A DNA stretch of 35,345 bases from assembly GCA_019745275.1 (NCBI GenBank), contig JAIETJ010000059.1:1-35345 (forward strand), written 5' to 3'. This stretch comes from Pseudomonadaceae bacterium. Its GTDB lineage: Bacteria > Pseudomonadota > Gammaproteobacteria > Pseudomonadales > Pseudomonadaceae. The position numbers were made by a program, and so were the translations under genes. Positions 1 through 35,345 of this stretch are shown piece by piece. The notes beneath the pieces are model-generated. The model saw nothing but the letters and a program-made list of their open reading frames with translations, made no database searches and was not told the DNA's origin. The first letter of the stretch is position 1; the number at the start of each line of letters is the position of its first letter.

Positions 1-18
1 ACGAATTGCTTGATTCAG

Positions 19-56
19 TTGTTAAAGAGCGGGTGGTTGATTCTTTCGACTCAACC
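19..56 (-). promoter_or_regulatory. rRNA leader boxA and boxB-like hairpin (antitermination)
   Basis: Read on the minus strand, positions 30 to 19 give GCTCTTTAACAA, which matches the boxA antitermination element of gammaproteobacterial rRNA leaders. Just upstream, 51-56 and 35-40 can pair (GGTTGA with TCAACC) to form a boxB-like hairpin. The order promoter, hairpin, boxA is that of an rrn leader, and the sequence resembles Pseudomonas 16S leaders as I remember them. The 16S gene would begin beyond position 1, outside the window. Confidence 0.8.
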
Positions 57-65
57 GAGGCGCGC

Positions 66-93
66 ATTCTACAGCAGCCTCATTCTCTGTCAA
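66..93 (-). promoter_or_regulatory. rRNA promoter, unit 1 (nearest 16S)
   Basis: On the minus strand there is a perfect -35 TTGACA (93-88), a 16-bp spacer, and a -10 TAGAAT (71-66) followed by a GC-rich discriminator (GCGCGCC). The 16-bp spacer and GC-rich discriminator are typical of growth-rate and ppGpp controlled rRNA promoters. The AT-rich stretch at about 95-126, just upstream of the -35, could serve as an UP element. Confidence 0.85.
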
Positions 94-173
94 GTGATAA
101 TTGAGAATTTCTTTTCAATTTCAACCACTTGCACCTTCAATCAGCCTTGCAGCTTCTCGTCAGCGGGAGGCGA

Positions 174-201
174 ATTCTACAGCGTTTACAACCGCTGTCA
201 A
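174..201 (-). promoter_or_regulatory. rRNA promoter, unit 2
   Basis: The minus strand carries TTGACA (201-196), a 16-bp spacer and TAGAAT (179-174). Both hexamers and the spacing are identical to unit 1, 108 bp further upstream. It reads toward the same rRNA leader. Confidence 0.8.
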
Positions 202-276
202 CCACCTTCTTACCGCTTCCGATCTACCCGATCGAAGCGCTAACAGGATCAAACCACCACCCTGTCAGCCCGGCGC

Positions 277-304
277 ATTGTACGCAGCTTGCGCTGCTTT
301 ACAA
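277..304 (-). promoter_or_regulatory. rRNA promoter, unit 3 (weaker match)
   Basis: The minus strand carries TTGTAA (304-299), a 16-bp spacer and TACAAT (282-277), followed by GCGCC. The hexamers are less perfect than in the other units. The 16-bp spacer, the GC-rich discriminator and the position 103 bp upstream of unit 2 place it in the same series. Confidence 0.55.
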
Positions 305-374
305 CCTCTCATTTAAAGCTAACTTCTTGTTTTTCAAGGAGTTTTACGAGAGGCCTACGCCGTAAGAGGTGCGC

Positions 375-402
375 ATTCTAGACCTTTTGACTCGCGCGTC
401 AA
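375..402 (-). promoter_or_regulatory. rRNA promoter, unit 4 (distal)
   Basis: The minus strand carries TTGACG (402-397), a 16-bp spacer and TAGAAT (380-375), followed by GCGCACC. It lies 98 bp upstream of unit 3 and only about 54 bp beyond the cheB stop codon, on the same strand as cheB. Confidence 0.75.
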
Positions 403-455
403 GGGTTAATTAACGATAGTCGACAACCCGCACTGCCCCTATATAAGGATGAGCG

Positions 456-1541
456 CTACACGCGGTTACCGCCGCCGCGCTTGACCGCTTGCTGAAGTAA
501 TGCACCGGCAATCTCGCTGAGGGGTAAAACTTCCTCTACAGCCCCCACCGTCACGGCCTCGCGCGGCATGCCATAGACGACGCAACTTGCTTCATCTTGA
601 GCGACGGTATAGCCGCCTGCTTGACGGATCTCTAGCATGCCCTGGGCGCCATCTTTACCCATGCCGGTTAAAATGGCGGCGATTACGTTACGCCCAGCGC
701 ACTGCGCGACCGAGCTAAACATAGGATCGACCGCAGGCTTATGGCGCCTTACCGCAGGAGCATCAGATAAACGAATCACGTAGTTGGCGCCAGAGCGCTC
801 AACCAATAGATGCTTGTCACCCGGCGCTATAAAGGCATAGCCCGGTAAAATCCGTTCGCCACCCTGCGCTTCACTCACCGTTAACCGGGTTAGCCGATTC
901 AGGCGCTCGGCAAAGGAGCGTGTAAACCCCGGCGGCATATGCTGGGTAATGACGATCCCCGGGCTATCTGCCGGCATACCCAGCAATACATCCTTAATAG
1001 CCTCAGTGCCGCCCGTGGAGGCACCGATGGCAATGATCTTTTCCGTGCCGACAATCGGTCGAGAATGCCCACTCAGCCTGGCTGAAGCTGGCATCCCCGC
1101 CGCCGGTGCGGCTGCCACAGCCGGGCGCGCTTTGACCCGTGACATGCTGGCCGCTTTTAACTTGTCGCAAATCTCTTCGGCATACGCCTGCATGCCTTCC
1201 CTGATCCCAAGCTTGGGCTTGGCGACAAAATCCACGGCGCCCAACTCTAACGCCCGAAAGGTTGCCTCTGAGCCGCGCTCGGTGAGCGAAGAAATCATCA
1301 CCACTGGCATGGGATGCCCATGCATCAGCTTTTCAAGGAAGGTCAAACCGTCCATGCGCGGCATTTCAACATCCAGCGTTAGGACGTCTGGATTGAGTTG
1401 TTTGATCAGATCGCGCGCAACATAGGCATCAGGAGCTACTCCAACCAGCTCCAATTCGGGATCGGCCTGGATGATTTCCTTTAGTAAGGCACGAATCAGT
1501 GCTGAGTCATCCACTACTAATACTTTTATCGCCATAGCCAC
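456..1541 (-). CDS. cheB: CheB protein-glutamate methylesterase/deamidase
   Basis: Removes methyl groups from chemoreceptors (and can deamidate glutamines) when its receiver domain is phosphorylated by CheA, closing the adaptation loop. The 361-residue product has an N-terminal receiver with acidic pair D11-D12, phosphoacceptor D57 (LDVEMP) and K109, a linker at about 132-165, and a C-terminal methylesterase. The catalytic triad is visible as S175 (GASTGG), H201 (TQHMPPG) and D297 (GMGKDG). Length and domain order are normal. The longest reading frame starts with GTG at 1541; an in-frame ATG lies two codons downstream at 1535 and may be the true start. It is the last gene of the che operon, 5 bp after cheD. 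I see no terminator between its stop and the rRNA promoters. Confidence 0.95.
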
Positions 1542-1546
1542 ATACT

Positions 1547-2155
1547 CTAAAAAAGATCGATATCACCAGACACCGGCGATTTCTTGATGCGCATGCTGTA
1601 TTCCATTTCCCGATCAAACAAGGTGGCGTTATGTAGGCTCTTAAGCTTTTTGACCATCACCCGGCCCGTGGCTGGAAAGTAGTAAACCTTTCGGGGATAA
1701 ATATCTAAAAGGTCTTCGGCAACCACTTGGATTTTTTCGGTTTCTAGATAGTCGCGGACAAACTCCGCATTGCGGTCGCCGACGTTATTCGCCGTCATGC
1801 CGCGCAGCACGCTGCCGCCACCGAACACCTTGGCTTCGAAACAATTCCGGCGCGCGCCCAGCTTGAGTAAATGGTTAACCAACAACTCCATTGCATACAC
1901 GCCATAGCGGGCAGATGCAGAAATTGGACTTATGCCACCATCAGCATTGCCGGGCAACATGAAGTGGTTCATGCCACCAATGCCATTGAGACGATCGCGC
2001 AAGCACACTGACACACAGGAACCCAGCACCGTAACAATGACAATATCGCGCTGGGTGACAAAGTACTCCCCAGGCAGAATCTTCACCGCTTCGCACTCAA
2101 ACTGCCGGTCGAAATAGGTATTCGGTGCCAGTGAGCTGATGAAATCAAACTCCAT
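1547..2155 (-). CDS. cheD: CheD chemoreceptor glutamine deamidase
   Basis: CheD converts specific receptor glutamines to glutamates and in some bacteria also binds a CheY phosphatase. The 202-residue protein shows the family core with catalytic Cys47 ([10 protein letters not shown]), His64 ([10 protein letters not shown]) and a nearby Thr42, followed by the conserved glycine-rich region (FGGGS). It starts at ATG 2155, two bases after the cheR stop, so it is very probably translationally coupled. The C-terminus ends in SGDIDLF, and the small MCP that opens this operon ends in AGGIDLF. This shared tail is discussed in the findings. The placement cheR-cheD-cheB matches the Pseudomonas Che2-type locus. 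Confidence 0.95.
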
Positions 2156-2157
2156 GC

Positions 2158-3027
2158 TCAGTGCCCCCTCACTACCGGGCGATAAACCGTGCGCTCAAGT
2201 AACTTCACAATGTGCGAGGCATGGACAAAGCTCTCTGAATGCCCAGCGAAAAACAAACCATCCGGACGTAGCAGCTTAATCATTCGCTCGAGAATTTTGC
2301 TCTGGGTTGGCTTGTCGAAATAGATCATCACATTGCGGCAGAAAATCACATCTAATCCCGCAGCAACTCCCCAATCAGTGTCCAGCAGATTAATTTGCCG
2401 GAATTCAATCAGCGCCTGCAATTCAGGACGGACGCGCACCTTACCCACTTGAGCACCCTTGCCACGCAAAAAGAATTGCTTCTTGCGTGGCAAGGCAAGT
2501 TGCTCCACACGCTCTTCCGGGTAAACCCCAGCACGCGCCGTAACAAGAACTCCAGTATCGATATCTGAAGCGATGATTTCGACATCAGGCGTCAATGTCC
2601 CCAAGGCCTCAATCATAGTCATGGCCAGTGAATATGGCTCCTCTCCAGTGCTGGAAGCCGAGCACCAGATGCGCAGCGGGCGACGCGCATGGGCGCTCTT
2701 GCGCACATGCGCTGCAAGCATCTCAAAGTGATGATTCTCGCGAAAAAACGAAGTGAGATTAGTGGTCAGCGCATTAATGAATTGCTGCCACTCCTCGTCA
2801 TGCTGCTCTAAATAGCTGAAGTACTCCGTAAAGCTGCGCAAATTTAGGCTACGCAGCCGCCGCGCCAGACGGCTGTACACCATTTGGTCCTTGGTCGACG
2901 ACAGATTAATGCCGGCCCTTTTATATAGCAGGTTGCGGACCAGCTCGAAGTCTTGCGCGGTGTAGTGGAACTCGCGCAAATCCTGCCGGTCCGGGGCCTG
3001 CGGTGACCGACTCAAAACTCCGCCCAC
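2158..3027 (-). CDS. cheR: CheR chemoreceptor methyltransferase
   Basis: Methylates receptor glutamates using S-adenosylmethionine. The protein is about 289 residues, with an N-terminal helical domain (about 20-105, containing [12 protein letters not shown]) and a Rossmann-type domain with SAM motif I at 119-133 ([16 protein letters not shown]), acidic D155-D157, and the CRNVMIYF segment at 230-237. The frame begins with GTG at 3027, overlapping the last 16 bases of the upstream MCP gene. A TTG at 3015 is an alternative start, and neither has a strong ribosome site, so the N-terminus is uncertain by four residues. The two MCPs of this operon end in WxxF-type tails, the kind of peptide that tethers CheR to receptors, so CheR is probably recruited to them. 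Confidence 0.94.
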
Positions 3028-5774
3028 TCATCATCTTTGGCTTTGCTGGGCCGCGGAAGATTTTTGGTAGGTGCTTTGGCGCGTGCGGCGCTTGGTGCTG
3101 GAGCGCGCGAAGCAGTTACTCTTGGCTGGTTCAGCCGTAGCGACTTGCCACCCGTAACACCTGCATTATCGAACTTAAACACCGCTACTGCTTGCGACAA
3201 AACCGAGGCTTGATCTTGCAGCGACTCGGCAGCGGCTGCTGCCTGTTCGACCAGGGCAGCGTTTTGCTGTGTCATCTCGTCCATTTGTGATACAGCTCCG
3301 TTAACCTCTTCAATGCCGGTACTTTGCTCAGATGACGCTGCGGCAATTTCCGACATGATGTCGGTCACCCGCTTGATCGCCACCACGATTTCACCCATGG
3401 TCACGCCAGCTTTGGCTACCAACGCATTACCGGTATCCACTTTATCCACTGAATCGGATATCAGGGTTTTGATCTCTTTGGCAGCTGCAGCAGAACGCTG
3501 TGCCAGCGTGCGAACTTCAGCGGCAACCACGGCAAAACCACGGCCTTGATCACCGGCACGAGCCGCTTCCACCGCGGCGTTCAGTGCCAGAATATTGGTC
3601 TGGAAGGCGATGCCATCGATTACGCTGATGATGTCAGAGATTTTGCGCGACGACTCATTGATCGACGACATGGTCTGCACCACTTGCTGCACCACGGCGC
3701 CACCAGTAGTCGCCACTTCCGAGGCATTGGCCGCGAGCGAGTTGGCCTGACGGGCATTGTCGGCATTGAGTTTAACGGTGGAGGTCAACTCTTCCATGCT
3801 TGAAGCGGTTTCTTCAAGGCTGGACGCTTGCTGCTCGGTACGCGCCGACAAGTCGGCGTTACCGGAGGCAATTTCGCTGGCAGCGGTATAGATGGTGTCC
3901 GCCGACTCGCGAATTTGCCCAAGCATGTTCGACAGGCTTTGCGAGGTTTCGTTGGAGAAGTCCTTCAACTGACCAAAGGTGCCTTGATAATCAGCGTCAA
4001 TACGTTGAGTCAAATTGCCTTCAGCCAGCGCTCCGAGTACCCGCACCACATCTTGCAAGCCCTTATCGGAAGTCGCCATCAACTCATTCAAGCCAGTGGC
4101 CAGATTGAGGAAGAAGCCATCTTTGTTGCTGGTCTCAATGCGTTGGCTGAAATCGCCTGCGCCTGCAGCGGTCACCAAGCTGGCGACTTCGCGTTCCACT
4201 GCCACCTCGATGGTGCGATCAGCCCACTCCACTACCGAACCCAGTCGTTCGCCGGCACTACTCATTACCGGGTTAGCCACCAAGGCAAAGGTGCGCGGCC
4301 CCACTACGATTTGTGCACGATAGGTACTGGAGAAGGTCGCCAGCAGGCGCTTTTGATGCTCTGGGTTTTTATGGAATTGGTCGATCGAACCACCGAGCAA
4401 CTTACTAGTATCAAAGCTTGGCAGTGCTTTACGCAGGTCGGCTTCGGCGTTTTGCAGCATCGCCAAGACCGTTTTATTCATGTAAATAATGTTGCGATCA
4501 TTGTCGGCAATCATCACATTACTGCTGACATTATCCAGGGCAATTTTGACCCGTGCGTTTTCTGCAGCAATGCACTGTGCCTTCTCCTCATCCGCCAATT
4601 GAACGGTGATGTCTTGCCACTCGACCACTGCGCCGAGTCGTTCGCCAGCGGCACTCATTACAGGGTTGGCAACCACGGTGAGCACGCGACCACCGAGCTT
4701 GATTTTTGCCTTATAAGTGCTACTGATCCGCGCCAGCATGCCGCGCTGATGATCCGGATTCTTATGGAAACGATCGATACTGCCACCGAGAATCTCACTG
4801 GCCTTGAACTGCGGTAATTCCGTGCGAATATCGCTTTCGGCAACCTGGAACATGTCCAGCACCGCCTTGTTGGCGTAGATAATATTGAAGTCTGCGTCGG
4901 CGATCATCACGTTGGCGGTGACGTTATCCAGTGCACTTTTGATCCGTGCGTTGTCACCGGCCGCTGCGGCGGATTGTTGCAGCGAAGCAAGCATGGCCTT
5001 AACCGACGCCATCACGCTGTTGAGTGGCGCTGGCGGTAGAGTAAGCGCGAAATTGCCCGCCGCAATACTATTGGTAGCGCTGGCCAACTCCAATGGATCA
5101 GCTCCAATTTGCTGGCGTATCGAACGCAGCACCAGCAGAAACATGGCGAGAAAAACCAAAGCACTGAGGCCGATAATCCACATAGTGTTACGGATGCTAC
5201 TACTGACTATTTGTTCCGCTTCTGCGCGAGAAGCCTCGCTGACCTTATTGACCATACTCACCAAACTCAACACAGCTTGATGTTGCACGCTAGCGTCTTG
5301 GTACAGCGCGTTAAACTCAGCGGTCATCGCCACTGCGTCGCCACTGCGTATAGCGGCCATATAACTACCCAGCGCCCGTTTGAAAAAGGCTTCGCCGCGC
5401 TGACTAATGTCGCCATTGATCAGCGCCATCTGCTCAGGCTCATGCGGATTTTTATTCCAGTACTGCACGCGATCACGCAATCCGCTTTGTAGCGCCTGCA
5501 ACTGGCTAGCTGCAACTTCGAGGCTCGCGCTGTCGTGCTGTAGAGCCATCCTAGCGGCGAGCTCACTGGCTTCGATAATAAACAGCGGTGGCGGCAGAAT
5601 GTCCGCCAACAGCACAGTGTCAGCCTCTATTGCCAGTTGTGTTTGTCCGCCAATGCGCACTGTTTGTATGGTGCTGAACGAACTGTAAGCGATGGCAACA
5701 ACACCCAGTAAAAAGGTCACCAGCAACAACAGTAGTTTCTGTAACAGAGTGAAGCGGCCAAGAATCATGCTCAT
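3012..5774 (-). CDS. Methyl-accepting chemotaxis protein, TM-sensor-PAS-PAS-HAMP-signalling (copy 2)
   Basis: Transmembrane chemoreceptor of 920 residues. TM1 spans about 11-31, a mostly helical periplasmic sensor 32-196 carries a conspicuous PPP-x4-EA motif at 61-69, and TM2 is about 199-218. Then come PAS1 (about 280-395), PAS2 (about 408-525; both contain GGSID-FHKNP), a HAMP-like segment (about 526-607) and the MA signalling hairpin with its tip near 723-753 ([20 protein letters not shown]). The hairpin resembles the 36-heptad Tsr/Tar class. The C-terminus DDEWAEF fits the WxxF receptor tail that binds CheR or CheB. ATG at 5774 follows a GGAG site at good spacing. The cytoplasmic half is nearly identical to the upstream MCP (6077-8836), while the periplasmic sensors differ clearly. 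The sensed signal is unknown. Confidence 0.93.
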
Positions 5775-5827
5775 ATTGTCTCCAGATGGCTTGCACCATT
5801 CCGTGGCGACTATTAATCGATATTGCT

Positions 5828-5959
5828 TCAGTTATTTATTAGTTTTTGACTGAACGTCAGGCATTCGACAGCTTCATTGAGCAGCGCCAATTCGCCGCTG
5901 CTCATACACTTGCCAATATCAAGCAGTATCAACCCGTGCTCACAAACCGTGCGCACGCC
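5828..5959 (-). pseudogene. Decayed 3' remnant of a second cheW
   Basis: Translation of the minus strand from 5959 gives a 32-residue segment that aligns without gaps to the last 32 residues of the intact CheW (8890-9378), with 21 identities; both contain KxMSSGExALLNE. The original stop position has been lost (VECLTF follows where CheW ends in VD-stop), so the frame runs on to a TGA at 5828. Upstream the frame meets an in-frame TAG at 5993-5995 without a start codon, so no functional protein is expected. The rest of 5775-6076 shows nothing I recognise. The fragment lies exactly where a cheW should be if a cheW-mcp unit had been duplicated. Confidence 0.8.
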
Positions 5960-6076
5960 TGTTGATGCTTGCGGCAACCGATGCTGCGAGCACTAACAGG
6001 GGCACTAGAACAAGTTCGAACCCACATGAGCCACCGCGACCTAATGAAGCGGCCGTAAGTACCCGCGGGCGCCGAC

Positions 6077-8836
6077 TCAGAACTCCTCCCACTCATCATC
6101 TTTTGGCTTACTTGGCCGCGGCAAGCTTTTGGTCGGCGGCTTGGCGCGTGCTGCACTCGGTGCTGGAGCGCGTGATGCACCAGATGCACTGGCGTGCGAC
6201 TGACTTAGGCGAGGCGCATGGGAATTTGAGGCACCCGCATTGTCAAATTTGAATACCGCCACTGCTTGCGACAAGACCGACGCTTGTTCTTGCATCGACT
6301 CCGCTGCCGCAGCCGCTTGCTCAACCAACGCCGCGTTTTGCTGGGTCATTTCGTCCATTTGCGAAACGGCACCGTTAACCTCTTCGATGCCGGTACTTTG
6401 CTCGGATGACGCTGCGGCGATCTCCGACATGATGTCGGTCACCCGCTTAATCGCCACCACTATTTCGCCCATGGTCACGCCGGCTTTAGCCACCAGTGCA
6501 TTACCAGTATCGACCTTATCAACCGAGTCGGAGATCAGCGTTTTGATTTCTTTGGCGGCCGCTGCAGAACGCTGCGCCAGGGTCCGCACTTCGGCGGCGA
6601 CCACCGCAAAACCGCGGCCTTGATCGCCCGCACGGGCGGCCTCTACGGCGGCGTTGAGGGCGAGAATGTTGGTTTGGAAGGCAATACCGTCGATCACCCC
6701 AATGATGTCGGAGATTTTCCGGGCCGAGTCATTGATTGCCGTCATGGTATGCACCACTTGCTGCACCACGGCGCCGCCGGTGATAGCCACTTCAGAGGCA
6801 TTCGCGGCCAGCGAGTTGGCCTGACGGGCATTGTCGGCGTTGAGTTTCACGGTAGAGGTCAGCTCCTCCATGCTTGAAGCGGTTTCTTCCAGACTGGATG
6901 CTTGCTGTTCGGTGCGCGCCGAGAGGTCGGCGTTGCCGGTAGCAATTTCGCTGGCGGCGGTATAAATGGTGTCCGCCGACTCGCGAATCTGTCCGAGCAT
7001 ATTCGACAGGCTTTGCGAAGTCTCGTTGGAGAAATCCTTCAACTGGCCAAAGGTACCTTGATATTCAGCATCAATACGCTGGGTCAAATTACCCTCAGCC
7101 AGCGCACCCAATACCCGCACTACATCTTGTAAGCCCTTGTCGGAAGTTGCCATCAGCTGGTTAAGGCCGGTGGCAAGATTAAGGAAGAAACCTTCCTTAT
7201 TGTCAGTATCGATGCGCTGAGTAAAATCACCGGCACCCGCAGCATTTACCAAGCCAGCAACCTCTTGCTCCACTCCAACTTCAATGGTGCGATCGGCCCA
7301 CTCCACCACTGAGCCAAGCCGTTCGCCAGCTTCGGTCAATACTGGGTTTGCAACCAGGGCAAAGGTGCGCGGCCCCACCATAATTTGGGCTTTGTAAGTG
7401 CTGGTAAATGTCGCCAGCAAACGCTTTTGATGCTCTGGGTTCTTATGGAACTGATCGATACTGCCACCCAATAGCTTGTTGCTATCGAAGCTCGGTAGCA
7501 CCTTGCGCAAATCGCTCTCGGCGTTTTGCAGCATGGTAAGCACGGTCTTGTTCATGTAGATAATGTTGCGGTCGTTGTCAGCAATCATTACGTTACTGCT
7601 GACGTTATCCAGAGCAATTTTGACCCGGGCGTTTTCAGCGGCAATCCGCTGGGCTTTCTCTTCGATGGCCAATTGCGCCGTGATGTCTTGCCACTCAACA
7701 ACAGCACCTAAGCGTTCGCCTGAAGCACTCATAACCGGGTTCGCCACCACGGTTAGGACTCGGCCACCGAGCTTAATCTGGGCTTTATAGGTGCTGGTTA
7801 GGCGCTCAAGCATACCGCGCTGATGGGCCGGGTTTTTATGGAAGCGATCAATGCTGCCGCCGAGAATTTCACTAGCCCGAAAGCCTGTCAATTCGGTGCG
7901 AATATCGGTTTCGGCGGATTGGAACATCGTCATCACAGCCGCGTTGGCATAGATGATGTCGAAGTTTTTATCGGCAATCATCACGTTGGCCGTGACGTTG
8001 TCCAGCGCGCTTTTGATCCGTGCATTAGCGCCTGCGGCTGCGGCGGATTGCTGCAGCGCGACAAGCATGCTCTTGACTGCCGCCAGCACGCTACTTTCTG
8101 GCGCAGCCGGTAGACTGAGGTCGAAATTACCGGCAGCAATACTATTAGTAATGTCTGCCAGTTCCAGCGGATCAGCACCTAGCTGGCGTTTGACGCTGCG
8201 GATCAGCAGGTAAGCCAGCACACAGGCCAGCATCACAGCGAGCCCACCGATGATCAGTAGTAGACGGATGGTGTCGCTGGCATTCACTTCAGCCTGCACA
8301 CCTTGCTTTTCAACCAGTGTGCTCTGGAAGTTGACCAACGCTTCGATATTTTTTAAGTTGACGCCCTGCGCTGCGCGTAGATCAGCAAGCAAAAACACTT
8401 TTGCTTGCTCAAACTGACCAGAATCGAAGAGCCTCAGATACTCGCCCACTGCTGCGTCAAACAACTTATCACTCGAAACGAGCGTCTGCAGAAGTTGGCG
8501 ACCTTCGGCCGAAGTGATGGCCTTACTGAGCTTGTCCAGACGGTCTTGCGAGACTTTTTCGGCTTCTTCCAGTTGCGCTCGCTGCTGACCCACGAGTGCC
8601 GAGTCATCCTTGGCGAGCAACATGGTGCGCACGGCACGGGCGATGGAGTTGTTACTGTCAACAAAATCATTGGCCCAAACGGTCTTGGGAAAGCTGTTAC
8701 GGGTCAACTCATGAACACCGCCACGCAGATCGCCGATCTGCTGCAGAGCAATCCCCAGTAGCAGCGCCAATAAAACCACCAACACGGCAAAGCTGAGCGA
8801 CAGACGCTGAACCAGCTTCAATTTACTCAAGTTCAT
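6077..8836 (-). CDS. Methyl-accepting chemotaxis protein, 4HB-PAS-PAS-HAMP-signalling (copy 1)
   Basis: Transmembrane chemoreceptor of 919 residues. I take ATG 8836 (MNLSKLKLV) as the start because AAGGAG stands six bases before it; an upstream ATG at 8869 would add 11 residues and lacks such a site. TM1 lies at about 13-33, followed by a periplasmic helical domain of the four-helix-bundle MCP kind (with [12 protein letters not shown]) and TM2 ([20 protein letters not shown]). Two PAS domains, a HAMP-like region and a signalling hairpin are almost residue-for-residue those of the downstream copy. It ends in DDEWEEF, a WxxF tail like the CheR/CheB-tethering pentapeptide of Tsr/Tar (NWETF). The PAS domains show no obvious cofactor residues that I can assign, so the cytoplasmic stimulus is unknown. 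Confidence 0.93.
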
Positions 8837-8889
8837 GTGTATCTCCTTAGAATTTTCTGACAAGCACACGCAGTTACGTTGGTATTCGG

Positions 8890-9378
8890 CTAGTCGACCG
8901 TTTCATTGAGCAGGGCCATTTCGCCACTGCTCATGAGTTTTTCAATGTCGACCAAGATCAACATGCGCTCTTCAACCGTGGCCAATCCCTTGAGGTATTC
9001 GGTGTTAAAGGTGCTACCAAACTCCGGCGGTGGCCGGATGGCTTCGTCAGCCAGAGCGATCACGTCGGAAACCGAGTCGACCACTACACCGATAATGCGT
9101 TTAAGCACATTAAGAATGATCACCACGGTGAACTGGTCGTAGGTGACGCTGGACAGGTTGAACTTAATGCGCAGATCGACAATCGGCACAATGGCGCCGC
9201 GCAGGTTAATCACTCCTTTAATAAACGGCGGGCTGTTGGCGATGGCGGTGACTTGATCGTAGCCACGAATTTCCTGCACGCGCAGGATGTCGATGGCGTA
9301 TTCCTCAAGGCCGAGGGTGAAGGTTAGAAACTCCTGTGTCGGCTCGCTGACACGCTTATTCTCACGTTGGTCATGCAT
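8890..9378 (-). CDS. cheW: CheW coupling protein
   Basis: Scaffold protein that links receptor tips to the P5 domain of CheA in the membrane-associated array. The 162-residue product is a single CheW/SH3-like domain: [20 protein letters not shown] near the N-terminus, then [15 protein letters not shown] and the [11 protein letters not shown] segment. Its ATG at 9378 overlaps the end of cheA by 8 bases, with a GGAG ribosome site inside cheA, so the two are coupled. A second copy of its 3' end survives as a pseudogene at 5828-5959. Confidence 0.95.
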
Positions 9379-11281
9379 GGTTTAGCGCTCCTTGTCCGGC
9401 CAGTCTGGGTAGTGCATCGACGTCGAGAATCAATGCCACGCTGCCATCACCCATGATGGTGGCTCCGGTAACACCGTCGACACGGCGAAAGTTTTGTTCG
9501 AGGCTTTTGATCACCACTTGCTGCTGACCGACCAAGTCATCGACCTGCAAGGCAAAGGAGTTGCCCTCCGCCTCAAGGATCAACACCAAGCCACCAGCCT
9601 CAGCGACGGGGGCAACCGTTTGATTGAGCAAGCTGTTCAATGAAAGCAGCGGCAAGTATTCGTCGCGCACGCGAATCACCGCGCTGCTGCTGCCACTCAT
9701 GCTGAAAATATGTTCTTCAGTGAGTTGCAGCGACTCGACGATGTAGGTCAGCGGTACCACGTAATGCACCTTGTCGACCTCAACGACCATGCCGTCGAGA
9801 ATCGCTAGGGTTAGCGGCAAGCGGATAACGATATGCGTGCCTTGGCCGGCGACCGATTTGATTTCAATGCGGCCGCCAATCGAGGTGATATTGCGGCGTA
9901 CCACATCCATACCAACGCCACGCCCAGAGAGATCGGTAACCGCTTCGGCGGTGGAAAAACCAGGCATGAAGATCAGCAACCAGACCTCGCTGTCCGGCAT
10001 GTCATCAGTGACCGCCATACCCTGCTCTTTTGCTTTAGCAAGGATGCGCTCGCGCGACAGGCCTTTGCCGTCGTCGCTAATTTCCACCACGATGCGCCCA
10101 CCTTGATGGGCCGCCGACATGCGCACAGTGCCCTGCGCCGGTTTGCCGGCGGCAATGCGCTCGGCGGGCAACTCAATACCGTGATCGATGCTGTTACGGA
10201 TAATGTGGGTGAGCGGGTCGGTGAGTTTTTCGATCACACCTTTGTCCAGCTCAGTGTTTTCTCCGCGCAGTACCAGCTCAACTTGCTTGCCAAGCTTGCC
10301 GCAGGTATCGCGCACCAAGCGTGGAAAGCGGTTAAACACAAAGCTGATCGGCAGCATACGGATCGACATCACCGCCTCTTGCAGCTCGCGGCTATTGTGC
10401 TCGAGCTGACTTAAGGCTTGGAAGATGCGCTCGTGCTCGCTGGGGTCGAGCACCAAGCTCAATTGCGCAAGCATTGCCTGAGTAATGACCAGCTCGCCAA
10501 CTTGGTTGATTAGACTGTCGATACGGTCAACGCTAACTCGAATAGAGCTCGATTCACTCTCGGCCTGACTCGGGCTGGCTGGCGCGCCGCGTCGATCGGT
10601 GCTGCGGCGATCTTGCGTGGGTGTGGACAGTTCAGCGGCTGGCGCTACAAGCGGCTCAGCGGCTGGCAAAGCGGCACTCGAAGACTGAGTTACTGGCGCG
10701 CCGGGCGCATCATCAAAAAAACCGTAGGCGCTATCGGCGGTAGCGTTAACCACCGGCGGCTCGTCGGCAAACAGACCATAGGCTTGCTCCCCCACTGCAA
10801 CTACAGCTGCCGTTGCTGGTGCACCAGGAGCATCAGCAAAGAAACCAAAACTGTCATCCTCAACCGTTACTGGCGCGCTAGCAGCGCCGCTTTGTTGATC
10901 GATTAGTGCCTGCAGGCGCAGCCGTGTGGCTTCGACCGGAATACTCGGATCGGGGCTTTCGTGCTTGTGCGCCGCGACTAACTGCAGCAGCACATCACGC
11001 GATTCAAGCAGCACGTCGACCATCTCGGCCCGCAAGAGCATCTGCCCAGAGCGGACTTTATCCAGCAGAGTTTCCAGCACATGGGTGACGGAAGTAATGT
11101 CATCAAAGCCGAACATGCCGCTGGAGCCTTTGATTGAATGCGCCGCACGGAAAATACCGTTCAGCGCCTCGGGATCGGGCTGGGCAATGTCTAACGTCAG
11201 CAACAAGTGCTCAAGCGCTGCCAAGTGCTCTTCTGCTTCCTCGAAGAACACCCCGAGGAACTGACTCATGCCAAATGTCAT
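9371..11281 (-). CDS. cheA: CheA sensor histidine kinase
   Basis: Kinase of the array; it autophosphorylates and passes phosphate to CheY and CheB. The protein is 636 residues. P1 is an Hpt domain with H48 ([10 protein letters not shown]). There is no recognisable P2; instead about 125-245 is a low-complexity linker with three short repeats ([31 protein letters not shown]). P3 is at about 248-310. P4 has an N-box (RNSIDHGIE), G1 (DDGKGL) and G2 (GRGVGMDVV). P5 is the CheW-like C-terminal domain ([15 protein letters not shown]). Start ATG 11281 has AGGT upstream; the ATG at 11269 has no ribosome site. It lies 22 bp after cheY and overlaps cheW. Confidence 0.95.
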
Positions 11282-11303
11282 GGTTACCTGCCAAAGTCTG
11301 GAT

Positions 11304-11669
11304 TCAGTTCAGGACTTTCTTGGTCACTTCCAGCAGCTTGGGCGGGTCGAACGGTTTTACCAGCCAACCGCTGGCACCTGCTTCGCGTCCCTGCAATTTC
11401 ATACTGTCGGCAGCCTCGGTGGTGAGCATTAAAATTGGCACCGCGCGGTAGTTAGGCAGCCCGCGCAGGCTTCTGATCAGGGTTAAACCGTCCATGTTCG
11501 GCATGTTTTGATCGGTAAATACCAGGTTATAGGTTTTGCGTTGCGCCTTGCCTAAACCATCGCGGCCATCCACCGCCTCGTCCACCTCGTATCCGGCAGA
11601 GCGCAGGGTAAAGCCGAGCATTTGGCGAATCGAAGCTGAGTCGTCAACGATCAGAATGGATTTGCTCAT
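11304..11669 (-). CDS. cheY: CheY-type single-domain response regulator
   Basis: A 121-residue receiver domain with no output domain. Visible residues are the acidic pair D9-D10, phosphoacceptor D53 (FTDQNMPNMDG), T83 (MLTTEA) and K105 (VKPFD). It sits directly before cheA, as in Che2-type loci, and is the expected phosphoacceptor of this CheA. Whether it acts on the flagellar motor or on another target cannot be read from the sequence. No cheZ or cheC/cheX gene is recognisable in the operon, which makes the CheZ-like motif of the small MCP relevant to its dephosphorylation. Confidence 0.93.
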   Translation of the reverse strand: MSKSILIVDDSASIRQMLGFTLRSAGYEVDEAVDGRDGLGKAQRKTYNLVFTDQNMPNMDGLTLIRSLRGLPNYRAVPILMLTTEAADSMKLQGREAGASGWLVKPFDPPKLLEVTKKVLN

Positions 11670-11691
11670 CCGTTAAGTGCCCCTAATAAAG

Positions 11692-13428
11692 TCATATAGT
11701 TTTCGCTGTTGCATGAGTTGTTATAGGTATGTGGTCCCAGCACAACAGGGCGCTAACCTGATTGCCACGACCGTGAATTTCGACGCTGGTGCTCAAACGG
11801 CGCACCAACTGCAGGCCGCGCCCATGGTAGAGGCTAGGCTCCACGTCGCCGTTTTGCCGACTCGCCCAATCAAAACCGGGGCCGCTGTCGGTTACCTCGA
11901 TGCTTAATTGGTTGCCCTGCAACGAACCGATCTGGCAAATATCCAAACGAATCTGGCCACTGTTAAGTGCCTCTAAGCGTTCAATACGCGCGAGCAGATA
12001 ACGCTCAAAACCTTCCGGGCCATCTTTCAACTCTGAACCTAAGCCTAGTAGCCCGTGATCCAAAGCGTTAGTAATAAGCTCGCGTAAAATCAAACTAAAA
12101 GGCCCTTGGCGCTGTTGATCGAGCCCTAAGGTATTACAGAAATCGGTGAGTAGTGGCTCTAAATCGAGACGCCGGAGCTGCTCGGCCTGTAAGCACAGAT
12201 TGAACTCCCAGCTCTGGACTAAGCCACTGCTGGCCGGCGTAGGCGGTGCATCCAACTGCTGCGCAGGGGATGAGGCCGGCGCTCGGCAATCGAGTAGCAG
12301 ACAGGAAAGATCATCATGCGGGGTAGCCCCCTGTAAGTGTTCAAGCACCGCCGCCTGCACGCGTTCAAGGCATTGCTCAACCGCGCCAGCCGCCACACAC
12401 TGCTGCAATAGCTGCATGCCAAACTGCTCGAATGCGGCGTTCTCGGCCTCAACCAAACCATCGGAAAACAGCAACAGATGACTGGCGTGCGGTACCTGAA
12501 TCGTCTCGGTTTCGCACAGAAACTCACTGCTAGATAAGATTCCCAGCGGCAAGTTGTGCGAGCGAAAACTGCGCAGCACTTGTCCTTGCGGGCCAATCAA
12601 CAAGGCCGGCGGCAAGCCGCCATTCCACACTTCGATGCTACAGTCGCGCGGGTTGTACATGGCCATGGTGGCCGCAACAAAGCGATCGGAGGGGCTGTAA
12701 CTGCGGTGCTGGTGATTCAATTCGCGGGCAATGGTGTCGAGCTGATAGCCTTTAGCGGCCATGGCATAAAACGCTTGCGAGAGCGGAATTAGGGTCAAGG
12801 CGGCCGGCAAACCATGGCCGGTAGCGTCGGCTAACATCACATACACATCGCCATTGCGCGAGGTACAGGCTAGCAGTAGGTCGCCAGACACTTCGGCGGC
12901 CGGTTGCAACACATACTTAATCAGCGGGCTGTCGAGCATCTCGCGGCGCACCAAACGCTCCATCAAGAAACTGCAGATGCGCCGCTCTTCCGCCTCGAGG
13001 CTGGCATAGTGCTGCAACTGCTGGTGCTGGCCGGCAATCTGCTGCTGCATGCGCGCAATGCGCCAGAACGAGTTGATTTTCGCTTCGAGAATTTGAAAGT
13101 TAATTGGCTTGGCGATGAAATCATCGCAGCCGGCATTCAGCGCCAACACCTGCTCATCGATGGCCGCACCACCGGACAGCATAATGATCGGCAGCCAGCC
13201 ACTGGTTTGCTGCATATCACGCAACGCCCGAGTGGTATCCAAGCCATCCAAACCGGGCATTTGCCGATCGACCAAGACGAGGTCAAAGGCTTGCTCGGCA
13301 TAACTGATTAACGCCTGATCACCGCTAAGCACATGCACCACCGTATGCCCAAGACGCTGAACAAAGGCGGCGATGACCATACCAATCAGTGGGTCGTCAT
13401 CAATAGCGAGAATCTTCAGTGGCCGCAT
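11692..13428 (-). CDS. Response regulator with PP2C (SpoIIE-type) phosphatase and RsbW-like ATPase domain
   Basis: Three-domain regulator of 578 residues. The N-terminal receiver (1-120) has phosphoacceptor D54 (LVDRQMPGLDG). The PP2C/SpoIIE phosphatase (about 165-380) has candidate metal ligands D183, D201 (DATGHG), D323 (FSDGL) and D372-D373. The C-terminal HATPase_c/RsbW-like domain (about 410-565) has an N-box (ELITNALDHG), G1 (DSGPGF) and GRGLQLV. This is the architecture of HsbR of Pseudomonas and CrsR of Shewanella, which dephosphorylate or phosphorylate a STAS anti-sigma-factor antagonist according to their own phosphorylation. The STAS partner is encoded immediately upstream, two bases away. 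Phosphorylation by the neighbouring CheA is a reasonable inference, not shown by sequence. Confidence 0.9.
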   Translation of the reverse strand: MRPLKILAIDDDPLIGMVIAAFVQRLGHTVVHVLSGDQALISYAEQAFDLVLVDRQMPGLDGLDTTRALRDMQQTSGWLPIIMLSGGAAIDEQVLALNAGCDDFIAKPINFQILEAKINSFWRIARMQQQIAGQHQQLQHYASLEAEERRICSFLMERLVRREMLDSPLIKYVLQPAAEVSGDLLLACTSRNGDVYVMLADATGHGLPAALTLIPLSQAFYAMAAKGYQLDTIARELNHQHRSYSPSDRFVAATMAMYNPRDCSIEVWNGGLPPALLIGPQGQVLRSFRSHNLPLGILSSSEFLCETETIQVPHASHLLLFSDGLVEAENAAFEQFGMQLLQQCVAAGAVEQCLERVQAAVLEHLQGATPHDDLSCLLLDCRAPASSPAQQLDAPPTPASSGLVQSWEFNLCLQAEQLRRLDLEPLLTDFCNTLGLDQQRQGPFSLILRELITNALDHGLLGLGSELKDGPEGFERYLLARIERLEALNSGQIRLDICQIGSLQGNQLSIEVTDSGPGFDWASRQNGDVEPSLYHGRGLQLVRRLSTSVEIHGRGNQVSALLCWDHIPITTHATAKTI

Positions 13429-13430
13429 AA

Positions 13431-13721
13431 TTAGCGAATGGTGAAGATTTTATGGAAGTTAGCGATCTCCAGTACATCCTTGACCGTGCCCTGTAAATTG
13501 GACAGTTCAACCTTGATGCCTAAAGGTGCAGCTTTATCGCGCAGCAGCAACAAAATGCCCAGCGCAGCGGAATCGATATATTGCACGGCTTGCAAATCAA
13601 CCAGCACATTCTTGACCCCTGCTTGCGCTAAGGCTGCCTCGTAGTCGGTGCGGAAACTGCGGAAACTGTTGAAATCAAAACGGCCTTGCGGGCGTAACGT
13701 CACTTGGTTATCGGCGCTCAT
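13431..13721 (-). CDS. STAS-domain anti-sigma factor antagonist (SpoIIAA/HsbA-like)
   Basis: A single STAS domain of 96 residues. The conserved phosphorylation site is Ser51 (QYIDSAALGI), after the VLVDLQ strand. Proteins of this family switch between phosphorylated and free forms and sequester an anti-sigma factor or another partner. The strong AAGGAGG ribosome site seven bases before ATG 13721 suggests high expression. It sits between the small MCP (12 bp upstream) and the PP2C/kinase regulator (2 bp downstream), which is its likely modifying enzyme. In P. aeruginosa the related HsbA can bind FlgM or the diguanylate cyclase HsbD. No anti-sigma factor gene is visible here, but a diguanylate cyclase operon is adjacent. 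Confidence 0.9.
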   Translation of the reverse strand: MSADNQVTLRPQGRFDFNSFRSFRTDYEAALAQAGVKNVLVDLQAVQYIDSAALGILLLLRDKAAPLGIKVELSNLQGTVKDVLEIANFHKIFTIR

Positions 13722-13732
13722 GGCAACCCTCC

Positions 13733-14911
13733 TTAGAAAAGATCTATACCGCCGGCATTCATACTGGTCTGCGACACAGGCCCGGACGGCAACTGCTTTA
13801 ACTCTAGTCGCTCTTCAAGCAATCGCTGCCCTTGTTCACCCGGTGACAACCGAACATGACCCTGTAGACGCTGCGAAAAAGCCTCTAGCGCTTGGCAATT
13901 AATCTGTACCTGGCCAAGTAGCTGACTGCTCAGGTCTTGAAACTGCAAGGCAGTAACAGCGCGATTTATCCCATCGCCAATGCTGCTGGAAATGCCATCT
14001 AACTGACTAATCACCTGCAGGGTGCGCGCACTCATGCGCTGTAAGTCATCGAGCATGTCGTTCACTTGCTTGCGTGAGCCGAGCGCGAAGGACATGTCTT
14101 TAGCGGCCAGCAAACTCACCGCAGCATCCGCCGCTTTAAGTTCGTTATGCACCGCATCAACGTGCTGGCGAATTTGCGCGGAAAACTCGGTTGAGCGGCT
14201 CGATAGCGCCCGCACCTCATCGGCCACCACGGCAAATCCACGGCCTGACTCACCGGCCCGGGCGGCTTCAATAGCGGCGTTAAGGGCAAGTAAATTGGTT
14301 TGTTTGGCGATCGAGTCCATGTCGCTGGTGGATTTAAGGATGTCGCCAATTTTGGCGCTGATGCAGTCCATGCGCTCAACCAAGTGCATCGAGGTATGGC
14401 TGGTTTCGATGGTTGAGTCGACGAACAAACCAAGCGTGGTTTGCGTGGTGCTGACAAACTCTTGCAAGCCACCACCACCGCTGCCGCCACGATGGTTTTC
14501 GATCAGTTCGTGGGCCAGATCGTGCTGCTCGTTAACGCTGCGCGCTAACTGAGTGAAGCTGGAACTCAAATCGACGATAGCCGAACTTAGCAACGTATTT
14601 ACTTGTTTAACTTGGCCCTGCAGCAAGCCGCTCTGATGCTGGATAGCATGCCGGTTTAGCAGGCACAGCTCATCGGCTTGCGCGCGACTTAAGCCCTCCG
14701 GCGGTAGCTCAACTAGCCCCGCCGGCGTTTGCCCATTCAGCAGCAGCATCAACATGGCCGCGCTGGCCAGCAAGCCAGCCAACAAACTCAGCCACGGCGA
14801 CTGCAGCAGCGCCCACAAGCCAAGGCTCAACAACCATGGCAACGCTTGCGCCAACAAGAGCCGCGACCACGACAACGGCAACACCAAGGCGGACTGCGCA
14901 GAATCATTCAT
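13733..14911 (-). CDS. Small membrane MCP-like protein with CheZ-like motif
   Basis: First gene of the che operon, 392 residues. Two adjacent hydrophobic helices (about 14-36 and 40-59) form a membrane hairpin with essentially no periplasmic domain. A helical region with a glycine-rich break (GGSGGGG, 142-148) follows. The MCP hairpin core is at about 195-235 ([31 protein letters not shown]). There is no HAMP, PAS or sensor domain. The C-terminal helix contains [10 protein letters not shown], with D326 and Q330 spaced as the catalytic Asp143 and Gln147 of CheZ (QDFQDLTGQV). The protein ends in GGIDLF, like CheD. It could be a signal-less scaffold or receptor that also acts as a CheY phosphatase; that role is inference. 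Confidence 0.8.
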
Positions 14912-14954
14912 TCGCCACTTCCTTTACTCGTATTAAATGCCCGCCAGTGCCTTA

Positions 14955-14982
14955 ACCCTAGAAGCTGGTTGCACCCTGTCAA
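14955..14982 (-). promoter_or_regulatory. Candidate sigma-70 promoter of the che operon
   Basis: On the minus strand a perfect -35 TTGACA (14982-14977) is followed after 16 bp by TAGGGT (14960-14955), a poor -10. It lies 44 bp before the first ATG of the operon. The weak -10 suggests it would need an activator, or it may be chance. Confidence 0.3.
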
Positions 14983-15013
14983 TCGCGACTGGGCAATTGC
15001 CAGCAGCTTTCTC

Positions 15014-15040
15014 TTATCGGCCAGCCAGCCTGTAACTTAA
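15014..15040 (-). promoter_or_regulatory. Sigma-28 (FliA) type promoter of the che operon
   Basis: The minus strand reads TTAAGTTA (15040-15033), 11 bp, then GCCGATAA (15021-15014). Against the enteric FliA consensus TAAAGTTT-N11-GCCGATAA this is 8 of 8 in the -10, 6 of 8 in the -35 and exact in spacing. Transcription would start near 15007 and give a leader of about 95 bases before the ATG at 14911. FliA control is common for chemotaxis genes. Confidence 0.65.
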
Positions 15041-15150
15041 GCCGCCAGCGCCCGCTTAAATCCCACTTAAGCACTTGCATTTTCAGCATTTAACACCTTT
15101 GCTTTAGACTGCCGATCCGGTGTTTATTGCCGCACAACCAAGAGCTTGCC

Positions 15151-15558
15151 ATGACCCAACTTCGTCGTATTTTGCATGTAGAAGATGACCGTTCGATTCA
15201 AGCTGTGGCCAAGGTAGCCCTTGAGGCAGTGGGCGGATTTCAGGTGCTCAGTTGCTCCAGTGGCGCCGATGCTGTGGCGCAAGTACTGGCTTTTGACCCG
15301 CAGTTTATTTTGCTCGACGTGATGATGCCCGGCATGGATGGCCCGCAAACCTTGCTGCAACTGCGCGAATTGGTGGATATTCGCCGGGTGCCGGTAGCCT
15401 TTATGACCGCCAAAGTGCAACCGGCCGAGATCGAGCATTACCTAAGTTTAGGCGCGCTGGATGTCATCACTAAACCCTTTGACCCAATGCAGCTAGCCCA
15501 ACAGGTACGCGACATCTGGGCGCGCAACCAAACTACCAACCCAGTAGACCCTGCATGA
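15151..15558 (+). CDS. Single-domain response regulator
   Basis: A 135-residue receiver domain without output domain. It shows E11-D12-D13, phosphoacceptor D56 (FILLDVMMPGMDG), T in FMTAK, and the conserved Lys in ITKPFD. I chose ATG 15151; the frame could open at TTG 15127, but ATG gives the normal N-terminus (TQLRRILHVEDD). Its stop overlaps the start of the next gene in an ATGA, so it is translationally coupled to the histidine kinase. It probably either receives phosphate from that kinase or passes it to the Hpt domain of the diguanylate cyclase. It is transcribed divergently from the che operon. Confidence 0.9.
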   Translation: MTQLRRILHVEDDRSIQAVAKVALEAVGGFQVLSCSSGADAVAQVLAFDPQFILLDVMMPGMDGPQTLLQLRELVDIRRVPVAFMTAKVQPAEIEHYLSLGALDVITKPFDPMQLAQQVRDIWARNQTTNPVDPA

Positions 15559-17927
15559 GCAAAGGAGCGCCCTTGCCCGCCAATGAAACCGCGCGTTTGG
15601 CAGCGCTGGCGAGCTACAACATTCTGGACACTCCCGCCGAGGAGGAGTTTGACGATTTCACTCAGTTGGCCGCACAAATTTGTGCAACTCCGATTGCGCT
15701 GGTGTCGCTGCTCGACGCTCAGCGTCAGTGGTTTAAAAGCCGGGTGGGGCTGGATGCAGCAGAAACAGACCGGGAAATCGCCTTCTGCGGCCATGCGATT
15801 CTCGGCAATGAATTGCTCGAAGTACGCAACGCCCTCGAAGACCCGCGCTTTTCCAATAACCCCTTAGTCACAGGCGCACCAGATATTCGTTTTTATGCGG
15901 GTACCCCGCTAACCACAGCCGACGGCTTCAATCTGGGGACCCTGTGCGTAATTGATCGCACGCCACGCCAGCTTAACCCGCAACAACGTAGTGCCTTAGC
16001 GCGTCTGGGCCGACAAGTTGTGCGCCAGCTGGAACTACGTAAGAGTGCGGAGCAACACGCACATCAGCTAGCGTTACAGCGCGCAATGATCAGTAGCGCC
16101 GGTATTGCCATGCTAACCACCGACCCTGAGGGGCGCATCAACAGCGTTAATCAAGCCGCCGCGCAACTGCTTGAATACTCCAGCACAGCGCTGCTCGGAC
16201 AATCTATTTGCGCGCTGCATAACCCACTGCAACTGCGTGCTCGCGCCCGACTGGCCAGCATCGACGATCCTTTTACCCTGCTGGTAAATAAGGCGCAGAG
16301 CGGTGAACGCGAAAGCCTTGAATGGATTTACCTGCGCAGTGACGGCCGCCCCCTGCCAGTTCAGCTGAGCGTATCGGCCATTCGCAGTGACACCCAGACC
16401 CTGCAAGGGTATTTATTTATTGCTCGCGATTTATTGCAACGCGAACAACTGCAACAGCGCTTGCAACACTTGTCGGCACAGCTACCGGGCGTGGTTTATC
16501 AATTTCTCCTGCGCGCCGATGGCACGAGCTGTTTTCCGTATGCCAGCGCCGGCATTAAGGAAGTTTACGGCTGCACTCCGGAGCAAGTACTCAACAGCGC
16601 CGAGGCGGCATTTGCCGTTTTGCATCCTGCCGACGTAGCAGCTGTCGGCGCTTCCATCGAACAGTCGGCGCTGCAACTAAGTCGATGGCAGGCCGAGTAC
16701 CGAGTCAATCATCCAACGAAAGGGCTTATCTGGCTGGAAGGCCGCGCGAGCCCTGAGCGCCGCGATGATGGCTCGACCCTCTGGCACGGCTTTATTACCG
16801 AAATTAGTGCGCGCAAAGCTGAACACGCCGAACTAGACCGCCAACAAGAAATCAACCGTCGCTTACTGGCAACCTTCTCCGACGCCATTGTCGCCTGCGA
16901 CACTCAAGGCCAATTAACCCTCTTTAACGACAGCGCCGGCAGCTGGTATGGCGTTGCGCCAGGTGACGCGCCCATCACCCCAATCGCCAGCGACTGGGCG
17001 CAACGTTACGGCTTATTTACCCTTGACGGGCAAACACCGCTGCACCTTGAAGATATGCCGCTGTTGCGCGCCCTGGCCGGCGAGCGTGTGCGCAACAGCG
17101 AACACTGCATCGTGCGGCACGGCTTTAACACTCGCTATGTGTCGGTTAATGCTGACCCGCTATTTGCCGCCAACGGGCAACAAACTGGCGCCGTCGCGGT
17201 GCTGCACGACATCACCGAACGCCGGCATATCGAGCAATTGCAGCGTGACTTTGTCTCCACCGTCAGCCATGAACTGCGCACCCCTCTTACCTCAATTAAC
17301 GGCTCGCTGGGTTTAATCATTGGCGGCGCGCTTGGCCCCGTGCCTGCCAGCATGGCAGCCATGCTCAGCATTGCTCAGCAAAATAGCCAACGCCTAAGCC
17401 TGCTGATTAATGACCTGCTGGACATGGACAAATTGCTCGCCGGAAAAATGGATTTCAACCTCTGCGAGCAACCCTTATTGGCCTTATTAAACGATGCGCT
17501 GCGCAGCAATCAAGGTTATGCCGAGCAATATCAGGTGAGCTATCAATTGCAGCCATTTAGCGATGTCAAGGTCACGGTTGACGGCCTACGACTGCAACAG
17601 GTGCTGGCGAATTTCTTGTCTAACGCCTGTAAGTTTTCCCCTGCGGGCAGTCAGATTAACCTGCGCGTAGACAATAGTGAGGGCCACGTCAGAGTGAATG
17701 TGTGCGATCAAGGCAGTGGCGTGCCGCCGGAGTTTCAGGCGCGGATTTTTCAAAAGTTTTCCCAAGCCGACGCTTCCAGCACCCGCCAACAAGGTGGTAC
17801 GGGCCTCGGCTTGGCCATTAGCAAAGAACTGATTGAACGCATGGGTGGCAGCATTGGCTTTGACTCAAGCGCTAAGGGGGCAATTTTTTGGTTTGAACTG
17901 CCGGTGCAAAGCAACCACGCTGAGTGA
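15555..17927 (+). CDS. Soluble sensor histidine kinase, GAF-PAS-PAS-PAS-HisKA-HATPase
   Basis: A 790-residue kinase without membrane segments, so it senses a cytoplasmic signal. It has an N-terminal GAF (about 5-165, with the family's CVIDR end) and three PAS domains (about 175-290, 300-420 with YGCTPEQVL, and 430-555 ending in DITERR). HisKA follows with phosphorylatable H572 (VSHELRTPLTSING). The ATPase domain has its N-box Asn near 690 (LSNACKFSP), FQKFSQAD and GGTGLGLAISKELIERMGG. There is no receiver domain at the C-terminus. Its ATG overlaps the stop of the upstream response regulator. The third gene of the run, 131 bp downstream, supplies Hpt and receiver domains, so the three likely form a phosphorelay ending in c-di-GMP synthesis. 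Confidence 0.92.
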   Translation: MSKGAPLPANETARLAALASYNILDTPAEEEFDDFTQLAAQICATPIALVSLLDAQRQWFKSRVGLDAAETDREIAFCGHAILGNELLEVRNALEDPRFSNNPLVTGAPDIRFYAGTPLTTADGFNLGTLCVIDRTPRQLNPQQRSALARLGRQVVRQLELRKSAEQHAHQLALQRAMISSAGIAMLTTDPEGRINSVNQAAAQLLEYSSTALLGQSICALHNPLQLRARARLASIDDPFTLLVNKAQSGERESLEWIYLRSDGRPLPVQLSVSAIRSDTQTLQGYLFIARDLLQREQLQQRLQHLSAQLPGVVYQFLLRADGTSCFPYASAGIKEVYGCTPEQVLNSAEAAFAVLHPADVAAVGASIEQSALQLSRWQAEYRVNHPTKGLIWLEGRASPERRDDGSTLWHGFITEISARKAEHAELDRQQEINRRLLATFSDAIVACDTQGQLTLFNDSAGSWYGVAPGDAPITPIASDWAQRYGLFTLDGQTPLHLEDMPLLRALAGERVRNSEHCIVRHGFNTRYVSVNADPLFAANGQQTGAVAVLHDITERRHIEQLQRDFVSTVSHELRTPLTSINGSLGLIIGGALGPVPASMAAMLSIAQQNSQRLSLLINDLLDMDKLLAGKMDFNLCEQPLLALLNDALRSNQGYAEQYQVSYQLQPFSDVKVTVDGLRLQQVLANFLSNACKFSPAGSQINLRVDNSEGHVRVNVCDQGSGVPPEFQARIFQKFSQADASSTRQQGGTGLGLAISKELIERMGGSIGFDSSAKGAIFWFELPVQSNHAE

Positions 17928-18058
17928 CGCAGCGCAGGCTTTCTCCGCGCTGTTGCTGCCAAATTTGCCAAGCTGGGCTAACCTAACTTAACGGTTACGC
18001 CGCTACTTGGCGCAAACATTACGACCACCGATTGATCGCGCACCTTAGAGCACTGCCC

Positions 18059-19708
18059 ATGGCCACCAGCGATGACGAACTACAACAGCTTTTGCTCAGC
18101 CTCGGCGCACAGTTTCGTCTGCGCTTAGAACAAGAGCTCCCAGAGTTGCGCGCACTGGCCGAACAACTCTTGATCGCTCACACGGTGGCGCCAAGACAGA
18201 TCATCCTACAAGGCATGCGCGAGCAACTGCACAAGCTAGCCGGCTCCGCTGGCACCTTTGGTTATGCCAGCCTAGGTGCTCAAGCGCGCACGCTCGAACT
18301 CAGCAGCGTGGCGCTACTCAGCACCAGCAATACCGAACAACTATGCGAACACGCCCACGCCATCATCGCCTTCAGCCAACAAGACTGCGCCTTAAGCGCA
18401 ACACCCGACAGCACCGAAAAAGCCACACAGCCAAGCAACACCAACACCGAGCTAAGTCGACGCATTTACATTTTAGCGCCCGACCAGCAACTGGGTGAAA
18501 ACCTACAAACCACCTTGCTCAGCTTTGGTTATGCCGTCGAACACCTGCGCAGCAGTGCCGCCATGCTGGAGGCAGTCAACCGTCAGCTACCCGATGTGCT
18601 AATCATCGATAGTCAGCTAGAAGACGATAATCCTGATGGCTTGGCCTTTGCCCGCGAGTTGCTCACGCAACTACCACTGCCCCTGCCCCTGCTAATCATC
18701 TCTGAGCAACATGACTTCGACATCCGACTGCGCGCGGTGCGGATTGGGGTGGCCGGTTTCTTCAATAAGCCGGTGAATTTCAGCGCACTGGAAAGCCGTC
18801 TCGACAGCATATTTGCGCAACAGCGCGGCGAGCCATTTCGAGTGTTAATCATTGACGACGACCTCGAACTTTCCAAGCGCTATCGTCTTGTACTGGACAA
18901 CGCGGGCATGCAGGTTGAAACCCTAAGCCAACCGGAACAGATAGATCGGGTCATGCACAGCTTCAACCCCGAAGTGGTGTTATTGGATGTGCATATGCCG
19001 CTCTGCTCAGGGCCAGAATTGGCGCAGATAATTCGCTTTAACGATGCGTGGCTGCGCGTACCGATTATTTATCTCTCGGCCGAAACCGACATCAGCAAAC
19101 AGATTAAGGCGCTCCTGAAAGCCGGCGACGACTTTGTAACTAAGCCCATCTCGGATAATTCACTGGTGGCCAGCGTATTAGCTCGCGCCCAACGCGCGCG
19201 CTTACTCAGCAATGCGCTATCACGAGACAGCCTGACCGGCTTACTCAAGCACGCCGACATCAAAGAGCAGGTAGCCGTTGAGGTTGAGCGAGCGGCACGT
19301 CGCGGCACCTCGACCTGCGTGGTGATGCTCGATCTGGATAATTTTAAACAGGTTAACGACCGCTACGGTCACGCCGTTGGCGACAACGTTATTCGCGCGC
19401 TGTCCAATTTGCTCCGCCAGCGCCTCAGACGGGTCGATAGCCTCGGGCGTTACGGCGGCGAGGAGTTCACCGCCGTATTACCCGAATGCAGCCTTGAGCA
19501 AGCCAAACGGATCATTGACGAGATTCGTTTACGCTTCGCCGAATTGCCCTTTATCGCCAACGAAACCAGTTTCAACGTGACCTTTAGTGCCGGCATCGCC
19601 CAGAACAGCAGTCAAACTACCGCTAGCCAATTAATCGAGCTAGCCGATCAAGCCCTGTATGCAGCCAAGGCCGCGGGGCGTAACCAAGTGCATTGCAGCC
19701 AACCCTGA
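18059..19708 (+). CDS. Diguanylate cyclase, Hpt-REC-REC-GGDEF
   Basis: Makes c-di-GMP from two GTP. From ATG 18059 the protein is 549 residues; a TTG at 18032 would add nine. An Hpt domain with H58 (LHKLAGSAGTFGY) comes first. REC1 (about 134-255) keeps an Asp at the acceptor position (D184, IIDSQLED) but has lost the usual acidic pair, so it may be degenerate. REC2 (about 260-380) is complete (D266-D268, acceptor D310, K362). The GGDEF domain (about 388-549) has intact active-site GGEEF (466-470) and an RxxD product-inhibition site (R457 to D460) at the usual distance. Hpt ahead of two receivers is unusual for a cyclase. Confidence 0.92.
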   Translation: MATSDDELQQLLLSLGAQFRLRLEQELPELRALAEQLLIAHTVAPRQIILQGMREQLHKLAGSAGTFGYASLGAQARTLELSSVALLSTSNTEQLCEHAHAIIAFSQQDCALSATPDSTEKATQPSNTNTELSRRIYILAPDQQLGENLQTTLLSFGYAVEHLRSSAAMLEAVNRQLPDVLIIDSQLEDDNPDGLAFARELLTQLPLPLPLLIISEQHDFDIRLRAVRIGVAGFFNKPVNFSALESRLDSIFAQQRGEPFRVLIIDDDLELSKRYRLVLDNAGMQVETLSQPEQIDRVMHSFNPEVVLLDVHMPLCSGPELAQIIRFNDAWLRVPIIYLSAETDISKQIKALLKAGDDFVTKPISDNSLVASVLARAQRARLLSNALSRDSLTGLLKHADIKEQVAVEVERAARRGTSTCVVMLDLDNFKQVNDRYGHAVGDNVIRALSNLLRQRLRRVDSLGRYGGEEFTAVLPECSLEQAKRIIDEIRLRFAELPFIANETSFNVTFSAGIAQNSSQTTASQLIELADQALYAAKAAGRNQVHCSQP

Positions 19709-19758
19709 CGCAGTGCGCTAAGCCGGCACTGTGCGGCGCTGGTCAGGGCCGCTAGCCA

Positions 19759-20514
19759 CTAACGGCTCGCGGTAGGGCTGAGCACCACTTGCATGGCCAT
19801 TTCATCCAGATCACTGATATTGCGCGCGATATAAAAATCGGCGCCGCCCTTAGCGCGAAATTTTTCATCGCCTAATAATTGCGCGCGCACAAACCTATAG
19901 CTGCTGCGTACGCGATTAAGCTCGCTGGATTGACTAGGATATTGGCTCAGCAGCAGCTCAAAGCGCTCGGTAATCCCCTTGTCTAGCTGCTCACGTTGCA
20001 CCGCCGTTAACGCAATCGGGGCACCCGCTGGCAAGGGGTATTGGCGCACTTGATAGTCAAGTAACAACTGAGCCATTTCCAGGCTCTGCTGATGCAGGGT
20101 GGTAACCAGGATTGGCGCATCCTGCTGGGTTTGCTGATAACGCTCGCGACTCCAAGCATCCAAACGGCTTTGCAACTGCAGCAGGGTTAGAATCCGCGCA
20201 GGATAAGCACCACTATCGCCGCGCGCGGTGGTATCCAAGGCCTTGAACTCAGCGCTGATTAATTGCTCAATTTCAGCCAACGGAGCAGGTTGCCCTAGCT
20301 GTACGACTCGAGTGTCAAGCTGGGTCAAGTTGCCAAAACTACCGGTCAAAGCCCGCGGGTCTTGAGTTTTTTCTGCCGGATTGAAATACAGCATCGAACT
20401 GGCGCACAGCAGATAGCTATTAGTTCGCACGTCGTGCAGGTATTGCAGGTCGAGTAAACCTGCTTTGAGCTGCGTAGAAATCAATAAAGCGCCCAACAGC
20501 AAGCCTAATCGCAT
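19759..20514 (-). CDS. Hypothetical secreted protein
   Basis: I do not recognise this family. I place the start at ATG 20514 because AGGAG stands about nine bases before it; the frame opens 13 codons earlier at 20553 without such a site. The 251-residue product begins with a clear signal peptide (MRLGLLLGALLISTQLKA), so it is probably periplasmic or secreted. The mature part is mainly helical by composition, rich in Gln and Leu, with a single Cys shortly after the signal (LLCASS). There are no membrane helices and no catalytic motif I can name. It converges with the diguanylate cyclase gene and lies downstream of the RND transporter gene on the same strand, 189 bp away. Confidence 0.7.
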   Translation of the reverse strand: MRLGLLLGALLISTQLKAGLLDLQYLHDVRTNSYLLCASSMLYFNPAEKTQDPRALTGSFGNLTQLDTRVVQLGQPAPLAEIEQLISAEFKALDTTARGDSGAYPARILTLLQLQSRLDAWSRERYQQTQQDAPILVTTLHQQSLEMAQLLLDYQVRQYPLPAGAPIALTAVQREQLDKGITERFELLLSQYPSQSSELNRVRSSYRFVRAQLLGDEKFRAKGGADFYIARNISDLDEMAMQVVLSPTASR

Positions 20515-20611
20515 AGCCAATTGCTCCTGTGTATTTTTATTATTAGATGGCAAATAAATGCCTGTGCGCAGAATAAGTCAGTCACGCACGCTTAGTGCAT
20601 CTAGCTGACCA

Positions 20612-20640
20612 GTGGTGGCGCTTTGCACAAGCGCCACCAC
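20612..20640. terminator. Strong hairpin downstream of the MMPL gene
   Basis: A perfect 12-bp inverted repeat (GTGGTGGCGCTT at 20612-20623, AAGCGCCACCAC at 20629-20640) with a 5-base loop lies 64 bp beyond the stop of the minus-strand RND gene. Neither side has a T-run, so it may be a Rho-type or processing hairpin and not a classical terminator. Confidence 0.45.
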
Positions 20641-20703
20641 CGTTAACAGCTGCCGCAGGAGGACGGCATTGCGCCACCCCCTTCAGCGCTTAACAACAGC
20701 AGG

Positions 20704-23175
20704 TTAGGCTGCCTTTGTCGCTTTTGCCTGTTTAACACCACTCCAAGTGTCGTTAAGCAAGAAGTGCGACAGCGCAGGGATCAGCACCAAGGCACCGATC
20801 ATGTTCCAGATGAACATAAAGGTTAGCAAAATCCCCATATCAGCCTGAAACTTAATCGGCGACCACGCCCAGGTAATAACCCCGGCGGCCAAGGTAACGC
20901 CCACCAGCGCCACCACTTTACCGGTAAATTGCACCGCGCTTTTATAGGCCTCGGCCAGCGTCATACCAGCACGCTGGTTCTGCAATTGAATGCTCAGCAG
21001 ATACAGGGCGTAATCGACACCGATACCCACACCCAAAGCAATCACCGGCAAGGTTGCCACCTTAACGCCGATGCCGAGCGCCACCATTAGCGCTTCGCAG
21101 AGAATCGAGGTCAGCATCAGTGGCAGCACCGCCACCACCATCGCCCGCCAGCTCCGGAAGGTAATCAGGCAGAAGATGCACACAGCGATATACACGTACA
21201 GCAGCATCGTGCGGTTAGCCGCATGTACCACCTGATTAGTCGCTGCCTCAATCCCGGCGTTACCGGCGGCCAGCAGGAACGTCCGGTCTTTGCTGTTGTG
21301 CTCAAGGGCAAAGGTTTCGGCAATTTTCGAGACGCTTTCCAGCGTTTCAGCCTTGTGATCTTTCAAAAAGGCAATCACTGGCATCAACGAGCAATCGACG
21401 TTAAACAACTCTGGGCTGTTAACCGACGCTTGCTGCGCTGAATAGTTAAGTACGTTCTGGTTGTGCGCAATGCTGAAGAACTTAGGGTTCCCTTCGTAGG
21501 TTCCTGCGGTAATTTGCCGTACAGCGTTAACTAACGAAACCGTAGCTTGCACGCCCGGCTGCTGTTGCAACAACCAAGCTAGGCGATCAGCTTCAACCAA
21601 GGTTTGATGATTCAAACAACCTTCCGGTGGCGTTTTCACCATCACGACAAACACATCGCTAGACAGCGTGTAGTGCGAAGTGATGTAAGCATTATCGCGG
21701 TTGTAACGTGAGTCGGCACGCAACTCAGGCGCCCCCGCATCGAGATCGCCAATCTTCAGGTGGGTACTCACGGCATAACCGCCAACCGCCATGATTATCG
21801 ACACCAAAATGGCGACCGTTGCCCAGCGACGCTCAGTAAAGTGATCAAGCAACGTCCAAACTGCGCCTAAGCCCTTGCCACTCGACTCACAATTTTCCTC
21901 TTTTAGTGTGCGAGCAGCAGCTGATGGACTAACACCAACATAAGACAAGGCCACCGGCATCAACATCAGCGAGGTAAAGATCAGCACCGCGACACCAATA
22001 CTGGCGGTAATCGCCAAATCTTGGATGACCGGAATATCGATCACCAGCAATACCGCAAAGCCAACAGCATCAGCCAGCAGCGCAGTAACACCGGCCAAGA
22101 ACAAGCGCCTAAAGGTGTAGCGTGCCGCGATGAGTTTGTGTGTGCCGCGCCCGACGTCCTGCATGATGCCGTTCATTTTCTGCGCGGCGTGGGATACGCC
22201 AATGGCAAAAATTAAAAATGGCACCAATACCGAGTACGGATCCAACGGATAACCGAGCAAACCGAGAATACCTAACTGCCAGACCACCGCCATCAACGAG
22301 CAAAACACCACTAAAAAAGTGCTGCGCCAGCAACGGGTGTAAGCGTAGATAATAACGATCGCAATCACTAAGGCCGCAGCAAAGAAAAACATCACTTGCA
22401 GTAGACCATCAACCAGATCGCCTACCAATTTAGCGAAGCCGATGATATGGATCTTGATTTTACCGGTGCCTTCTTTGCCGGCTAAGCGCGCTTGAGTGTC
22501 GCCGTTGAACTCATATTTATTGCGCAACTCATTTTCAAGAAAATGCGCAAACTCGTAATAATTAATACCCTTACCAGTGGCGGAATCTTTGTCTAGTAAC
22601 GGTACGACCAACATAGTTGAACGACCATCGGTCGACACCAAACTTCCCGAAATCCCCGCCTTACCGATGTTCTGACGGAGTTTTTCCATATCCTCGGGCG
22701 TGCCCTTGAAGGTCGACGGCATGACTTGCCCGCCGGTAAAGCCTTCTTCTGTCACCTCCGTCCAGCGAACGCCGGGAGACCACAACGATTTAAGCCAAGC
22801 GCGATCGACACCAGGAGTTAAAAACACCTCGTCGTTGATGTTTTTCAGGGTATTTAAATAGTCCGCATCAAAGATGCTGCCTTCGGTGTTTTCCACCACA
22901 ATCCGCACGGTGTTACCCATGCCACGCAAGGATTTGCGGTTTTCCATAAAGTTTTGGATGTAGGGATGACTCTGCGGAATCATCTTCTCAAAGCTCGGGC
23001 TGAGCGTCAGCCGAGTCAATGCCATATAACCCAAGAAGAGCGTGATAACTACGAAAGTGACGATGAACAACAGGCGATTATTAAAAATCAACCGCTCCAG
23101 TTTATTACCGGAGTTCGCGTCGAAATCTTTCAAATCGCGAATCACCGGCATCGCGTCTTGTTTGATGCTAGCCAT
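20704..23175 (-). CDS. RND/MMPL-family inner-membrane transporter
   Basis: Large membrane protein of 823 residues of the resistance-nodulation-division superfamily, MMPL-like branch. It has an N-terminal helix (about 29-52), a periplasmic domain to about 250, a bundle of helices with a sterol-sensing-like arrangement (about 255-415), another helix near 450, a second periplasmic domain, and the closing bundle with the family signature GVGIGVDYALYLL. It probably moves a hydrophobic substrate with the proton gradient; the substrate is unknown. Start ATG 23175 gives MASIKQD, preceded at some distance by AGGGG. It follows the Ycf48-like gene by 40 bp and ends the DUF1302-DUF1329-Ycf48-MMPL set, a gene association I have seen in Pseudomonas-type genomes. 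Confidence 0.9.
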   Translation of the reverse strand: MASIKQDAMPVIRDLKDFDANSGNKLERLIFNNRLLFIVTFVVITLFLGYMALTRLTLSPSFEKMIPQSHPYIQNFMENRKSLRGMGNTVRIVVENTEGSIFDADYLNTLKNINDEVFLTPGVDRAWLKSLWSPGVRWTEVTEEGFTGGQVMPSTFKGTPEDMEKLRQNIGKAGISGSLVSTDGRSTMLVVPLLDKDSATGKGINYYEFAHFLENELRNKYEFNGDTQARLAGKEGTGKIKIHIIGFAKLVGDLVDGLLQVMFFFAAALVIAIVIIYAYTRCWRSTFLVVFCSLMAVVWQLGILGLLGYPLDPYSVLVPFLIFAIGVSHAAQKMNGIMQDVGRGTHKLIAARYTFRRLFLAGVTALLADAVGFAVLLVIDIPVIQDLAITASIGVAVLIFTSLMLMPVALSYVGVSPSAAARTLKEENCESSGKGLGAVWTLLDHFTERRWATVAILVSIIMAVGGYAVSTHLKIGDLDAGAPELRADSRYNRDNAYITSHYTLSSDVFVVMVKTPPEGCLNHQTLVEADRLAWLLQQQPGVQATVSLVNAVRQITAGTYEGNPKFFSIAHNQNVLNYSAQQASVNSPELFNVDCSLMPVIAFLKDHKAETLESVSKIAETFALEHNSKDRTFLLAAGNAGIEAATNQVVHAANRTMLLYVYIAVCIFCLITFRSWRAMVVAVLPLMLTSILCEALMVALGIGVKVATLPVIALGVGIGVDYALYLLSIQLQNQRAGMTLAEAYKSAVQFTGKVVALVGVTLAAGVITWAWSPIKFQADMGILLTFMFIWNMIGALVLIPALSHFLLNDTWSGVKQAKATKAA

Positions 23176-23215
23176 GGCTTGGGATGCCCCTAATTAATTC
23201 TTGTTATGACCGGGT

Positions 23216-24298
23216 TTAACGCGAAGCCGGAACTGGAAATTGACGCACGCCACGATTACCCACCACCACCAACTGGTTATCCGTAGTAGCGGTCGCGCCG
23301 GCCACCGAAGCCAGCGGCTCTTGCGGACGCAAGGTAAAGGTTACGCCATCATCAGTGCTGACCAATACATGACCGGCCTGACTGAGCAAATAGATACTGC
23401 CGGCTGAGTCCACGCTAGCCGCCACAATACTGACCGGCAAACCGGTTTCGACCTTAGTCCAGCTCACACCGGCATCGACACTGCGATACACATTGCCGCG
23501 CAAACCGTAGACCAACACCACGCCGGGCTTGCCAGTCATGCCAAAAAAAGTTCCGCTATAAGCTGTAGGCACCGCAATAAAACGCTGACTGGTCTGATCG
23601 AGTTTGAGCACTAAGCCCTGCTCACCCACAGCAAAAACCTCATCACCAACTTTATTGATGGCGTTGAGGTGGAAGCCTTGTGGGTTGTCGGTGTTCTCGA
23701 GAATTGGCGTCCAGTTATTACCGCCATCTTCTGTACGAAGGATCAGATTAAACGTCCCAACGATGTAACCCACTTTGTCATCAGCAAACCACACGTCTAG
23801 AAAAGAACTGTCTTCACCTTCATCCTGCATACGCTTGGCATCATCGAGCAAGGTTAATAATTGCTGATTGTCTGGCTGTGCAGCGGATAATTTTGTGTAG
23901 TGATCAAGCAACACCTGACCGATTTGTCGACCATCGAGTTGCTTGCTCCATGTCGCGCCAGCATCGCTGCTGTGTAGCACCACACCTGAGTGACCAACTG
24001 CCCAGCCATCGGTGGCTGTTGGAAAATAAACGGCTAACAGGTCAGCACTTAACGGCACGTTCGCCTGCTGCCAAGTAATGCCAAGATCATCAGAGTAAAC
24101 AATATGACCACGTTGACCGACTGCAATTAGTCGCTTACCCACTTGGGTGACATCGACTAATTGGTTATTAATTGCCAGCGCGCTATGCACCGCCGGGGTA
24201 TCCAGAATTTGTGCAAATTCGCCGGCGAAGCTACTGCCTTGATGCAGTAATAGCGCCAGGCTTAAAGCCGAAAAAGCAATCCGCTGGGGAAACTGCAT
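23216..24298 (-). CDS. Ycf48/BNR-repeat periplasmic protein
   Basis: A 360-residue protein with signal peptide (cleavage near FAG-EF) and a predicted beta-propeller fold. Five Asp-box/BNR-like motifs are visible: SDDLGITW, SSDAGATW, TEDGGNNW, SVDAGVSW and STDDGVTF, each followed by a strand, as in the Ycf48/HCF136 family. Ycf48 helps assemble photosystem II in cyanobacteria, but in a proteobacterium lying next to an MMPL transporter it is more likely a periplasmic accessory or adaptor of that transporter. That role is inference. It is separated from the upstream DUF1329 gene by 85 bp containing a hairpin. Confidence 0.88.
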   Translation of the reverse strand: MQFPQRIAFSALSLALLLHQGSSFAGEFAQILDTPAVHSALAINNQLVDVTQVGKRLIAVGQRGHIVYSDDLGITWQQANVPLSADLLAVYFPTATDGWAVGHSGVVLHSSDAGATWSKQLDGRQIGQVLLDHYTKLSAAQPDNQQLLTLLDDAKRMQDEGEDSSFLDVWFADDKVGYIVGTFNLILRTEDGGNNWTPILENTDNPQGFHLNAINKVGDEVFAVGEQGLVLKLDQTSQRFIAVPTAYSGTFFGMTGKPGVVLVYGLRGNVYRSVDAGVSWTKVETGLPVSIVAASVDSAGSIYLLSQAGHVLVSTDDGVTFTLRPQEPLASVAGATATTDNQLVVVGNRGVRQFPVPASR

Positions 24299-24309
24299 AA
24301 TGCTTACTC

Positions 24310-24355
24310 ACAAATAAAGCCGCCGAATAACATGTAAACATGCAATCCGGCGGCT
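24310..24355 (-). terminator. Hairpin (attenuator or terminator) between DUF1329 and Ycf48-like genes
   Basis: On the minus strand AGCCGCCG (24355-24348) pairs with CGGCGGCT (24325-24318), followed by TTATTTG. The 22-base loop itself holds CATGT/ACATG. Placed inside an operon-like run, it could reduce transcription into the Ycf48-like and MMPL genes. Confidence 0.55.
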
Positions 24356-24383
24356 GAGTAACGAATGACTAATCAAGCAATGA

Positions 24384-25754
24384 TTAGCGAATACCAGCAC
24401 CAGCTAGCGACTCAGGTGACCACTGCGCCTTGCTCAGTTTAGGAATGTACTTAAGACCGCCGTATGGGCCGTAGACCCCGGCAATATTGTAAGTACCGGC
24501 AACCAGATCATAGATCATGTGAGTGGTTGGATTCGACGCTTGCACTTCCCAGCTTGGGGAGATGAACGCGAAGGAACCACGGAACAGCTGATCACGCGCA
24601 TCGTACTCGTCAGAAGCAACGGCTACCCAGCTGTCCTCGTCCACATAGAACGTACGCTTGTGGTAGATATGACGAGCATCCGGTTTAAGGGTAGCTTCAA
24701 CCACCCACACGCGGTGGAGTTCCCAGCGAGTCAGATCCGGCTCGATGTAGTTAGGCACCACATACTTGGCCGTCTCTTTTTCGTAGGTCAGCTTGTAGGA
24801 GTTGTACGGGATGTACATTTCTTTCTTGCCAACCAGTTTCCAGTCGAAGCGATCCAGTGCACCACTGAACACGAAAGTGTCATCGTAAGTGCTCGAACCT
24901 ACTGAACCCGGGTTCGGGGTATCACAGCAAATATCGGGTGCCAGTTTTACCCGACGCTGGCCAGGCAAGTACTGCCAAGCACGACGTGGCTGAGTGATAG
25001 GATCAACCGAATCTTGCACCAGCAATGCTTCGCCAGCACGGCGCGCAGGCCCCGTGAGAGCCAATTTGATGCGGTAATAGACTTCTTCGCCAGCAGCCGG
25101 CACGTTAATACGTTCAGGATCGCTTAACGGATATTCAACCGTACCTTCACCAGTAGTGGCCAAGGTGGCCGCGCCTGCTGAGTCGACGTTCCAAGAGTCA
25201 TACTTGGTGGTAATGGTATTGCCCTGATAACGCAGCAGGTGATTCCACATCACCTCATTACCCGTGCTCGGCATTGGGAATGGCACGCCAGGCAAGGCAT
25301 TTTCCAAAGCCAAACCGTCTCCGACGTTCTTGGCACCAGTCGCATTTTTAACGGTGTTGTCCAAATACGCCTTAGGCAGAGTTACCGAACGATGAGTTGG
25401 GTAAACATCCACTCGGTAGCCCGGGAATCGTGCCAATAGCTCTTGGGTAGTTTTGGTGAGCATATCTTTATGCTCTGCTACGTTTTTACCAGTAATGACC
25501 AAACGTGGCGTGTCGCTGGCAAAGGGGTCTGGTCGCACCGAGTCGCCTTTTTTATAGCCCGCCGGCGCGGTATCCACCGACAAACCGCCTGTGAATTCAG
25601 GAATAGTTCCGGCTGCGTTGCCGGCTTTTTCAGCGCCGACTAGCGTTAGAGTGGTGCCGAGCTTGGCTGCGTCTGCCGCCGAAACTGCCGCTTGAGCAGC
25701 CCCGCCGATGGTCAGCGTCAAAGCGCTGGCCAACAAAGTGTGTACGAACTTCAT
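24384..25754 (-). CDS. DUF1329 family envelope protein (copy 1)
   Basis: A 456-residue exported protein with signal peptide (MKFVHTLLASALTLTIGGAA, cleavage near AQA-AVS). Family features are visible: the AKLG...GAEKAGNAAGTIPEFTGG start, PRRAWQYLPGQRRVKLAPD in the middle, and a C-terminus ending QWSPESLAGAGIR. DUF1329 proteins are thought to have a LolB-like fold and to work with DUF1302 outer-membrane proteins; no reaction is established that I know of. ATG 25754 has AGGAG at good spacing. It lies 39 bp after the DUF1302 gene. A 7-bp inverted repeat (CTAATCA/TGATTAG, 24369-24387) overlaps its stop codon. A second, clearly related copy is at 28097-29503. Confidence 0.9.
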   Translation of the reverse strand: MKFVHTLLASALTLTIGGAAQAAVSAADAAKLGTTLTLVGAEKAGNAAGTIPEFTGGLSVDTAPAGYKKGDSVRPDPFASDTPRLVITGKNVAEHKDMLTKTTQELLARFPGYRVDVYPTHRSVTLPKAYLDNTVKNATGAKNVGDGLALENALPGVPFPMPSTGNEVMWNHLLRYQGNTITTKYDSWNVDSAGAATLATTGEGTVEYPLSDPERINVPAAGEEVYYRIKLALTGPARRAGEALLVQDSVDPITQPRRAWQYLPGQRRVKLAPDICCDTPNPGSVGSSTYDDTFVFSGALDRFDWKLVGKKEMYIPYNSYKLTYEKETAKYVVPNYIEPDLTRWELHRVWVVEATLKPDARHIYHKRTFYVDEDSWVAVASDEYDARDQLFRGSFAFISPSWEVQASNPTTHMIYDLVAGTYNIAGVYGPYGGLKYIPKLSKAQWSPESLAGAGIR

Positions 25755-25793
25755 ATTATTATTCTCCTGCCTATTTCATAAGCAATGTTTGGA

Positions 25794-27710
25794 TCAGATC
25801 GTAGTCTTAAAGGTCAGGTATACCGCACCGCGGTCTTCGAGGGCTGCGCCACCACCGGAAAAGGACGAGTAACCGCCGCCAGTACAGGTGTAGTCTTCCT
25901 CACCATCGAGAGGGTTTGGTGTGGAGCCGTCAGTCTGGCCATTAACGCACGACTCAGTTTTACCGAACGAATCCACATACTTCAGATCAACAAAGTACTG
26001 GTTGTAGATAGCCGCTCCAACTCCCACCGCGTAGTTACCAGTGCCTTTGGCGCCGCCACCCTGCACAGCCGAAACACCGGAAAGACCGCTGTTAACCGAC
26101 AGTGGTAAAGACAGATCTACACCCGGAAAGGTTTGATACCACGTAGGCGTAAAGTTAACCGCCACACCGAAGTTACTGCGAGTAACCTTATCAACCCCAC
26201 GGTAAGTATCTTGACCTTTGAACAACGCTGCATTGTCGTCATCCAAACTCAGCCAGCGGCTGTAATAAAACTCACCCAGCAAAGTGGCAGCATCAAAAAC
26301 TGGCGTATCGGCAAAGGTCATCAGACCATTCAAGGTCCAGTGCAGCGTGTCACCCTTAGCGCCATACCCATTCGAGTCATCGGCAACCACACCACTACCC
26401 GCAGTTCGCGGAGGCAGAATAGAACCCAACAAAGGGCCAGTGCCACCAGCTGCTAGGTACGGGCTAACAAAGGTAGTGATACTGGACAGCGGCATATTGT
26501 GACGCACGTTAAGATCGCTACCCACGCTCACGCCACCAAGGTTCTTCGACAAGCTCAGGCCAACGATATCAATATCATCAGCATAAGCCAGTTGATAACT
26601 GGTGGTAGCGCCAGAAGCTAGCAGCCCCTGCACTCCAGCAACCCCGCCAGACTGCGCCAAGCCTTCACCGTTCAATACCGACTGCGGCAAGATATCCGAG
26701 GTTTTACGGTAGTAAGCACCGACAGTACCGTCCAACCACTCAGGGGACCACTTGGCCATCAAACCAAAATCACCATGCTTGTCAGGCGTTGTATCGTGAC
26801 CGCGACGCACGCTAATGAATTGATTTTGCCCCAGCAGCCCAGGAGTGCCTGTGTGCTGCAGAAGCACGGACTGGCCACCATTTAAAACAGCATCCGAAGC
26901 ACCATAATAGGTACCTGCCTCTGGCAGGCGCGCCGCATCCCAGTCGAGGAAGTACTGCGCAGCGAAGCTCAACTCTTGGTTTAGTACAAAGTTAGTTGAG
27001 AGCTGATTACGCGGGCGAAACAGTTCTTTGGCTTCAGTACCTGGCGAGGCCGCCAACTTGGCCAGATCCAAACCTGACTGACCGTAACTAACCGAGTGAA
27101 TTGGGTTCAGCAGCGTCTCGCCCCAGAACAAGTTGTGCTGCCCGGCCTTACCGCTCAGCAAAGACTCTTCACCAATTTCGGTACTGGCAAACACGAACGC
27201 ATCGAGCACTTCACCCGACGGACCACTGTAATAACGCTGGGCATAGTTACTCAGGTGCGAGCTACCGAAAGCACCGGTAGCCGGGGCTCCAGCGCGCGGC
27301 ACCAAAATACCCGAAGTGGCGTCATTACCGTTTACATAAGGGTTTGAGTTAGAGCCAACGTTGTCATACGCCTTGTCATACCAGCTGGCAGTGCTGACAC
27401 GAAAGCCAAAACTGCTCTTAAACACCACATCAAGCTCGGTCAGCAGATCGAGGCGATTGGTAACATTGGTACCCGCTTTGCGAAAGTTGTAATCACCATC
27501 GTTAGCATTCGGTGTGCCCAGCTGACGATCATCGGCCGACTCAGTGCGGACACCGTAGTTGTACTTAATGGTGTTATCGAAGCGAACGGCCAAATCAGGA
27601 TTGCCAGTATCCACTTCAATGGCGTGTGCAGGAAGGTTCCAAATGGCTGCCAGAACAGCTGTCGCCAGCGCACCCCGACGGAGATTGTGCGATTTTTTGT
27701 TGTTATGCAT
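25794..27710 (-). CDS. DUF1302 family outer-membrane protein
   Basis: A 638-residue protein with signal peptide (after RRGALATAVLAAIWNLPAHA) and the alternating short hydrophobic strands of an outer-membrane beta barrel. It ends in GAVYLTFKTTI, a strand-like C-terminus suitable for BAM recognition. The N-terminal DTGNPDLAVRFDNTIKYNYG is typical of DUF1302. Two cysteines near the C-terminus (ESCVNG, YTCTGG) could form a disulfide in a loop. It probably acts with DUF1329, the Ycf48-like protein and the MMPL transporter as an envelope transport route for hydrophobic compounds; this is inference from gene association. ATG 27710 has AGGTGAG upstream. Confidence 0.9.
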   Translation of the reverse strand: MHNNKKSHNLRRGALATAVLAAIWNLPAHAIEVDTGNPDLAVRFDNTIKYNYGVRTESADDRQLGTPNANDGDYNFRKAGTNVTNRLDLLTELDVVFKSSFGFRVSTASWYDKAYDNVGSNSNPYVNGNDATSGILVPRAGAPATGAFGSSHLSNYAQRYYSGPSGEVLDAFVFASTEIGEESLLSGKAGQHNLFWGETLLNPIHSVSYGQSGLDLAKLAASPGTEAKELFRPRNQLSTNFVLNQELSFAAQYFLDWDAARLPEAGTYYGASDAVLNGGQSVLLQHTGTPGLLGQNQFISVRRGHDTTPDKHGDFGLMAKWSPEWLDGTVGAYYRKTSDILPQSVLNGEGLAQSGGVAGVQGLLASGATTSYQLAYADDIDIVGLSLSKNLGGVSVGSDLNVRHNMPLSSITTFVSPYLAAGGTGPLLGSILPPRTAGSGVVADDSNGYGAKGDTLHWTLNGLMTFADTPVFDAATLLGEFYYSRWLSLDDDNAALFKGQDTYRGVDKVTRSNFGVAVNFTPTWYQTFPGVDLSLPLSVNSGLSGVSAVQGGGAKGTGNYAVGVGAAIYNQYFVDLKYVDSFGKTESCVNGQTDGSTPNPLDGEEDYTCTGGGYSSFSGGGAALEDRGAVYLTFKTTI

Positions 27711-27867
27711 GGTGCTTACTCACCTTTTTTTATTGTGATTTAACCAACCAGACCAACCCAACAGACAGTAGGCAGACCGATTGCTTGCCGTTTTGTACCT
27801 GATGCCCGAGAAAATTGAAACAGCAAATGTGTAAATGGGCGCAAATGTTCGATCTAGAGCAGCCCAG

Positions 27868-27880
27868 TCAACATAGTTGA
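27868..27880. promoter_or_regulatory. Possible operator in the 386-bp gap before DUF1302
   Basis: The gap 27711-28096 holds no gene I can support. Within it lies a perfect inverted repeat TCAAC-ATA-GTTGA, and on the minus strand it overlaps TTGACT, which could serve as a -35. No good -10 follows, so this would be an activated or weak promoter. The rest of the gap shows no recognisable element or T-run terminator for the upstream DUF1329 copy. Confidence 0.3.
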
Positions 27881-28096
27881 TACTCGGCAACTCTGCGACA
27901 CAGGCTTATTTACCTCTCCTAAGAACCCTGAAAGCCTTACAACCAAGGGCTCGCAGCCGACAAACCAAACACTTAGAGCGTGGCTAACCAACCACTAATG
28001 AAGCCTAATTCAGCTCACGAATCCACAGCCTTAGACGCGCCAAAATACTGCCCCATGGCGCCAATGGATTGCTGTCAAGCAGATGCAAGCGCCCAC

Positions 28097-29503
28097 TTAA
28101 CGCACCCCACTGCCCGCCAGCGACTCCGGCGACCATTGCCCTCGCGACAGGGATTTGATGTATTTAATCCCTCCGTGCGGACCATAAACACCCGAGATGT
28201 TGTATGCGCCTGATGTGAGGTCATAGATCATGCTCGTGGCGGCGTTAACCGACTGCACCGCCCAACTTGGCGCGATAAACGCAAAGGAGCCGCGATACAA
28301 CTGGCCACGCTCATCGTATTGATCGGAAGCAACTGCGCTCCAGCTGTCTTCATCGAGGTAGAACAATCGCTTGGCGTACACGTGGCGCTTGCCCGGTTGC
28401 AGTGTGGCCTCAACCACCCAGACTCGGTGCAGCTCCCAGCGCACGAAGGCCGGATCAAGGTAATTAGGTTTAAGGTACAGCTCGGGATTTTTCTCGTAGG
28501 TCAGCTTGTAGGCGTTATAAGGAATGTACATCTCCTTTTTACCCAGTAACTTCCAGCTATAGCGGTCCATAGCGCCGTTAAACACCCCGGCATCGTCATA
28601 CACACTGGCACCTGCAGTGCCAGGATTGGGAGTGTCATAGGAGATATCCGGAGCCAACTTAACCCGTCGCTGACCCGATAAATACTGCCACGCGCGGCGC
28701 GGTTGTTGCAGCGGGTTGACCGCATCCTGGACCAAAATCGCCTCGCCAGCCCGCCGTGCCGGCTCGCTGTAACTGACCTTGAGCCGATAGTAAATTTCAC
28801 TACCTGAGACGGGTTGATTGATCCGGGCCGCGTCGATCAACGGAAAACTGGCAAAGGCTTCACCGCGCGTGGCGAGCGTGGCCTGCCCGGCCGCATCGAC
28901 ATTCCACGAGTCAAATTTAGTGGTGAAGTCATAGCCCGAATGACCGGGATTACGAAACAAATGGTTCCACATGGCCTCATGGCCACTGGTAGGAATTGGA
29001 AACGGCACCCCCGGCAAGACATTTTCCATAGCCAAACCGCCCTCAATGCTGCGCGCACCAGTGGCATTTTTACGGGTATTGTCGAGTATTACCTGGCGCA
29101 CGCTGGCGGAGCGATGCGAGGGGTAAACCTGCACACGAAAATCCGCATAGCGCTTGAACAATTCTTGGGTGACTGCAGTTAACTGGCCCTGATACTGCGA
29201 CAGGTTGGTCCGCGTAATGATGACGCTCGGCGCCTCGCCGGCAAACGGATCTGGCAGCATCGAATCTCCGGGATGATAGCCAGCCGGCGCGGTATCCACC
29301 GGCAAACCGCCGGTATAAGCCGGAATAGTACCCGCCGCATTGCCCGCCTGTTCCGCCCCAACAGCCGTTAATTGTTGCCCAAGCTTGGCCGCCTCGACAG
29401 CCGAAACCGCGGCCTGTGTAGCGCCGATGAAGAGCAACGCCGCCGCACCCACAGTGCACGCCAAGCCCTGACGTGCTTCCAATTTAACCCTAGCAATGCT
29501 CAT
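28097..29503 (-). CDS. DUF1329 family envelope protein (copy 2)
   Basis: Paralog of the gene at 24384-25754. I place the start at ATG 29503 (MSIARVKLEARQG), which has GAGGGG about ten bases upstream; the frame could extend to 29584 but this would put 27 non-signal residues in front. The 468-residue product has a signal peptide ending near TQA-AVS, the same AGNAAGTIPAYTGGLPVDT and PRRAWQYLSGQRRVKLAPD blocks, and ends QWSPESLAGSGVR. It is separated from DUF1302 by 386 bp, so it may be expressed on its own. Having two DUF1329 genes around one DUF1302 suggests specialised or alternative partners. Confidence 0.88.
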   Translation of the reverse strand: MSIARVKLEARQGLACTVGAAALLFIGATQAAVSAVEAAKLGQQLTAVGAEQAGNAAGTIPAYTGGLPVDTAPAGYHPGDSMLPDPFAGEAPSVIITRTNLSQYQGQLTAVTQELFKRYADFRVQVYPSHRSASVRQVILDNTRKNATGARSIEGGLAMENVLPGVPFPIPTSGHEAMWNHLFRNPGHSGYDFTTKFDSWNVDAAGQATLATRGEAFASFPLIDAARINQPVSGSEIYYRLKVSYSEPARRAGEAILVQDAVNPLQQPRRAWQYLSGQRRVKLAPDISYDTPNPGTAGASVYDDAGVFNGAMDRYSWKLLGKKEMYIPYNAYKLTYEKNPELYLKPNYLDPAFVRWELHRVWVVEATLQPGKRHVYAKRLFYLDEDSWSAVASDQYDERGQLYRGSFAFIAPSWAVQSVNAATSMIYDLTSGAYNISGVYGPHGGIKYIKSLSRGQWSPESLAGSGVR

Positions 29504-29642
29504 AGCCGTAATGCCCCTCGGTTTTATTTTTATTGTCTGCGGCAAACCAGCCCACCGTATGACATAACCACCAAGAGCCAGCAAGCGCGCCCATAGCTAG
29601 CAATGCCTTGCAGCCCCGAGGGCATGGTTTTTACCCAGCAAT

Positions 29643-29671
29643 AAAAAAGGCCAGTCTCACGACTGGCCTTT
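29643..29671 (-). terminator. Rho-independent terminator of the symporter gene
   Basis: On the minus strand AAAGGCCAGTC (29671-29661), loop GTGA, GACTGGCCTTT (29656-29646), then further T residues. This is an 11-bp perfect stem with a T-tract, 27 bp beyond the stop of the symporter gene and before the DUF1329 copy 2 gene. Confidence 0.9.
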
Positions 29672-29697
29672 GGGCGTTACCGATACTGCCTATTCAC

Positions 29698-31152
29698 TCA
29701 GGCATTTTGCGCGCCGGACTCAACGCGCACGGCCCGCTCGCGCTTTAGGCCAATCACTTGCGGCAACAGCGAGCCGAGTAACATGCCGAAGGTGCTCATC
29801 ATTAAGCCCACCAACTGCGGCGGCCAGAAGTCAGTTTCTTGGTAGTTAAACTCCAAGCTCAGCCACGACAACAAACCAAAGCCAATCGCCAGTAACGCGC
29901 CCTGTGTAGTGGCACGCGCCCAGAACAAGCCAGCAATCAACGGCACCGAGGCGGCCACCAAAGTCACCTTATACGCACCACCGACCATCTCGTAGATGCT
30001 GGCATTGGAGTACAGGGCAAACGACAGAGTTACAATCGCGCAGCAAACAATGGTCACCCGCATGGCCTTCAAGAACTCGCGATCACTCATGTTCGGCCGA
30101 AAGCGCTTGAGCACGTTTTCAGTAAAGGTCACCGAGGGTGCCAACAAGGTGCCGGAGGCGGTCGACATAATCGCCGACAGCAAGGCACCGAAGAACAGCA
30201 CCTGAGCAAACACCGGGGTACGCTCAAGAATTAGGTGCGGCAAGATCATCTGCGCATCGCTCTCAAGAAACTCGCTAACCATGGCTGGGTCAATCATAGA
30301 AGCCGCGTAGGTGAGAAAGATCGGCAACATGCAAAAGCCTAGGTAAAACACCGCGCCGGCGATGGTGGCGTGCGAGGCGATTTTTTCGGTTTTCGCCGAC
30401 ATCACCCGCGCATACACGTCTTGCTGCGGAATTGAGCCGAGCATCATGGTCACAGCCGCGCCAATAAAGGCGACGATCTCCTTGGCGGTAAAGCTATGGA
30501 TAAAGGTGAACTTACCGTCAGCCGCTGCTTGGCTGATGACCTTTTGTGGGCCGCCAGCCATGTCGCCAATCAGCCAGGTTAAGTAACCCAAGCCGACCAC
30601 GATGATGACCATCTGAAAGGTATCGGTCAGCGCCACCGACCACATGCCGCCGAACAAGGTGTACACCAGCACAATCGCGGTGCCGATAAACATGCCTTGA
30701 GTAGTCGTGATGCTGCCGTCCGAAAGCACATTGAAAACCACCCCGAGAGCCGTCAACTGCGCGGCAATCCAACCCAGGTACGAAGCCATAATCACCAGGC
30801 TGGTGATTAGCTCAACGTTTGGCCCGAAGCGCTTACGAAAGAAGTCACCCAGAGTCAGCAGGTTCATCCGATAGAGCTTGCGAGCGAAAAAAATACCCAC
30901 CAGCAACAAGCAACCGAAAGAGCCAAATGGGTCTTCGACGATGCCGGCGAAGCCGTCTTGAATAAAGGTCGCCGGAATACCCAGCACCGCTTCAGAACCG
31001 AACCAAGTGGCGAACACCATGGCCATGACTAGCGGGAACGACATGCTGCGCCCGCCGGCGGCGAAGTCTTTCGAGTTGTGTACCCGCGTCGAGGCGTAAA
31101 GACCAATACCCACTGTAATCAGCAGATAACCGACAACAAACCAGATAAGCAT
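29698..31152 (-). CDS. Sodium:solute symporter (SSS family)
   Basis: A 484-residue inner-membrane protein with about 13 hydrophobic helices. SSS-family features include the N-terminal FVVGYLLITVGIGLYAS, the DFAAGGRSM segment after TM1, FGGMWSVALTDTFQM in the middle, and a helix with GALLSAIMSTASGTLLAPS, which contains the conserved serine/threonine pair of the second sodium site. It imports a small solute with sodium; I cannot assign the substrate, and no catabolic gene lies beside it. ATG 31152 has only a weak ribosome site (GGAA). It is a single-gene unit ended by the terminator at 29643-29671. Confidence 0.9.
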   Translation of the reverse strand: MLIWFVVGYLLITVGIGLYASTRVHNSKDFAAGGRSMSFPLVMAMVFATWFGSEAVLGIPATFIQDGFAGIVEDPFGSFGCLLLVGIFFARKLYRMNLLTLGDFFRKRFGPNVELITSLVIMASYLGWIAAQLTALGVVFNVLSDGSITTTQGMFIGTAIVLVYTLFGGMWSVALTDTFQMVIIVVGLGYLTWLIGDMAGGPQKVISQAAADGKFTFIHSFTAKEIVAFIGAAVTMMLGSIPQQDVYARVMSAKTEKIASHATIAGAVFYLGFCMLPIFLTYAASMIDPAMVSEFLESDAQMILPHLILERTPVFAQVLFFGALLSAIMSTASGTLLAPSVTFTENVLKRFRPNMSDREFLKAMRVTIVCCAIVTLSFALYSNASIYEMVGGAYKVTLVAASVPLIAGLFWARATTQGALLAIGFGLLSWLSLEFNYQETDFWPPQLVGLMMSTFGMLLGSLLPQVIGLKRERAVRVESGAQNA

Positions 31153-31597
31153 GTGTTGGATTCCAAAAGCTTGGGCCAGTCAGCCCCTCTCAGCAGTGGT
31201 CAGACCGCTAACTCGAGTGCTACGACCGGCTAAAATTGTTGTTGTTAGTAACGCCTATCAAGTCAGCCCGCCATCGACGCTGAAAAATCAGCCCCGCAGC
31301 GCCCGCCGCTTGCAAAAGGCTACGCCCGCGCAGTCTGCCAAACCCGTAAAATATGTCAAACAATAACGAGTATTTAATCGAATAAAAACTACAGGCGGTC
31401 GTTTTTAGCTACGGGGATAGCGCGCAAGCAACTGTTTCACAAGCAGTCATGCGTTTATCACGCAATCCACACAGTCTGTTATTTGCTACGCAGGCGCAAT
31501 CAACCCCACGCGTTATTGCACCCAGAAGACGGCAATCCGTAAGACCTAGACTCACGAACAATCGGGCAAGGAAGACCGCGGGCCGAGCGACAGCCGC
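31153..31597. other. 445-bp gap without a recognisable gene
   Basis: Between the symporter start and the BLUF stop codon. The short frames here are arginine-rich and lack ribosome sites, so I do not call a gene. It must contain the symporter promoter. The minus strand has TTGACA at 31359-31354, but no -10 follows at usable spacing. I see no terminator, repeat or RNA structure I can support. Confidence 0.5.
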
Positions 31598-32020
31598 TCA
31601 TTTAGATACCGGCAAATGCCCGCTCAACTCTTGCAACAAGCCAAGACAACTAACCGCACTCATTTCCATGGGTAAAAACTGCCCGTTACGACTGAAGCGC
31701 ATTAACAGATCACGAGTCAGCATGGCCGTGGGCACGTAGGCCATTGACCAGCTGGGGAACTTCCGCTCGCTGATCTCACTGAGCTGGAGAAGCAGAACAC
31801 TCTCATGCCGACTGTCGCCGGCAATCAGCTGGTACAAGCGATTAACGGCCTCACGCCCACCTTCGAGCACCTGTAAAAAGTAATCGCCATTAAACGCCAG
31901 TAAGCCGCTTATGCCATTGCTTAGATTGTGCCGGCGTGCCGCGTCGAGGATTGCCTGCAAATCGTCAGGAGCAAAATCAGCCGCCACCTTACTGACATAC
32001 ACCAGACGTACTAAATACAT
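31598..32020 (-). CDS. BLUF-domain blue-light photoreceptor
   Basis: A stand-alone BLUF protein of 140 residues that should bind FAD and respond to blue light. From ATG 32020 (GGAG eight bases upstream; the frame could open at 32071) the key residues fall as in short BLUF proteins such as BlrB: Tyr8 (RLVYVSKV), Asn32 (RHNLSNGISG), Gln50 (YFLQVLEGG), and Trp91 with Met93 (FPSWSMAY). All photocycle residues are therefore present. There is no output domain, so it must act through a partner protein. No EAL, GGDEF or MerR partner lies next to it; the nearest cyclase is about 12 kb away. Confidence 0.92.
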   Translation of the reverse strand: MYLVRLVYVSKVAADFAPDDLQAILDAARRHNLSNGISGLLAFNGDYFLQVLEGGREAVNRLYQLIAGDSRHESVLLLQLSEISERKFPSWSMAYVPTAMLTRDLLMRFSRNGQFLPMEMSAVSCLGLLQELSGHLPVSK

Positions 32021-32173
32021 AACCCGAACTCCAGAGCTGAATTTATTTAACCTTAGCTGTGCATTTGGCAAACCGCCAAGTCACTGTCATCGCGACCAAC
32101 GAGCCGGACTGCGCGGCCTGTTCAGCGGTACAATCGCGGCCTTTTTATCGACCCTCGCCACTAGGTTAATTTT

Positions 32174-32560
32174 ATGTCCGCTCGACAGGCTCTACCCAAC
32201 ACCCTCAAAGCCTGGGCCCGCGAAGCCCTGAACGCCCTAGAAGAAGCCGAAGCGATCCGCGCCGACAGTCCCGGTATCGAAGAGCAAGACCTGTTCAAGA
32301 TGGCCCCGGCGATTGCTGCCTACTTTCGCGGTATCGACGACGAAGAACTGACCGAGAAGATGTTCCAGCACGCCTGCGGCACCGTGGTGATGATCCACGA
32401 GCAAATCCCCGAATACCGCGACCTGTATAAGCGCTGCTTTATCCACTGCTACCTCGACGCCATGATCATGATCAAAGTGCTCAAGCTCAGCCGCGCCGAA
32501 CAGGTCATCGACTTTCTCGAAGCCAAAGGCAAAGTTGAGTCGTGGCAGCCGCAGCCATGA
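32174..32560 (+). CDS. Conserved hypothetical protein, coupled to DUF1415
   Basis: A 128-residue, probably cytoplasmic and mostly helical protein; I do not recognise the family. It has no signal peptide and no membrane segment. Acidic residues are common (EEAEAIRADSPGIEEQD), and a cluster of His and Cys lies at about 65-95 (MFQHACG, KRCFIHCYLD), which might bind a metal, though no standard site is seen. Its TGA overlaps the ATG of the next gene (ATGA), so the two are translationally coupled and may work together. A TACAAT at 32129 could be a -10, but without a clear -35. It is divergent from the BLUF gene. Confidence 0.75.
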   Translation: MSARQALPNTLKAWAREALNALEEAEAIRADSPGIEEQDLFKMAPAIAAYFRGIDDEELTEKMFQHACGTVVMIHEQIPEYRDLYKRCFIHCYLDAMIMIKVLKLSRAEQVIDFLEAKGKVESWQPQP

Positions 32561-33120
32561 GTAACGAGCAACTGATCGCCCACACCCGTGCGTGGGTGGA
32601 CCGCGCCGTGATCGGTCTAAACCTCTGCCCGTTCGCCAAAGCCGTGCAGGTCAAAGGCCAAGTTCGCTATGTCGTGTGCGAAGCCACCGACACCGCCGGC
32701 TTACTCACCACGCTCTGTGATGAGCTGGACTTTTTGGCCAAGGTCGACCCCACACAAACCGACACCACGCTGCTGATTCACCCCGGTGTGCTCGGCGACT
32801 TTCTCGATTTCAATGACTTTCTCGAAGTGGCCGACGCAGCCGTCGAAGAGCTTGGGCTGGAGGGGGTTCTGCAAGTGGCCAGTTTTCACCCGCAGTTTCA
32901 GTTTGCCGGCACCGACATCAACGATGTCAGCAACGCCACCAACCGCTCGCCCTACCCAACCCTGCACCTGATCCGCGAAAGCAGTATCGATCGCGCCGTC
33001 GAAGCCTTTCCCGAGGCTGAGAGCATCTTCGAGGCCAATATCGAGAAACTCGAACAACTTGGCGCCGCAGGCTGGGCCGCCTTACAAGCCCAGTGCCTGC
33101 GAGACAGCGAGGGCAAATAA
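32557..33120 (+). CDS. DUF1415 family protein
   Basis: A 187-residue soluble protein of a conserved family of unknown function. Visible family blocks are IGLNLCPFAK near the N-terminus and VASFHPQFQFAGT...NRSPYPTLHLIRE in the second half, with conserved Cys, His and Arg residues that could be catalytic. I start at ATG 32557, which overlaps the stop of the upstream gene; the frame extends to a GTG at 32542, but the coupled ATG is more natural. No reaction is known to me. Confidence 0.88.
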   Translation: MSNEQLIAHTRAWVDRAVIGLNLCPFAKAVQVKGQVRYVVCEATDTAGLLTTLCDELDFLAKVDPTQTDTTLLIHPGVLGDFLDFNDFLEVADAAVEELGLEGVLQVASFHPQFQFAGTDINDVSNATNRSPYPTLHLIRESSIDRAVEAFPEAESIFEANIEKLEQLGAAGWAALQAQCLRDSEGK

Positions 33121-33164
33121 CGCGGATTAGCCAGCAGCAGCGCCGGCAACCGGGTAAAACCTTA

Positions 33165-33170
33165 TATAAT
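33165..33170 (+). promoter_or_regulatory. Candidate -10 box for yjdM
   Basis: A perfect TATAAT 38 bases before the GTG start of yjdM. No convincing -35 lies 16-18 bp upstream, so only the -10 is supported. Confidence 0.35.
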
Positions 33171-33207
33171 CTGCGGCTTTTCCGCACCTGAACCCCAAGG
33201 ACAACTC

Positions 33208-33552
33208 GTGAGCACTCTGCCAGCCTGCCCAAAATGCAATTCCGAATTTACCTACGAAGACGGCGCCATGCTGATCTGCCCGGAATGCGCCCACGAATGG
33301 TCCGCAACCGCCGCCACTGAAGCCGCCAGCGATGACGCCCGCGTGATCAAAGATTCAGTCGGCAACGTACTGCAAGACGGCGACACCATCACCGTGATCA
33401 AAGACTTAAAAGTCAAAGGCACTTCATTGGTGGTTAAGGTCGGCATGAAGGTAAAGAACATTCGCCTGTGCGACGGTGACCACGACATCGACTGCAAAAT
33501 CGACGGCATCGGCGCCATGAAGCTCAAATCTGAGTTCGTCCGTAAGGTGTAA
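33208..33552 (+). CDS. yjdM: YjdM/PhnA zinc-ribbon protein
   Basis: A 114-residue protein of the YjdM (formerly PhnA) family. An N-terminal zinc ribbon has four cysteines (C7, C10, C24, C27; ACPKC and ICPEC), followed by the family's C-terminal domain ([40 protein letters not shown]). Although once named for alkylphosphonate use, the family is not phosphonoacetate hydrolase and its exact role is unclear. It starts with GTG at 33208, with AAGGA seven bases upstream. It is followed by a strong bidirectional terminator, so it is a single-gene unit or the end of the small plus-strand run. Confidence 0.93.
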
Positions 33553-33563
33553 CCTGCCGCAAA

Positions 33564-33606
33564 CCCAATAAAAAGCCCGGCTTATATAGCCGGGCTTTTT
33601 ATTGGG
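33564..33606. terminator. Bidirectional Rho-independent terminator
   Basis: A perfect 18-bp inverted repeat (33564-33581 with 33589-33606; GCCCGGC core) with a 7-base loop TTATATA. Each side carries a run of five T, so it can end transcription from yjdM on the plus strand and from the cytochrome gene on the minus strand. Confidence 0.92.
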
Positions 33607-33688
33607 TGACTCTTCTGCGCAGAACCGAAGATAGATTCAGCAGCGCGGCGAACAATCGGCACCGCCGATCCCCCACCAACAACCGCTA

Positions 33689-34315
33689 TCAAGGCTGTAA
33701 CTGCTGCAAATAGGCGGCCAGCGCGACGATGTCTTGATCGCTAAAGTCGGCGGCGATGGTCGTCATCACCGAACCGGCGCGGCTCGGGTCTTTATCGCGA
33801 AAGCGGGTTAACGCCTTGCGCAAATACTCATCGGGCTGGCCCGCTAAGCGCGGAGTGTTCTCACGACCTTCGGCCTGCGCGCCATGGCAGGCGGTGCAGA
33901 TGGTTTTAAATTTAACCTCGCCCTGAGCCAACAACGCCGAATCTACCGGCGCGGTGTGCGGCACGAGTTTTTGCTGAGCAAAATAGATGGCGATATTGAC
34001 CCGATCATCCGCGCTCAGGTTGGGCGCCAGCTTGGACATGACGAAGTCCTTGCGCTCGCCGCTGGCGAATTTCTCGAAAGCATTAAACAGATAGACCGGA
34101 TTCTGCTGGGCCAGGTTGGGAATATGTGGGCGCTTGCTGTTGCCGTTTTCACCGTGGCAATTACCACAAAAACGCGTGCGCTCTTGGCCGGCAGCATAGG
34201 CCTGCTGGCGCAAGGCCGGGTCGGCATTCAGTTGATTAAAGCGTTGCATGGCCTGTTCATTGGCCAAGGCTTGGGTGGCAAAACAACTAAGCAGCAGTAA
34301 AACCAAGATACGCAA
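33689..34315 (-). CDS. Diheme cytochrome c (c4-like)
   Basis: A periplasmic electron-transfer protein of 208 residues with two CxxCH heme sites: C50-C53-H54 (FCGNCHG) and C140-C143-H144 (ICTACHG). Met93 (FVMSK) and Met184 (GSVMTT) are plausible sixth ligands. Two class I domains in one chain fit cytochrome c4. I place the start at TTG 34315, since AAAGGA stands about nine bases before it and the product then opens with a normal signal peptide (MRILVLLLLSCFATQALA). The longer frame to 34405 would put 30 unlikely residues before it. A typical role is passing electrons to a terminal oxidase. Confidence 0.9.
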   Translation of the reverse strand: MRILVLLLLSCFATQALANEQAMQRFNQLNADPALRQQAYAAGQERTRFCGNCHGENGNSKRPHIPNLAQQNPVYLFNAFEKFASGERKDFVMSKLAPNLSADDRVNIAIYFAQQKLVPHTAPVDSALLAQGEVKFKTICTACHGAQAEGRENTPRLAGQPDEYLRKALTRFRDKDPSRAGSVMTTIAADFSDQDIVALAAYLQQLQP

Positions 34316-34444
34316 GGCGGTTATCCTTTTCCAAATCAGGGCAACAGGGCAAACAGGCCGGCGACTATAGATAGCGGCGGCTATTGCCACCCCGGCGCAG
34401 ATCAATAAAAACCCCGATAGCCCGGCCCCTCCGGCTCAGAAACG

Positions 34445-34472
34445 CCAAAGCCCATCTCACGACGGGCCTTGG
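34445..34472 (-). terminator. Likely terminator of the amidotransferase gene
   Basis: On the minus strand CCAAGGCCCGTC (34472-34461), loop GTGA, GATGGGCTTTGG (34456-34445) pair over 12 bp, including two G-U pairs. It lies 45 bp beyond the stop of the gene at 34518. The following T-run is short (CGTTTC), so efficiency is uncertain. Confidence 0.55.
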
Positions 34473-34517
34473 GGTTTGACTCAACCTAGCCACTCACGGG
34501 CTAGGGAAGACAATGAC

Positions 34518-35294
34518 TTACACTGCTACCGCAGCGCGGCCCAACTTAGCTTGTTGATAGGCTTTGGCCGCGTTATGAAAAGCCTGCAGCAATTTGTCGT
34601 ACTGCGGGTTCTCCCAGTAGCGATATTCCGGGTGCCACTGTACGCCCAGCGCAAAGGCCTTGGCGCCGATTACGCTGACGGCTTCGATCTGCCCATCTTC
34701 GGCCACTGCCTCGATCTGCAAACCTTCGCCAAGCCGATCAATACCTTGGCCGTGCAACGAATTGACCGCCATTTCGCGCGCGCCAATCACTTGATGCAGC
34801 AGGCCGCCCTCGCTCAGGCTGACGTTATGGATCGGGCCGTAGGCCACGTCGTCCGGAACATCCTTCACTTCCCGGTGATCGAGGCGACCCTCTACCGCAT
34901 GTACTTCGCGGTGCAAGGTGCCGCCAAACAACACGTTCATTTCCTGCACGCCGCGGCAAATACCAAGAAACGGGATGCCCCGGTCCAAGCAGGCGCGCAT
35001 CAGCCGCAGTACGGTGGCGTCGCGCGGTTTGTCGGCTAAGCCAAGACCCGGATGCTCATCGCCATAAAAGCTTGGATGCACGTTAGACAGCGAGCCGCCA
35101 AACATGATGCCCGAGACGCTATCCAGCACGGTATCCATATCCAGTTCATCGCCGAAGGCTGGAATCATCAAGGGAAAAGCGCCGTAGCCGGTGACTGAAC
35201 TGATGTACTTTTCGCCAACCAAATGAAACCAGCCGATATCCCGGTCGGTTAATTGCCAGCGGCACAGTGGTAGGCCAATCAGGGGTTTGTTCAT
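34518..35294 (-). CDS. Class I glutamine amidotransferase-like gamma-glutamyl hydrolase (PuuD/SpuA/PauD family)
   Basis: A 258-residue cytoplasmic protein of the peptidase C26 group. The nucleophile is Cys113 (GICRGVQEMN) and the other triad members are His221 and Glu223 (VQWHPEY). MFGGSLSNVHP and the RDATVLRL segment fit the PuuD subgroup, which hydrolyses gamma-glutamyl-GABA in polyamine breakdown. In Pseudomonas such genes usually lie beside a gamma-glutamylpolyamine synthetase; any such neighbour would be outside the window, so the substrate is inferred from family only. ATG 35294 has GAGGA about seven bases upstream. Confidence 0.88.
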   Translation of the reverse strand: MNKPLIGLPLCRWQLTDRDIGWFHLVGEKYISSVTGYGAFPLMIPAFGDELDMDTVLDSVSGIMFGGSLSNVHPSFYGDEHPGLGLADKPRDATVLRLMRACLDRGIPFLGICRGVQEMNVLFGGTLHREVHAVEGRLDHREVKDVPDDVAYGPIHNVSLSEGGLLHQVIGAREMAVNSLHGQGIDRLGEGLQIEAVAEDGQIEAVSVIGAKAFALGVQWHPEYRYWENPQYDKLLQAFHNAAKAYQQAKLGRAAVAV

Positions 35295-35345
35295 AGCGAG
35301 TCCTCTTCATAATGGGTTGAAGTGGGCTGCCCTTGGGTCAGCGGC

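Follow-up and report, generated by a model that had tools for sequence, protein, structure and literature searches.

A McpA-like protein with a CheZ-type signature is a candidate membrane-anchored phosphatase of an F7-type chemosensory operon

CheZ inserts Asp143 and Gln147 beside the phospho-aspartate of CheY, and its C-terminal helix, like the N-terminus of FliM, binds CheY through an acidic-hydrophobic peptide, while CheC, CheX and FliY are CheY-P phosphatases with another fold and another motif. Across CheZ, an AXXFQ element is described as conserved beside DXXXQ (PMC7750401). CheT of Sinorhizobium, encoded in a che operon, is reported as a DXXXQ protein that accelerates the dephosphorylation of one CheY and has no significant homology to any chemotaxis protein already described (PMC12654446), and sets a precedent for DXXXQ proteins outside CheZ; it is likened to the protein described here by description only, and differs from it in being alphaproteobacterial and a reported CheR binder (PMC12654446).

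In F7 chemosensory systems of stages 1 and 2, cheY is present and cheZ absent, cheZ being found only in the F6 systems of stage 1/2 organisms (PMC7184735). The McpA-like receptors of F7 clusters are reported to fit no heptad class and to possess a highly conserved C-terminus without a CheR motif, and their role has been called unclear and puzzling (Ortega et al., PMC7184735). The tail of Pseudomonas aeruginosa McpA is stated to bind none of four CheRs (PMC7184735), and McpA localises with F6 arrays (PMC7184735, PMC7534058, PMC9855816). The P. aeruginosa protein (McpA/CttP) has been tied to trichloroethylene taxis and to F6 clustering (PMC7534058). Shewanella McpA clusters with the flagellar (F6) array, its loss leaves swimming unaffected, and its overproduction raises swimming, as does that of three ordinary MCPs (PMC9855816). 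The portions of the open-access literature consulted mention neither a CheZ-type motif in McpA nor a tail common to CheD and McpA. Comamonas FlmD was considered as a relative and rejected, as it is a response regulator.

The window, the whole stretch of 35,345 nucleotides analysed, carries on its minus strand a che operon headed by an MCP-like gene (13733–14911). It is followed by genes for a REC-SpoIIE(PP2C)-HATPase regulator (11692–13428), CheY with a single receiver domain (11304–11669), CheA with Hpt, dimerisation, HATPase and CheW-like domains (9371–11281), CheW (8890–9378), an MCP with PAS domains and HAMP that ends in the CheR-type pentapeptide-bearing sequence DEWEEF (6077–8869), a second such MCP ending in DEWAEF (3012–5774), CheR (2158–3027), CheD (1547–2155) and CheB (456–1541). 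The gap after the MCP-like gene is 304 bases and that between the two MCP genes 302, all others being at most 22. The two PAS-HAMP receptors are 76% identical and probably arose by tandem duplication. Divergent plus-strand genes beside the operon (15127–19708) encode a single receiver, a PAS histidine kinase and an Hpt-REC-REC-GGDEF protein. The gene order is that of F7 clusters minus the anti-sigma antagonist gene (PMC7184735), and the F7 type is judged from this order. No cheZ, CheC, CheX or FliY domain was reported among the 13 genes tested in the operon region. The statement of the initial annotation that the operon shows no cheZ, cheC or cheX thus stands, but the genome encodes a CheZ elsewhere (G000:C3, 255.8 bits). 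That annotation mentioned neither this CheZ nor the resemblance to McpA-like receptors of F7 clusters, the soluble relatives and the C-terminal tail in common with CheD described below.

The MCP-like gene encodes 392 residues with MCPsignal (PF00015, 102.1 bits, residues 176–311) as the sole domain above the Pfam cut-off; no sensor or ligand-binding domain was detected besides it at that cut-off. Two hydrophobic helices (residues 15–36 and 39–59; 14735–14869) with almost nothing between them were found both in a structure model and in a hydropathy scan (peaks at 18 and 38–43). The model, a single chain built with eight sequences and of modest quality (mean pLDDT 68.7, pTM 0.33), contains further helices at 76–141, 146–218, 224–352 and 357–372, with residues 373–392 unstructured. 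A fold search with this monomer model matched MCPs and long helices; CheZ was not among the matches listed, which was given no weight either way. The hairpin tip (residues 200–235; 14207–14314) lies in the MCPsignal match, is a largely invariant block in alignment A2, and corresponds to the region that contacts CheA and CheW in known MCPs. The methylation consensus has a single match, at the start of a helix (residues 146–155), which is not conserved in alignment A2; it is absent from the return helix, and the neighbouring MCP has five matches. The earlier description of an MCP core with bare membrane helices and no sensor, PAS or HAMP domain is therefore borne out by Pfam, model and hydropathy.

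By context and anatomy the protein is McpA-like: an F7-cluster gene encoding a membrane region and an MCP domain with a conserved non-CheR C-terminus. It resembles, by description only, CttP/PA0180 of P. aeruginosa, Mlp44/VCA1088 of Vibrio cholerae and SO_2117 of Shewanella oneidensis in operon position, in a membrane region lacking a periplasmic domain, in the MCP core and in a conserved C-terminus that is not a CheR pentapeptide (PMC7184735, PMC7534058, PMC9855816). A locus of Vibrio sp. THAF191d, which has the stage 1 F7 order as far as its genes are labelled, encodes a McpA-like protein with FTDIIVQ and the tail EGEVELF.

Long helix 224–352 carries the element that links the protein to CheZ. 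The ORF translation confirms the FQDLxxQ motif noted earlier, with Asp326 and Gln330 at CheZ spacing within residues 322–331. Both halves of the pair that defines CheZ are present and in register (13922–13951), AXXFQ as A321 to Q325 and DXXXQ as D326 to Q330. Since the CheZ of the same genome reads AQDFQDLTGQ (and ends VDDLLSSLGF), the match extends over A-x-x-F-Q-D-x-x-x-Q, and in its residues this is the same signature as that of CheZ. The A of AXXFQ is variable in the wider family, as judged from 24 C-terminal halves. F324 sits 116 residues beyond the L of the LALN tip motif, a spacing that is equal in relatives matched by regular expression, and the motif presumably occupies the position of methylation helix 2 of ordinary MCPs (generic consensus). 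Shuffling residues 224–352 gave FQD...Q in 820 of 200,000 shuffles, so its single occurrence is mild evidence, and it is conservation that gives the motif its weight.

Among the 24 C-terminal halves, which are 18–80% identical to the 392-residue protein, Q323, F324, D326, Q330 and the last F are the only invariant positions. These sequences, from which profile A1 was built, were picked as motif carriers, with nine MCP-core ORFs lacking the motif excluded (L041–L048 and L068) and L051, L052 and L062 also outside because the tip pattern missed them; profile searches are consequently biased towards motif carriers. A less biased sample was chosen by CheD, comprising 60 of 82 CheD matches from the 76 genomes with F7 CheD among 232 searched. 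It omits the window, the soluble-form loci of G258, G314, G319 and G359, and lower ranks; nine of the remaining matches were added as a separate set. All 19 ORFs in these 60 loci that have the 392-residue protein as best BLAST match keep Q-F-x-D-x-x-x-Q and an LF-type tail; one CheZ is also encoded in these loci, as are nine short soluble forms that carry the motif.

F.D...Q in the motif region was absent from all 109 ordinary MCPs (longer than 520 aa; complete ORFs from four of six ORF sets) and present in 67 of the 86 MCP-core ORFs that do not exceed 520 aa. The 19 short ORFs without it include L041–L048 and five receptor ORFs ending W..F. Of 68 MCP-form members counted across the loci, seven lack the strict motif, namely L041–L046 and L052 (QYEDIVSQ). 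L041–L048 are eight orphan Pseudomonas paralogs (match at about 9001–9600) with neither motif nor tail, in whose loci no cheY or cheA is labelled; the motif is also missing from L027, another ORF of orphan type. Other exceptions are L252, a weak match without motif or tail, and a tandem MCP-like pair in L246 (441–2464), in which the first copy reads RFEEPITQ and has no tail and the second reads QFEDMVTQ and ends DEGDIELF. The Asp/Gln pair is thus conserved in the che-linked orthologs examined, L252 and one L246 copy excepted. The caveat of the initial annotation that such a motif might be a common structural feature of MCPs does not hold, given its absence from the 109 ordinary MCPs and its retention in soluble relatives that have no MCP core. 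A second operon type (L053–L067 and L221–L231) has the order MCP-like, cheY, cheA, MCP, cheW, cheR, cheD, cheB, with variants, and carries an FQDR-type motif, mostly xxITFF-like tails and a mostly tailless CheD; it may be an F9-like system.

Burial of both residues in the coiled coil had been named as an observation that would speak against catalysis. Helix phasing, measured as the angle from the hydrophobic face with the motif itself excluded, places both on or near the exposed face, much as in CheZ. At 102.86 degrees per residue, D lies 85–106 and Q 136–158 degrees off the hydrophobic face in MCP forms, 80–91 and 131–143 degrees in soluble forms, and 123–125 and 175–177 degrees in CheZ; at 100 degrees per residue, D of the MCP forms comes closer to the boundary (68–99) and Q lies at 108–139. 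The invariant Q-3, D0 and Q+4 point outward or sideways and the buried positions -1, +2 and +3 vary, which argues against a packing motif.

Profile comparison gave a divided picture of the relationship with CheZ. In hhalign, the 24 MCP-form C-terminal halves matched 16 CheZ sequences at 72.9% (E 3e-5 for this one pair), gapless over 68 columns and motif on motif; with larger alignments the MCP-form set reached 82.4% with CheZ, again motif on motif. Split by subgroup, fourteen FQDR-type sequences gave 64.0%, ten window-type sequences 12.3% and the soluble forms 0.3%, and with the motif masked the 24-sequence set fell to 4.2% in an unchanged register. Controls against CheZ were low for reversed profiles (0.9–1.4%) and ordinary MCP C-terminal halves (0.2%), and at most 2.4% with enlarged alignments; controls were not low for ordinary MCP C-terminal halves against the enlarged MCP-form set (38.3% over 23 columns) or against the soluble forms (10.1–14.0%). 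The suggested HMM-HMM comparison therefore supports the alignment of the two motifs, but common descent is not proved, because of the window-type, soluble-form and motif-masked values; the case for descent from CheZ is no more than suggestive.

Searches with single models were similarly mixed. The CheZ Pfam model (PF04344, cut-off 30.7 bits) run against the genome of the window ranked the motif region of the 392-residue protein third, below cut-off and non-significant (9.9 bits, E 1.13), behind a 721-residue MCP ORF without the motif (16.4 bits, E 0.011, CheZ 4–105). It matched one family member at E 4.3e-4 (20.5 bits, below cut-off) and, in the same search, an ORF outside the family better (E 1.5e-4, CheZ 5–112). 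Profile A1 matched true CheZ in three genomes (E 1.9e-7 to 4.2e-7); among PDB sequences it found coiled coils, the best being designed ones (E 0.007), and no CheZ.

Profile A1 also matches ORFs of 158–308 codons that have no MCP core. In 17 aligned soluble forms the invariant columns are QF-x-D-x-x-x-Q and the final F only, and when 23 MCP and soluble forms, all motif carriers, are aligned together, Q, F, D, Q and the last F are invariant. The motif is present in 25 of 25 short proteins and the strict tail in 21, these proteins having been recruited by motif-containing profiles; among soluble forms the tail is missing in L186, extended in L180 (IDLF and 13 more residues) and variant in L129 and L205. 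The MCP-form C-terminal half and the short forms match at 98.8% in hhalign and at 97.1% with the motif columns masked, so the short forms are true relatives. None of the nine short forms tested has a Pfam or NCBIfam model above cut-off, and one reaches CheZ at 15.6 bits (<30.7). Forms of about 330–370 residues occur in other classes of the phylum, with no membrane helices in those inspected by eye; most of them have a motif resembling QFEDMVSQ and a tail resembling DEGDIELF.

Among the first 17 soluble forms, eight are encoded within or next to che genes (L123, L124, L126, L127, L132, L135, L138 and L141), L125 has only a CheW-like gene nearby, and eight with motif and tail (L128–L131, L133, L134, L136 and L137) have no che gene labelled within the locus DNA examined. 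The nine soluble forms of the CheD-chosen loci, partly the same genes, are placed between an MCP gene or cheW and cheR, or before cheY. A soluble form is encoded in some genomes, G257 and G202 for example, in addition to the MCP form of the operon and apart from it, so the soluble forms are not simply replacements; together with the eight that have no che gene nearby, this means that soluble forms need not act on the F7 CheY.

The motif is joined by a second conserved element at the C-terminus. After a disordered linker the 392-residue protein ends AGGIDLF (13736–13756), and the CheD of the operon ends SGDIDLF (1550–1570), so that GGIDLF is paired with GDIDLF; we propose this tail as a response-regulator tether. 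Its last residues are conserved in the 24 C-terminal halves, and GIDLF, with I at position 2, falls outside the CheR motif x-[HFYW]-x2-[HFYW]. CheD ends in [IV][DE][LF]F with at most four further residues in 53 of the 60 CheD-chosen loci and in a variant or extended form in five more; the tail is absent in L160, where a stop lies inside CheD, and in L201. Of 2486 unlabelled ORFs in these loci nine end in the tail pattern, seven of which are short forms. The CheD tail is missing in most operons of the FF-tail type, and the CheY columns by which the two tail types can be told apart showed no enrichment in alpha4-beta5-alpha5 (p 0.62). In L184 a GGDEF-type protein heading an F7 operon (906–1934) ends DDIELF, a tail as on CheD and the phosphatase candidates, and is perhaps another partner of the same target.

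Counting a member anywhere in the genome, 67 of the 76 F7-CheD genomes, the window's included, have one (61 by A1 and six of the other 15 by A3), and A3 matched none of 18 tested genomes without F7 CheD. The class co-occurrence table reads 61, 15, 5 and 151, assuming that the genomes searched with A1 and with CheD coincide. In the order of G647, an F7-like CheD was found in 34 of 60 genomes, and a family match in 29 of these 34 vs none of the 17 tested among the 26 without F7 CheD (Fisher p 1.8e-9). No member was detected in nine of the 76 (G172, G181, G196, G269, G295, G301, G308, G312 and G360) and in five of the 34 (G567, G674, G684, G703 and G707). The CheD match of G181 is a fragment; G172, G196, G301 and G312 have neither member nor CheZ, and G196 and G312 also lack the CheD tail.

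CheZ is present in 36 of the 42 F7-CheD genomes tested, and it could therefore serve the CheY of the operon, here as well, where the genome encodes CheZ elsewhere. It lies at most 2 kb past CheD in six of the 42. In two of these, G647 and G676, a family member is retained and the CheD alignment runs to the last residue; member and CheD tail are both missing from G295 and G360, and apparently from G684, whose lack of the tail is judged from where the alignment ends in a frame with a stop. G567 has CheZ beside CheD, CheD aligned to the last residue and no member, which counts against co-loss. The loci read in G360 and G295 show no cheY ahead of cheA. When further F7 clusters with cheZ were sought around G360, four genomes were covered and one match was obtained. 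In L201 and L213 the only labelled cheY precedes cheZ, with no family member and no CheD tail seen. L255 (9102–16840) has the order soluble form, cheY, cheA, cheW, cheR, cheD, cheB, cheY, cheZ, each cheY standing beside a putative or true phosphatase gene. This pattern is compatible with an old CheY-phosphatase set having given way to a CheY-CheZ pair, with small numbers and G567 as a counter-example.

We lean towards the view that the 392-residue protein is a CheZ-type phosphatase, anchored in the membrane on an MCP scaffold, for the response regulator of its own F7-type operon. It shares with CheZ (PF04344) the AXXFQ-DXXXQ pair on an exposed helix face, a linker and a hydrophobic-acidic tail ending in F, and differs from it in the MCP scaffold, hairpin tip and membrane helices and in its shorter tail. 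By the Pfam model it is not a CheZ family member, yet it probably works like one. The scaffold-phosphatase suggested in the initial annotation thus gains from the conservation and exposed-face phasing of D and Q and stands as a candidate activity; CheY is the most likely substrate and the REC-SpoIIE-HATPase regulator a second possible substrate or output. Confidence in this view, and in its extension to the family below, is slightly reduced because no more than half of the first soluble forms have che genes beside them and because the CheZ model makes stray matches. The 304-base gap between the gene and the rest of its operon, the reported behaviour of Shewanella McpA and the lack of a tail-type signal on the CheY surface also count against it. 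The protein would dimerise into a four-helix bundle and may join receptor arrays through its hairpin tip. Catalysis at the phospho-aspartate of CheY would fall to D326 and Q330, in the manner of D143 and Q147 in CheZ, at a site some 110 residues (about 16 nm of helix) above the tip towards the membrane. CheY would be held by the C-terminal tail, as it is by the C-terminal helix of CheZ, and CheD would find this partner too through its own copy of the tail. Elsewhere among F7 clusters the role would be filled in some by a soluble version of the C-terminal half and in a few by a CheY-CheZ pair. The localisation of McpA with F6 arrays could mean a link from these arrays to F7 signalling.

Other readings were weighed against the same data. 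The FxDxxxQ face might dock a receiver (CheY or REC-SpoIIE) at the array with no dephosphorylation, a reading served by the same exposure and conservation data, by the adjacency of cheY and by a common tail that hints at partner binding; mere docking would allow more change than is seen in D and Q, which never vary at i, i+4 across the aligned forms, MCP or soluble, and we regard it as unlikely. A structural role for the motif, serving packing or register in the coiled coil of this subfamily, is quite unlikely: the motif does sit in a long helix, F324 borders the hydrophobic face and D0 approaches that border when 100 degrees per residue are assumed, but the outward Q-3 and Q+4, the D on or near the exposed side and the variable buried positions do not suit packing, soluble proteins without an MCP core keep the motif, and the orphan paralogs lose it together with the tail.

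A true receptor, in which Q323 and Q330, at heptad spacing, would be sites of CheD deamidation or CheR methylation and the tail would recruit CheR, is very improbable. The position of the motif at that of methylation helix 2, the cheR, cheD and cheB genes of the operon and the consensus match at 146–155 are what such a receptor would have, and E-W/V-E-X-F has been proposed in a review as a CheR3 site in V. cholerae (PMC11940527). Against it, F and D are invariant too, the return helix lacks the methylation consensus of which the neighbouring MCP has five matches, the 146–155 match is not conserved, soluble forms lack the MCP core, and the P. aeruginosa tail is reported to bind none of the four CheRs (PMC7184735). 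An ordinary orphan chemoreceptor in the CttP/McpA role, whose CheZ likeness would be convergent noise, is a shade less probable still: the reported trichloroethylene taxis and F6 clustering of P. aeruginosa McpA/CttP (PMC7534058) fit it, but the protein has no sensor domain and its invariant residues are the signature residues of CheZ.

Extending the phosphatase reading to the family, we tentatively propose that every F7-type or related chemosensory system with no cheZ of its own is equipped with a dedicated CheY-P phosphatase from a family not recognised so far, which would have two bodies, the membrane-bound, MCP-scaffolded McpA and the soluble short form. Its QFxDxxxQ motif and the tail shared with CheD would steer signal termination and receptor deamidation to the same partner, probably the F7 CheY, and this set would have been replaced by the CheY-CheZ pair as F7 clusters came to control flagella.

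In model bacteria, McpA-like proteins are listed as chemoreceptors. If they are phosphatases, this would explain how the signal is ended in F7 systems that have CheY and no CheZ, why their C-terminus is conserved without CheR binding, and why the F7 array is intact after McpA deletion. It would also suggest a function for a soluble family whose nine tested members have no Pfam or NCBIfam match above cut-off, and it would make McpA an MCP scaffold turned enzyme, with signal termination placed in or near the array. The 392-residue protein probably supplies the off-switch that a widespread chemosensory system has seemed to lack.
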